Assembly: GCF_014879935.1 (NCBI RefSeq)
Contig: NZ_JACSRD010000209.1
Coordinates: 1-48,895, forward strand
DNA: 48,895 nt
Source of the DNA: Prosthecobacter sp.
Lineage (GTDB): Bacteria; Verrucomicrobiota; Verrucomicrobiia; Verrucomicrobiales; Verrucomicrobiaceae
Direction of reading: 5' to 3'
Positions within the stretch are counted from its first letter, which is position 1. Each line of letters begins with the position of its first letter. Both the position numbers and the translations under genes were made by a program. The notes under the pieces are model-generated. The model made no database searches and was not told the DNA's origin. It saw only the letters and a program-made list of their open reading frames with translations. This document shows positions 1-48,895 of this stretch, piece after piece.

Positions 1-807
1 GATGGCCGGCCGTCTCGACCTGCAAATCCCTTCAGCTTTTACCCACCCAGCATAGCGAAGCGCCATAATGTCTGGTAGTTTGTCTCCACCTCCGGGAATC
101 GGCGCTCCATCTGGACGCTCCCGGCCTCGCGCCTGTTCACGGGTGCGGAAATGAAATCCGTCCCAGCTTGGCGGCAGGGAGCCATCGTGATTCTTCTTCC
201 ACTTCTCCTCGAACTTGTCATAGTCCTCAGGCGTTTCGCTAGTGAAGTGGAAGACGGAGCGGTTCTTCTGCCCTTTCAGCCAGCCAGCGAGCCTCTGAAC
301 CTGGTCATTCACCAAGGCATTCATCGGGTAAAGAATAAGGGCTGAGATGCCGCCCTGATCGCGCGGAGCGGACCAAAGATCGTTCAATAGAGGAATCAGG
401 AAGGATTCTGTCTTGCCAGCGCCCGTGCCAGCCTTCACAAGAATCGCCGGGCGCTCTCCGGGCCGTGCATTGGGAGTGTGCCGTGCAAGACAGATGGCCT
501 CCTCCTGATGAGTGTAGGGATGCCGATCGAGCGGAAACTCGCCGACTTTGGCGAGTTGATTGGCGAGCTCTCGTTCGAGCACCCCTGCTTCAACCAAATC
601 TCGCAGGCTTCTCTTGGCTGGCTCGGATGGGAATGCAGCCTCTACCCAAGGCTCACTGGCGAGGCCACCCTCCTCTGCTGGCTTTTTCCAAATCTGCTCC
701 AAGGCTTCACTCACTTCCGAATCGCAGACAAAATGATCACTCAAACAGAAATTGACGGAACGCTCTTTGAGCGACTTGGCAAGGTGTAGGGTATTGAGCT
801 GGCTCAT
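1..807 (-). CDS. DEAD/DEAH-type superfamily 2 helicase, N-terminal part (runs off window)
   Basis: The first 269 codons of a helicase are visible; the 3' part lies outside the window. A Q-motif-like stretch (PYTHQEEAI, about residue 97) is followed by a Walker A loop AGTGAGKTES (about 125-134) and a motif Ia region LYPMNALVNDQVQRL (about 155-169). This Walker A/motif Ia pairing is typical of large helicases in defence islands, such as those of DISARM, Druantia or Dpd clusters; which of these, if any, cannot be decided without the DEAH box and C-terminal domains. The start ATG lies 10 bp after the stop of the upstream unknown gene, so the two are very likely co-transcribed. No clear Shine-Dalgarno site is present. 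After KLPDI (about residue 247) the sequence does not continue into the TNYSML-type motif expected in this family, so the last ~66 bases may be divergent, rearranged or misassembled. Confidence 0.8.
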   Translation of the reverse strand, partial: MSQLNTLHLAKSLKERSVNFCLSDHFVCDSEVSEALEQIWKKPAEEGGLASEPWVEAAFPSEPAKRSLRDLVEAGVLERELANQLAKVGEFPLDRHPYTHQEEAICLARHTPNARPGERPAILVKAGTGAGKTESFLIPLLNDLWSAPRDQGGISALILYPMNALVNDQVQRLAGWLKGQKNRSVFHFTSETPEDYDKFEEKWKKNHDGSLPPSWDGFHFRTREQARGRERPDGAPIPGGGDKLPDIMALRYAGWVKAEGICRSRRPAI

Positions 808-817
808 AGGCAGGATG

Positions 818-2710
818 TTAAACAGTAATTCTGGCGCGGCCCTGCAGGTCCGCCAGCCATTCATGAAGGACAAGCTGGCGAAAAGCCGGTTCATGGCAGA
901 AGCGCCTAAATTCTGCCGAGAACGCCGTCGATACGATGTTTCCACTGAGGTTGAGGGAGGGAATTGCTTTCAGCATGCGGTTTGTATCGACCTTGAAGCG
1001 CTTCGCTAGTTGCTCGGCCTTGCCGCTGTCTTGAGTGATCAGTGCGTTCGCGTCTGATGCCTGAACTGCGGCCCCCAAGCCGAGAATCGGACAAATCGTT
1101 AGCAATTGATGAGCCAGGGATGCGACGCTTTCACAGCGGCATGCCTTAGCGAGTTTCACGACCTGATCTGAAGTCAGAAGCCTGGGTGAATCGAAGTGAC
1201 ACTCGCGAATTGCCTCAAGCCAATAGCTGTCATCTTTGAGAGAACTGACTGGCAAAGAGCTTTCGCCTCGATCCGCAACTGAGGAGCCGAGCCAAACAGG
1301 CAGTGCATCTGCTAAATGCTGCCTGAAGAACGAAGAGAATGGCCCCTGAGCATCTTTGGACAGAATCGGGGCGCGCCACCATTGCAGCCAGGCGGCCAGC
1401 TTATTCGAAGAAGGCGCTTGATCATCGCAATCCATCACAGATGTCCACTTGACAGGATGAAGCCAGGACCCCACTCGATGTCCTCGGTATGAAATAGCCA
1501 GTCCCAGGAGGTCATTCCAATTTAAATTCGGAATAATGAACGACTGCTGATCACAACTCTGGTCTCTCAAGGAGATGGCAACGACCTTTGGAAGAGAACC
1601 CCGGCACCATGCCCAGAGCTGATGCCCTTCATCAAATTCGTAAGGGCCAGCCAATGCAATCAGGCAACCACCTGAGGTAGGCTCCACTGCTTCCATGATT
1701 CCTTGATCCGTGCATTCATCTGTCACGGCCAGAAGCTCCCGATCTCCATATTTTAGAGAAACCCTGCCGCCAAGACCCGCGAATGAGCGGGGGTGTGGAA
1801 ATTTAAAAGCGAGCCTGTCCTTGTACCGTTGCTTGATTGGCTTGGTTTCAACGATCATGCGATGGCTTTCAGACAGCACCCCTTTGGCATTTGGTTCCCA
1901 GCCGTTTGGAGTCTTGACCGCAATGGTGATTTCGGCGTTTTCCAGGCGGCGACTCCGGCAGGGTGATTTGCTATCAGGTGCCTCATACTTGCTATCACCT
2001 GCCAGGGACCATTCTTTGAAGATACAACCAAGCCATGCGACGGGCTCCAAAGTTGACTCGCGCCACACATTCACGCCCTTTTTTGACAACTTAGCCCCAA
2101 CCGAAATCCCCTCTACCATGGCTTCCAGCGTCACGGGAATCTCAACAAAGTCAGCGGGATTTTGCCAACGACGCATTTCGGATGATTCTCCAGCTGGCAC
2201 CCTCACACGAACTTCATTTGCTTTCCATTTATCTGAAGCCACCACGCCGAAAAGAGCCGACTTATCATGAGGGCTGATGCATGTCTTCCATTTCAGTTCG
2301 AAACTCTTCGGTGGCTTCGTAGCCCCGATGGGCAGTTCAGCGGGGTCTGCCAGTGTCTCAATCAATGGGCCATTCCATAATTCGCCATCACCTAGCTGCG
2401 CTGGGAGCAACACCTCCAGCAACCGTGGCCGCCAGTCAGGGCGAAGCCAAGGATTGCCATTGATCTCCTCAATCACACGCTCTCGGGTCATTTTCCCAAC
2501 GATTGCAAGCCAGAGCATGTGGAAACTGCCTGACTTCCCGGTTGATGTAAGCAGGTCAGTCAATTCCGCCGGGCGTTTTTTTTGTCGTTCTCCATTCCGA
2601 TATATGCCCCTTGAGATCATGCTCACAGATTCCTGCATGAGTTCGGAAGAACTTCGGCCAGTCTCGTCTTTCGAGAGCATCTCCACCAGTGCGTAGTCGA
2701 AAAGCTTCAC
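818..2710 (-). CDS. Unknown protein, large C-terminal part (possibly frameshifted from upstream ORF)
   Basis: I do not recognise this 630-residue protein. It has no signal peptide and no membrane segment, and is rich in Trp and charged residues, so it is probably cytoplasmic. The GTG start is poor, and the reading frame remains open upstream only in overlap with the preceding ORF. The overlap is about 155 nt, which is far too long for a normal operon junction. Joining the two frames at a GCTTTTC run near 2700 gives one smooth protein of about 765 residues (…KATCEAF-DYALVEML…). It therefore is best read as the main part of one gene broken by a one-base insertion, real or a sequencing error. 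It lies immediately upstream of a defence-type helicase, and the pair may form a two-gene system. Confidence 0.7.
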   Translation of the reverse strand: MKLFDYALVEMLSKDETGRSSSELMQESVSMISRGIYRNGERQKKRPAELTDLLTSTGKSGSFHMLWLAIVGKMTRERVIEEINGNPWLRPDWRPRLLEVLLPAQLGDGELWNGPLIETLADPAELPIGATKPPKSFELKWKTCISPHDKSALFGVVASDKWKANEVRVRVPAGESSEMRRWQNPADFVEIPVTLEAMVEGISVGAKLSKKGVNVWRESTLEPVAWLGCIFKEWSLAGDSKYEAPDSKSPCRSRRLENAEITIAVKTPNGWEPNAKGVLSESHRMIVETKPIKQRYKDRLAFKFPHPRSFAGLGGRVSLKYGDRELLAVTDECTDQGIMEAVEPTSGGCLIALAGPYEFDEGHQLWAWCRGSLPKVVAISLRDQSCDQQSFIIPNLNWNDLLGLAISYRGHRVGSWLHPVKWTSVMDCDDQAPSSNKLAAWLQWWRAPILSKDAQGPFSSFFRQHLADALPVWLGSSVADRGESSLPVSSLKDDSYWLEAIRECHFDSPRLLTSDQVVKLAKACRCESVASLAHQLLTICPILGLGAAVQASDANALITQDSGKAEQLAKRFKVDTNRMLKAIPSLNLSGNIVSTAFSAEFRRFCHEPAFRQLVLHEWLADLQGRARITV

Positions 2711-3113
2711 ATGTGGCCTTCATGAGCAGCCGGAAATGCGTTGTGAACTTCCCTTCATCGTCAAACATCCACCAGGGGATTTCGCTGCCAAATACGGGTG
2801 ATTCTCGAATGAGCGTCTCTGGTTGAGATAGGTCTGTTCCCCGCAGCAAAATGACCTGTCTGATGAGCAAAGCCAAGCCCGGCAAGACCTGCTCGGGCTT
2901 CAATCCCTCTTGGAAACCTTTCCGCCTCAATGAGGCAGTCTCTTTGAAGAGAAGGCATAGACCATCAAGCGCTTCGGGGCTAATGGCTTCAATGATCCTG
3001 GTCGCAGCGTCTTCAAAGGAATCCAGTGGCGGATTGATCTCCCCCAAAGATGCTCGTTTGCCAGCGCCCGTTAGACGCTTTAGCTCGGAGCACAGACTGT
3101 AGAGATTCACCAT
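2556..3113 (-). CDS. Unknown protein, N-terminal part of the split gene
   Basis: This ORF of 185 codons starts with ATG (MVNLYSLCSELKRL). Its first ~135 residues look like a normal helical, soluble protein. The last ~50 codons, which overlap the 630-codon ORF, read like an out-of-frame tail. Removing one T from the four-T run in GCTTTTC would put it in frame with the downstream ORF. No family was recognised. A possible -10 box (TATAGC) lies about 20 bp before the ATG, but no convincing -35 was found. The 93-bp gap to the neighbouring rtcB stop separates this transcription unit from the RNA-repair genes. Confidence 0.6.
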   Translation of the reverse strand: MVNLYSLCSELKRLTGAGKRASLGEINPPLDSFEDAATRIIEAISPEALDGLCLLFKETASLRRKGFQEGLKPEQVLPGLALLIRQVILLRGTDLSQPETLIRESPVFGSEIPWWMFDDEGKFTTHFRLLMKATCEAFRLRTGGDALERRDWPKFFRTHAGICEHDLKGHISEWRTTKKTPGGID

Positions 3114-3206
3114 TTGATACGTAAGCTGCTATAGTGGAATCCCGAAAGTCGGAAGAGTTTGGTTTCTGAGATTTGCTGCCCCCATTTTTCTGTCAGCCGG
3201 GTTCCC

Positions 3207-4697
3207 TCAATCATCCGCCTCCGCCGCGTCTTTGATGACGAAGCGGGCCTTCAGTTTGCAGACCTGCTGGGCGAGGCCGGCGGCTTCGACGCTGTGGAGG
3301 ACTTCTTTGAAGTCTTTGTAGGCGTTCGGGGCTTCGTCGATGGGGTATTGGCGGGCGTTGTAGAGGATGTCGTGGGTTTCGAAGTCGGCGTTGACCTCCG
3401 CTTGATTCAGAGTGCGGGCGGCGGCTTTGCGGCCCATGCAGCGACCGGCTCCGTGATTGACGCTGTAGCAGCTTTTCACAGCATCGGGCTTCGCGACCAT
3501 GACGACGGAGCCGTCTCGCGGATTTCCGGGGAGCAGGATGGGGTGGCCGGTTTCGGCGAAGGGCGTGTCTTTGAGCGCGTGGTGGCCGCCGGGGAAGGCA
3601 CGCGTGGCGCCTTTGCGGTGAACCCACGCGAGCTGGTCATCGACGACTTCCTGACGTGCGATGTTGTGGCTGATGAAATACACGAGCTGGCCGGTCGTCC
3701 CTGGCAGCACTTCTTGGAAGGCCTCCAGCACGAGCGCATTGATGAGCAGGTGGTTCACGGTGGCGAAGTTCGCCCCGAGCGCCATGTCATCGAGATACGC
3801 GTCCGCCTCGGGTGTTCCGAGCGGGGCATAGACGAGCTGTTTGTCATCGGCCGGGAAAGGCAGGCCCCAGGTGCGGAAGAAGCCTTCCAGCGACTTGAAC
3901 TGACGCTGCGCGAGGATGTTCCCGAACCCGCGCGATCCGCAGTGGCTGAGGAAGGCGACATGATTGTCCCGCAGGCCGAAGACCTCGGCGGTGCGGCGCA
4001 TCGCGGGGTCATCGGCGAGCTGCACGACCTCGCACTCACCGAAGTGGTTTCCACCTCCGTAGGAGCCGAGCTGGGTCATCTTGTTTTCAAAGCCGGGGAA
4101 GGCGTTGAAGGCGCGCATTTGGTCGAGGCGCTCATGGAGGGTGGAGACGTTTCCGTCATGACCGAGGTGGGTGCTGTCTTCGCAACGCTGCGCCCACTCA
4201 GGCGGGATGCCGAGCGCGTCGCACACGCTGCGGCTCGCGCCTTCGGTGCACACCTGCACGCCGAGGTCGGCGGACACGCGGCGGGATTTTTTCGCCTCGC
4301 GCTGACCACGACCTGCGCCAGTCGGCGTGCGGGCCACGATGGCGTCGATGAGGCGACGACGGATGGTTTTATCGATGATCTCATCGGCGGGGATGTCCAT
4401 CTGGAGCAGGGACATGGAGCACTTGATGTCCACGCCGACCGGCCCCGGATAAATGTGCGTCGGCGAGACCATCACGCAGCCGACCGGTGCACCGTAACCG
4501 CTATGCGCGTCGGGATTGAGCACGAGATCGGTCACGCCCGGCGCGGAACGCGAATTGAGCGCCTGCTCGATGCAGGATGGGTCAAACCCGGCACGGATCG
4601 CCTCCGTGCCGATGACGGTGATGGGTTTTCCGGCGTTGTTGCGGGCTGGTAGGATGGCTTCGGCTTCGCCGGTAATGTGGAAGGGGGAGGAGGACAT
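3207..4697 (-). CDS. rtcB: RNA-splicing ligase RtcB
   Basis: RtcB joins RNA ends carrying 2',3'-cyclic phosphate or 3'-phosphate to 5'-OH ends, using GTP and Mn2+ through a covalent histidine-GMP. The 496-residue product keeps the family motifs in order: GVDIKC (metal ligands D90 and C93), GGGNHF (N217, H218), SHCGSRGFG (H252), SHN (H344), VHRKGATRA (about 359) and NHGAGR with the predicted guanylylated H415. Sequence IKC in place of the more usual IGC marks a long, divergent subfamily. The frame is open 32 codons further upstream, but that extension would run into the divergent antitoxin gene; the chosen ATG gives a normal N-terminus. It lies downstream of slipin on the same strand, with a toxin-antitoxin pair on the other strand between them. 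No sigma54 box is visible in the 69-bp divergent gap, so it may depend on readthrough from the slipin promoter or on an unseen promoter. Confidence 0.95.
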   Translation of the reverse strand: MSSSPFHITGEAEAILPARNNAGKPITVIGTEAIRAGFDPSCIEQALNSRSAPGVTDLVLNPDAHSGYGAPVGCVMVSPTHIYPGPVGVDIKCSMSLLQMDIPADEIIDKTIRRRLIDAIVARTPTGAGRGQREAKKSRRVSADLGVQVCTEGASRSVCDALGIPPEWAQRCEDSTHLGHDGNVSTLHERLDQMRAFNAFPGFENKMTQLGSYGGGNHFGECEVVQLADDPAMRRTAEVFGLRDNHVAFLSHCGSRGFGNILAQRQFKSLEGFFRTWGLPFPADDKQLVYAPLGTPEADAYLDDMALGANFATVNHLLINALVLEAFQEVLPGTTGQLVYFISHNIARQEVVDDQLAWVHRKGATRAFPGGHHALKDTPFAETGHPILLPGNPRDGSVVMVAKPDAVKSCYSVNHGAGRCMGRKAAARTLNQAEVNADFETHDILYNARQYPIDEAPNAYKDFKEVLHSVEAAGLAQQVCKLKARFVIKDAAEADD

Positions 4698-4766
4698 GGA
4701 TGGTTGGAGAAATGGAGTGTTGGATTGGCGATTGCGGAGGCGAATGAAGGTTGGTAGAATCACCGC

Positions 4767-5039
4767 ATGACGATCACCGTGAATGAGTTTCAAAGCCTCG
4801 GCGCTTCATTGCTGGAGCGGGTGCGTCGTTTTCATGAGGAGGTGGAGATTTTGGATGCTGGTGTGGTGGTGGCTCGCTTGGTTCCCGAAGAGCAAAGTCA
4901 GCCTGCGAAACCCTGGCATATTCTGCGTGGGGCCATGGGCATTCACGGTGATCTCACGGAGCCTGTGATGACCGAAGAGGAAGTGGAAGCAGGATTGGCC
5001 GCCGAGGCGAAAAACGTGATCGGGAGCCATGCTTCTTGA
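4767..5039 (+). CDS. Phd/YefM-type antitoxin
   Basis: This 90-residue protein begins MTITVNEFQSLGASLLERV, resembling the Phd/YefM N-terminal fold, and includes the strand ILDAGVVVARLVPEE that is usual in antitoxins paired with PIN toxins. The C-terminal half is acidic and probably binds and blocks the toxin. Antitoxins of this type also repress their own promoter, here the 69-bp gap shared divergently with rtcB. The stop codon overlaps the toxin start by 11 nt, so the pair is translationally coupled. The module lies antisense between two genes of the RNA-repair system. Confidence 0.85.
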   Translation: MTITVNEFQSLGASLLERVRRFHEEVEILDAGVVVARLVPEEQSQPAKPWHILRGAMGIHGDLTEPVMTEEEVEAGLAAEAKNVIGSHAS

Positions 5040-5418
5040 TACGCACATTTTGATCTGGTGGCTGAATCGCACCAGCGATCTGAGTGAATCGGCTCTGCGC
5101 TTTCTCGATGCGAAAAATCCGCGTCCGATCATTGCTGATATCAGCTTGTGGGAGGTGGCGACGCTGGTGAAAAAGGGCCGAATCACTTTGAACATTGAAT
5201 TGCGGGCTTGGTTTGATGTCGTGACGCAGCATGTCGAGGTCATTCCGATCACACCGGGCATCGCGGCACGAGTTGCTGACTTACCAGAGGAATTCCATGG
5301 TGATCCTGCGGACAGGCTCATCGTGGCAACCGCTTTGGAAATGGGCGTGCCATTGGTGACACGGGACAAGAAGATTCGGGATTCAGGTTTGGTGCAGATC
5401 ATGGAGCTGCCGGGTTGA
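5029..5418 (+). CDS. vapC: VapC-type PIN-domain ribonuclease toxin
   Basis: A 129-residue PIN domain with the full acidic site: D4 (LLDTHILIWW), E42 (SLWEVATL), D92 and D95 (DPADRLIVATA) and D113 (LVTRDKKI). VapC toxins are Mg2+-dependent endoribonucleases that usually cut tRNA or rRNA and leave 5'-phosphate and 3'-OH ends. Such ends are not RtcB substrates, so the RNA-repair neighbours are not an obvious antidote. Length and motif spacing are normal, with no sign of decay. It ends 7 bp from the stop of the convergent slipin gene, so transcripts from the two strands should collide or run antisense. Confidence 0.92.
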   Translation: MLLDTHILIWWLNRTSDLSESALRFLDAKNPRPIIADISLWEVATLVKKGRITLNIELRAWFDVVTQHVEVIPITPGIAARVADLPEEFHGDPADRLIVATALEMGVPLVTRDKKIRDSGLVQIMELPG

Positions 5419-5425
5419 GGTTGTT

Positions 5426-6154
5426 TCACACCTTCGTCACGGCTTTGAGCCGCTCAGAATCCGTCAGCCCCAGCACCAGCGTGTTTCCCACACCGGTTCC
5501 GACTTCCTGGAGGGTCTGCAGGTAGCGGAGTTGCAGAAGCTCAGGGTTGTCGCGCATGAGCTTGGCGGCGTTGGCGAGGGTGCGGAGCGCGGCGGTTTCA
5601 GCGCGGGCCTTTTCGAGGCCTGCCTGGGCTTCCTGACGCTGCTGGAGGGCGGACATGAAGCTGCGCTTCAGGTCGGCAGGCAGCATGACATCGCGGATGT
5701 CGATGCGGTCCACTTTGAGGCCGAGAGACTGGGCGCGGTCGGCGATGAGATCGAGGAGTTTAGTTCCGTGTCCTGCCTTCTGTTCCAGGAAGAATTCCGC
5801 GTTCTCCGCAGCCACGATCTGACGCAGAGCAAGCTGCACTTCGCTGTAGAGCACCGCTGCGGCATCTTGAGTGGCGCGATGCATCGTGAGAGCATCGGCG
5901 ACACGGAAGGTGGCGAGCGCGGATACCTTCAGCACGACCTGATCGGCGGTGAGGAGTTCCTGTCCTTGCACGAGGAGCATCTGCTCGCGGTTGTCGATGC
6001 GCTTCACCTCATGGCCAGCGCTCCACAGGCGATGCTTGCCGGCCGTGAGAGCACGGATGTAGCGGCCATGCTGGAAGAGCAGCGCGGTTTCGTGGTCCTG
6101 GATCACAAAGCTGAATCCGGCGGCAGGACGAAAGGTGGAGATGAAGGTGTTCAT
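5426..6154 (-). CDS. Slipin (SPFH/band 7 protein) of RNA-repair type
   Basis: The 242-residue protein is an SPFH/band 7 domain from about residue 15 to 180 (FVIQDHETALLFQHGRYI near the start; ALRQIVAAENAEFFLEQK and RAQSLGLKVDRIDIRDVMLP later) followed by a helical, probable coiled-coil region (SALQQRQEAQAGLEKARAET, about 172-191). Slipins are known genomic partners of RtcB and RtcR; their job there is not settled. Most slipins have an N-terminal membrane hairpin; none is obvious here, so this one may be soluble or only peripherally bound. The frame is open 38 codons further upstream, but the ATG chosen removes a Arg/Pro-rich tail that would overlap the structured leader. A strong sigma54 promoter 290 bp upstream should drive it. 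Confidence 0.9.
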   Translation of the reverse strand: MNTFISTFRPAAGFSFVIQDHETALLFQHGRYIRALTAGKHRLWSAGHEVKRIDNREQMLLVQGQELLTADQVVLKVSALATFRVADALTMHRATQDAAAVLYSEVQLALRQIVAAENAEFFLEQKAGHGTKLLDLIADRAQSLGLKVDRIDIRDVMLPADLKRSFMSALQQRQEAQAGLEKARAETAALRTLANAAKLMRDNPELLQLRYLQTLQEVGTGVGNTLVLGLTDSERLKAVTKV

Positions 6155-6436
6155 GATGATTGGATGCTTAAAAATGTCCTTCCCGGATGGCTGGCGGCCC
6201 GCTGACGGGAGTTGAATGGCCCGCACGCGGCGGACATCGCCACGCTGCCAGACAGCTCGCAGAGTCATGAGGCCGTTGCGTCCATCTGCCGGAGCAGACT
6301 TTCACCCCGGCCATCCGGGAAGGTTTATGTCGATGGGGATTCGCACCCCGAGGTTGCCCTTTACTAGGTGTCTCCTCACCGATGGGCAGCTTCCTTGGGC
6401 GTATCGCTTCAGTCAGTGCATGGAGTCGGAGGACAG
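6155..6436 (-). ncRNA. Structured leader RNA with tRNA-like T-arm (predicted)
   Basis: No coding potential was found here between the predicted transcription start and the slipin ATG, but several stems can be seen in the minus-strand RNA. First, TGCCC pairs with GGGCA around an inner stem GGTG/CACC. Next comes GGGG-TGCGAAT-CCCC, which has the stem and 7-base loop of a tRNA T-arm. Further on are CCCGG-ATGG-CCGGG, TCTGC-TCCG-GCAGA (a UNCG tetraloop), and an 8-bp stem GCGTGGCG-ATGTC-CGCCGCGT. A 14-bp segment near 6310-6323 is also perfectly complementary to 6178-6191. RNA-repair operons in other bacteria can encode tRNA-like RNAs such as the Y RNAs (established knowledge); that this leader is one is inference. 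A complete acceptor stem was not found. Confidence 0.55.
6178..6323. repeat. 14-bp inverted repeat spanning the slipin leader
   Basis: The minus-strand RNA contains CCTTCCCGGATGGC (6323 to 6310) and its exact complement GCCATCCGGGAAGG (6191 to 6178), separated by 118 nt. The match stops exactly after 14 bases on both sides. The first arm can instead fold locally into CCCGG-ATGG-CCGGG, so the two pairings exclude each other. The second arm ends 23 nt before the slipin ATG. The arrangement could close a long RNA domain or act as a conformational switch; only the complementarity is seen, the role is inferred. Confidence 0.75.
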
Positions 6437-6446
6437 AAGGATGTAT

Positions 6447-6462
6447 TGCCAGACGCGTGCCA
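6447..6462 (-). promoter_or_regulatory. Sigma54 (RpoN) promoter of the slipin/RNA-repair transcript
   Basis: On the minus strand the sequence TGGCAC-GCGTC-TGGCA matches the sigma54 consensus (TGGCAC-N5-TTGCW) at all but one position. The invariant GG of the -24 element and the GC of the -12 element are exactly 12 bp apart, with C6448 at -12; transcription should start near 6436. The sigma54 activator RtcR is encoded 1.7 kb away, which is the expected regulator. The -24 element is one arm of a palindrome (CGTGCCA, 5-bp spacer, TGGCACG; 6456-6474), but the plus-strand copy has no -12 partner. Enhancer sites for RtcR should lie between 6480 and 6690; I could not identify them by eye. Confidence 0.85.
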
Positions 6463-6697
6463 AAACTTGGCACGGAGGGGTCGGATGACGCTGGAAGCCC
6501 TGTAAATACAGGGGAAGAAAATTTTTGGAGCGGTTTGGGGGGAAGGCGGCCTGCCGCATCGAACGACGAACAATGCTAGCGTATAGGCTATTGATTTATC
6601 CCAGGAGAAGGCTACGAACTCCGCGTTCTGTTCTCCCGTCATGAAACGCGACCAGAAATGATCTGGCAGGCCGATGAGGAGACATTAGAATCACGAT

Positions 6698-6934
6698 ATG
6701 ATCCTCGAAACCATACCCGCTATCCGACAGCTCACGGCGGAGCAGAAAATCCGGCTCTGCTGGGAGCTTGCGGATGATGTCTCAAAAGAGATGGAGGTTC
6801 GGCCTGAAGTGCTGCGCGTGCTCGATGAGCGGCTCGACGCCTATGATGCCGATCCTGCGGCGGTAAAGTCGACCAACGAGGTCACGGCGGGCATTCTCGA
6901 ACTCAAACGCCGCATCGTGGGCGCTGCTGCGTGA
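6698..6934 (+). CDS. Addiction-module antitoxin (CHP02574-like)
   Basis: A 78-residue, acidic, helical protein with the short N-terminal pattern typical of RelE/ParE-associated addiction-module components (RQLTAEQKIRLCWELADDV) and a C-terminal helix rich in Arg and Lys (ILELKRRIVG). It is followed by a RelE/ParE-type toxin after only 4 bp. It presumably neutralises that toxin by direct binding. Its promoter must lie in the ~220 bp shared with the divergent sigma54 promoter of the slipin transcript, so binding of an autoregulator here could also influence the RNA-repair unit. A GAGGAG stretch is about 16 bp before the ATG, too far to be a good ribosome site. Confidence 0.75.
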   Translation: MILETIPAIRQLTAEQKIRLCWELADDVSKEMEVRPEVLRVLDERLDAYDADPAAVKSTNEVTAGILELKRRIVGAAA

Positions 6935-6938
6935 TCGC

Positions 6939-7244
6939 ATGAAGGAGGTCGTCTGGACTTTGGCCGCGGAGGCGGACGTGCAGGAAATTTATGAGCGGCT
7001 GGAACTGCGTGAAGAAGGATCCGGCGATGCCTTTTATGCCGATGTGCTTCATGTGACCCGGTTGTTGGCGCAGTTTCCCGAGTTGGGAACATCCTTGTAC
7101 CATCGGCGGCTTCGCAGAGTCCTGCTGCACAACCGCCACTACGGCCTTTTCTATGTCTCCGAGGCTCGTGGCGTGGTTTTGCATGCTCTGTTCGATCTTC
7201 GACAGGACCCGGCCATGATCGAGAGGAGGCTGCGCGATGTTTAA
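6939..7244 (+). CDS. RelE/ParE-superfamily toxin
   Basis: A 101-residue protein with the compact RelE/ParE layout: N-terminal helices (EADVQEIYERLELREEG), a loop with FPELGTSLYHRRLRRVLL, and the closing strands HYGLFYVSEARGVVLHALFDLRQDP (shown in parts: HYGLFYV, VVLHALFDLRQDP). ParE members poison gyrase; RelE members cut ribosome-bound mRNA. The RelE catalytic residues cannot be assigned with confidence, so the target is open. If it is a RelE-type nuclease, its products would carry 2',3'-cyclic phosphate and 5'-OH, which RtcB could reseal. The gene is intact. Confidence 0.85.
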   Translation: MKEVVWTLAAEADVQEIYERLELREEGSGDAFYADVLHVTRLLAQFPELGTSLYHRRLRRVLLHNRHYGLFYVSEARGVVLHALFDLRQDPAMIERRLRDV

Positions 7245-7321
7245 GCCGCACTTAGAATGCCCCTTGCCACTTCATGCCCGAGAGGGCACTATCCAAACAT
7301 CATGCCTGCCATCTCCATTCC

Positions 7322-8160
7322 ATGTCCGCCGAGCCTGATTCCCGCACCGATCTCGAAGGTGAACGTGAAGCGCACCGTGGCGGCGCGGCCAAAGCAGGTG
7401 ACGAAAAGTCGGCCCTCGCTGATGAGCGTGGAAAAACTGGAGGAGATCGCCTCTTCGCAGCCAAAAGTGTCGTCGAGCGAGTTCTGGGCCGACGTGGAGG
7501 AGAGCATTGGGCGGCCTTTGAATTTGAGCTGGAAAGAGACCGCGAAATAGCCTGTCTCGAGCATTGGGCGCGTGCTTCAGGTTGCTGGCTGGAATCGGAA
7601 CTGCCTGAGAGATGGGGCAGCAGCGAAACTTTCGGCGAGCACGACATCGTGCAAAAAGAGGATCGAATCTGGAAGGCAACCAAACCGCAGAACCAGACGG
7701 GCAAGCTACGCTTTGGCGTTTATCCGAGCTGCTTGAGGCGAGGAATGGCTGATCCGGTGGATCAGCTCAAACAGCAATCGGGCACGCCCTACCAATACCT
7801 CACTCGCCTGGAGTTGCTGAACCGCTGGTGCAGCGGGCCAACTGTTACGGGCGGCATGGCGCTGACCCGTTTGGAAGGCTTCGCACGAGTGGCGGGCCGC
7901 TTTTCCATCATCACCTCACAGCCCTTTTTCAACGGGACCGCCATCTGGATGACGCCAGCTTGTCGAACTGGCTTCGTGGACTGGGCTTTCAAAGTGTCAC
8001 CACAGGCATCTGGTATGATCCAGACATGAATCTGGCCTTGTTCGATGTGAAAGCGGCCAATGTGATCCTTTGCCAAGGCGTCTTCATCCCCGTGGATGTG
8101 ATTCCCACCGAGCCGCAAGGCCATATGCGGGATGTTTTGAATCAAGCCGTTGCTCATTAA
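7322..8160 (+). pseudogene. Frameshifted gene of unknown function before rtcR
   Basis: Coding signal is clear from about 7550 onward: CLEHWARASGCWLES, EHDIVQKEDRIWKATKP, PYQYLTRLELLNRW and FSIITSQPFFNG in one frame. Near 7930-7937 the sense moves to the -1 frame, giving SNWLRGLGFQSVTTGIWYD, LALFDVKAANVILCQGVFI and a stop 10 bp before rtcR. A lost base in the T or G run there explains it; C-TTT-TTC is also a plausible slippage site. The pattern (WA..., EHD..., KATKP, PYQYL, ITSQPF, LALFD) resembles C-terminal domains of putative polyvalent proteins, from memory only. For the first ~230 bp the frame is uncertain: a start MSAEPDSRTD reads in the same frame, but third-position GC favours another plus frame (starting about 7302) or an antisense ORF (7289-7564). 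Confidence 0.55.
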
Positions 8161-8170
8161 CCACTGGCAC

Positions 8171-9751
8171 ATGAAACCCATCACCACTTTCGGCTTCCTC
8201 GGCTCCACGCTGGACCGCGCTCAGGGCGCGGATCGGTGGTCGAAATGGCGGCCGACGGTGGCGATGTGCCAGCAGGAGGACTTGCTCATTTCGCGGCTGG
8301 AACTGCTCGTGGAGCCGAAGTTTGCCGATCTGGCGAAAAGCGTGGTCGCGGACATCGCGAAGGTTTCGCCGGAGACGGAGGTGGTGGTGCATGAGTTCGC
8401 GCTGAAGGACCCGTGGGACTTTCAGGAGGTGTATGAGCGGCTTTACGACTTCGTGCGCGGCTATGACTTCCAGCCGGAGAAGGAGGACTACCTCATCCAC
8501 CTGACCACCGGCACGCATGTGGCGCAGATTTGCTGGTTCCTGCTCAACGAGGCGAACTTCATCCCCGCGCGTTTGCTGCAAACCTCGCCCTCACGCGAGG
8601 GCGGACGCGATGCGAAGGCCTGCGGGCGCTACGAGATCATCGACATCGATCTCTCGAAGTATGACCGGCTCTCCACACGCTTCGCGCAGGAGCAGGAGCG
8701 CACGCTCGACTTCTTGAAAAGCGGCATCGCCACGAAGAGCAAGGGCTTCAACAAGCTCATCGAGCAGATCGAACTCGTCGCCGTGAACTCCAAAGCGCCT
8801 ATCCTCATCATGGGACCGACCGGCGCGGGCAAATCCATGCTCGCAGGCCGCATCTACGACCTGCGACGCTCGCGGGTCGGATTGAGCGGTCGATTTGTCG
8901 AAGTGAACTGCGCCACGCTGCGCGGTGATCAGGCGATGTCGGCATTGTTTGGCCACAAACGCGGTTCCTTCACCGGGGCGCAGTCGGATCGGCCGGGATT
9001 GCTCAAAGAAGCCGACAAAGGCCTCATCTTTCTCGATGAGATCGGCGAACTCGGTCTCGACGAGCAGGCGATGCTGTTGCGGGCACTCGAAGACAAAACC
9101 TTCCTGCCGCTCGGCAGCGACAAAGCCGTGCAGAGCGACTTTCAGCTCATCGCCGGCACGAATCGCGATCTGCGGGCGCAAGTCGCCGCGGGCAAATTCC
9201 GCGATGATTTGCTCGCCCGCATCAATCTGTGGACCTTCACGCTGCCGAGCCTCGCCGAGCGTCGCGAAGACATCGCCGCGAACCTCGATTTCGAGCTGGA
9301 ACGCTTCGCGAAGACACATCGCCGCCAGGTGCGCATGAACAAAGAAGCCCGCGAGGCCTTCCTCAAATTCGCCAAAGGCCCGGAAGCGAAATGGAGCGCG
9401 AATTTCCGCGACTTGAATGCCGCCGTGACCCGCATGGCCACGCTGGCTCCGAAAGGGCGAATCACGGTGGAGTGCGTGGAGAATGAGATCGGGCGGTTGA
9501 GGGAAGGATGGCGGTCAGAGGTGAGAAGTGAGATGTCAGAGGTGGTGTCGGAGGAGCTTGATCCGTTTGACCGTGTGCAGTTGGAGTTTGTGATCAAGAC
9601 CTGCCGAGAGTCGAAGACGCTGTCGGATGCGGGACGGAGGCTTTTTGCCGTCTCGCGGGCCAAGCGGTCGAAGATCAATGATGCGGACCGGCTGAAGAAG
9701 TATCTGAAACGCTTTGATCTGACGTGGGAGAAGCTGCAAAAGGCGGAATGA
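8171..9751 (+). CDS. rtcR: RtcR, sigma54-dependent activator of RNA repair
   Basis: A 526-residue activator. Residues 1-165 match the RtcR-type CARF sensor domain (FGFLGSTLD at the start; YLIHLTTGTHVAQICWFLL about 107-125). The AAA+ domain follows with Walker A GPTGAGKS (215-222), the sigma54-contact loop GSFTGA (265-270) and Walker B LIFLDE (285-290). The C-terminal region should contain the HTH domain. In Enterobacteria RtcR senses damaged tRNA ends and switches on the RNA-repair operon (established). Here the target is most likely the sigma54 promoter upstream of slipin. The ATG giving MKPITTFGFLG was preferred over one 7 codons upstream, because that matches family starts. Its TGA overlaps the next ATG by 4 nt. 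Confidence 0.95.
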   Translation: MKPITTFGFLGSTLDRAQGADRWSKWRPTVAMCQQEDLLISRLELLVEPKFADLAKSVVADIAKVSPETEVVVHEFALKDPWDFQEVYERLYDFVRGYDFQPEKEDYLIHLTTGTHVAQICWFLLNEANFIPARLLQTSPSREGGRDAKACGRYEIIDIDLSKYDRLSTRFAQEQERTLDFLKSGIATKSKGFNKLIEQIELVAVNSKAPILIMGPTGAGKSMLAGRIYDLRRSRVGLSGRFVEVNCATLRGDQAMSALFGHKRGSFTGAQSDRPGLLKEADKGLIFLDEIGELGLDEQAMLLRALEDKTFLPLGSDKAVQSDFQLIAGTNRDLRAQVAAGKFRDDLLARINLWTFTLPSLAERREDIAANLDFELERFAKTHRRQVRMNKEAREAFLKFAKGPEAKWSANFRDLNAAVTRMATLAPKGRITVECVENEIGRLREGWRSEVRSEMSEVVSEELDPFDRVQLEFVIKTCRESKTLSDAGRRLFAVSRAKRSKINDADRLKKYLKRFDLTWEKLQKAE

Positions 9752-10095
9752 GCACTCCCCGCTTCGCCGTTGCCCAACTGGATGAGATCACGCCGACGCC
9801 TTGCCCTTGCGGGCAGGCACGAAGGGCTTTCAAGGAGCCTTGGAACACGCTGGCGACGGTGCATCTGACGGACATTCATGCGGACTCGAAGGCGCACTGG
9901 CATGAGAAGATGACGGAGATCTACATCGTGCTGGAGGGCGAGGGCCATCTGGAGGCGGACGGGCAGATCATTCCGCTGAAGCCGATGACGACGGTGATGA
10001 TCCGGCCGGGCTGCGTGCATCGCGCCGTGGGCAAACTCAAAATCATCAATGTGCCGATGCCGCCGTTTGATCCGGCGGATGAGTTTGAGGTTTGA
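9748..10095 (+). CDS. Small cupin-domain protein
   Basis: A 115-residue single cupin. The metal-binding pattern is visible in HWHEKMTEIYIVLEGEG (H-x-H with E) and later PGCVHRAVG (H). It has no signal peptide and is likely cytoplasmic. Cupins of this size bind a small ligand or metal, and some act as sensors or isomerases; the substrate is unknown. The start ATG overlaps the rtcR stop by 4 nt (ATGA), so translation is coupled to the regulator. That coupling raises the chance of a link with RNA repair, but may be mere operon packing. Confidence 0.85.
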   Translation: MSTPRFAVAQLDEITPTPCPCGQARRAFKEPWNTLATVHLTDIHADSKAHWHEKMTEIYIVLEGEGHLEADGQIIPLKPMTTVMIRPGCVHRAVGKLKIINVPMPPFDPADEFEV

Positions 10096-10125
10096 GACTG
10101 GTCAAAAACGCCGCAGGGTGCTTCA

Positions 10126-10458
10126 ATGGCCGGCATGACGACGGTGTTCACAGACCAGGATTGCACGCGGGTGGGCTATGCCAGGAGCATTCTCGAATCC
10201 GCCGGGATCGCCTGCTTCATCCAGAACGAGAACACGCAGACGCTCGGAGTGAGCCTGCTGGGCTACTCCCACACGCCCATTCTCGATCCTGCGCTGTGTG
10301 TGGTCGATGAAACTCGCGTCGAGGAGGCACGCACGCTCCTGCAGCAGCATTTCGGCATCGAAGCCGGAAACACCGAGTGGGTCTGTCCCTCCTGCAAAGA
10401 ATCCAATCCGGCCTCGTTTGAGCTGTGCTGGAACTGTCAGGCTGCGAAACCCCAATGA
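10126..10458 (+). CDS. DUF2007 protein with C-terminal zinc ribbon
   Basis: A 110-residue protein with an N-terminal DUF2007 (putative signal-transducing) domain, recognisable in VGYARSILESAGIACFI and the following LDPALCVVDETRVEEA. A C-terminal four-cysteine zinc ribbon follows (CPSCKESNPASFELCWNC, about residues 87-104). Its role is unknown in general. A start three codons later (MTTVFTD) is equally possible. It follows the cupin gene after 30 bp and its stop overlaps the next gene. Confidence 0.8.
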   Translation: MAGMTTVFTDQDCTRVGYARSILESAGIACFIQNENTQTLGVSLLGYSHTPILDPALCVVDETRVEEARTLLQQHFGIEAGNTEWVCPSCKESNPASFELCWNCQAAKPQ

Positions 10459-11672
10459 TCACCTTCATGAACAAACTGGCCGCGTTGCTGGCGCTTGTGG
10501 CGCCGGCGCTTCTCGTGGCGGAGCCCCCTGCGAAGCCAAAGAAATCCGCCTCCTCACAGCCCGCGGGCTTTCATGAGTTGAAGATCGGCGATCCAGCACC
10601 GGATTTCGAGCTGATCGGCATTGATGAGGAGATGCACACGCTGAAGGATTACGCCGAAGCCGGTCTGCTGATGGTCGCCTTCCTCAGCAATCACTGCCCG
10701 ACGTCACAGGCCGTGGAAGGGCGCATCAAACGGCTGGTGAAGGAGTTCAAAGGCAAAGGATTCAAGCTGGTGGCGATCAATCCGAATGATCCGGCGGCGT
10801 TGCGGCCGGATGAGCTGGGATATTCGAAGTACAACGACAGTTTTCCGGAGATGAAGCGCCATGCGAAGGAGCAGGACTTCAATTTTGACTACCTTTACGA
10901 CGGCGACACGCAGAGGACGGCGCTCGCCTACGGCTGTCTGGCCACGCCGCATGTGTTCCTCTTCGATAAGGAGCGGAAGCTTCGCTACCAGGGCCGCCTC
11001 GACGACTCACGCTACGCCGATGAGGCCACGGTGACCGCTGCAGACGCCCGCAATGCGATCGTGGCGCTGCTGGATGGCAAACCGGCGCCGGTGGAAGTCA
11101 CCCAGCCGCACGGCTGCTCCACCAAGTGGATCGACAAGCGCCAGCAGGTGGCCAGCGACCACGAGAAGTGGGAAAAGGGCGAGGTGGAGGTGGAGCTAAT
11201 CGATGCGAAGGGCATTGCGGCGCTGCGGAAGAACGACACGAAGAAAGTGCGCCTCTTCAATGTGTGGGCCACGTGGTGCGGGCCCTGCGTGAAGGAGTTC
11301 CCCGAGCTGGTGGCCACCTCGCGCAAATTCGGCCTGCGTGATTTTGAACTGATCACCATCAGCATGGATGATCCGAAGGAGATGCCTGCGGTGAAGGCCT
11401 TCCTCGAAAAGAACAATGCGATCGTGCCGGACAAGCTGAAGCCGTCACTCCAGGCCGAAGGGCGCAAGGGCAACGCCTACATCTTCAACGAGGCCAGCAG
11501 CGAGGCGCTGATGCAGGCGCTGGACACGGAGTGGCCGGGGCCGATCCCGCACACGCTCGTCGTGGCTCCAGGAGGCGAGGTCATTTTCCGCCACACGGGC
11601 GAAGTCGATGGCGACGAGCTGCGGGCGAAAATCCTGGATCACATGGGCCGCTTTTACGTGCCGGAGCCGTGA
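10455..11672 (+). CDS. Exported protein with two thioredoxin-like domains
   Basis: The 405-residue product starts with a hydrophobic segment (LAALLALVAPALLVA), probably a signal peptide. The first thioredoxin-like domain (about 40-205) is AhpC/TSA-like with a lone cysteine in SNHCPTSQ (C81). The second (about 245-395) is TlpA/ResA-like with the redox pair WATWCGPC (C275, C278). Such proteins reduce disulfides or cytochrome c apoproteins in the periplasm. The start overlaps the previous stop (ATGA); an internal ATG four codons on gives a slightly shorter signal peptide. The gene closes the plus-strand run that begins with rtcR, and meets the convergent M23 gene after 19 bp. Confidence 0.85.
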   Translation: MITFMNKLAALLALVAPALLVAEPPAKPKKSASSQPAGFHELKIGDPAPDFELIGIDEEMHTLKDYAEAGLLMVAFLSNHCPTSQAVEGRIKRLVKEFKGKGFKLVAINPNDPAALRPDELGYSKYNDSFPEMKRHAKEQDFNFDYLYDGDTQRTALAYGCLATPHVFLFDKERKLRYQGRLDDSRYADEATVTAADARNAIVALLDGKPAPVEVTQPHGCSTKWIDKRQQVASDHEKWEKGEVEVELIDAKGIAALRKNDTKKVRLFNVWATWCGPCVKEFPELVATSRKFGLRDFELITISMDDPKEMPAVKAFLEKNNAIVPDKLKPSLQAEGRKGNAYIFNEASSEALMQALDTEWPGPIPHTLVVAPGGEVIFRHTGEVDGDELRAKILDHMGRFYVPEP

Positions 11673-11691
11673 CGTCATCCTCGCATGCGAG

Positions 11692-12711
11692 TCAAAACCA
11701 GCCGCACACCAGCTTGACGAAGCGCAGACCTTCAGTGGTCAGTTTTCCGGTGCTGCCGCTGCCGGTCACGCAACCGCGTGTGTGCGTGTAGTGGGGGATG
11801 CCGGCATCCTTCACCCAGGTCACCACGGGCTGTGAAACGGGTGTGTTCGACGTCTTCACGGCCAGCGGCAGGCCCCAGCGGCTGAAGGTGACCTCCCAGC
11901 TCACCGGTTTGCCGGTCGGCCGGGCACCATCGAGCAGCCAGGGATAATTTTTTACGATCTCCATCTCCGCATCGCCAGGAACGGCGACGCGATAGCCGCT
12001 CTCCGTGGCCCGCACGGCTCCGGCAGCGGTGACGGCGGGGTTCTTCTTCTGGGCGAGGTAAAGCGCCTGCAAATCGAGCCCGATCAGGTTGAGCCCGTTG
12101 AAGACGCCATGATGATTCGGTGTGGCAAAGCTGGCCGCATGCCAGGCTTCGAACCGGCGGGAGAGAAACAGGTTCAGCTCCACATGCACGTGCGCACGAC
12201 GCTGGTCGATGCCGCTGCCTGTGTAGCCAAGAACACCCAACATGGTGCCTGCTTTGACTTTCTGGCCCACGGCCACACGTGGCTCCGCCAGGTGGGCGTA
12301 GAGCGAGTAAAACGAGCCTTCATTCCAGTCGTGCTTCACCACGATGTAGCGGCCGTAGTTGCTCAAGCCGGGGGAGACGGTGGAGTAGGCCACGATGCCG
12401 TCGGCGATCGCACGCACCTCGTCCAGCGGGTTGCCTTTGGCATCCCGTTGCAGCGGCTTGATGTCGAGACCCTCGTGAAATCGGGCATACGCGATGCGGC
12501 TGCCGAAACGGCGAGGATCACGAACAAAGCCAAACTGCCCGCCCTCCCATGGCGTGGTTTTCGCCCCTTCGAAATCGCGATCGACAAACTGGAAGAAGCT
12601 CGAAGGCTGATCAAACAGGGCGCGGTTGTCCGTGGGCAGCAGAAGCTGCTGCGCATGCGCCGTGGAGGCCAGCAGACAGAACCCAGACAGCGCCAGAAGC
12701 AGCGATTTCAT
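11692..12711 (-). CDS. Exported M23 metallopeptidase
   Basis: A 339-residue protein with a signal peptide (MKSLLLALSGFCLLASTAHA) and an M23/LytM domain. Zinc ligands H79 and D83 (HEGLD) and H176 with H174 (AHVHVE) are present, as is YSLYAHL with H140. LytM enzymes cut peptide cross-bridges in peptidoglycan, or act as endolysin-like scaffolds when inactive; here the site is complete. The ATG overlaps the stop of the upstream lipoprotein by one base, so both are made from one mRNA and probably act together at the envelope. Confidence 0.88.
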   Translation of the reverse strand: MKSLLLALSGFCLLASTAHAQQLLLPTDNRALFDQPSSFFQFVDRDFEGAKTTPWEGGQFGFVRDPRRFGSRIAYARFHEGLDIKPLQRDAKGNPLDEVRAIADGIVAYSTVSPGLSNYGRYIVVKHDWNEGSFYSLYAHLAEPRVAVGQKVKAGTMLGVLGYTGSGIDQRRAHVHVELNLFLSRRFEAWHAASFATPNHHGVFNGLNLIGLDLQALYLAQKKNPAVTAAGAVRATESGYRVAVPGDAEMEIVKNYPWLLDGARPTGKPVSWEVTFSRWGLPLAVKTSNTPVSQPVVTWVKDAGIPHYTHTRGCVTGSGSTGKLTTEGLRFVKLVCGWF

Positions 12712-13376
12712 CAGGTGCCGGGAGTTTTGAAGCCTTCCAGCGGGATCTCATTCGTCTTCGGCGCCTTCGGCAGGATGCCGCGTTCCCGGTCCTCCTGCGC
12801 TTTTTTCTCCGCAGCTTCGAGCTTCTTCGCATCCTCACGGGCACGCAGCTTCATGAGGAAGGTGGAAGGCATCATCTCCATCGCCTTGGACTGCGATTTC
12901 ATGTATTTGATGTGCGGGTAGAACTTGTCCAGGTCATCCACGGCCTCCTGCGAAACGCCGCGCCAGATGGTGAAACGGCCGTCCGTGATCGGCTGGTCGA
13001 GTTCCACCATGTCCACGGGCACGCCGTTCACAAAAGTGATCAATTTGCTCCCCTGATTGAGGCGTGAGGCCGCCTCCAGGGCGTTTTTGCCTTTCATGTC
13101 GAGCTGGAGGAGCAATCCAAAGCCCTGGCCGTCGTCGGACGGAAAGGATTCGAAACCGGCGATCGCGCGATGGCTGAACTCAGGGATCTTTTTGAAGGTC
13201 ATCGTCCGGCCGTCGATCGGCAGGTTCATGATCGCCATGGGATGATCCGGTCCGGAGGTTTCCAGGTGGGTGGAGATCTTCGTCTTGCTGTCTCCCAGCA
13301 ACTGACGGAACACCGAACAATTCGTCAACAGCCCGCAGGCCGACACCAGTGCCACGACTCGAAAGAGGTTTGTCAT
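12711..13376 (-). CDS. Lipoprotein of unknown function
   Basis: A 221-residue protein. The N-terminus is a lipoprotein signal (VVALVSACGLLTNC), with the lipidated cysteine about residue 18. The middle part has no recognised family (IMNLPIDGRTMTFKKIPEF). The C-terminal third is a charged helix (KLRAREDAKKLEAAEKKAQ) and is probably a coiled coil. The ATG at 13376 was chosen over one 33 codons upstream because it begins exactly the lipoprotein signal. It is translationally coupled to the M23 peptidase, so a role in positioning or controlling that enzyme is plausible. Confidence 0.75.
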   Translation of the reverse strand: MTNLFRVVALVSACGLLTNCSVFRQLLGDSKTKISTHLETSGPDHPMAIMNLPIDGRTMTFKKIPEFSHRAIAGFESFPSDDGQGFGLLLQLDMKGKNALEAASRLNQGSKLITFVNGVPVDMVELDQPITDGRFTIWRGVSQEAVDDLDKFYPHIKYMKSQSKAMEMMPSTFLMKLRAREDAKKLEAAEKKAQEDRERGILPKAPKTNEIPLEGFKTPGT

Positions 13377-13501
13377 GCGCGCATCAAACCAAAGCCGCGT
13401 CCGCTTTGCAACCCTGGAGGCGAAATCAGGCCCGGAAACGAGCGCGGCGGCTGATTTGACAAGGCGGCGAATCACCGGACTGTCCGCGCACGATTTTCAC
13501 C

Positions 13502-14053
13502 ATGCCCGCAGACGAACGCCCCCTCCTCACAAAGGCCCAGATGGCTGACGGGGTGAAGGCGTTGGCCCGAAGGATCCGGGAGGCGAATCCAGACGCGGAA
13601 AGCATCGCGCTTGTCGGCATTTTCACGCGTGGCGTGCCGCTGGCAAAACGCATCGCCGCCGAGATGGAAAAAGACGGCGGATTGAAAGTCTTTGTGGGCA
13701 CGATCGACATCACGCAGTATCGCGACGACCTGAACACCTTCCAGATGGTGCCCAAGCTCGAAGGGTCGGACATCTCCTTCGACATCGACGGCCTCACAGT
13801 CGTGCTCTGCGACGAAGTCGTTTACACCGGCCGCAGCGTGCGTGCCGCGCTGGATGAACTGCTGAATTTTGGCCGCCCCAAACGCGTGCAGCTCGCCGCG
13901 CTGGTGGACCGCTGCGGCCGCGAACTGCCCGTGCAGCCGGATTTTTCCGCCCTCAAGGTCACGCTGGCCCCTGGTGAACGCGTGGCCGTGCGTTTTGAGG
14001 AGGTGGACGGCCACGACTCCTGCACCGTGCAAACCCAGGCTTCCAACCGATGA
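13502..14053 (+). CDS. pyrR: PyrR, pyrimidine regulator / uracil phosphoribosyltransferase
   Basis: A 183-residue protein of the PyrR family, with the PRPP loop VVLCDEVVYTGRSV (about 100-113), FTRGVPLAKRI and TIDITQYRDD motifs all intact. PyrR proteins sense uridine nucleotides, some bind pyr mRNA leaders, and most have uracil phosphoribosyltransferase activity. A perfect -35 hexamer TTGACA lies at 13456, but the -10 at the right distance is poor and would leave almost no leader, so leader-RNA attenuation is unlikely for this transcript. The stop overlaps pyrB by 4 nt. Confidence 0.93.
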   Translation: MPADERPLLTKAQMADGVKALARRIREANPDAESIALVGIFTRGVPLAKRIAAEMEKDGGLKVFVGTIDITQYRDDLNTFQMVPKLEGSDISFDIDGLTVVLCDEVVYTGRSVRAALDELLNFGRPKRVQLAALVDRCGRELPVQPDFSALKVTLAPGERVAVRFEEVDGHDSCTVQTQASNR

Positions 14054-14979
14054 CCCCGCGCAAAGACCTTCTCGACATCGCATCGCTCACGGACGAGGAA
14101 ATCGCGTTCGTGCTCGACAACGCCGTGCCGTTCAAGGACCTCTTCAAGCGCAGTGTGAAGAAGGTGCCCACGCTTAAGGGCCAGACCATGCTCACGCTCT
14201 TCTACGAGCCGTCCACCCGCACGCGCTCCAGCTTTGAAGTCGCGGCCAGCCGCCTCAGCGCCGACGTCACGCATTTCGACATCGAATCCAGCAGCGTGGT
14301 GAAAGGAGAGTCCGTTCTGGACACCGTCGAAACGCTGGAGGCCATGCGTGTGGACTACATCGTCGTGCGGCACAAACAGGCCGGCATTCCGAATCTGATC
14401 GCCAAAAACACCCGCGCCAGCGTCATCAATGCCGGTGACGGCTGGCACGCCCACCCCACCCAGGCCTTGCTGGATGCCTTCACGCTGCGGGAGATTCACA
14501 AGGACCTGCGCGGGTGCCGGGCGCTCATCGTGGGCGATATTCAGCACTCCCGCGTCGCCCGCAGCACCAGCCTGATTTTTCGCCGTCTCGGCATGAACGT
14601 GGCCTATCTGGCTCCGGGATCGATGATGCCGCGTGAGGTGCCGAAGGAGATCCCGCAGTTTGGCAACTGGCGCGATGCCTTCGACTGGCGGCCCGATGTC
14701 ATCTACCTCCTCCGCGTGCAGGGCGAGCGTATCGACGAGCCCTTCGTGCCCAGCTCCGCCGAGTATCACAAAAACTACGGCCTCACCGACCAGCGTGTCG
14801 AAATCGTCCGCGAACGCGGTCTGCACATCATGCATCCCGGCCCGGTGAATCGCGGCGTGGAGATCACTGATGCCGGCATGAACTACGAGAAGTGCCTCAT
14901 CAACCAGCAGGTGGAAAATGGCATCGCCGTCCGCATGAGCGTGCTCTACTGGCTGCGACCAGGCGCCGCTCTTTCGTGA
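14050..14979 (+). CDS. pyrB: Aspartate carbamoyltransferase catalytic subunit
   Basis: A 309-residue enzyme that makes N-carbamoyl-aspartate in pyrimidine synthesis. The carbamoyl-phosphate loop STRTRSSFE (55-63) is present, as are HPTQALLDAF (about 137-146) and the C-terminal HPGPVNRG. It starts within the pyrR stop (ATGA), the common pyrR-pyrB order. pyrC is not in the window; the next gene is convergent and its stop is adjacent. Confidence 0.96.
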   Translation: MTPRKDLLDIASLTDEEIAFVLDNAVPFKDLFKRSVKKVPTLKGQTMLTLFYEPSTRTRSSFEVAASRLSADVTHFDIESSSVVKGESVLDTVETLEAMRVDYIVVRHKQAGIPNLIAKNTRASVINAGDGWHAHPTQALLDAFTLREIHKDLRGCRALIVGDIQHSRVARSTSLIFRRLGMNVAYLAPGSMMPREVPKEIPQFGNWRDAFDWRPDVIYLLRVQGERIDEPFVPSSAEYHKNYGLTDQRVEIVRERGLHIMHPGPVNRGVEITDAGMNYEKCLINQQVENGIAVRMSVLYWLRPGAALS

Positions 14980-15762
14980 TCACGGCTTTTCGATGACAAA
15001 GCCGGCCTTTTCGTCAGGCCTCATCACGACCACTTTCGCTTGGTTGCCCTTCGTTTGGCCATCCACGCCCTTCACGGCGGTGTTTTGTGCGATGAGAAAA
15101 CGTCCACCGCTGATCGGTGCGATGCCGACAGAAGCATTGAACTCCCATTTGCCGGTGAATCGGAGCTTTTCACCGCCCCGCAGCAGCACGGCGGGCTTGC
15201 CGTAGCAACCGAACCACCACACGCCATCGGCCTGCGCGACAGTTTGGATGCCCATGAGCGTGTAGCTACTCGCGATGACGTGGCGACGCTGAAATTTGAA
15301 GCTCTCGTCATACTCATAGGCGTAGTTTTCGTTCACACCAGGCGGCAAACCGCCCACCACGATGAATTTGCCGTCGTGCCAGGCCATGCCGCCCGCGCCA
15401 TGCACCAACTCTGGCACACGATGCTTCGCGAGCTCGGCGAGTGTATCGCCATCATAGACATAGACCCATGAATCGGCTTCGCCGGCGGGCCGATTGAACT
15501 TGCCGAGATTGGTGGCGACATAAACGCGTCCGGCGTGAAAGCAGAGGTCGCCGTGATGATTCGCCACCGGCACTTTTTGGAGCACTCGGCCCTCGGTGTC
15601 GGTTTTGACGAGGAAATCGGTCCAGCACCAGTAAATGGCGTCTTTGTCGTTGGTGCAGATGCCTTGGAGATGACGCGGATAGATGCCTTCGCACGTCGTG
15701 GCATGAAAATCGGCCGCGTGGAGGGATTGAAGCGCGAGAAAAGCGAGGGTGAGCAGGCGCAT
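14980..15762 (-). CDS. Small exported propeller-like protein, function unknown
   Basis: A 260-residue protein with a signal peptide (LLTLAFLALQSLHAA). Repeating strand patterns (DLCFHAGRVYVATNLGKF, GMAWHDGKFIVVGGL) suggest a beta-propeller. No catalytic motif can be named. It stands alone, with a REP-like palindrome in front of it and pyrB converging behind it. Confidence 0.7.
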   Translation of the reverse strand: MRLLTLAFLALQSLHAADFHATTCEGIYPRHLQGICTNDKDAIYWCWTDFLVKTDTEGRVLQKVPVANHHGDLCFHAGRVYVATNLGKFNRPAGEADSWVYVYDGDTLAELAKHRVPELVHGAGGMAWHDGKFIVVGGLPPGVNENYAYEYDESFKFQRRHVIASSYTLMGIQTVAQADGVWWFGCYGKPAVLLRGGEKLRFTGKWEFNASVGIAPISGGRFLIAQNTAVKGVDGQTKGNQAKVVVMRPDEKAGFVIEKP

Positions 15763-15773
15763 GGAAAGGTGAG

Positions 15774-15847
15774 GTTGGAGTCTAGGCTTTAGCCGACGGT
15801 TTGGGAAGGTTGAGAGGTCAAAGATCGGCTAAAGCCTGGACTCCAAC
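15774..15847. repeat. REP-like palindrome, copy 1
   Basis: Two 23-base arms form an imperfect palindrome: the left arm begins GTTGGAGTCTAGGCTTTAG and the right arm is its complement with one mismatch, with a 28-bp loop. It lies between the 3' end of the beta-helix gene and the next minus-strand gene. The left arm is identical to that of the copy at 17274. Confidence 0.9.
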
Positions 15848-15864
15848 TTCTCGATTCGAGAGCG

Positions 15865-17208
15865 CTACTTTTCTTCGCCGTGGGCAAGTTTGTTGTTGGC
15901 GAAGGTATTGTCCTCGCCGCCTTCGATGCGCAGCGACGGCGCAGGTTGGCGGTCTTTGCGACGGTCGGCGATGAGACAGCCGGTGACGAGGCTGTGGCTC
16001 GTTTTTTGCATCAAGAGACCCGCGCCATCGCTGTCGAGGATGGTGCAGGCAGAGATGTTGAACGTGTCTCCATTGACGATCTGCACGGCGGCGGGATGCG
16101 AGCGCACGCCGTCGATGTGCAGGCCGGTGAGCGTGATGTCGCGGCAGTCGCGGAAGACGAGGCCGCCTTTCACGGCGGCGGCCTTGCCGCGGTAGTAGGG
16201 CGGATTGCGGTCAAAGGTGTTCGGGCCGATGGCGAGATTGCTGCAACCCACCGCGAGCAAGTCGTGCTCGAAGCCGACGCCGAAGGTGTTGCCGGTGATG
16301 ACGGCTCCGCGCACTTCCTGGAGGTCGATGTTCACCGAGACATCGCTCAAAACATTGTCGCAGATGCTCAGGTGCCCCCAGCGGGCGGTTTCGTCGTTGC
16401 CGTAGGGCTTGCCTTTGCCGATGAAGCGCACATTGGCCGAGCCGGGCGAGACGCTGTTGTGCTGAATGGTGCAGCCGGTGATGCTGACCTCCGCGGTGGA
16501 GCCGTCGGTGCAGTCAATGAGCACGTTGGCGGTCGGCGGGGACTCGGGAGCCATGTTGCTCTCGATGTCGCAGGTGCCGATGTGGAGATTCCGCACCGCT
16601 CCGCCGCGTGTCACGACGCCTCCACCCGCGTTGTAGCTGATGTGGCTGCCGATGATGTTCGACTGGTGGAGATCGACGTGATCGTAAAACACGCCCGCGC
16701 CGCTGTTGTGATACAAATGGCAGTCGCTGATGATCACATTGCGGTTTTTCACGCTCAGCCGCACCGCGTGACGAGCCTCATGCACCGAAACGCGTGTGAT
16801 CGTGAGCTGCATCGTGCCCGTGGCCTCGATACCATCCGCTTCGGCATGTGCGCCGACGATTTCGATGCCATCCACCATCGGCGTGCGCTGGCGGGCAAAG
16901 ATTTCCGGCTTCAGGCTCGTGGGGTCGGCCGTGCCGCCGTGCGTGCCTTTGAAATGAAACGCCGGTCCGGCGCTCTCCATCACAAATCGCGCCACGCCAT
17001 CGCCGCTGAGCGAAATGAAGCCCGTTTTGTCGAGATCGACAGCGATCGTCTTTGTCAGCCGGTAAGTGCCGCGCCCAAATCGCAACGCACCTCCGGCATC
17101 GAGCAGCGTTTGCACGGCCGCAGTGTCGTCCGCTTTGCCATCGCCGACGGGTTGGGCTGTTAGCGAAAGCGATGTCAGTGAGAGCAGGAGAAAAAGCCGT
17201 GAGAACAT
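15865..17208 (-). CDS. Exported right-handed beta-helix protein (pectate-lyase-like)
   Basis: A 447-residue protein with a signal peptide (LFLLLSLTSLSLTA) and a regular series of short turns such as ITGCTIQHNSVS, ISDCHLYHNSGAGV and ITGNTFGVGF, which is the pattern of a parallel beta-helix. Its start (GDGKADDTAAVQTLLD) matches the pectate-lyase-3 type domain used by polysaccharide lyases and tail-spike-like proteins. The substrate and catalytic residues cannot be assigned. It is the only gene lying between two copies of the REP-like palindrome. Confidence 0.85.
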   Translation of the reverse strand: MFSRLFLLLSLTSLSLTAQPVGDGKADDTAAVQTLLDAGGALRFGRGTYRLTKTIAVDLDKTGFISLSGDGVARFVMESAGPAFHFKGTHGGTADPTSLKPEIFARQRTPMVDGIEIVGAHAEADGIEATGTMQLTITRVSVHEARHAVRLSVKNRNVIISDCHLYHNSGAGVFYDHVDLHQSNIIGSHISYNAGGGVVTRGGAVRNLHIGTCDIESNMAPESPPTANVLIDCTDGSTAEVSITGCTIQHNSVSPGSANVRFIGKGKPYGNDETARWGHLSICDNVLSDVSVNIDLQEVRGAVITGNTFGVGFEHDLLAVGCSNLAIGPNTFDRNPPYYRGKAAAVKGGLVFRDCRDITLTGLHIDGVRSHPAAVQIVNGDTFNISACTILDSDGAGLLMQKTSHSLVTGCLIADRRKDRQPAPSLRIEGGEDNTFANNKLAHGEEK

Positions 17209-17273
17209 GAGGCGGTTTCATACGCTGCTGAAGCCCTCGATTGCGCGAAGCAAAAGACCCTTCAATGGCAGAA

Positions 17274-17340
17274 GTTGGAGTCTAGGCTTTAGCCGATACT
17301 TCGGACTCCCCAAACCATCGGCTGAAGCCTGCACTCCAAC
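17274..17340. repeat. REP-like palindrome, copy 2
   Basis: The left arm is identical over 23 bases to that of the copy at 15774. The right arm (TCGGCTGAAGCCTGCACTCC and on) is its complement with three mismatches, around a 21-bp loop. It lies after the M14 peptidase gene and before the beta-helix gene on the minus strand. Confidence 0.9.
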
Positions 17341-17352
17341 CTCCGAGAATGA

Positions 17353-18573
17353 CTATTTGGCCGCGAAGTAGGCCTCAAACGTCTTTGCCAGGCCTTCGCC
17401 GAAGGTGATCCAGTGTTTGCCCATCGCAGGTTCCCTCAGCTTCTCGATGTAGTTGCAGTTGAACTCGAGGATGACGGCATCAATGCCGAAACGCGAGAAC
17501 CAGCCCTCGCCGAGGGTGCCGGGATTGTGAAACGAGGGCTTGGTGGAGCCGACGGTGAACCACGTGTGCTCGCGCAGGCTTTTCTCGAACAGTTCCATGC
17601 GCGCGAGATACGCGTCGATGTCGGGAATGTCCGGCCGGCTGATGTGCAGCATGCCGTTGCCATCGTTGTGGAGGTCCATGGCGAAGGTGGGCCGACGTCC
17701 GGCTTTGATTTCGCCTTCGAGCCAGCGCTCCAGCGCGGCATTTTCCGGCGCGAGCTTCGGATCGGCGGGCTTGTCCCACTTTCGGTTCAAATCCCAGCCA
17801 CCGAGGTTGAAACGCGTGCCTCCACGCTCGACGCCATCTTTGTTCGCCATCGGCAAAATGCACACGTTGTAGAGCGCGAGGCACTTCTGGGCCTCGGCAT
17901 CGCCTTTGAGCAAGCGGCGAACGAGTCCTTCGACGACCCAGTTGCCCACCGGTTCCCACGGATGCGCGCGAGCGCGGATGAAAACGTGATTCGGCCCGTC
18001 GTCGTTGCCCACGCGGATGATCTCCAGATCACGCCCCTGCACTGTTTTGCCAATGGTCTCGACTTTCACGAGCGGGCTCGCTTGGATCTCGGCGAGGAAA
18101 CGATTCAAATCGGAGACGCGATACGGCTCCGCGCGTGCGACGAATAGCGATGTGCCGGGCATCTCCAACGTCACACGCACGCGGCCGATCTCGGGCGATT
18201 CCGTCGGCACTGCATTCCAATTTTTGCCGTCTTGCGAGATGACCACCTGCTTCACCTCTTTCGCCACGGAGCCCGGCTTGCCATTCCAGACGTTTTCAAG
18301 GTTCTTAAAATCCAGGGTGAGTTTGCGGCCTTTTTCCGCCTGAATTCGGAAGTGAAAATGACCTGCCGCACGATTCGGTGAAAGCCGCTCCTGATCGTAG
18401 ATGAGATTGATCGCCACCGTGCCATCTGCCGCGAATTCATACCAAAGCGGCGAGGCATTCTCGAAGCTGGTGTCGATGAAATCGAGCGGTGGCGCAGGTG
18501 GTGTCTCAGCGGCAGCTGCGCCTATCGCGGTCATCAGCAAGGCGGCAGGGACGAGGAAGGCAAAGCGATTCAT
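17353..18573 (-). CDS. Exported M14-family zinc carboxypeptidase
   Basis: A 406-residue enzyme with a signal peptide (FLVPAALLMTAIGAAAA). An N-terminal beta-sandwich-like domain (about 30-150) precedes the peptidase domain. Zinc ligands H204 and E207 (ARAHPWE) and H302 (DLHND) and the catalytic E370 (VILEFN) are all present. The ORF stays open far upstream, but that stretch is antisense-like and the ATG at 18573 gives a clean signal peptide. M14 enzymes of this subtype remove C-terminal residues from peptides or peptidoglycan stems. Confidence 0.88.
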   Translation of the reverse strand: MNRFAFLVPAALLMTAIGAAAAETPPAPPLDFIDTSFENASPLWYEFAADGTVAINLIYDQERLSPNRAAGHFHFRIQAEKGRKLTLDFKNLENVWNGKPGSVAKEVKQVVISQDGKNWNAVPTESPEIGRVRVTLEMPGTSLFVARAEPYRVSDLNRFLAEIQASPLVKVETIGKTVQGRDLEIIRVGNDDGPNHVFIRARAHPWEPVGNWVVEGLVRRLLKGDAEAQKCLALYNVCILPMANKDGVERGGTRFNLGGWDLNRKWDKPADPKLAPENAALERWLEGEIKAGRRPTFAMDLHNDGNGMLHISRPDIPDIDAYLARMELFEKSLREHTWFTVGSTKPSFHNPGTLGEGWFSRFGIDAVILEFNCNYIEKLREPAMGKHWITFGEGLAKTFEAYFAAK

Positions 18574-18632
18574 AAATGAGGGATGAGGGTGCAGGAAGGA
18601 GCTCGGGCTTTTCACATTCTCCATCGACAGGA

Positions 18633-19964
18633 TTACTTCTCCGCCGCCAGCGACACGCAGACGATCTCCTGGTCGTTTCGCGCGAAGACGCAGCGGTTCG
18701 CATACGCGGGATGGCACCAGACGATGGAGCGGCCGAGGGCTTTGCCGACAGGATCGAGCAGATGGGCGCGGCTGAGTTCGACATATTTCTCGGGGGTGAG
18801 CTGCGCGATGATGAGGTCGCCGTTTTCGCCGAAGATGAAGAAGCGATCCTCGTGCTTGGTGACGAAGGTGCCGCCTTCCACCGCACGGCGCGGGTCGTTT
18901 TCCTTGCCGGTGACAGGCTTGGATGTCTCCCAAAGCCTCTCGCCAGTGGTGATACGCACGGCGCGGAAGAGACCGTCGCCGTCGATGCCGTAGGCGACGC
19001 CGTTTTCGACGAAGGGCGTGCCATTCACCGGCGCGAGGCCCAGCGTGCGAGAGCCCTGCCACACGCGGGTCACCGCGGGCTTTGTGGCATCGAGTTTCAA
19101 TCCGATGGATTTGTTGCTGTGGCCGCCGGCGAACAAATAATCCTCCCAGCGACGCGGCGACATGATGGACATCGCATACGCGGTGCCGAGCGGCTCGGAC
19201 CAGTGGAGCTGGCCGTTGTCGGGGTTCAGGCTGTTCAAAGCGGTGCCGTGGAAGATGAGCAACTGCGTGGTGCCACCGGCCTGAATGAGCGTGGGCGGGC
19301 TGTAGCCGAGCTGCGCGGCAGTGAGCGACTTCCAGACCTCTTTGCCGTTCGTTTTGTCCAAAGCGATCACTGCACTGCCTTCGCCTCCGGCCATGCAAAT
19401 GAGCAGGTTTTTGTAAATCAACGGATGCCCGGCGTAGCCCCAGATCGGCACTGAGGCGCTGTAGTCACGCGGCAGGTTCTTCGACCAGATCACGCGTCCG
19501 CTCGCGACATCGAGGCAGAGCAGATCACCCATCGCGCCGAGGGTGTAAACCTTGTCGCCATCCACCGTCGGCGTGCAGCGCGGCCCGGCGGGATAGCTGA
19601 TGTCGTAATTGCACGCATACTCATGCTTCCAAAGCTCCTCGCCGGTGTCAGCATGGAGGCAAAGCACGCGTTCCTTGCCTTCGAGCGTGCTGCGCTTCGT
19701 CGGGTGCGGTTTTGCATCGCCAGCCATCAGCACGTAATCGGTGACAAACACACGCCCGTTTGCCACCGCAGGTCCCGCGAAGCCTCCGTGGATCGATTTG
19801 CGCCAGCGCGGCTTCAAACCCTCGGCGGGAAATTTTTGGACGATGCCGGTCTCGCTCCAGACATCATCGCGATTCGGCCCCATCCACTGCGGCCAGTCTG
19901 CCGCGAGCGAAAGCGAGGACGTGGGGCAGAGAGCGGCTGCAATGGAGAGGAGAGGCTTCATCAT
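18633..19964 (-). CDS. Exported PQQ-like beta-propeller protein
   Basis: A 443-residue protein with a signal peptide (LLSIAAALCPTSSLSLA) and repeated blades of the PQQ type (AVANGRVFVTDY, VDGDKVYTLGAMGDLLCLD, VIALDKTNGKEVWKSL, LNSLNPDNGQLHWSEPLG). No catalytic residues of quinoprotein dehydrogenases are evident, so a BamB-like scaffold or binding protein is more likely. Either of two adjacent ATGs could be used. It lies 56 bp after a DUF1501 gene and probably in the same long transcription unit. Confidence 0.85.
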   Translation of the reverse strand: MMKPLLSIAAALCPTSSLSLAADWPQWMGPNRDDVWSETGIVQKFPAEGLKPRWRKSIHGGFAGPAVANGRVFVTDYVLMAGDAKPHPTKRSTLEGKERVLCLHADTGEELWKHEYACNYDISYPAGPRCTPTVDGDKVYTLGAMGDLLCLDVASGRVIWSKNLPRDYSASVPIWGYAGHPLIYKNLLICMAGGEGSAVIALDKTNGKEVWKSLTAAQLGYSPPTLIQAGGTTQLLIFHGTALNSLNPDNGQLHWSEPLGTAYAMSIMSPRRWEDYLFAGGHSNKSIGLKLDATKPAVTRVWQGSRTLGLAPVNGTPFVENGVAYGIDGDGLFRAVRITTGERLWETSKPVTGKENDPRRAVEGGTFVTKHEDRFFIFGENGDLIIAQLTPEKYVELSRAHLLDPVGKALGRSIVWCHPAYANRCVFARNDQEIVCVSLAAEK

Positions 19965-20020
19965 GGTTGGGAAGCCAAAACGCGGGAAACAGCGAGAGCT
20001 TCCACAAACAGCCATGCATC

Positions 20021-21454
20021 TCACGCGACCCGCGACGCCAGCTCCGGAATCGGCCGGCCATTGGTCACGATATGCACCGGGCGGCCGTTGAAGTCGTTGA
20101 TCGTGGTTTTGGCGGAGTCGATGCCGAGATGGTGGTAGATGGTGGCGAGGAAATCATGCGCGCTGCACGGGCGCTCGATGACGTCTTCGCCGCGTTTGTC
20201 GGTGGCACCGATGACGCCGCCCGTCTGGATGCCGCCACCGGCCCAGAGATTGGAAAAGGCACGCGGCCAGTGATCGCGGCCTGGCTGCAAGGTGCCCGCA
20301 GGGCCGCTCGCATCGCCGGCACCGGTGCTGCGATCAAAGGTGATGCGCGGGGTTCGGCCAAACTCGCCGGTAACGACGACGAGCACGCGTTTGTCGAGCC
20401 CTCGCGCGTAGATGTCCTCGATCAGTGCTGACACGGCCTGGTCGTAGTAGCCCATGCGAAAGCGCAGCGCCTCGAAGATGTGATGATCGACGGCGTGATC
20501 GTCCCACACCTGCGTGCGACCACACAATGGGCCGTGCAGACTGCTGGTGATGAGCTCCACGCCGGACTCGACAAGACGGCGTGCGAGAAGGAGCTGCTGG
20601 CCCCAGCGATTGCGGCCATAGCGGTCGCGGGTTTTGGCGTCTTCCTTGCCGAGGTCGAAGGCATCGCGGGCCTCGGGCGCGGTGAGCAGCGAGGCGGCCT
20701 GCGCCTCAAACTCGTCGAGCGCTTCAAGTTCGTGCTGGCGGTCAAACGCACGCTCCATGCGGTCGAGACTTTTGCGCAACGCGATGCGGTCGCTGAGGCG
20801 ACGCGTCTCCGCTTCGTCGGCGAGACCGATGTTGGGCACTTCAAACTGCGGGCGATTTGGGTCCTCGGTCACGGAAAAGGCCGCAAAGGCATCGCCGAGA
20901 TAGGCGGGACCGCAGTAGCTGCTGTTGATCGGATTGACACTCGTGTAGTTCGGCAACGCGTTGGTGCGCCGGCCGTCTTGGGAGCGCAGGTAATGCGCCA
21001 CCGACATCCAGTCCGGCAGACGCGGTGCCGGTTTGTCACGCGTGTCGGGATCGCCGGAGAGCATCTGCATCGTGCCTGCGGGATGTCCGCCTGCGGCTTG
21101 ATACATCGAGCGCAGCACGGTGAACTTGTCCGCGATCTTCGCCTGCAAAGGCATCAGCTCGGTGAAATGCAGCCCTGGAACCTTCGTGGGGATCGTCTTG
21201 AATGGGCCGCGATACTCGCTGCTCGCGTCCGGCTTTGGATCGTAGGTGTCGAGGTGCGACTGACCGCCGGGCAGGAAGACAAAAATGACCGCCGTGCGCT
21301 CTGACTTCGACTTGAGCGCATTCGCAGCCCGCAACCGCATCAACCCAGGCCAGCTCAGCGAGGCCATGCCGCTGAGGCCGATCTGCATGAAGCTCCTGCG
21401 CGGGGTCAGCGGACCTGTGCAACGAAGGCGTGATGGCTGGTGATTCGAACTCAT
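20021..21454 (-). CDS. DUF1501 protein, copy 1
   Basis: A 477-residue protein with a twin-arginine-like start (TPRRSFMQIGLSGMASL) and the family pattern: FVFLPGGQSHLDTYDPKP, WDDHAVDHHIFEALR, VVVTGEFGRTPRI, GRDHWPRAFSNLWAGGG. DUF1501 proteins have an alkaline-phosphatase/sulfatase-type fold; most have no known substrate. They are usually partnered with a PSD1-type cytochrome protein. Here a PSD1 gene lies 2.8 kb upstream on the same strand with a sulfatase and another DUF1501 between. Confidence 0.93.
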   Translation of the reverse strand: MSSNHQPSRLRCTGPLTPRRSFMQIGLSGMASLSWPGLMRLRAANALKSKSERTAVIFVFLPGGQSHLDTYDPKPDASSEYRGPFKTIPTKVPGLHFTELMPLQAKIADKFTVLRSMYQAAGGHPAGTMQMLSGDPDTRDKPAPRLPDWMSVAHYLRSQDGRRTNALPNYTSVNPINSSYCGPAYLGDAFAAFSVTEDPNRPQFEVPNIGLADEAETRRLSDRIALRKSLDRMERAFDRQHELEALDEFEAQAASLLTAPEARDAFDLGKEDAKTRDRYGRNRWGQQLLLARRLVESGVELITSSLHGPLCGRTQVWDDHAVDHHIFEALRFRMGYYDQAVSALIEDIYARGLDKRVLVVVTGEFGRTPRITFDRSTGAGDASGPAGTLQPGRDHWPRAFSNLWAGGGIQTGGVIGATDKRGEDVIERPCSAHDFLATIYHHLGIDSAKTTINDFNGRPVHIVTNGRPIPELASRVA

Positions 21455-21516
21455 GACGGGAGCTTTCTACGCTCCCCAGATCCATGATTATGCGGGTTCA
21501 CAGGCTGCGGCAGGGA

Positions 21517-22899
21517 TCACTTCGCCTTCTTCAACGCCTTGTATTTCACCGGCTCACTGGCGTCGTTTTTCATGTCGATCTGCCATTCTGTGATCGCATC
21601 CGCCAGGCGTTGCACGTCCTGCGGACGTTCGGCGGCGAGATTGTGCTTCTCGGAGGGATCGGTATCGAGGTCGTAGAGTTCCCAACCGGCTTTTGCATTC
21701 GGGCGCATGAGTTTCAGCGAGCCTTCGCGGATGGCGACGGCCTCGCCGAGGCGGAAGAAGAGACGTTCGTGAGGTGTGTCGGCATGATGGGTGAGAGTGG
21801 GCAGGCAATCGCGACCATCGAGGATGCGCTCCTTTAGCGCCGCGGCTCCGGCGGCAGTCACAAACGCGGGCAGGAGGTCGAGGTGGCTCAGCATGGCTTT
21901 CGACACGCTGCCGGGAGGGATCTTGCCGGGCCAGCGGAAGAGGGCGGGCACGCGGATGCCGCCTTCATACAAAGACGGAGCGCCATCACGATAGATGCCC
22001 GCGCTGGCGACACCGAGACCGTGCGTGGGCCGCAAAATAGGGCCCATGTCGGAGATGAAGGCCACGAGCGTGTTTTCACGCTGACCGGCGGCATCCAGCG
22101 CCTGAAGCACACGACCGACATTGTCATCCAGCGCGGTGATGACCGCTAGGTAGCGGCGTTTTTCGTCCGTTTCAGCCGGATTCCAGCCGTAGGCGGCAAA
22201 AGCACGATCCGGTGCCTGCCACTGCGGTTTTTCGCCTTTCGGCATGTTGATGCTGCTGACGTAGTGCGGCGAGTTGAATGGCAGATAGACAAAAAAAGGC
22301 CGTTTCGCGGCACTTTGACGTGAAATGAACTCCGCCGCGGCTTCGGCGAAGAGGTCGCCGCTGTAGCCCTCCATGCGATGCAGCTCCGTGCCGCGAAACA
22401 GATCGTATTCGCCGTGATAGGTGTGGGTGAAGTAGTTGATGTTTCCGCTTCGGCAGCCGAGGAACTCATCAAAGCCGCGCTCCGTGGGCCTGCTGCCGGG
22501 TGCGAAGCCGATGTTCCACTTCCCAAAGCAGGCCGTGGCATAGCCCGCGTCCTTCAAAGACTGCGGTATGATGCGCTCACGATGCGGCAGGCCGATGCCG
22601 TGCCAGTTCTCCTCGACCACGAGCTGGTGCAGCAACCCGTTTCGCAGTGGATGCCGTCCTGTGAGCACCGCGCCGCGTGAAACCGTGCAGGTGGAGGTCA
22701 CGACATAAAAATCCGTGCAGCGAACGCCCTCCGCCGCGAGCCGGTCGAGATGCGGCGTCTTCACCTCCGTGTTCCCATAGCAGCCGAGATCGCCGTAGCC
22801 GAGGTTGTCGGCATAGATGAAGAGGATGTTCGGCTGCGCCGATAATGACAAGTGCCAAGCGGCGAAGGACGCAAACAGCGTGAGGAGGACGCTTTTCAT
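21517..22899 (-). CDS. Exported sulfatase with altered active-site motifs
   Basis: A 460-residue S1-type sulfatase with a signal peptide (LLTLFASFAAWHLSLSA). It keeps the modified cysteine and arginine (C71-T-V-S-R75), but the usual proline of CxPSR is valine. The N-terminal metal pair is ADN (D31, N32) where ADD is usual, and a later SDNG is SDMG. It therefore may have changed metal binding or be weakly active; the length and fold signatures (TPHLDRLAAEG, LTGRHPLRNG) are normal. Sulfatases of this kind remove sulfate from glycans after conversion of the cysteine to formylglycine; no maturation gene is in the window. It stands between two DUF1501 genes, 12 bp after the first. Confidence 0.9.
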   Translation of the reverse strand: MKSVLLTLFASFAAWHLSLSAQPNILFIYADNLGYGDLGCYGNTEVKTPHLDRLAAEGVRCTDFYVVTSTCTVSRGAVLTGRHPLRNGLLHQLVVEENWHGIGLPHRERIIPQSLKDAGYATACFGKWNIGFAPGSRPTERGFDEFLGCRSGNINYFTHTYHGEYDLFRGTELHRMEGYSGDLFAEAAAEFISRQSAAKRPFFVYLPFNSPHYVSSINMPKGEKPQWQAPDRAFAAYGWNPAETDEKRRYLAVITALDDNVGRVLQALDAAGQRENTLVAFISDMGPILRPTHGLGVASAGIYRDGAPSLYEGGIRVPALFRWPGKIPPGSVSKAMLSHLDLLPAFVTAAGAAALKERILDGRDCLPTLTHHADTPHERLFFRLGEAVAIREGSLKLMRPNAKAGWELYDLDTDPSEKHNLAAERPQDVQRLADAITEWQIDMKNDASEPVKYKALKKAK

Positions 22900-22911
22900 G
22901 ATCGGGGCTGG

Positions 22912-24177
22912 CTACGCAAAGAGCGCCGCTATGGGGGTTCCTTGATCGGTGATCGGCACGGGGCGGTCGCCGTCGTAGAGGTTCTTGCGGTAGTCCACGC
23001 CCACGGCGGCGCAGACGGTGGCGAAGAAGTCGGGGACGCTGACGGGATTGGCGGTGATCTTTTTGCCGAGGTCATCGGTTTCGCCCCAGGCACCGCAGTG
23101 CTTCAAGCCACCTCCAGCGAGCACGCAGGTGAAGGCGCTGCCCTGATGCCCACGTCCGCCGCCGCTGTCGAACTCCGGCGGCCTGCCGAACTCGGTGGTG
23201 ACGATGATGAGGGTTTTATCGAGCAGCTTCTTGGCTTCCAGATCGCGGATCAAAGCAGCCATGGCGGTGTCGAGTTCCTGGATCAGCACATGCTGCTGAA
23301 GAATGGCCTCTTTGTGAGCATCCCAGCCGGCTCCGTTGATGAAGTTCAGATTGTGCGAGACTTCGATGAAGCGCACACCGCGTTCGACTAAGCGGCGGCT
23401 GAGCAGGCAGCGCTGTCCAAACTCACCCCCGTATTCATTGCGCAAGGCTACTGGCTCGGAGTCGAGCTGGAACGCGCGATTGAAGGCCGGCCCGCTGAGT
23501 TTCAAACTCTGCGCGATGGCAGCGTCGTAGCTTTGCAATTGGCGGTCGTTGGTCTCGCCAGCGCTTGCTTGGAGGGCGGTGAGATAGCGTTCGCGTCGTG
23601 CCTGACGCTTCATCTCGATGCCCGGAGGCAGGGAAAGTCCCGCCGGTCCGCGAGCGGTGTCGGTCAGGTAAAGGTAGCTGGATTGAGCGCCGAGGAATCC
23701 GGGGCCACGCGTGACATTCGGATAGCCGATCAGCACATAAGGCGGAGCATCTTCGGCAGCCGCTCCGCGCTCGTGAGCGATGATGGAGCCGATGGAAGGA
23801 TAGCCAATTGTGCCGCTGATGGGCCGCCCCGTGTGCATGCGATTGGTGGCAGCGGCGTGCTCGTCGATGACGTCATGATTCACGGTGCGCACCGCCGTGA
23901 CACTATCCATGAGCGGAGCCAGTTTGGACAAATGCTCGCACACCCGCACGCCGGGGACTGCCGTTTCGATGGATGGGTAGAAGGAGCCAGGTTTGTTGGT
24001 TTTCGGATCGCCCAAGCGTTTGGGGTCAAACGTATCCCCCTGTGCCATGCCGCCGCCAAGCCAGATGGAGATGACGTGCTCGGCTTTTCCGCGAATCTGT
24101 TCCGCGAAAAGAGAGTGAGGCAAGGCTAGGCCACCAGCCAAGGAGGTGCTGGCTTTGAGAAAGTCTCTGCGGTTCAT
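22912..24177 (-). CDS. DUF1501 protein, copy 2
   Basis: A 421-residue protein with a Tat signal ([19 protein letters not shown]). Family motifs are [44 protein letters not shown] and [16 protein letters not shown]. The ATG chosen begins exactly with the Tat signal; the frame is open 91 codons further but without sense. It follows the PSD1 gene after 34 bp and precedes the sulfatase, which is a common genomic order in this phylum. Confidence 0.93.
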
Positions 24178-24211
24178 GAAAGCGGTGTAGGTGGATTGGC
24201 AGGCATTGTGT

Positions 24212-27200
24212 TCAAGGCACCCAGACGAAGTCACGATGGGTGATGAGGCTCCAGACGATGTCCTCGTAAATTTCCCGCCATTCAGGTCGCAGTCGCGTGT
24301 CGGGCGCGGGACCTTTTTGCACTCGGTTTTCGATCTCTTGCTGGATCGTGTTGGCGTCGGGAATGACGTGGTTGATCCAAGTGACGAGGCGGAGAGGTTT
24401 GGGTGCGGTGGGTTCCACGATTTCATTCTGCGGCGTGAGTCGGTTTTCAAAGCCTGAGCGCAGATCCGGCAGGAATGAGTCCCATTCCGAGGGTTGCGGC
24501 TTGCGGCTTAGAAAGCGCAAAAACAACTGCTCCAGCAAGGTTTCCGGCGATTTCGCCTCCACGGCCAGATTGGCCAATTTTGACCTCCAGGAGGCTCGGG
24601 ACAGGGATTGGGTCAGTGTGCCGTTTTCGAGGATGCCGGGCTGGAGGACGTTGGCTTCGCTTTCGCGGACAAAGACGGGTTTTTGGCGGGCGCCGTTCCA
24701 TCCGAAGGCCTCCAGCACGTTCACGACGGCCTGCGCACGCGGCAGGGCGAGGCTGGGGCGGTCGCGTTCGTTGTTGAGGCTGGCGAACATCCATGCTCGA
24801 CGCGGAGGACCGAGGTCCTGGCGGTTTTGCAGCGTCTTCGAGCCGTCGTGAACAAACGTCATGGACTCGGAATCAATGACGGCTCCGGCGGCGGCGTGCA
24901 GCGAGTCCACGATCTGCTCGGCGGTGAGTCGGCGACGTGCTGGCGCATGGAAAAAGCGCTCTTCAGGACCAGCGGAGGCCAGATTTTCGATGCCTGCCTC
25001 ACGTTGATAAGCCTGTGAGGTGACAATGAGACGGATGACGTGCCTGACATCGTAGTTTGCAGCCAGCAGTTCGTTGGCGAGCCAATCGAGCAGGTCTGGG
25101 TGACTCGCATCGTGACCTTCCCAATCCTGCACCGGCTCCACAAAACCCGCTCCCATGAGCCGCTTCCAAATGCGGTTCACGATGACGCGAGGGAATCGAC
25201 GATTCTCCGGCGAAGTGATCAGGGCGGCGATGCGCTCGCGAGTATCCTTCGGATCTTCGAGCAGCGCATCGAGACCTGCGTTTTCCGCCGCGCCGGTCAC
25301 TTCGGCAAAGGGCCAGACGGGCGTCACGGGCTCGTCGGGTTTCAACGTCACCCGGATCAGAGACTCGCGGACCTTCTTTTCAAAGAACGCGGCAGGCACG
25401 CGGCTGGTCTTCGGCACCGTCACGGTCTTGCGCTCCAGCATCGCGGCCAGGGAGTAGAGATCGCGCTGCTTGGTGCTGTGATAGGGCGAGTCATGACAGC
25501 GGGCGCATTGCAACTCCGCGCCGAGGAACGCGGAGGCGATGATGTGGCCCTTCGTCGCGAAAGGCGCATCGTTTTCTCCTGCCTGCGCAAACCCGGCGCT
25601 GCCTCCGTGAGAGGCATCGCCACGCATCATCAGCAGCTCCGTGACCATGCGGTCGAGCGGTTTGTGATCGCGCAGAGAATCGAGCAGAAACCAGCGAAAC
25701 GGGCCGGTGCTGTTGAGTGAGGCATTGATCAGCGTGGGGTTCTCCGCCAGCGCATCCAGCCATTCGCTCATCGCATGATCCGCGCCGCGTTCGTCGGCCA
25801 GGAGGCGATCAATTAGCATCGTGCGTTTGTCGGGAGACGAGTCGGCGAGAAAGGCGGTGGCTTCATCTGCGGCAGGCGGCAGGCCGATGATGTCGAGGTA
25901 AACGCGGCGCAGAAAGGCCGCATCGGAGGTGAGGGGCGTTTTGGCGAGTTTGGATGCATCCACGGGTGGTGAAGGCCACGCGGCGCCTTCGCGAATCCAC
26001 GTTTCCAGCCGCGCGATCTGCTCTTTGGTTAAATGATCGCCCGTGGGCGGCATGACGTTGTCTTCGTTATCGGAGCGAACGCGCTTCAGCAACTCGCTCG
26101 CGGCCGGATCATGGGGAACGATGGCGGCCAGCTCCGAATCTCCCGAACGCAGCGCAGCCTCGCGAGTGTTCAATTTCAGCCCGCCCTTGTCCTTCTCACC
26201 GTGGCAGCGGAAGCATTGCTCGCGCAGGATCGGCAGCACCTCGCCGTGGAAGGTTTTCGCCGCTGCCGAGGTGGTCGCGCTCGTCGCGACTGCCTTCTCG
26301 ATCTTCGCATCAATGAAGGCATCGACTGGATGGCCTTGGCGCGGCGGTTGAGGCGCTGAATGGTCCTTCACCCATGCGTTGGCAATGGCATGTCGTTTCT
26401 GCCAGAACGAGTCGCGTGACTTTGCGGCTTCACGTCGATTGGCATCATCAAGACGCGCCAGCGAGGTTTCGATGTCAGCGAGCGCAGGCTCAACTTGAGC
26501 ATCGGTCAAAGGAAGCTCCGGCTTGCCTGCGGCACGCAGGACGGAGAACCAATCCTGTTTTGCCGATTCGATGGCGACACAAACCTCGCCGGTGTCCGTG
26601 CGCATGTTTTTCCCTCCGACGATCAACTCCAGCACGACGCGGCTCGTCTTCTGTGGCGAGGCCGTCACCATGCCGAAGACCTCCTGCTGCTTGTAGCCCT
26701 TCACCCGCACACCGGGATGCGGTGGCTCGGCCAACGGCGTGAGCGGGTCAAACCCATTCTCGCCGTTGCCAACAGCGGGTTGGGTCTCAGCGATCAATTT
26801 GCCATCCACCCACAAGCGAGCGAGTCCACGAGTCCGCAGCAGCAGGCGATGCGATCCTGACGGCAGTTTCACATCGCCCGCCATGCGCAGCAGCACAGGG
26901 GCCGCCCATGCCGAGCGAATGCCCCAGTCATCGTATCGCAACGGTATGCGCGGCAGCAAAAAGGCATCGCCCGACCAGCGCAGCATCTCCTTGGGCATCT
27001 CCAGCGAGTTCGGCCAGCGATTGGAGGCGCTATGGCCTTCATTCACCTGCACCAGCACCTTGCCCTCTTCGATTTTTCCCATGTCCGGCATCTTCGCGAC
27101 CTCGGGCTGCACCACCTGCGGACCATCTTTACGCCGACAATGTTTCGCGATCTCCGCATCGCTCAGCGCACGACGATGAATCGCCACGCCATCCAGAAAT

Positions 27201-27949
27201 CCCGTCAGACTATTGCCAGAGCTGCCACCTAGCGACGAACCGATCCACACATCGTCATCATCCACCACCGGCGCCTTCGTGGTGGCTCCGTCCACACTCC
27301 AGTCGCCATCGGTGGGCACGCCATCGATCCAGCCGCGCATCGTCTCCGGTTTGCCAAACTCATAAGCCACCGCCACATGATGCCAGCCCGTCTTGATCTG
27401 AAAAGACGCCGTCGAGTTCCACAGATGCCAGGTGTTTCCCCCACCGGGCGCTGGAGCGCTGGCAAAGAGGAAACTCAGATGCGCCAAGCCCTCGCTGCCG
27501 CCGATGACACGCAGCGACCAGTTCTGATTGTTGCGGGCAAAGTGCGGCGAGTTCGTGCGGCCCTTGCCGATCAAATACACCGGCTGTCCAGGGCCGATCT
27601 TGTCCACCTTCACCCACGCCTCCAGCGTGATGGCATCGCCATTCGTGAAATCGAACGGACTCTGCGCTCCCGAGTCCTTGATCTCGTAACGCGAGCCTTT
27701 GCCCTGCAACTGAATCGCCGTGTTGTTCGCCTCAAAGTCCGGAAACTCCGGCGGCCTCGGCCCCGCCTGATCGCGCACCACATTGCCAACCGCAATCAGT
27801 GGCGCGGACTCCTCCTGGCCAAAATCCAGTTGCAGCACCGGCTTGGAATCATCGGCATGAAGCACGATGCCCGAGGCAAAAAACAGTGTAGATAGGAGGA
27901 AGGGATGGACGGACATGAGCTGCATTCGAGCAAAGCGGACCGAAGACAT
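24212..27949 (-). CDS. PSD1-type protein with LamG, cytochrome, DUF1549 and DUF1553 domains
   Basis: A 1245-residue exported protein. Its order is signal peptide ([16 protein letters not shown]), LamG/concanavalin-like domain (about 90-275), a linker with a second carbohydrate-like region, a cytochrome-type CFRCH (579-583), DUF1549 (from about 645, [14 protein letters not shown]), a second CARCH site, and DUF1553 ([17 protein letters not shown]). The start at 27949 is supported by AGGAG about 10 bp upstream. Proteins of this family are taken to be secreted heme proteins, with DUF1501 partners; the reaction is unknown. It begins the long minus-strand run that ends with the M14 peptidase. Confidence 0.93.
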
Positions 27950-27971
27950 ACGTTTGGCGCTCCTGAATCAC

Positions 27972-28118
27972 TCAGCGCCCAGCGGCCTGCATCTTCCATG
28001 GGCCGTGATCCTCGATGACCAACTCAAACCCGGCCCGCACACCGCGAGAGTCCGCCTTGTCGCCTCGAAGACCTCATCCAAGACCGCGCTGCGGGTGTTT
28101 CATTTGCTGATGAATTGA
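27972..28118 (+). pseudogene. 3' remnant of an SGNH/GDSL-type hydrolase gene (possible)
   Basis: The 48 codons before a TGA read SGLHLPWAVILDDQLKPG, HTARVRLV and LRVFHLLMN, a pattern I know from the C-termini of secreted SGNH/GDSL-like hydrolases. Upstream the frame continues only antisense to the start of the PSD1 gene, so the rest of the gene is missing. No start codon belongs to it. The remaining bases to 28250 hold no feature that I can see; the gap also must contain the PSD1 promoter. Confidence 0.45.
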
Positions 28119-28250
28119 AACTGCCGTGGTCAATGGCGAGGCCTTTGAGCAGCGTCAAACCCGGCTCATGAGAGTGGCATCAGCCGGGAATCCATCGGCA
28201 GGATCAAAGGTGGATCTAACCCATACTGGCTCCGGTGCGCTTCGTCGGCT

Positions 28251-29036
28251 TCAAGCGATACTGATGGACTGGCCGGCGGTCCAACTTGAGTCAAATGCCT
28301 GTTTCAATGCGTCGCAGTTCGTCGCGTCCTCCATTTCGCTAATCATGAACGTTTTCCCTCCAGCGTCCTTGATTGAGGCTCCGATGTGCCAGCAACGGCT
28401 ATCATCGACGATGATAAAGCGGTCGTGGAAGCTGGAAGTCTTGCGGGCGTCGATGGTGAATCGAGGAAACTGTTTTCGGAACTTCCCACCTTCCAAAGCA
28501 AAATCAGGGGGCACCTTCGCAGTCAGGAGTTTCACCGACAAAGTCGGCGATGACGACGTGGCGAGCATCGCGAAGATGGTTCCGTCGAGGTATGGGTCCA
28601 CGACCGCGACGCACTGCTTCGCCTCTTGGATGACCCGCCTGATGGCGCGGTAAGAATCGTATTCTGTGCCTTGCATGAACAGAAGTTCACGAATCGGACT
28701 CGAGCTGGGAACTAGGGTCACCACGTCGATTCGCCAGCCGATTTCAGCCAACTTGGAGCGAACCTGTTCTTCATACTCCGGATGCCGCTGCAGCAGTTCG
28801 CGGGTAAGTATCCACGCGGCTCTTAACTGCGCTGAGTCGTCGAGCGAACGGAAGGCAGCATCTAGGCGGGGGCGATAGGCGCGTTTTCGTGTCTTGTTTG
28901 AGTGGTCGTCATTTCCCGAGAGTGCCCATTCAACCACAAGCCCGGTGCTGTCGATGAGCGAGACAACTTCCGTGCTGTCGAGATCCATGACGAGCGCAAG
29001 CAACGGCGGCCAAGGATGCAACTCAGCAGCGATCAT
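28251..29036 (-). CDS. PLD-like protein at the end of the kinase-TPR unit
   Basis: A 261-residue cytoplasmic protein. The C-terminal half is a phospholipase-D-like fold with a single HxKxxxxD-type site in variant form (H204-D-R206-FIIV-D211), followed by HIGASIKDAG. One site means a dimer would be needed for catalysis, as in other single-HKD nucleases or phosphodiesterases. The first ~110 residues are unassigned. Similar HDRFII…HIGAS proteins occur in defence and signalling gene clusters, from memory only. Its ATG overlaps the stop of the TPR gene by 4 nt. Confidence 0.75.
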   Translation of the reverse strand: MIAAELHPWPPLLALVMDLDSTEVVSLIDSTGLVVEWALSGNDDHSNKTRKRAYRPRLDAAFRSLDDSAQLRAAWILTRELLQRHPEYEEQVRSKLAEIGWRIDVVTLVPSSSPIRELLFMQGTEYDSYRAIRRVIQEAKQCVAVVDPYLDGTIFAMLATSSSPTLSVKLLTAKVPPDFALEGGKFRKQFPRFTIDARKTSSFHDRFIIVDDSRCWHIGASIKDAGGKTFMISEMEDATNCDALKQAFDSSWTAGQSISIA

Positions 29037-29707
29037 TGCTCCTGCTTCCCTCCGCGCAAGCGAATCGCCTCAGAGAGGCAAGCAAAGCCGTCTTCGCGCT
29101 TGCCCAAGGACATGAGGGCAATGCCTTTGTTGTTCCACGCGCCGGAATCGCGAGGATCTAGCTTGATCGCCCGTTCAAAACAGGCCACCGCCTCCGATGC
29201 GCACTTCAGAGCCAGCAATGCAGCGCCCTTGTTAACCCAGATCACCGTCTTGCTTGGGTCAAGTGCAAGGCCCTTCTCGTAACAAGCGTTTGCCTCGGTA
29301 TTATTGCCCTCTTGTTGATACCGGGAACCGAGCCTGAAATACCATTCGGCTTGTGCCAAGCGACAACGTGCCATGTGACCGCCTGCGCTCGTGTCGCCAA
29401 GTTTCTCTGACTCTTGAAAGCAAGCCATCGCTTCATGGAACTGCTCCATGGACAGGAACCCAAGTCCCTTCAAAATCCAGAGCGGGCTGGAGGTCGGATG
29501 GATTTTCAACGCACTTTCGCAACATTTAACGACATCCTGATGACGACCCAGATTGCCGATGGAGAGGGCCAAGTTGAACCAAATATGAGAGTTGTGTGGA
29601 TTGATTTTGAGGACAGTTTCGTAGCATGCCACGGCTTCCTCGTGCCTTCCCGAAGCTGCTAAGTTCGCAGCTTTCTCATATAATTCCTGCGCATCATTCA
29701 TGTTCAT
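29033..29707 (-). CDS. Small TPR protein
   Basis: A 224-residue protein made of about six tetratricopeptide repeats (AACYETVLKINPHNSHIW-type units such as VACYETVLKINPHN, ACYEKGLALDPSKT, ACFERAIKLDPRDS). It has no signal peptide. The repeats closely resemble those in the neighbouring kinase, which suggests a common origin. The start could be at 29707 or 29701; both overlap the kinase stop (14 or 8 nt). It probably acts as an adaptor between the kinase and the PLD-like protein. Confidence 0.85.
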   Translation of the reverse strand: MNMNDAQELYEKAANLAASGRHEEAVACYETVLKINPHNSHIWFNLALSIGNLGRHQDVVKCCESALKIHPTSSPLWILKGLGFLSMEQFHEAMACFQESEKLGDTSAGGHMARCRLAQAEWYFRLGSRYQQEGNNTEANACYEKGLALDPSKTVIWVNKGAALLALKCASEAVACFERAIKLDPRDSGAWNNKGIALMSLGKREDGFACLSEAIRLRGGKQEQ

Positions 29708-32393
29708 TTGGATGTAAAAGTTTTTGGCATTGCTCGACGTATTTGCCAGCGGTCGGGTCGCCCAACCTCTGCGCTTCCTGAAAGCAAACGAGAGCGTCTT
29801 GATAACACTCCAAAATCCCAAGCGCGCTACCTTTGTTGAGCCACGTTTTCACGTCCCTCGGTTCGATTTGAAGCGCTCTGTCGTAGCAGGTAACCGCCTC
29901 TGACAATCTCCCCAGTGCCTTTAGTGCAACCCCTCGGTTGCACCATGATTTAATGTCGCTTGAATCGAGGCCGACAGCCTTGTCGAAGCACTCCAATGCG
30001 TCTGCGTAGCGTCCCGCCGCGTGAAGGGCGTTGCCTTTATTGCACCAAATATCCGGTCTTTGCGAGACCATCTTTAGCGCCTTGTCGTAGCAAAGGAGCG
30101 CATCGTCGAGTTTGCCAAGCTGTTTCAGGATTAAGCCTTCATTGTTCAAACGATCCACCGTTTCTTCGTTTGTCTGCGTTATGCGTTGGCTCAAATCGGC
30201 GAGGTGCCTTTTGGCGGCCGCGATCTCATCAGCATACGACGGCCCTGCCGTATCAATGAACGCGCGGAGTGTGCTCATCGCCTCACTCAATCGCCCTTCC
30301 ATCTCTTCGGAAATCGCTTTTCCAAAGAGCGCCGACGCGTCTTTTGGTTCCAAGGCGAGAGCGCGTTCAAAGCAAACGAGCGCCTGCGAGTGCTGGCCGG
30401 AGGAAGCTAGCGAGCTACCCTTGCCGCACCACGCAATGACGTTCTTCGCATCAATCGCTAAAGCCTTGTCATAACAGACACCAGCGTCAGCGGCCTTGCC
30501 TGCCGCTGCTAGCACGGCACCCTTTACGGCCCATGCGCCAGCGTGACGTGAATCCACCTTGAGCGCCCGGTCGCACGAAATAAGCGCATCTTCGCTTCTG
30601 CCCATCGAGGCGAGCGACGTTGCCCTGCTGCTGTGCGTTACAGCATTTGTGGAGTTGATCGTAATCGCCTGATCGAAGCACTGCACAGCATCTTCGTGCC
30701 GACCGCTGGTTGAGAGCAGGTTGCCCATGTTGATCCAAGCCATTTCAAACCGCGGATCGATCGCCAACACTTGGTCGAAGCATGTCGAAGCCTCCGCGTC
30801 TCTGCCGAGACTTATCAGAGACAAGCCCTTGTTGTAGAGCGAGTCCAGATTTCTCGGCATTAGAGCCAGCGCTCGGTCGTAACAGGCAAGTGCGTCTGGA
30901 TGTTTCCCCATAGCGGCAAGCACGGAGCCCTTCTTTTGCCACGCTCCCGCATCCCGCGAATCAAGCGACAAGGTTTTGTCGTAGCACCGCAATGCCTCCT
31001 CAAGTCGGCCCAGAATCTGAAGCTCTCGGCCCCTGTTCTCGTAGGCCATCGCGAAGCGCGGATCAATCGCGAGCGCCTTGTCGAAGCATTCAAGTGCCTC
31101 TGCTCTTCGAGCTAGGGCGCTGAGCGCACTGCCCTTGTTATTCCAGACCTTCGGAGATCTGGGCTCCAGTTCTAATGCTGTGTCGTAGCAGCGAATCGCC
31201 TCCGCGTGCCGCCCCAACGCTGCTAGTGAACCTCCTTTGTTGTTCCAGAACGCTACGGACTTCCCGGTGGGCTGAGGTATCTCGAACTTCCGTCCTGTCT
31301 TGCGCTCAAGTATCGGCTCTAACGCCGCCCGCAGTTCCTGAAAACTGCCATATCGCTCTAAAGGTCGAGGTCGGAGGCAACGCTCGATTGCTGCCCCCAG
31401 CGGTCCATCCAATCGTGGAATGCGGCCGGACATTTGTTGTTCGTAAACGCCGCGCATATAGTCCGCGATGTCGCCGGTCCACGGAACACGAAACGGCGGG
31501 ATCGGGCTCCCTGCCGCCATCTGCCATAGCACCAAGCCAAAGCTGTAAATGTCGCTTCGGACGCTCGCACCCTCAGACCGACACACCTCAGGCGCAATGT
31601 AACCCGGCGTTCCGCATACCACTTTATCTTCGGTTTGTATCACGCTGAGTCCAAAGTGGCCGTCCTCTCCCATCACCGACGAACCGACCCGTCCGGCGGT
31701 TTTCCGCCAAGCAGACTCAGTCGCGATGGACAGGCCGAAGTCGCTGACTTTCAGGGTGCCATCCTGTGTGATCATGATGTTGGCCGGTTTGATATCCCGG
31801 TGACATTCGACACCCTGCGCTCTTGCGTGCTCCATGCCGAGGCAAAACTGGATTCCCCACTTGAGCACTTGGTTTTCGTCCAGCGGACCAGCAGCCAGAT
31901 AGTCGCCCAAGGTAGCGCGTCCCAGTGCATCGGCTTCCACACAATCCATGAGAACGAGCAAACGCCCGGACACTTCTTCGGGCGTTTGCGCTTCCAAAAC
32001 GAGTTTTTTGCGTTCGTCTAATGTTGCGATGCGCCCGTGAAGTATTTCTTCGACCCAGATTGCTGGCAAAATGAACGGGTGCCGTTCCAGATTAACCCAC
32101 ACGAGCGCTTCCCTCTTGAATGCCTCCAGAGCAGAGGGATCGGCTGTCAGCTCGTCCTTGAATGTTTTCAACGCAAAGTCCTCGCCCGTCTCCCGAAAGC
32201 GCACTTGGTAAACGATACCGAATCCGCCCTTACCAAGGACTCGAAGCACCTCATACTTTCCAGCAATCACGTCACCGCATTGGTATGGCTGAAACGATTC
32301 CGTCGGCAATATCGACCCATTTGAGGCGGGGCGCTTAGCTCCATCTTCTGCCGCTGCTTTCTTGCCGAATAGATTTTCGAAGATGTTTTTCAT
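29694..32393 (-). CDS. Ser/Thr protein kinase with C-terminal TPR array
   Basis: An 899-residue protein. The kinase domain (about 45-365) has the glycine loop GKGGFG (54-59), K76 in FALK, HRDIKPAN (198-205), DFG (218-220) and GTPGYIAPE. All catalytic residues are present. From about 375 on there are about 14 TPR units, each near 34 residues, mostly of the form WNNKGxALxALGRxxEAxxCYDxALxLxP. There is no membrane segment, so it is cytoplasmic, unlike PknB-type receptors. The ATG at 32393 is preferred to a TTG three codons upstream. It is the first gene of a coupled three-gene unit. Confidence 0.93.
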   Translation of the reverse strand: MKNIFENLFGKKAAAEDGAKRPASNGSILPTESFQPYQCGDVIAGKYEVLRVLGKGGFGIVYQVRFRETGEDFALKTFKDELTADPSALEAFKREALVWVNLERHPFILPAIWVEEILHGRIATLDERKKLVLEAQTPEEVSGRLLVLMDCVEADALGRATLGDYLAAGPLDENQVLKWGIQFCLGMEHARAQGVECHRDIKPANIMITQDGTLKVSDFGLSIATESAWRKTAGRVGSSVMGEDGHFGLSVIQTEDKVVCGTPGYIAPEVCRSEGASVRSDIYSFGLVLWQMAAGSPIPPFRVPWTGDIADYMRGVYEQQMSGRIPRLDGPLGAAIERCLRPRPLERYGSFQELRAALEPILERKTGRKFEIPQPTGKSVAFWNNKGGSLAALGRHAEAIRCYDTALELEPRSPKVWNNKGSALSALARRAEALECFDKALAIDPRFAMAYENRGRELQILGRLEEALRCYDKTLSLDSRDAGAWQKKGSVLAAMGKHPDALACYDRALALMPRNLDSLYNKGLSLISLGRDAEASTCFDQVLAIDPRFEMAWINMGNLLSTSGRHEDAVQCFDQAITINSTNAVTHSSRATSLASMGRSEDALISCDRALKVDSRHAGAWAVKGAVLAAAGKAADAGVCYDKALAIDAKNVIAWCGKGSSLASSGQHSQALVCFERALALEPKDASALFGKAISEEMEGRLSEAMSTLRAFIDTAGPSYADEIAAAKRHLADLSQRITQTNEETVDRLNNEGLILKQLGKLDDALLCYDKALKMVSQRPDIWCNKGNALHAAGRYADALECFDKAVGLDSSDIKSWCNRGVALKALGRLSEAVTCYDRALQIEPRDVKTWLNKGSALGILECYQDALVCFQEAQRLGDPTAGKYVEQCQKLLHPNEHE

Positions 32394-32421
32394 GATGAGC
32401 AATGAGGTCTTGGATGTTCGC

Positions 32422-32598
32422 TCAATTCAGGTTTCCCGCTAGACGCTTCCGCGTTTGAGGCGTGCCGCAGAAGAGCTCGCAGGGAAGGGCCGAGGGAATG
32501 ACGAAGTTCGAATGGTGAATGCCGAATGGTTGGAACCCACCCTTGAAGTCGAGGTTGGCAGCGGAGTTGGCGGTCTTGCTGGATGCTTGGCGTGCCAT
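32422..32598 (-). pseudogene. Possible 5' remnant of hsdM (type I methyltransferase)
   Basis: The 58-codon ORF starts MARQASSKTANSAANLDFKG, which looks like the beginning of HsdM proteins (…NSAANLGFEA), then turns at once into FGIHHSNFVIPSAL, the translation of a GAATG-rich repetitive intergenic stretch, and stops 28 bp before the kinase ATG. If correct, only about 20 codons of hsdM remain. It could instead be a short unrelated ORF. From 32599 to 32822 I see no further gene. Confidence 0.35.
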
Positions 32599-32822
32599 GG
32601 TTTCAAATCAGGAACTGGATCGTCGCAACGTGAAGCACGTCTTCGCCGCTGTCACAATTTTTTGCCTCCGTGGGCCGTGCTTCCACCCGAAAAAATGTCC
32701 TTGCCTGAACCAACCCAAGTCCCGCACAATCCGCCCTGATTGCTGCGGCATTTTCTCTTGAGGTCCAGGTGGGTCTCACGAGGCGAGGAATGGCGGGACT
32801 CCAGCTCAGGAGACGCTGCTGC

Positions 32823-33548
32823 TTATGCTGACCAACCCGCGCGAAGAGGTTGGACGACATGTCGGTAGCTCTCGCGCAGGAGCGTGATGTCCGTCTCGAT
32901 GGCGAGGTGGGTGTAACCGAGGGCTTGCAGCTCGGCAAAGTCATCCGTTTGGCGACAAAATATCCCGCAAGCCTTGCCAGCTTGCTTGGCCGCATCTGCG
33001 ACCTCCTTGATGCAAGCCGCAAAGTCGAGATGCGTGCGTTCGGGGTAGGATTGAAGCTGGAGTTTCAAATCCATCTGCCCGACGAAAAGCACATCCACCC
33101 CATCCACCGCCGCGATGGCACGGGCGTTCTGCACGCCTTCGATGGTTTCGATCTGGGCATAGAAAATAGGAGTCGGCATCTCGCGCCGCAGCCCATATTG
33201 AAAGCCCCGCACCATCCCCGCCAAGCCACGATCACCACGCGGCGGATAGCGCATGGCACGCACGCAGGCGTCGGCTTTCTCGGCGGTGGAGACCATCGGC
33301 ACCATGATGCCAGCCGCACCCCAATCGAGGCAACGTGCGATCTGCTCTGGATTCGGTGCTCCGACACGCACGATGGCCGCCGCATGGCGAATCACTTGGA
33401 TTTGCGACAGCACATTCGCTTCGGTGCCGCAGCCGTGTTCGAGGTCGACGAGCAGCCAGTCTAAGCCGCTGGCATCGGCAAGTTCGGCGATGACGGGAGA
33501 GCCTGTTTGCAGCCAGGAGCCGAGTTGGAGGGGGGATTCGGAGGTCAT
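32823..33548 (-). CDS. HpcH/HpaI-type class II aldolase
   Basis: A 241-residue cytoplasmic enzyme of the HpcH/HpaI family, which splits 2-keto-3-deoxy acids to pyruvate and an aldehyde with a divalent metal. The motifs DLEHG (35-39, catalytic His), QIETIEGVQNA (metal Glu) and VLFVGQMDL (metal Asp) are present, as is PPRGDRGLA. The exact sugar acid is not readable. It follows the DUF1501 gene after 3 bp, so it seems to be part of a PSD1-DUF1501 operon and may process a sugar acid released by it. Confidence 0.92.
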   Translation of the reverse strand: MTSESPLQLGSWLQTGSPVIAELADASGLDWLLVDLEHGCGTEANVLSQIQVIRHAAAIVRVGAPNPEQIARCLDWGAAGIMVPMVSTAEKADACVRAMRYPPRGDRGLAGMVRGFQYGLRREMPTPIFYAQIETIEGVQNARAIAAVDGVDVLFVGQMDLKLQLQSYPERTHLDFAACIKEVADAAKQAGKACGIFCRQTDDFAELQALGYTHLAIETDITLLRESYRHVVQPLRAGWSA

Positions 33549-33551
33549 GAA

Positions 33552-34952
33552 TCAGACAAGTTTGGTGTAAGGCCGGCCTTCGTTTTGGTCGATGCGCTCG
33601 GGGCGGCCCATGTGGGGATAGATCAGCCGCGTGTGATCAATGCCCAGCAGATGCAGGATCGTCGCGTGGAGGTCGTGGACGTGGAGGCGGTCTTGCACGG
33701 CGTAGAGGCCGAGTTCGTCGGTGGTGCCGTGAGTGCGGCCACCTTGCACGCCGCCGCCAGCCATCCACATGGTGAAGCCCGTGGGGTTGTGATCGCGGCC
33801 ATCGCCTTTTTCACTCATGGGCGTGCGGCCAAACTCGCCGCCCCAGATGACGAGTGTTTCCTCCAGCAGGCCGCGAGCCTTCAAATCAGTCAGCAGTCCA
33901 GCGATGGGTTTGTCCACGGAATGGCAGAGCTGCGAGTGCTTGGCCTCGATCCCGGCGTGGCTGTCCCACTTGCTGCCAGCGCCGCTGTAAAGCTGAACGA
34001 AGCGCACACCATTCTCGACAAGACGGCGGGCGAGCAGGCAGTTGCGACCGAAGGTGGCGGTGGCTGCGTCATCCATGCCATACAGTTTTTTCGTGGCCGC
34101 CGTTTCCTTGCTCAAATCGACTGCGCCGGGTGCCTCGGCCTGCATTTGATAGGCGAGTTCAAAGCCTCGGATACGAGCCTCCAGTTCGGTGTTGCTGGCG
34201 CGGCTGGCATTGAAGTCGTGATCCAGCTTGCCGAGCAAATCAAGCTTCTCGCGTTGCTCGCGGCGATCCACGCCTTTGGGATTATCCAAGTATTTGATCG
34301 GTGTGCCGTCGGAGTGAAACTCGACTCCCTGATACACGGCAGGCATGAAGCCCGCGCCCCAGTTGCGCACGCCGTTCACGACCGAGGACTCGCTGTCTTT
34401 GATGACGACAAACGCTGGCAGGTTCTTGTTCTCCGTGCCGAGTCCGTAAGACGCCCAAGCGCCGAGTGATGGGCGACCACCAAAGAGCGAGCCGGTATTC
34501 ATGGAGCACACACCGCCCGCGTGATTGATGCCGCTGGAGGCACAGGAATGGATCACCGCGAGGTCATCGGCATGACGTGCGACATGGGTGAACCAATCCG
34601 AGATCCACAAGCCGCCCTGTCCATGCTGCTTCCAAGTGCGTTTGCATTCCAGCAGCGGCGACTTGCCCTCGCCCGCTGCCGTGAGTGGAGTCTTGAAGCT
34701 CGCAGGCAGAGATTGCCCGGCCAACTCATTCAGCAGCGGCTTGCGATCAAAGGTGTCGAGGTGACTCGGGCCGCCTTCCATGAAGAGAAAGATGACGCTC
34801 TTCGCCCTCGCCATGCGTTGCGGGAGTTGCAGCGGCGCGGCTTGAGCCTTGTCGTCCATCAGCGCCGCAAGCGCGACCGCGCCAAAGCCGCAACCCGCCG
34901 TTTGCAGGAAGTCTCGGCGCGAGGTGGGGAGATCGTAGCGATGGCAGTGCAT
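33552..34952 (-). CDS. DUF1501 protein, copy 3
   Basis: A 466-residue protein with a Tat signal (SRRDFLQTAGCGFGAVAL). It has FLFMEGGPSHLDTFDRKP, WDSHAGIEAKHSQL, VIWGGEFGRTPMS and GRDHNPTGFTMWMAGGG. It starts 2 bp after the PSD1 stop and is followed after 3 bp by the aldolase gene, so the three are tightly packed. Confidence 0.94.
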   Translation of the reverse strand: MHCHRYDLPTSRRDFLQTAGCGFGAVALAALMDDKAQAAPLQLPQRMARAKSVIFLFMEGGPSHLDTFDRKPLLNELAGQSLPASFKTPLTAAGEGKSPLLECKRTWKQHGQGGLWISDWFTHVARHADDLAVIHSCASSGINHAGGVCSMNTGSLFGGRPSLGAWASYGLGTENKNLPAFVVIKDSESSVVNGVRNWGAGFMPAVYQGVEFHSDGTPIKYLDNPKGVDRREQREKLDLLGKLDHDFNASRASNTELEARIRGFELAYQMQAEAPGAVDLSKETAATKKLYGMDDAATATFGRNCLLARRLVENGVRFVQLYSGAGSKWDSHAGIEAKHSQLCHSVDKPIAGLLTDLKARGLLEETLVIWGGEFGRTPMSEKGDGRDHNPTGFTMWMAGGGVQGGRTHGTTDELGLYAVQDRLHVHDLHATILHLLGIDHTRLIYPHMGRPERIDQNEGRPYTKLV

Positions 34953-34954
34953 GA

Positions 34955-37900
34955 TTAGTGAAGATAGAAAAACTGGTTCGTGGTCAGCAGCACCTGGCAG
35001 AGACTGGTCATGGCTTTGAGCAAAGGAGTGTCTTCAGAGTCGGCAGTGGAATCCGCGCCGCTCCAGGTGAACTGTGAGGGTAGCGGATCAGCGGCTCGCC
35101 AGATGAAGAGGCCGGCGTTCCACTTTTCGGGATCGGTGCTGAGCATGCTGGCTGCGGATGTGCCCGACACGATGCGCAGGGCTTCGATCTGGCCATCCCA
35201 TTGCCGCGTTGGATTGCGTTTGCCCAGACCGCCGAGGTAGATGGGTGAAGCGCCTTGGCTGAGCTTCGAGAGACGATCCATCGGGACCACGGCGGATTGT
35301 GCGGCGGCACCGGGCGTATCGAGATCGCGAACGGTGAAGGTCACGCTGTGTCGGGCGCTGGAAACCTGCACCACGAGGTGATAGCGGCGGCCCACCTCAA
35401 TGTGGATGTCGGAGGCCACGACTTGATAGCCAATGTTCGCGTTTTCATCCTCGCCCACGAGTTGCATGAGGATGTTGCGCGGCTTGTAGCGCGACTTTTG
35501 ACCCGTGACATCAATGCTCCAGCCAAAGGACTCCAGGCTGGCTTTTCCGCCATCCCAATGCGAGATCAGCGTGCGCAACTCGGCGTTCTTATCCACGCTA
35601 TCGAGCTTCACGATGGACTCGACGGTGAACTCATCACCCTCCTTGTCATTCACGCTCACAAGCAGGCGCTCATGCTGGGTGTTGACTTTGAATCCTTGGT
35701 CATTGGCGGCGATTTCGTTCTTGGGTGGGGCTTGTTTGACCCGAGTCATTTGCGTTTCGAGAAAAGTTTCCGCTGTGGCTCGCTCTTGGTCGGTGGGCTG
35801 ACGGCCCAGCACTGCCAGCCAAGCGTCTTCGATGCTTTTGGTTCGTGAAGCGAGATGATGCGCACGAGCACGCAACCAGTCGCCATTGAGCAATTGCAGC
35901 GCTTGGGTGGGCGTCGTCGTGCTCTGTCGCTCGGCAATGCTGGTGAAGCCAGCGGGCATGTCGAGAGCAAGCAGCAGGTCGTTCGGGCTGTTGCGCTTCT
36001 TCCGGGTGTAGATCGAGCGGCGCGTGCCATTGCCATCGCTGGCCGGACCTCCGGCGGTGAGATCGAGTTCGCCGCTGACGGCCAGCATGGCATCGCGCAC
36101 CTGCTCCGCATCCAGCCGACGCGGATGGAAGCGCCAGAGATAGCGGTTGGCGGGGTCAATCTTCGCCACCGCCTCATCAGGCTCGCGGCGAGCTGTCTGA
36201 CGATAGGTCGCGGAGAGCATGATCTCGCGATGCAGCGCTTTGAAATGCCAGCCTCCCGCGACAAACTTTGCCGTGAGATGATCAAGCAGCGCGGGATGCG
36301 TCGGTAGCTCGCCCAGCGTGCCAAACTCACTCGCGGAGCCGACGATGCCGCGCCCGAAGTGATACTGCCACACACGATTCACGATGACGCGAGTGGAGAG
36401 CGGGTTGTCCGCACGCGTGATCCAATCCGCGAGCGCTGTGCGGCGTCCGGTGGAGGTTTGCGTCGGCGTGATCTTCGGCGGAGCCGAGTCCACGATCGCC
36501 GGAAAGCCGGGCTCGATCTCCAGATCGCCTTTTCGCGTCTGCAGTTTATTAGCAGGCGCTTTCGGCCCTGCATCCGTGACCACGAAGGCTTCAGGCAGTG
36601 GCTTTGGCTTGAGGTGATCGAACTTGTTCAGATCTTCTCGGAGCGCCTTGTATTCCGCCTTGGCTTTTTCATCCTTGATGTCCTTCATCGGGTCAAACGA
36701 CGCACGTGCGAAGTCCAATTGGCGCTCACAGAGCCCGGCGAGTTGCTTCTCCAATGAGTCGCGCTGATCTGCGGGCTTGTTCGTCATCGCCTGCAAGTCC
36801 TCGGGGAAACTCACCAGCCAGGTCTTCACTCGCTTATCAATCTCTGGCCTCGTGAGCGCGTCCATTTTGGCGCGAAGTTCAGCCGTGGCGGTCATCCACT
36901 TGGCTTCTTGTTCATCGAATGCCTTTTTCTCTCCCGGGGGCACGAGTTTCAAGTCATCGCGCCAATGCACGGGCGTGAAGAAGGCACGCAGGCGGTAGTA
37001 GTCCTTTTGGAGAATGGGATCGAACTTGTGATTGTGGCAGCGAGCGCAGCCCATGCTCAAGCCGAGGAAAAGCTCGCCCGCCGTGTCGGTCATGTCGGTG
37101 ACAATGAGGTCCCACTGACCGCGAATATCGCGCAGATTGTATTCATACACCGGATGGCGCATGAAGGCGGTGGCGATGAACACATTCGGATCATCCGGGG
37201 CGATTTCGTCGCCCGCGAGCTGCTCGCGCACGAACTGATCGTAAGGCTTGTCGTCGTTGAACGACTTGATGACGTAGTCGCGATACGGCCAGGCATGAGG
37301 GCGATAGGCGTCCTGGTTGTAGCCATCGCTCTCCGCATAGCGCACAAGGTCCAGCCAATGCTGCGCCCAGCGTTCACCATAGCGTGGACTCGCGAGCAAC
37401 TCATCGATCAGCTTTTCATAAGCACGCGAGTCCTTGTTATTCACAAATGCATCCACTTGAGCCTTCGTCGGCGGCAGGCCGTGGAGGTCAAAATACACCC
37501 GGCGCACCTGTTCATGCCGATCCGCTTCCGACGCAGGCTTCAGCTTCATCTCCGCCTGCTTCTCCGCGATGAAACGATCGACGTCATTGCGCACCCACGA
37601 GCCTCCGGCATCCGGCGGCGACACTTTCTGCACCGGTTGGAAGGCCCAAAACTTCCGCTGCTGCTCCGTGAGGCCGCCCTCCGTCACCACGACCTTCTTC
37701 GCCGCATCCTCCGGCCACGGAGCGCCCATCTTGATCCACTTCTCCAGGATCGCGATCTCCGAGGCTGGCAGCTTTTCCTTCGGTGGCATCTGGAAGTCCG
37801 CGTTCCCATACGTCACCGCCTCAATGAGTGCCGATTTCTCCGGCTTTCCAGGAACCAAAGCCGGTCCCGTGTCTCCGCCGGATTTTAGATACCCGATGTG

Positions 37901-38137
37901 ATCCACACGCAGCCCGCCCTTCTGCTTCGTATCGCTGTGGCACTCATAGCAACGCTTCACCAGCAGCGGTCGCACTTCGTTCTCGAAGAAGGTCAGAGCC
38001 TCATCTGCCGTCGCCACGGTGGTCGTGGTAGCGAGGCAGAACAGTAGATGAGTCAAACGTGCTGGGTTCACTTTAAGAATGCGTTGAGAGAGTGAGGTGC
38101 TGGGTTTTGCATGAAGGGTTAGTTTGCAGGCAAGCAA
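34955..38137 (-). CDS. PSD1-type protein with C-terminal LamG-like insert
   Basis: A 1060-residue exported protein. It has a cytochrome-type CYECH (63-67), DUF1549 (from about 180, VRRVYFDLHGLPPT), a second CARCH site followed by NHKFDP, and DUF1553 (VIVNRVWQYHFGRGIVGS). After DUF1553, at about residues 810-1000, lies a LamG-like domain (FTVESIVKLDSVDKN…YLGGLGKRNPTRQWDG), so the carbohydrate-type domain is at the C-terminal side, not the N-terminal side as in the copy at 24212. The start codon and the N-terminus before residue ~30 are uncertain. It reads divergently from a ceramidase-like gene. Confidence 0.93.
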   Translation of the reverse strand: MLACKLTLHAKPSTSLSQRILKVNPARLTHLLFCLATTTTVATADEALTFFENEVRPLLVKRCYECHSDTKQKGGLRVDHIGYLKSGGDTGPALVPGKPEKSALIEAVTYGNADFQMPPKEKLPASEIAILEKWIKMGAPWPEDAAKKVVVTEGGLTEQQRKFWAFQPVQKVSPPDAGGSWVRNDVDRFIAEKQAEMKLKPASEADRHEQVRRVYFDLHGLPPTKAQVDAFVNNKDSRAYEKLIDELLASPRYGERWAQHWLDLVRYAESDGYNQDAYRPHAWPYRDYVIKSFNDDKPYDQFVREQLAGDEIAPDDPNVFIATAFMRHPVYEYNLRDIRGQWDLIVTDMTDTAGELFLGLSMGCARCHNHKFDPILQKDYYRLRAFFTPVHWRDDLKLVPPGEKKAFDEQEAKWMTATAELRAKMDALTRPEIDKRVKTWLVSFPEDLQAMTNKPADQRDSLEKQLAGLCERQLDFARASFDPMKDIKDEKAKAEYKALREDLNKFDHLKPKPLPEAFVVTDAGPKAPANKLQTRKGDLEIEPGFPAIVDSAPPKITPTQTSTGRRTALADWITRADNPLSTRVIVNRVWQYHFGRGIVGSASEFGTLGELPTHPALLDHLTAKFVAGGWHFKALHREIMLSATYRQTARREPDEAVAKIDPANRYLWRFHPRRLDAEQVRDAMLAVSGELDLTAGGPASDGNGTRRSIYTRKKRNSPNDLLLALDMPAGFTSIAERQSTTTPTQALQLLNGDWLRARAHHLASRTKSIEDAWLAVLGRQPTDQERATAETFLETQMTRVKQAPPKNEIAANDQGFKVNTQHERLLVSVNDKEGDEFTVESIVKLDSVDKNAELRTLISHWDGGKASLESFGWSIDVTGQKSRYKPRNILMQLVGEDENANIGYQVVASDIHIEVGRRYHLVVQVSSARHSVTFTVRDLDTPGAAAQSAVVPMDRLSKLSQGASPIYLGGLGKRNPTRQWDGQIEALRIVSGTSAASMLSTDPEKWNAGLFIWRAADPLPSQFTWSGADSTADSEDTPLLKAMTSLCQVLLTTNQFFYLH

Positions 38138-38249
38138 GGTCGTGCGGTTGCCATGGACTGTTATGGATACGCAGTCGCATATCGTTTTTTGATGCGGATG
38201 TTAGTCTGCAATGAAGGAAGAGACGAGCGGGCCGTATGTGTCTCACCAC

Positions 38250-39674
38250 ATGAAACTCATTCACCTTGCCACCTGCCTCCTCGCACTTGTTTGCTCAACT
38301 TCTGCCAATGCGCAGGAAAAAGTCTTCAAAGCCGGCGCGGCCACGAGCAACATCACTCCGCCGCTGGGGATGGAGATCGTGGGGAACTTCGCGCCAAGGC
38401 CCATTGCGGCGCATGTGCATGACGAGCTGCATGCACGCTGTCTGGTGCTGGATGATGGTGAAACGAAGCTCGCCTTCGTCGTGGCGGACACGATTTCGCT
38501 CGGGCGCGATGTGTGGGACGAGGCGAAGGAGAAGATCGAGGCCGCCACGGGCATCCCGCGGTCGAACATGATGTTCTCCGGCACGCACACGCACTCCAGC
38601 GTGTCCGCGATTACGAACAAAGATCCCTCGCTCGACTACCGCCGCCTCATCATCTCACGCGTGGTGGATGGCGTGCGCCGAGCGGTGAACAACCTGGAGC
38701 CCGCGAAGATCGCCTGGGGGGCAGGAAAAGTGCCGCAGCATGTCTTCAACCGCCGCTGGAAGCTCAAGGAGGGCATGACGAACGCGAATCCCTTTGGCGG
38801 ACTCGACCGCGCGGTGATGAACCCCGGCGGCACGGTGCGCATGAAGCTCGCCGGACCGGCGGGACCGACCAATCCCGAGGTCTTCTGCCTCTCCGTGCAG
38901 GCGACGGATGGCCGCCAGATCGCGCTGATGGCCAATTATTGGCTGCACTACGTCGGCGGTGTCACACGCGATCATTTGTCCGCGGATTACTTCGGCGAGT
39001 TTTGCCGGATGATTGAGATGAAGCTGGCCGCAGGTCCCGAGCATCCGCCAGTGGTCGGATTGCTCGCGAACGGGCCCTGCGGCGACGTGAACAACAACGA
39101 CTACAGCGGCAAGACGCCCGCTGTGAAGCGCGAGCCGTATGAGAAGATCAAGATCGTGGCCGGTGATCTCGCCGCCGAGGTGCTACGCGTGCGTGAGACG
39201 CTGAAACATGCGGACTGGGTGCCGCTGAAGGCCGCCGTTGCTGATTTGGAGCTGGGAGTGCGCCGACCCACGCCCGAAATGATCGAGTGGGCCAAGGCAG
39301 TACTCGCCAAGCCGAAGAATGCCGCCGAGGTGCATCGCCTGGAGCAGCCTTACGCCGAGCGCACGCTGGCCGCCCGTGATGCCAAACCGGACACCGTGAG
39401 CTGTGTGATGCAGGCCTTCCGCATCGGTGACCTCGGCATCGCCTCGATCCCCTTCGAGGTCTTCACGGAGATCGGTTTGGAAATCAAAGCCAAGAGCCCC
39501 TTCGCCAACACCTTCACCATCGAGCTCGCCAACGGCAGCAACGGCTACCTGCCCACACCGCCGCAGCACGACCTCGGCGGCTATGAGACATGGCTCGGCA
39601 CGAACCGCGTCGAGCGCGAGGCCTCGGTGAAGATCACCGCGAAGATTCTGGAGCTGCTGGCGAAGGTGAAGTGA
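38250..39674 (+). CDS. Exported neutral-ceramidase-like protein, copy 1
   Basis: A 474-residue protein with a signal peptide (LATCLLALVCSTSANA). It has the N-terminal pattern of the neutral/alkaline non-lysosomal ceramidase family: AGAATSNITPPLG, THTHSS (zinc histidines), NYWLHYVGG and NGPCGDVNNNDY. True ceramidase activity is not likely in a bacterium of this kind; related proteins are usually annotated only by fold. The ATG at 38250 was chosen because it starts the signal peptide; an ATG 13 codons upstream exists. It shares a 112-bp divergent gap with the PSD1 gene. Confidence 0.85.
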   Translation: MKLIHLATCLLALVCSTSANAQEKVFKAGAATSNITPPLGMEIVGNFAPRPIAAHVHDELHARCLVLDDGETKLAFVVADTISLGRDVWDEAKEKIEAATGIPRSNMMFSGTHTHSSVSAITNKDPSLDYRRLIISRVVDGVRRAVNNLEPAKIAWGAGKVPQHVFNRRWKLKEGMTNANPFGGLDRAVMNPGGTVRMKLAGPAGPTNPEVFCLSVQATDGRQIALMANYWLHYVGGVTRDHLSADYFGEFCRMIEMKLAAGPEHPPVVGLLANGPCGDVNNNDYSGKTPAVKREPYEKIKIVAGDLAAEVLRVRETLKHADWVPLKAAVADLELGVRRPTPEMIEWAKAVLAKPKNAAEVHRLEQPYAERTLAARDAKPDTVSCVMQAFRIGDLGIASIPFEVFTEIGLEIKAKSPFANTFTIELANGSNGYLPTPPQHDLGGYETWLGTNRVEREASVKITAKILELLAKVK

Positions 39675-39680
39675 GGTCTC

Positions 39681-40517
39681 TCACCTGGCCTTGGGCTTCA
39701 AATGCTTGTCGAAAAAGCCAAGCACCAGCGGTCGCAGATCGCGCTGCTTCGGCTGGAGGTGAAAGGTGTGCGGCGCATCGGGGATGATTTCGAGCTTATA
39801 AGCGGCGCCGGCGGCCTTCATCGCCACCGCGAGCGCCTCGGAATCGGCCACGGCGACGGTTTTGTCCGCGGTGCCATGCAGGATGAGCAGCGGCGGGTCA
39901 TTCTTGTCGATGTGCGAACGTGGATCAGCCTGCTTGTAGAGTTCAGGAGCCTCCACGTGCGCTTTGCGGAACATGGCGAGGTCCCGCTGCTCAAACCACA
40001 GCACCGGGCCATACAGATCCACGGCGCACTGCACGCGCGTGTCACCCTCGCCGGGAGGATCGAGCTCGCCGCCGCAGAGCCCGACCATCGCGGCGAGATG
40101 TCCGCCCGCGCTGCCGCCGATCACGCCGATGTGCGCGGGATCAATATGGAGGCGTTCCGCATTCGCCCGCAGCCAGCGCACGGCCGTTTTGCAGTCGTGC
40201 AGGTTCTGCGGCCAGGTCGGGCCTGGGTGCTCGCTATTCGCTAAAACGTAGTCGATGCTCATGCCGACATAGCCATTCAGCGCCAGCGTGGTGCCGATGT
40301 TGATCTCACGCGCTGCACGCTTCTCACCACCCGACCAGCCGCCGCCATGGATGATGACCACCGCGGGAAACCTCTGCCCAGGCTGCGGATTCGCCGGCAG
40401 ATACAGATCCGCCTTTTCCTTTCGCCCTCCGCCGAGGTAATCGACATCGTGCTCGGTGCGGATGGTGTCAGCGGCGAAGGCGCTGGTGGCGAAAAGGAGG
40501 GCGAGGAGGCGTTTCAT
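39681..40517 (-). CDS. Exported alpha/beta-hydrolase (esterase/lipase-like)
   Basis: A 278-residue enzyme with a signal peptide (LLALLFATSAFAA). The oxyanion motif HGGGW (57-61), nucleophile elbow GGSAGG (S136) and the catalytic His in APHTFHL (about H258) are present, with an Asp in LHGTADKTV. It belongs to the BD-FAE/acetyl-esterase-like group and may remove acyl groups from polysaccharides. It is the last gene of a minus-strand unit and converges with the ceramidase-like gene. Confidence 0.9.
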   Translation of the reverse strand: MKRLLALLFATSAFAADTIRTEHDVDYLGGGRKEKADLYLPANPQPGQRFPAVVIIHGGGWSGGEKRAAREINIGTTLALNGYVGMSIDYVLANSEHPGPTWPQNLHDCKTAVRWLRANAERLHIDPAHIGVIGGSAGGHLAAMVGLCGGELDPPGEGDTRVQCAVDLYGPVLWFEQRDLAMFRKAHVEAPELYKQADPRSHIDKNDPPLLILHGTADKTVAVADSEALAVAMKAAGAAYKLEIIPDAPHTFHLQPKQRDLRPLVLGFFDKHLKPKAR

Positions 40518-40532
40518 ACCAGCGACGAAAGT

Positions 40533-41069
40533 TCAAAGCGTGTCAGGAGACAGAATCTCATACTTCAGGCCGAGGCCTTTCAGCCCCTCCGCGAGCTGCG
40601 AGAGGCTCCAGCCGCGTGGCAGCACGAGTTTGGCGTCTCTTTCGAGCTCGGCAAAGTTCACGATCAACTCGCCCTCGTGCTCGTTCCAGACCACCAGCTC
40701 GACCGTTGGCTTCCATTTCTCAAAAAGCGCCTTCACCTGAGTGGAATGCTGGGAGAAGCCTGGCACACGCAATTTCATCGACGCGATGTAAGGCATGCCG
40801 TGAAGTCCGGGAGCCTCGCGCACGGCTTGCGCGATCTGGTGCTCGCTGACCAGCTTGGGATCGTAGCTGACGCTGGCGTAGCCTTCGAGACCTTGCAGCA
40901 CCTCGACCTCGGCAATGCCGGGTGTTTGCGAAAGCTGGTGCTGCACCATGTAAACGCAGCTCCCGCATTCGAGGCCGGAGACGACGAAGACCGTTTTCGC
41001 GGGCGCAGGCTTGTCCGCGGCGTGGAGCGAGAAAGGCAGAAGAATCGCCCAGACAGCCAGAAGCCTCAT
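40533..41069 (-). CDS. Exported protein with heavy-metal-associated domain
   Basis: A 178-residue protein with a signal peptide (LLAVWAILLPFSLHAA). The first domain is HMA-like, with the metal pair C35 and C38 (LECGSCVYMV) and the usual following fold (IAEVEVLQGLEGYASVSYD). A second, similar-sized domain (about 95-178) lacks a CxxC. It probably binds Cu+ or another soft metal in the periplasm. It lies between the phosphatase-like and esterase genes, overlapping the former by 4 nt. Confidence 0.8.
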   Translation of the reverse strand: MRLLAVWAILLPFSLHAADKPAPAKTVFVVSGLECGSCVYMVQHQLSQTPGIAEVEVLQGLEGYASVSYDPKLVSEHQIAQAVREAPGLHGMPYIASMKLRVPGFSQHSTQVKALFEKWKPTVELVVWNEHEGELIVNFAELERDAKLVLPRGWSLSQLAEGLKGLGLKYEILSPDTL

Positions 41070-42208
41070 TTCGCCCGCTTGGTGAAGGTTTTGCTGTCGA
41101 GCACGCGGCCGTCATCGAGGGCTTTGAGCTCGGATTTCAACGTCCCGACCTCGCGGTCGAGGGTGAGGAGCTGGTAGCTCGCGGACTTGTCGGAGAAGGC
41201 CGCCTGCGCGTCGTGGCCAAAGGTGCCGTTGCCGCGCACGGAGCTGTTGTAGTAGGTCACGCCGTCCACCTCGGTGCGCTCGGCGTGGTAGCACTCGCCG
41301 GAGATGGCGAGCGTGCCTTTGCCGATCACGCGCTTCCATCCACCCTCGGCGTGGCGACGCACGGTGCCGCCGGTTTCACCAAACAGCGTCACCACGAAGC
41401 CCGCCTTCGTGCCGTTCATCGTCTCCTCGAACCATTTGAACTGCTCGGAGTCCTTGTCGAAGGCGTGGCAGGCTTGGTTCGGCTTCCCGAAGTCGCCCGT
41501 GTGGCTCATGTCCACGCTGATGAGCCTCAAATCGAAGTCCGGGATGTCCCAGGCCCAGATCCACTCCTTGCCCGGCAGCGCGAAGAACTTCCGGTAGCCC
41601 GTGGCCTCGATGTCATAGCCCGGTTCCTCCATGCTGAGTCCATTGGGACGGATTTTGCGGTCCAAGTTGCCGAGTGAAACCATCAGCGGCGTGCTCTTGA
41701 AAATCTCCGCCTGGGTGTCGATCGCCGTGCTGTGCGACTTCGTGGCCTCCTTGTCCGCCTGCGTGGCAAATTGATACTGCATGGCCGTGTCACCCGCGGA
41801 GATGAGCAGATGCGGATCGTCCTTCCGGATCGCAGCAAAGTTCAGCTTCGCATCGGCGCGGATGTTTGCCACGACAGCGATGCGCAGCAGCTTCGATGGA
41901 TAGCCTTTGAAGGTGTTGATCTCTGAGACCTGGCCCCCACTCTTTACGCGGTAGTGATAGACGACATCCTTCTGCGGGATGGGGATCTCCACCTGATGCA
42001 GCGTGCGGTTGCCATCCACCTTCACGCTCTCGCCGAGCTGCGGTGACGTGCCAAACTCAACAACGGAGTCACCCGCAGTGGTCGTTTCCCACGAGATGAC
42101 GAGTTTGCTGTTGTCCGGTGACTGGTGCGTCATCCAGATGCGTTCCACTTTGGCGAAAGCGGCGGTGCTCCAAAGAGCCAGTGTGAGGGAGAGGAGGGTG
42201 GTTTTCAT
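41066..42208 (-). CDS. Purple-acid-phosphatase-like protein with degenerate metal site
   Basis: A 380-residue exported protein (signal LLSLTLALWSTAAFA). The N-terminal ~95 residues are the FN3-like domain of purple acid phosphatases (IWMTHQSPDNSKLVISWE, YHYRVKSGG). The phosphoesterase part has the right spacing, but the motifs are changed: VVANIRAD in place of an Asp-Gly start motif, SAGDTAM for GDxxY, LGNLDRK for GNHE, and no clear GHxH near the end. It probably has lost or changed metal binding. The start was taken at 42208, which begins the signal peptide. Confidence 0.75.
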   Translation of the reverse strand: MKTTLLSLTLALWSTAAFAKVERIWMTHQSPDNSKLVISWETTTAGDSVVEFGTSPQLGESVKVDGNRTLHQVEIPIPQKDVVYHYRVKSGGQVSEINTFKGYPSKLLRIAVVANIRADAKLNFAAIRKDDPHLLISAGDTAMQYQFATQADKEATKSHSTAIDTQAEIFKSTPLMVSLGNLDRKIRPNGLSMEEPGYDIEATGYRKFFALPGKEWIWAWDIPDFDLRLISVDMSHTGDFGKPNQACHAFDKDSEQFKWFEETMNGTKAGFVVTLFGETGGTVRRHAEGGWKRVIGKGTLAISGECYHAERTEVDGVTYYNSSVRGNGTFGHDAQAAFSDKSASYQLLTLDREVGTLKSELKALDDGRVLDSKTFTKRAK

Positions 42209-42272
42209 GGTTGAGCCGAAAAATACGACTCGGGACCACCTGCTTTTCACCCAAAGGCAGGGAAGTGATCAT

Positions 42273-43766
42273 TCACACCAGCACTTCTTTGATCACATTC
42301 CCAAAGTCCTGTTCCAGGCGCTGGCGGCCGGGGTGCATCATGCGGTGGTTGAGGCCGAGCTGGTGCAGCACGGTGGCATGCAGGTCGGTGACGTATTGTC
42401 GGCCTTCGACGGCGTGGAAACCGAGTTCGTCGGTGGCTCCATGCACAAACCCGCCTTTGGTGCCGCCACCGGCCATGAGGCAGGTGAAGCCGTGCGGATG
42501 GTGGTCACGGCCGGAGCCGCTGACGTTGGTGTCACGGAACTCCGCACCAGGCGTGCGGCCGAACTCGGTGCCCCAGACGACGAGCGTCTCGTCGAGCATG
42601 CCGCGCTGCTTGAGATCGTGGATGAGGCCGGCGATGGGCTGGTCAATCTCCGCGCACATCGGCGGCATCAGTTTGGCGATGTCCTTGTGATGATCCCAGC
42701 GTCCGGCGTTGCCGCTGTAGCCGTGGAAGAGCTGAACGAAGCGCACGCCCTGCTCGACGAGGCGACGTGCGGCGAGGCATTGCGAACCGAAGGCGAGGCA
42801 CTCCTTGCGGTCGAGGCCATAGAGGCGCTTCACATGCTCCGGCTCCTTGGAGAAATCCATGATGCCCGGCACGGCCATCTGCATCTGGAAGGCGAGCTCG
42901 TAGGCCTTGATGCGTGCGTTAAGCTCGGCGTCGGTCGGGTAGTCGATGCCGGAGAGCTGGTTCAGCTCACCGATGAGGCTGAAGGCCTCACGCTGCTCCT
43001 CAAAGGTGAGTTTGGGATCGGCGGGATGGACGAAGGACAGCGGGTTTTTCGGGTCGACCTTCAGCCGCACGCCGCCGTATTCCGGCCCGAGGTAGGCGCT
43101 GCCAAAAGTGAAGGAGCGACCGCAGCAGTCGGCGCTGGGCTCGCCAAGGACGACGAACTCCGGCAGGTTCGCGTTCAGCGTGCCGAGACCATAGCTGGCC
43201 CAGGCGCCGACGGTAGGATGGCCGGTGTCGCCGATCTTGCGCCCGGTGTGGAAGGTGAGCTGCGCGCCGTGGTTGTTGTCGATCGTCCACATGCCGCGCA
43301 GGAAGGAGATGTCATCCGCCACGCCGCCGATATGCGGGAAGAGGTCGCTCACCTCAATGCCGCTCCGGCCATATTTCTTGTGTCCGGCGATGAGCGGCAG
43401 GATCTTCTTGAAGACCTCGCGCTTTTCCTTGCCCGGCTCGGCCAGGATCTTGTTGATCTTGGTCTGGTCGGCCGCGTCGCGGTAAGGCGTTTCATCAATC
43501 GACTTGCCCGCGTATTTGGTCAGCTCAGGCTTGGGATCAAAGCTCTCCATGTGGCTGGTGCCGCCGATCATGAACATCCAGATCACCGACTTTGCTTTGG
43601 CCTGGCCGGTCTGCCAGGCGGTGAGCACGTCCTGCGTGGAGGGCGCGGCCTGTGCCACGCCGTCTTTGAACATCATCGCGTTCAGCGCGAGGCCGGTGAA
43701 GCCCATGCCCGTGTCGAGCAGGAACTGGCGGCGGGTGCCGGTGCAGCCGGGGCGTTTCATTTTCAT
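42273..43766 (-). CDS. DUF1501 protein, copy 4
   Basis: A 497-residue protein with a Tat signal (TRRQFLLDTGMGFTGLAL). Motifs are WMFMIGGTSHMESFDPKP, RWDHHKDIAKLMP, VVWGTEFGRTPGA and GRDHHPHGFTCLMAGGG. It follows the third PSD1 gene after 3 bp. Confidence 0.94.
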   Translation of the reverse strand: MKMKRPGCTGTRRQFLLDTGMGFTGLALNAMMFKDGVAQAAPSTQDVLTAWQTGQAKAKSVIWMFMIGGTSHMESFDPKPELTKYAGKSIDETPYRDAADQTKINKILAEPGKEKREVFKKILPLIAGHKKYGRSGIEVSDLFPHIGGVADDISFLRGMWTIDNNHGAQLTFHTGRKIGDTGHPTVGAWASYGLGTLNANLPEFVVLGEPSADCCGRSFTFGSAYLGPEYGGVRLKVDPKNPLSFVHPADPKLTFEEQREAFSLIGELNQLSGIDYPTDAELNARIKAYELAFQMQMAVPGIMDFSKEPEHVKRLYGLDRKECLAFGSQCLAARRLVEQGVRFVQLFHGYSGNAGRWDHHKDIAKLMPPMCAEIDQPIAGLIHDLKQRGMLDETLVVWGTEFGRTPGAEFRDTNVSGSGRDHHPHGFTCLMAGGGTKGGFVHGATDELGFHAVEGRQYVTDLHATVLHQLGLNHRMMHPGRQRLEQDFGNVIKEVLV

Positions 43767-43769
43767 GGT

Positions 43770-46328
43770 TCAGCGCAGGGTGATGAAGTCGTTGTGGTTG
43801 AAAAGCGCGCCGAGGAAGTGCTGGCGCAGCCGCGTGCTGTCCCGGCCCTCCTTTTGCAAGAAGGCGGTGCTCAGTCGCAATTCGTCGGCCTTGGGAGCAC
43901 GGTTCAGAATGTGCCCGAAGGCGGCGGTGACGAAAGCATTGTAATCCGCGCCGGTTTCACGGGTGAGGCGTTTCTCGAGCGCCACGGAGGCGTCGAGCGT
44001 GACCTGGCTGTTGGCCAGCGCCAGCGCCTGATGCGGCTTGATGCTGCGCTCGCGCTGGTAGCATTCGTTGGGGCGTGCGCCGTCAAAGATCTGCACCATT
44101 TCGGCCTGTGTCTCCTGCGCATGGCGGTGATACACGCTGCGTCGGCGGCTCGTCTCGGCGGTGGCGCTGTCGATGTCCGGGCCGCCGAAAGTGGGGTCGA
44201 GCAGGCCGGCCACATGCAGCAGGTTGTCGCGCACGGCCTCGCCCTCCATGCGACGCAGGGGGGCGCGCCAATACCACACGTTGTCGGGATCGACGGCATC
44301 GTTCGCCGTGGCCGGGCCGCTGGCGCTGGCGCGGCGATACACCGCGCTGCTGAGGATGAGGCGATGCATGTGCTTCAGGTCGTGGCCGCTGCGGATGAAC
44401 TCAGCCGCCAGCCAGTCGAGCAGCGCGGGATGCGTGGGCTTTTTGCCATTGGCACCGAAATCATCCGGCGTGGCGACGATGCCCACGCCGAAGTGGCGGA
44501 TCCACAGGTGGTTCACCGCGACACGGGCGAACAACGTGTTCTGCGGCGAGGTGAGCCAGCGCGCAAAGGCCAAGCGGCGGCCGCTGCTGGTCGCCGGATA
44601 GGTGGCGACGGTGCGCGGCTTGTAATCCGTGGCCTTGGCAGGCGCCTTCATCGCCGTCTCGGCAGCGGCGAGCTTCTTGGCGGCCGCCGCGGCATTCGTC
44701 TTCGCTGTGGCGATGGTCTTTTTCACCGAGGTGGTCAGCGGTTTCGTGGCGATGGCCTTCTTCAGGGCCTCATCCGCCTTTTCCTTCTCGTCGCGCGCCT
44801 CGATGAGGGCCGTCTGCTTTTGCAGCTCCGCCACCTGCAAGGCCATGGCTTTCCAGGCCTCGGACTTTTTGCTCATGCCCTTGTCCTCCAGCGTCTCCAG
44901 CTCGAGCTGCTGCCCCAGCATTTTGCGCTTCATCTCACGCAGCTCCTGGTCGGCCAGCGATTCCACGGCGGCGAGCATCGCGGCCTTGTAGTGATCGCTT
45001 TTCTCCGGCTGCTGCGCCACCAGCGGCAGGCTCACGGGCTTCACCTCCAGCCTGCCGTTGAAAATCGCGGGCACGCCGGGCGCGACGGGCTTGTCCTTGA
45101 TCGGGAAACGTTCGTCGCCGCGCTGGAACATGTAGGTCACGGCGGTCAGCGTCTTGTCATAGGCGCGGGGCAGGCCGTCCTTGGCCACGTCGATCTGGCC
45201 GGGCACCGGGTCGGTGCGCACCTGGTAGGGCTCAAAGACGGCCCGGATGGCATAGTAGTCGGCCTGCGGAATGGGGTCGTATTTGTGGTCGTGGCACTTC
45301 ACGCAGTTCATCGTCAGGCCCATGAAGGCCTTGCTGGTGTGCTCCACGATGTTGTCCATCCATTGCAGGCGGTCGCTCTGGAAGTTGCGCGCGAGGTAGC
45401 CGGTGGCGCGCACAGCGTTTTCATCTGTCGGCGACAGTTCATCGCCTGCCAGCATCTCCTGCACCATGCGGTCGTAGGGCTTGTTGGCGTTCAGGGACTC
45501 AATGATCCAGTCGCGCCAGCGCCAGATGTGCGGCTGGCTCAAGCGCACCGCGCCCTTGTAGCCCTCCCAGTCGGAGTAGCGCCAGATGTCCATGAAATGC
45601 CGGCCCCAGCGCTCGCCATGACGCGGATCGTCCATCAGGCGGTCGGTGAGCTGGCGGACGGCCAGCTCAGGCTGCGCCGCGTGCGCCTTTTCAAACTCCG
45701 CCACCTGCTGCGGCGAAGGCAGCAGGCCGATGAGATCCATGTAGATGCGTCGCGCGAGCTGAGCAGGCGTGGCCTCGCCAAGAGGCTTCAGGCTGTGCGC
45801 CGCGAGCTGCTCGTTGATGAAGGCATCAATCGGATTCGGCACCCCTGGCAGCGGCAGCGCCGGACGTTTCACCGGCTTGAACGGCTCCCACGGATATCGC
45901 TTCAGGAAGGCGGCCAGCGCCGTCTCCTTCTCGGGCAGCCCGGTCAGGGCGGCTGGCTTTACCTTGGCATCGCCCGGATGCCCGCCGAGCAGGATCTCAG
46001 CCAGATTCGGCACGCCATCGGCATCGCTGTCGGCTTTCGCAACCTTCTGCAGCCGCTCCGGCAGCGGCGATTTCTTCCCGAGCGCGGCCAGTTCCTTGCC
46101 AAAGGCATTGTGCGGGAACTCCTCCAGGCTCTCCGGCGTATGATTCGCCGAAGGCAGATGGCAAAGCGTGCAGTCCGTGAGCTTCGCGGGCAGGAAATGC
46201 TCAAAATGGTTCGCCGCCGACTTTTTGTTTGCCGGGGTGGCCCACGCCACGCCATGCGCGAGCACCAGAGTCAGGGCGATCTGGGAAAAGGGCTTGGAGG
46301 GTGGATGAAACAGTCTTGGCACATCCAT
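43770..46328 (-). CDS. PSD1-type protein with coiled-coil insert
   Basis: An 852-residue exported protein. The N-terminal cytochrome-type site is CTLCH (53-57), followed by a calcium-loop-like DSDADGVPNLAE (about 105-116), DUF1549 (ARRIYMDLIGLLP), CVKCH followed by DHKYDP, then a helical region rich in Lys, Ala and Glu that should form a coiled coil (about 490-620), and DUF1553 (VAVNHLWIRHFGVGIV). The ATG at 46328 was chosen because the ORF upstream overlaps the esterase gene. The partner DUF1501 follows at once. Confidence 0.92.
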   Translation of the reverse strand: MDVPRLFHPPSKPFSQIALTLVLAHGVAWATPANKKSAANHFEHFLPAKLTDCTLCHLPSANHTPESLEEFPHNAFGKELAALGKKSPLPERLQKVAKADSDADGVPNLAEILLGGHPGDAKVKPAALTGLPEKETALAAFLKRYPWEPFKPVKRPALPLPGVPNPIDAFINEQLAAHSLKPLGEATPAQLARRIYMDLIGLLPSPQQVAEFEKAHAAQPELAVRQLTDRLMDDPRHGERWGRHFMDIWRYSDWEGYKGAVRLSQPHIWRWRDWIIESLNANKPYDRMVQEMLAGDELSPTDENAVRATGYLARNFQSDRLQWMDNIVEHTSKAFMGLTMNCVKCHDHKYDPIPQADYYAIRAVFEPYQVRTDPVPGQIDVAKDGLPRAYDKTLTAVTYMFQRGDERFPIKDKPVAPGVPAIFNGRLEVKPVSLPLVAQQPEKSDHYKAAMLAAVESLADQELREMKRKMLGQQLELETLEDKGMSKKSEAWKAMALQVAELQKQTALIEARDEKEKADEALKKAIATKPLTTSVKKTIATAKTNAAAAAKKLAAAETAMKAPAKATDYKPRTVATYPATSSGRRLAFARWLTSPQNTLFARVAVNHLWIRHFGVGIVATPDDFGANGKKPTHPALLDWLAAEFIRSGHDLKHMHRLILSSAVYRRASASGPATANDAVDPDNVWYWRAPLRRMEGEAVRDNLLHVAGLLDPTFGGPDIDSATAETSRRRSVYHRHAQETQAEMVQIFDGARPNECYQRERSIKPHQALALANSQVTLDASVALEKRLTRETGADYNAFVTAAFGHILNRAPKADELRLSTAFLQKEGRDSTRLRQHFLGALFNHNDFITLR

Positions 46329-46368
46329 CACTACGAAGATCGCTCCCTGCTTATTGCCCACCGGCCCT

Positions 46369-47280
46369 CTACTCAGGCTGGGCGGAGCGCATGCCGACCA
46401 GCGCCTGCTTGTAAAAACCCCAGTTGTCCTCACCAAGAGCATCGAGCACGAGATTCGGATTGTGCGGTATCCCCGGGAGCTGGCGGTAGGTGTGAGGGAT
46501 CTTCAGCGCGTCGAGATGCCGCTTGAACTCGCGATTGAAACCGAGCGTCTCATCGCGATCTCCTATGATCTGGCGGATGAGGAGGCCGGAGCGGAGTTTT
46601 TCGACGTTTTGCTCGGCGATGAGCCACGGGCTTTGCGCGCGGTAGTAGGCCATGTCGCCGCCATACACGGTGCCGAGGACTTGATCGCGACCGCGTGGGC
46701 CTGCGCGAGGCGCTTCATTGAAATCTGGCTGCAATGGACCCGCACCGAGCAGCGACACAGCAGCGAAAAGCTGCGGGTATTTGAAGCCCAATCGTGCCGC
46801 GCCGTAGCCGCCCATGCTGAAGCCTTCGATGATGCGGCCTTCACGCTTCGCCTGGGTGCGGAAACGCTGGTCGATGTGCGGGATGAGTTCCTCAATGAAC
46901 ATCGTCTCGAGCTTCACCGAGCCGTCTTTCCAATCGCACCACATGCCCATCGGCAGTCCGTTGGGGAAGACCATGATCATCGGCGGGATTTTGCCGGCCC
47001 GCATGGCCTCGCCATAACGCTGCGCCACTTGCGCGGCAGAGCCAGGTGAGCTGCCGCCGCTGCCGTGAAGCCAGTAGAGCACGGGGAAGCGCTGTTCCTT
47101 CTGCGTGTCGTAGCTTTCAGGCGTGAAGACATAACAGCTCACCGGTTCACCGGCGGCTTTGCTGTCGAAAAGCATGCGCTGCATGCGCGGCGCATTGATC
47201 TCCGGCAGCACCCAGACGTGTTTTTGCTGGGCACACAGGCAGGTGACGGGGGCGAGCAGGCTGAGCAGGACGGCTTTCAT
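46369..47280 (-). CDS. Exported esterase D/feruloyl-esterase-like protein
   Basis: A 303-residue enzyme with a signal peptide (AVLLSLLAPVTCLCA). The oxyanion region LHGSGG (71-76), nucleophile GFSMGG (S155), an Asp in IIGDRDE, and a His in GIPHNP make a complete triad. It is in the esterase D-like family with carbohydrate-ester substrates. It lies 40 bp upstream of the PSD1 gene and likely shares its operon. Confidence 0.9.
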   Translation of the reverse strand: MKAVLLSLLAPVTCLCAQQKHVWVLPEINAPRMQRMLFDSKAAGEPVSCYVFTPESYDTQKEQRFPVLYWLHGSGGSSPGSAAQVAQRYGEAMRAGKIPPMIMVFPNGLPMGMWCDWKDGSVKLETMFIEELIPHIDQRFRTQAKREGRIIEGFSMGGYGAARLGFKYPQLFAAVSLLGAGPLQPDFNEAPRAGPRGRDQVLGTVYGGDMAYYRAQSPWLIAEQNVEKLRSGLLIRQIIGDRDETLGFNREFKRHLDALKIPHTYRQLPGIPHNPNLVLDALGEDNWGFYKQALVGMRSAQPE

Positions 47281-47320
47281 GCAGCTCGGTGAAACGCGGC
47301 ATGCTTCAAAAGGTCGCGGC

Positions 47321-48724
47321 TCACTTCAGCTTCGCGAACAGCTCCTCGAGTCCCGCGACGATCTTGGTGGAGGCATCGACTTCGAGGCAGCTTGAGCGCG
47401 CACGCCAGGTTTCATAGCCGCCGAGGGCGTGATGCTCCGGTGTGGGCAGGTAGCCGTGGTAGGCGTTGGCCAAGGAGACGGTGAAAGTGGGCGAATGACG
47501 CTTTTTGAGCTCCAGGCCGATTTCGACGAAGACCTCGGCGGGAATCGCGGAGACGTGCAGATTGCCGATTTTCATGATTTGCAGCGGTGCGGACACTTTG
47601 GCGGGAAAATCGGCCAGGAGCACGGTTTCACGCGCATAGACCTGCTCCATCGTTTCCATGCGTGGGAAGAGTTTGGAGCCGTTCATCACTTCGCGGGCCT
47701 TTTCGACCTCGTCCTTGCTCGGAATGCGCAAACCGAGCTCGATTTCCTTCTGCGCGACACGCAGCGGCACCGAGTCGGCATGCTTCACGGTCTTCACCGC
47801 GGCCGCGACGGCCTGCGCGACATCGTTCGCGACGATCTGGATGCGGCCATACGGTGCTTCCTTGGCCTGACCGCCACGGAAGTCGATGTTGTTGATGTCG
47901 CCACTGGTGCCGTTCGACATGATGCCGACGAACTCAGGGCCTGCGCCGAGCAACTGGCCGATCTTCACCGCGAACGCGCCAAAGTAGTCCGCCGAGATGT
48001 GCCCAGGACCGACACCGCCGACGTAATGAAGCGAGTAGTTTGCCAGCAGGGCGATGGGTTTTCCATCCACGCCTTGCACGCTGATGAAGCTCACTTCGGG
48101 ATCGGTGGGGCCGGCGGGCTCCACAAGACCTGGGTTGTTGATGCCGGGATTGGTCTTCACCTGATCGGTGGTGATGCCGAGTGGAGTCGGCGGGATGGTG
48201 CCGGGCTTCATCTTCCAGCGTCGGTTGAAGACCTGATGTGGCACCGTAGCGCTGCCGTGGCCGATTTTCGCCGGCGCGAGGTTGTTCAAGGCACGCCGCA
48301 CACCATCGGCGATGCGCCGCACCACAAAACGCTGATACATCGGGTTTGGCTCGCTCTGCCCAACCGCCTGCAGCGTGCCGCAGGAGTGCGAGTGCGTGGC
48401 GGACATCATCATGTTCTCCACCGGCAGGCCGGTGGCTTCGTTCACCATCTTCTTCGCCTCGTCAAAGATGCCGCGGCCGATCACGCAACTGTCCGCGACG
48501 ACGAATACGAGCTTCGTCTGGCCATCATCGAGCGCGAGGCACCTCGCATGCAGCTCATCGTGGATGAAAGCGGCTTTTCCATCCTGAAAGCCGCCGTTGA
48601 TCGAGCTGCCGAGCTCCGGCGTGATGTTGCTGGTGGCGGCACCGGCACGGAATTCGGCGGCGTGAAGGGAGACGGAGAACAACAGGACGGCGCAGGCGAA
48701 TCGGAGCAAGTTCATGCGTTTCAT
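47321..48724 (-). CDS. Exported neutral-ceramidase-like protein, copy 2
   Basis: A 467-residue paralogue of the protein at 38250, with a signal peptide (LLRFACAVLLFSVSLHAA) and the same landmarks: AGAATSNITPELG, ATHSHSCG, NYSLHYVGG, NGTSGDINNID and GYLPTPEHHALGGYETW. The ATG at 48724 or 48715 begins the signal peptide; the frame runs on to 48796 without a signal. It stands alone, 40 bp before the esterase gene, on the same strand. From 48725 to the end nothing else is visible. Confidence 0.85.
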   Translation of the reverse strand: MKRMNLLRFACAVLLFSVSLHAAEFRAGAATSNITPELGSSINGGFQDGKAAFIHDELHARCLALDDGQTKLVFVVADSCVIGRGIFDEAKKMVNEATGLPVENMMMSATHSHSCGTLQAVGQSEPNPMYQRFVVRRIADGVRRALNNLAPAKIGHGSATVPHQVFNRRWKMKPGTIPPTPLGITTDQVKTNPGINNPGLVEPAGPTDPEVSFISVQGVDGKPIALLANYSLHYVGGVGPGHISADYFGAFAVKIGQLLGAGPEFVGIMSNGTSGDINNIDFRGGQAKEAPYGRIQIVANDVAQAVAAAVKTVKHADSVPLRVAQKEIELGLRIPSKDEVEKAREVMNGSKLFPRMETMEQVYARETVLLADFPAKVSAPLQIMKIGNLHVSAIPAEVFVEIGLELKKRHSPTFTVSLANAYHGYLPTPEHHALGGYETWRARSSCLEVDASTKIVAGLEELFAKLK

Positions 48725-48895
48725 ACGAACGCCGCGCCGCGAATCCTCGCAGCGATCAACGACTGGCGGACAGATGTCAGCGCGAGTCGGTTTCAAAGGC
48801 GAGGGTCATTTCCTGGCGCTGCCGTACTAGGCAGTGTTTTAGAACCTCAGAATGGGTCGAAAATGCAGTTGTACCTGCGGTGAGCGTGGGGCATA

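What the first reader, a model, noticed from the sequence alone, without database searches (positions are those of the whole stretch)
6155..6470. Candidate tRNA-like leader RNA behind the sigma54 promoter of an RNA-repair operon
The 282 nt between the predicted start and the slipin ATG have no coding sense but many stems, including GGGG-TGCGAAT-CCCC with the shape of a tRNA T-arm and a second two-part arm just upstream (TGCCC/GGGCA around GGTG/CACC). RNA-repair operons elsewhere encode tRNA-like RNAs such as Y RNAs, and RtcR senses damaged tRNA. Here the RNA is physically joined to a slipin mRNA. This could be an undescribed RNA class: a decoy, sensor or substrate for RtcB.
Basis: partly seen in the sequence, partly recalled or inferred. 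Interest (0 to 1): 0.82.

Follow-up and report, generated by a model that had tools for sequence, protein, structure and literature searches.

The report
tRNA-mimicking leader RNA of slipin genes
The stretch in front of this slipin gene encodes a conserved folded RNA, and related RNAs that imitate the T-arm (and often the anticodon arm) of a tRNA sit in front of slipin genes in several bacterial phyla, apparently an undescribed RNA class that ties a membrane-scaffold protein family to tRNA biology.

Summary
The 282-nt leader (minus strand, 6155-6436) behind a sigma-54 site of an RtcR/RtcB locus is a conserved structured RNA: 13 leaders, the window's included, keep a long stem P1 enclosing a junction (94% of pair cells paired, 32 of 54 pairs with two-sided changes). 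The window's T-arm-like hairpin is a degenerate copy; 4 of 14 family leaders have a canonical T-loop, 3 have none.

Slipin loci from other phyla carry the same layout: 5' hairpin, arm, T-arm, long P1, slipin. A T-loop motif lies at -100..-320 in 62 of 78 loci. A model of 23 actinobacterial leaders found 25 further slipin leaders and no off-target at E<=0.025 in 82 loci; in genomes drawn regardless of slipin, 11 of 12 new hits sit just upstream of slipin. Of 18 seven-nt loops before the T-arm, 15 have T at the U33 place; one leader has D-, anticodon- and T-arm-like stretches together. No Rfam match in the 11 loci scanned; no description found in the library searched. Not a YrlA Y RNA. Function is inferred.

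The parts
6447..6462 (-). sigma-54-type promoter TGGCACGCGTCTGGCA (-24/-12)
   Evidence: sequence; the site is conserved in all 7 aligned leaders and found before the slipin of L063, L064, L076, L077
6371..6433 (-). 5' domain D1 of the leader RNA (CTCC/GGAG and ATGCAG/CTGCGCAT-type stems with an inner GGCGATAGGCC-type hairpin; the window copy deviates)
   Evidence: RNAalifold on A2; the counterpart in 23 actinobacterial leaders has 99.4% paired cells in its outer helix, 4 of 7 pairs with two-sided change
6335..6349 (-). T-arm-derived hairpin GGGG-TGCGAAT-CCCC (degenerate T-loop; can also fold with a GCGA tetraloop)
   Evidence: canonical TTCGATC/TTCGACT loops in G030, G180, G188, G056; absent in G018, G033, G034
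6307..6323 (-). P1 5' strand CCTTCCCGGATGGCCGG
   Evidence: inverted repeat I1; 9 of 15 P1 pairs with two-sided change in 13 leaders
6278..6305 (-). P2 hairpin inside P1 (GTCTGC...GCAGAT)
   Evidence: helices 2 and 3: 94.9 and 100% of cells paired
6195..6275 (-). P3-P5 arm with the conserved internal loop CTCTGCGAG / CTCCCG
   Evidence: a like loop (CUUGCGGG/CCCCCGCC) in folds of actinobacterial, Phycisphaerae and Anaeromyxobacter leaders
6178..6194 (-). P1 3' strand CCAGCCATCCGGGAAGG
5429..6154 (-). slipin / SPFH (Band 7) protein, 242 aa
   Evidence: Pfam PF01145 E 1.5e-23; AlphaFold mean pLDDT 79.5, nearest solved fold human stomatin 9z7u E 3.2e-17; no N-terminal hydrophobic helix in its near relatives L139-L142 (the window protein itself was not run)
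3207..4697 (-). RtcB RNA ligase
   Evidence: PF01139 E 1.8e-100
8177..9748 (+). RtcR, divergent sigma-54 activator with CARF-type sensor
   Evidence: NF038308 793 bits; PF06956 E 9.3e-80; PADLOC RtcR CARF_AAA_HTH

Best explanation
Shown by sequence: the leader is a conserved structured RNA in front of slipin, and slipin genes of several phyla have leaders built as [5' hairpin D1]-[arm]-[tRNA T-arm]-[long helix P1 that in 42 of 49 loci starts within 10 nt of the T-arm and encloses a junction]-[slipin]. Inferred: the T-arm next to P1, with an anticodon-loop-like arm before it in many clades, presents tRNA-handling proteins or tRNA-cleaving toxins with a tRNA-shaped target tied to the slipin message. 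The most likely use is as a tRNA-damage sentinel or bait: made when tRNAs are being cut (in the window through RtcR, whose relative answers to tRNA fragments), it engages or is cut by the tRNA-acting factor and thereby sets slipin output and/or guides the slipin scaffold to the damage. The window's copy has kept P1 and its junction but is losing the tRNA-like arms.
For: Conservation and covariation. T-motif at -100..-320 in 62 of 78 slipin loci; stem of 4 or more pairs in 46 of 70 such hits against 36 of 775 elsewhere in the loci; 2.67 against 0.041 per kb. R2 model: 48 of 48 matches at E<=0.025 in 82 loci lie upstream of slipin, 25 not in the training set. Of 12 new hits in 249 genomes drawn evenly, 11 have slipin in the same direction, its match beginning 228-284 nt after the element start. 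P1 beats the locus's own shuffle mean in 45 of 49 loci. 7-nt loops with T at the U33 place: 15 of 18, against 146 of 736 for random hairpins in the same loci. L150 (Verrucomicrobiales): D-arm-, anticodon-arm- and T-arm-like stretches in tRNA order, not called by ARAGORN, followed by a P1-type helix. Loops CTCAGGA, CTGCGGA, CCACGGA and CCGAGGA have GG before the last base, where VapC11 cuts tRNA anticodon loops (PMC6459853, abstract and passages). Operon activation by damaged tRNA in Salmonella (PMC7790460, start of abstract and passages). Slipin alr0740, rtcB and a tRNA operon are all under TrcR in Anabaena (PMC10272220, passages).
Against: No transcript, binding or cleavage data. The window's own leader scores 10.3 bits, E 0.87, with R2 (rank 3 in the window): its kinship to the actinobacterial RNAs rests on intermediates (G180: R1 97.8 bits, R2 33.3 bits at E 3.1e-4; G030: R1 125.4 bits, R2 26.5 bits at E 0.0076) and on shared layout. 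In A9 the arm before the T-arm is only 60% paired; 24 of 79 stretches have no hairpin next to the T-arm, and the near kin of the window have none or a weak 4-bp one. The anticodon-type loops are spread over different anticodons. No tRNase was tested. Three relatives lost the T-arm yet keep the rest.
Confidence: 0.4

Rival explanations
1. The RNA is the non-coding partner of slipin: excised or used from the leader, it is bound by the SPFH assembly (as Y RNA by Ro60, or vault RNA in the vault).
For: RNA and slipin are constant partners whereas RtcR/RtcB are not. In RtcR loci of relatives, YrlA copies (with a TROVE hit in some) and slipin+leader alternate, and G059 holds both. The slipin model also matches vault MVP (E 4.2e-7, rank 49), which has an SPFH domain in an RNA-containing particle (PMC13100048, passages). 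P1 ends 18-76 nt before the chosen start codon and overlaps no Shine-Dalgarno site in 30 leaders.
Against: I recall no SPFH protein shown to bind RNA (not searched). Stomatin, prohibitin, HflK/C and flotillin structures match better than MVP. No processing site identified.
Confidence: 0.25
2. An ordinary cis-regulatory 5' leader (ligand- or protein-sensing) that controls slipin translation or read-through.
For: 5' of and co-directional with slipin, close to the start codon; SD pairing probability median 0.61 in 30 leaders, without a control.
Against: P1 overlaps the SD in 0 of 30 leaders; no terminator-like site in the window region 6100-6700; does not explain the tRNA-like arms.
Confidence: 0.25
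3. A divergent bacterial Y RNA (YrlA family) whose Ro60 has been lost.
For: Same kind of locus, T-arm followed by an acceptor-like helix, tRNA mimicry.
Against: No YrlA match at the leaders scanned (E<=10, E<=1) while YrlA copies in the locus of G059 score 45-67 bits; no D-arm seen after P1; no TROVE hit in the window genome; G059 has both kinds.
Confidence: 0.05
4. The T-arm is a leftover of a tRNA gene, such as an attachment-site duplication.
For: T-arm and 3' acceptor end are what integrating elements copy (recalled); tRNA genes lie near some leaders.
Against: Similar spacing to slipin in several phyla, D1 and P1 conserved with it, compensatory stem changes; no ARAGORN tRNA overlaps the window leader or an R2 match in the loci scanned.
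Confidence: 0.03

Closest known systems
YrlA bacterial Y RNA (Rfam RF02553)
   Same: tRNA-like RNA with T-arm next to an acceptor-like helix; found in RtcR/RtcB loci of relatives
   Different: Order T-arm, acceptor-like hairpin, D-arm (model shown); the leader RNA has D1, no D-arm seen after P1, a P1 junction, precedes slipin, and has no RF02553 match where scanned
tmRNA / permuted tmRNA
   Same: T-arm on an acceptor-like helix (recalled for tmRNA)
   Different: No ARAGORN or Rfam tmRNA call at the leaders scanned
rsr-yrlBA-rtcBA RNA-repair operon under RtcR
   Same: RtcR and sigma-54 site, RtcB, tRNA-like RNA in the same unit
   Different: In the window, slipin and its leader stand where relatives have YrlA copies
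Vault ribonucleoprotein (MVP with SPFH domain, TEP1, vault RNA)
   Same: SPFH-type protein in an RNA-containing particle (PMC13100048, passages)
   Different: Analogy only; RNA binding by slipin untested

Membership tests
YrlA / bacterial Y RNA | Match to RF02553 | tested here: not met
   No match in the window leader or in the leaders of L063, L064, L076, L077, L067, while three YrlA copies elsewhere in L077 matched
YrlA / bacterial Y RNA | D-arm directly after the acceptor-like hairpin | tested here: not met
   Sequence after P1 read by eye; no D-arm seen
YrlA / bacterial Y RNA | Ro60 (TROVE) protein in the genome | tested here: not met
   0 PF05731 hits at E<=0.001 in G000 (97% complete)
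tRNA or tmRNA gene | Recognised by ARAGORN | tested here: not met
   0 genes in the window and in 24 related loci
Known Rfam family (4227 models) | A credible match at the leader | tested here: not met
   Window and ten other loci scanned: none at the leaders beyond weak chance-level rows
Slipin leader RNA (family proposed here) | D1 hairpin, T-arm, P1 with junction loop, slipin downstream | tested here: inconclusive
   Window: P1, junction and slipin met; D1 present; T-arm degenerate; R2 score not significant
RtcR-controlled RNA-repair operon | RtcR, RtcB and sigma-54 site | tested here: met
RtcR-controlled RNA-repair operon | Activation by tRNA fragments | not testable with these tools
   needs an experiment

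The most novel reading that the evidence does not exclude
A phylum-spanning ribonucleoprotein system: an SPFH-cage protein encoded behind its own tRNA-mimicking RNA, whose anticodon-like arm (Leu CAG, Ile GAU, Glu UUC, Lys UUU, Val CAC, Cys GCA types, by my reading of the loops) baits tRNA-cleaving toxins or recruits damaged-tRNA handling to a vault-like slipin cage, taking the place of Ro60-Y RNA in RNA-repair loci.
Probability: 0.2. Interest if true: 0.95.

Novelty: categorically new. Interest (0 to 1): 0.85.

Why it matters
The functions of bacterial slipins and other SPFH proteins are mostly unsettled. A constant RNA partner that imitates tRNA gives a direct handle: pull down the RNA, cut it with tRNases, delete its arms. 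It would also add a second kind of tRNA-mimic RNA to RtcR/RtcB repair loci beside Y RNAs, and a structured RNA class that reaches several phyla yet has no match in Rfam 15 where scanned.

Tried and rejected
Known Rfam families, tRNA, tmRNA, YrlA: no match at the leaders scanned. First alignment A1 had mixed strands and was discarded. MAFFT alignments A3 to A5 misplaced the P1 3' strand in three sequences, so model R1 was built from four sequences and nine more joined through cmsearch; A7 held three antisense matches and was not used for counting. A11 is fitted to the model's structure, so its counts lean towards it. T-stem pairing in A9 is biased because those loci were picked with a pattern that required pairing; one search repeats the test without that requirement. 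R2 in 357 Verrucomicrobiota genomes gave 2 weak hits (E 0.003, 0.009) with no slipin found near them: taken as chance; the divergent window-type copies were missed. One of the 12 new actinobacterial hits (L244, E 0.003) has no slipin; the next gene looked like a glycoside hydrolase by eye; in L240 only 89 residues of slipin matched. R2 in 396 genomes of the Nonomuraea phylum hit 2, one of them the training genome, so the unit is patchy (strict filters, few candidates scored per genome). P1 did not beat its shuffles in L219, L209, L160 and L213. Six of 23 slipin genomes had no R2 match, and the weak one in G742 (E 0.036) is not at the L158 leader. The 79 stretches were picked by pattern and a few (L175, L185, L211) are probably not T-arms. 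Masking of the SD by P1: not found. Papers not held: PMC4201824, and a DOI recalled for an RNA-repair review.

Full report
Locus. The window lies in a Verrucomicrobiaceae-type genome: contigs of the same lengths as those of G024 and G015, in its genus, are recorded as Prosthecobacter sp. and Verrucomicrobiaceae bacterium. RtcR (8177-9748, +) is divergent from slipin (5429-6154, -) and RtcB (3207-4697, -). A sigma-54 site lies at 6462-6447 (-) and the leader follows.

The RNA is real. A DNA search of 56 genomes (the window's included) found the leader in 6 others at E<=4.5e-10, at 69-96% identity; the sigma-54 site is conserved with it. A covariance model of the P1-enclosed core (R1, four sequences) hit 11 of 386 order genomes at E<=0.01, all in the window's family. 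A protein search found the slipin at E<=1e-25 in 16 of the 68 genomes searched in that family; all 11 R1 genomes are among them. Of the 14 slipins with at least 54% identity, 13 have an R1 match in front; the exception is G056. For 13 of those 14, RtcR lies on the stretch fetched; the G143 contig ends without it. On the 13 leaders, 94.0% of cells pair (82.0% in shuffles, at most 47.8% when slid), 32 of 54 pairs show changes on both sides (shuffled mean 14.1), and the covariation score is 0.418 against 0.195 (the alignment is fitted to the model).

The T-arm. Of these 14 leaders, 4 have a canonical loop (G030 TTCGATC; G180, G188, G056 TTCGACT), 5 have the window's TGCGA(A/T)T type (G000, G015, G024, G213, G143), 2 have GNRA-like caps (G059, G149) and 3 have none (G018, G033, G034). 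In G188 and G056 the T-stem is followed at once by GCAGCGAG, which can pair with CTCGCTGC near the end of the leader: a T-arm/acceptor-like stack in which the acceptor-like helix is closed by the junction domain. In the window an 11-nt linker separates the two.

Beyond the family. Slipin relatives were fetched from GTDB (111 found, the best 80 kept). The loop motif TTC[GA]AN[TC] lies at -100..-320 of the slipin match in 62 of 78 loci with enough sequence; 46 of 70 such hits have a stem of 4 or more pairs, against 36 of 775 hits elsewhere in the same loci, which include true tRNAs. Stems vary with compensation: GAGG/CCTC, GGGG/CCCC, AGGG/CCCT, CGGG/CCCG, TGGG/CCCA, CAGG/CCTG, CTGG/CCAG, GTGG/CCAC, GCGG/CCGC, GCAG/CTGC. 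A model of D1, arm and T-arm from 23 actinobacterial leaders (A9, R2) rests on a D1 outer helix 99.4% paired, a T-helix 87.8% paired (biased choice) and an arm only 60% paired; overall covariation 0.300 against 0.143 shuffled. R2 gave 48 matches at E<=0.025 in 82 loci (the 80 plus L219 and L220), all upstream of slipin on its strand, 25 outside the training set; the first off-target is at E 0.12. They include Phycisphaerae (L152, L159), Chloroflexi (L155), Obscuribacterales (L154, L156), Anaeromyxobacter (L158), Alphaproteobacteria (L160, L213), Chthoniobacter (L173) and Verrucomicrobiaceae-type loci (L148, L144). Of 24 slipin genomes asked for, 23 were held: 17 have exactly one match at E<=0.05, 6 none; by coordinates 16 of the 17 are the slipin leader, the weak one in G742 is not. 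In 249 genomes drawn evenly from the order of a Nocardia genome, 13 matched; leaving out the training genome, 11 of 12 have slipin directly downstream; L244 lacks it. A TANNNT box lies 18-27 nt before the model start in 28 of 31 actinobacterial leaders (no control run). Two IMG/VR contig stretches, identical in the part printed, carry slipin behind such a leader.

P1 and core. The best helix between the first 25 nt after the T-arm and the region before slipin scores 18.6 on average against 10.8 in shuffles, better than the locus's own shuffle mean in 45 of 49 loci; it starts within 10 nt of the T-arm in 42 and has 10-22 unbroken pairs in 38 of 49. Single-sequence folds show an internal loop (CUUGCGGG / CCCCCGCC type) like the window's CUCUGCGAG / CUCCCG; this likeness is judged by eye. 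P1 overlaps the chosen Shine-Dalgarno site in 0 of 30 leaders.

Anticodon-like arm. Among 79 stretches with a T-arm-like hit of at least 3 pairs, 55 have a hairpin next to it; 18 of these have 7-nt loops, 15 with T at loop position 2. Random anchors in the same loci give a hairpin in 31.7%, a 7-nt loop in 11.6% of those, T at position 2 in 19.8% of those. Seven of the 18 share the loop CTCAGGA in related species, so distinct loops are the fairer count: 8 of 11, P 2e-4. L150 is the clearest case: GGTAGCTCAGTTGGTAGAGC, then a stem with loop CTGATAA, then a T-arm, in tRNA order, no ARAGORN call, and a long helix after the T-arm (RNAfold of that piece alone does not give the cloverleaf, the arms are read by eye). 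L151 folds with a 5-bp, 7-nt-loop arm (CTCGCAA) and a T-arm. Both lie further upstream (-353, -418) than the -100..-320 window. Naming anticodons from these loops is my reading. VapC11 cuts anticodon loops after GG (PMC6459853, abstract and passages seen).

Link to RNA repair. In G017, G057 and G058 (no slipin) YrlA hits lie between RtcB and RtcR; a TROVE hit was found in G017 only, below the cut-off. G059 has slipin with leader, then an Rsr-like protein (NF041674 E 1.5e-27, below that model's cut-off; TROVE E 5.5e-5), three YrlA copies and RtcB. [quoted passage not shown] aeruginosa (PMC13086221, one passage). None of the passages seen mentions an RNA in front of slipin.

Novelty. No Rfam 15 match at the leaders of the 11 loci scanned. 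Library searches of slipin with RtcR, structured RNA, tRNA-like, RtcB and riboswitch, and a five-term search, returned no description. Subscription papers, including the Y RNA survey cited in PMC7790460, could not be read.

Limits. Kinship of the window's RNA to the actinobacterial ones rests on intermediates and layout, since R2 does not score the window leader significantly. Everything about function is inference.

Noticed in passing
window 4767-5418 (+): A Phd-like/PIN (VapBC-type) pair sits antisense between slipin and rtcB (the Phd match is below its cut-off); some relatives have no such insert.
   Followed up: partly
window 6939-7241 (+): ParE-type toxin gene between the leader promoter and RtcR (PF05016); a similar gene lies beside RtcR in G058 (L075).
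   Followed up: no
window 818-3113 (-): Two ORFs (630 and 185 aa) downstream of rtcB: the longer has no NCBIfam or PADLOC match (not scanned with Pfam), the shorter none in Pfam, NCBIfam or PADLOC; a relative (L142) has RtcA after RtcB.
   Followed up: partly
L077 5122-5667 (-): Three tandem YrlA-like Y RNAs below the Rfam threshold (66.8, 63.8, 45.5 bits), in one locus with slipin, an Rsr-like protein and RtcB.
   Followed up: partly
upstream of the RNA in Nocardia-type loci such as L200, L216: Shared GGAAAA...TACCGTT-like promoter sequence, perhaps an alternative sigma factor.
   Followed up: no
L070 3851-5364: RtcR of G024 is matched in two overlapping pieces: possible frameshift.
   Followed up: no
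L163, L165 (Bacillus): T-arm-like GCGGG-TTCRACT-CCC at about -200 of slipin suggests the RNA may also occur in Bacillaceae; R2 gave no match there.
   Followed up: no
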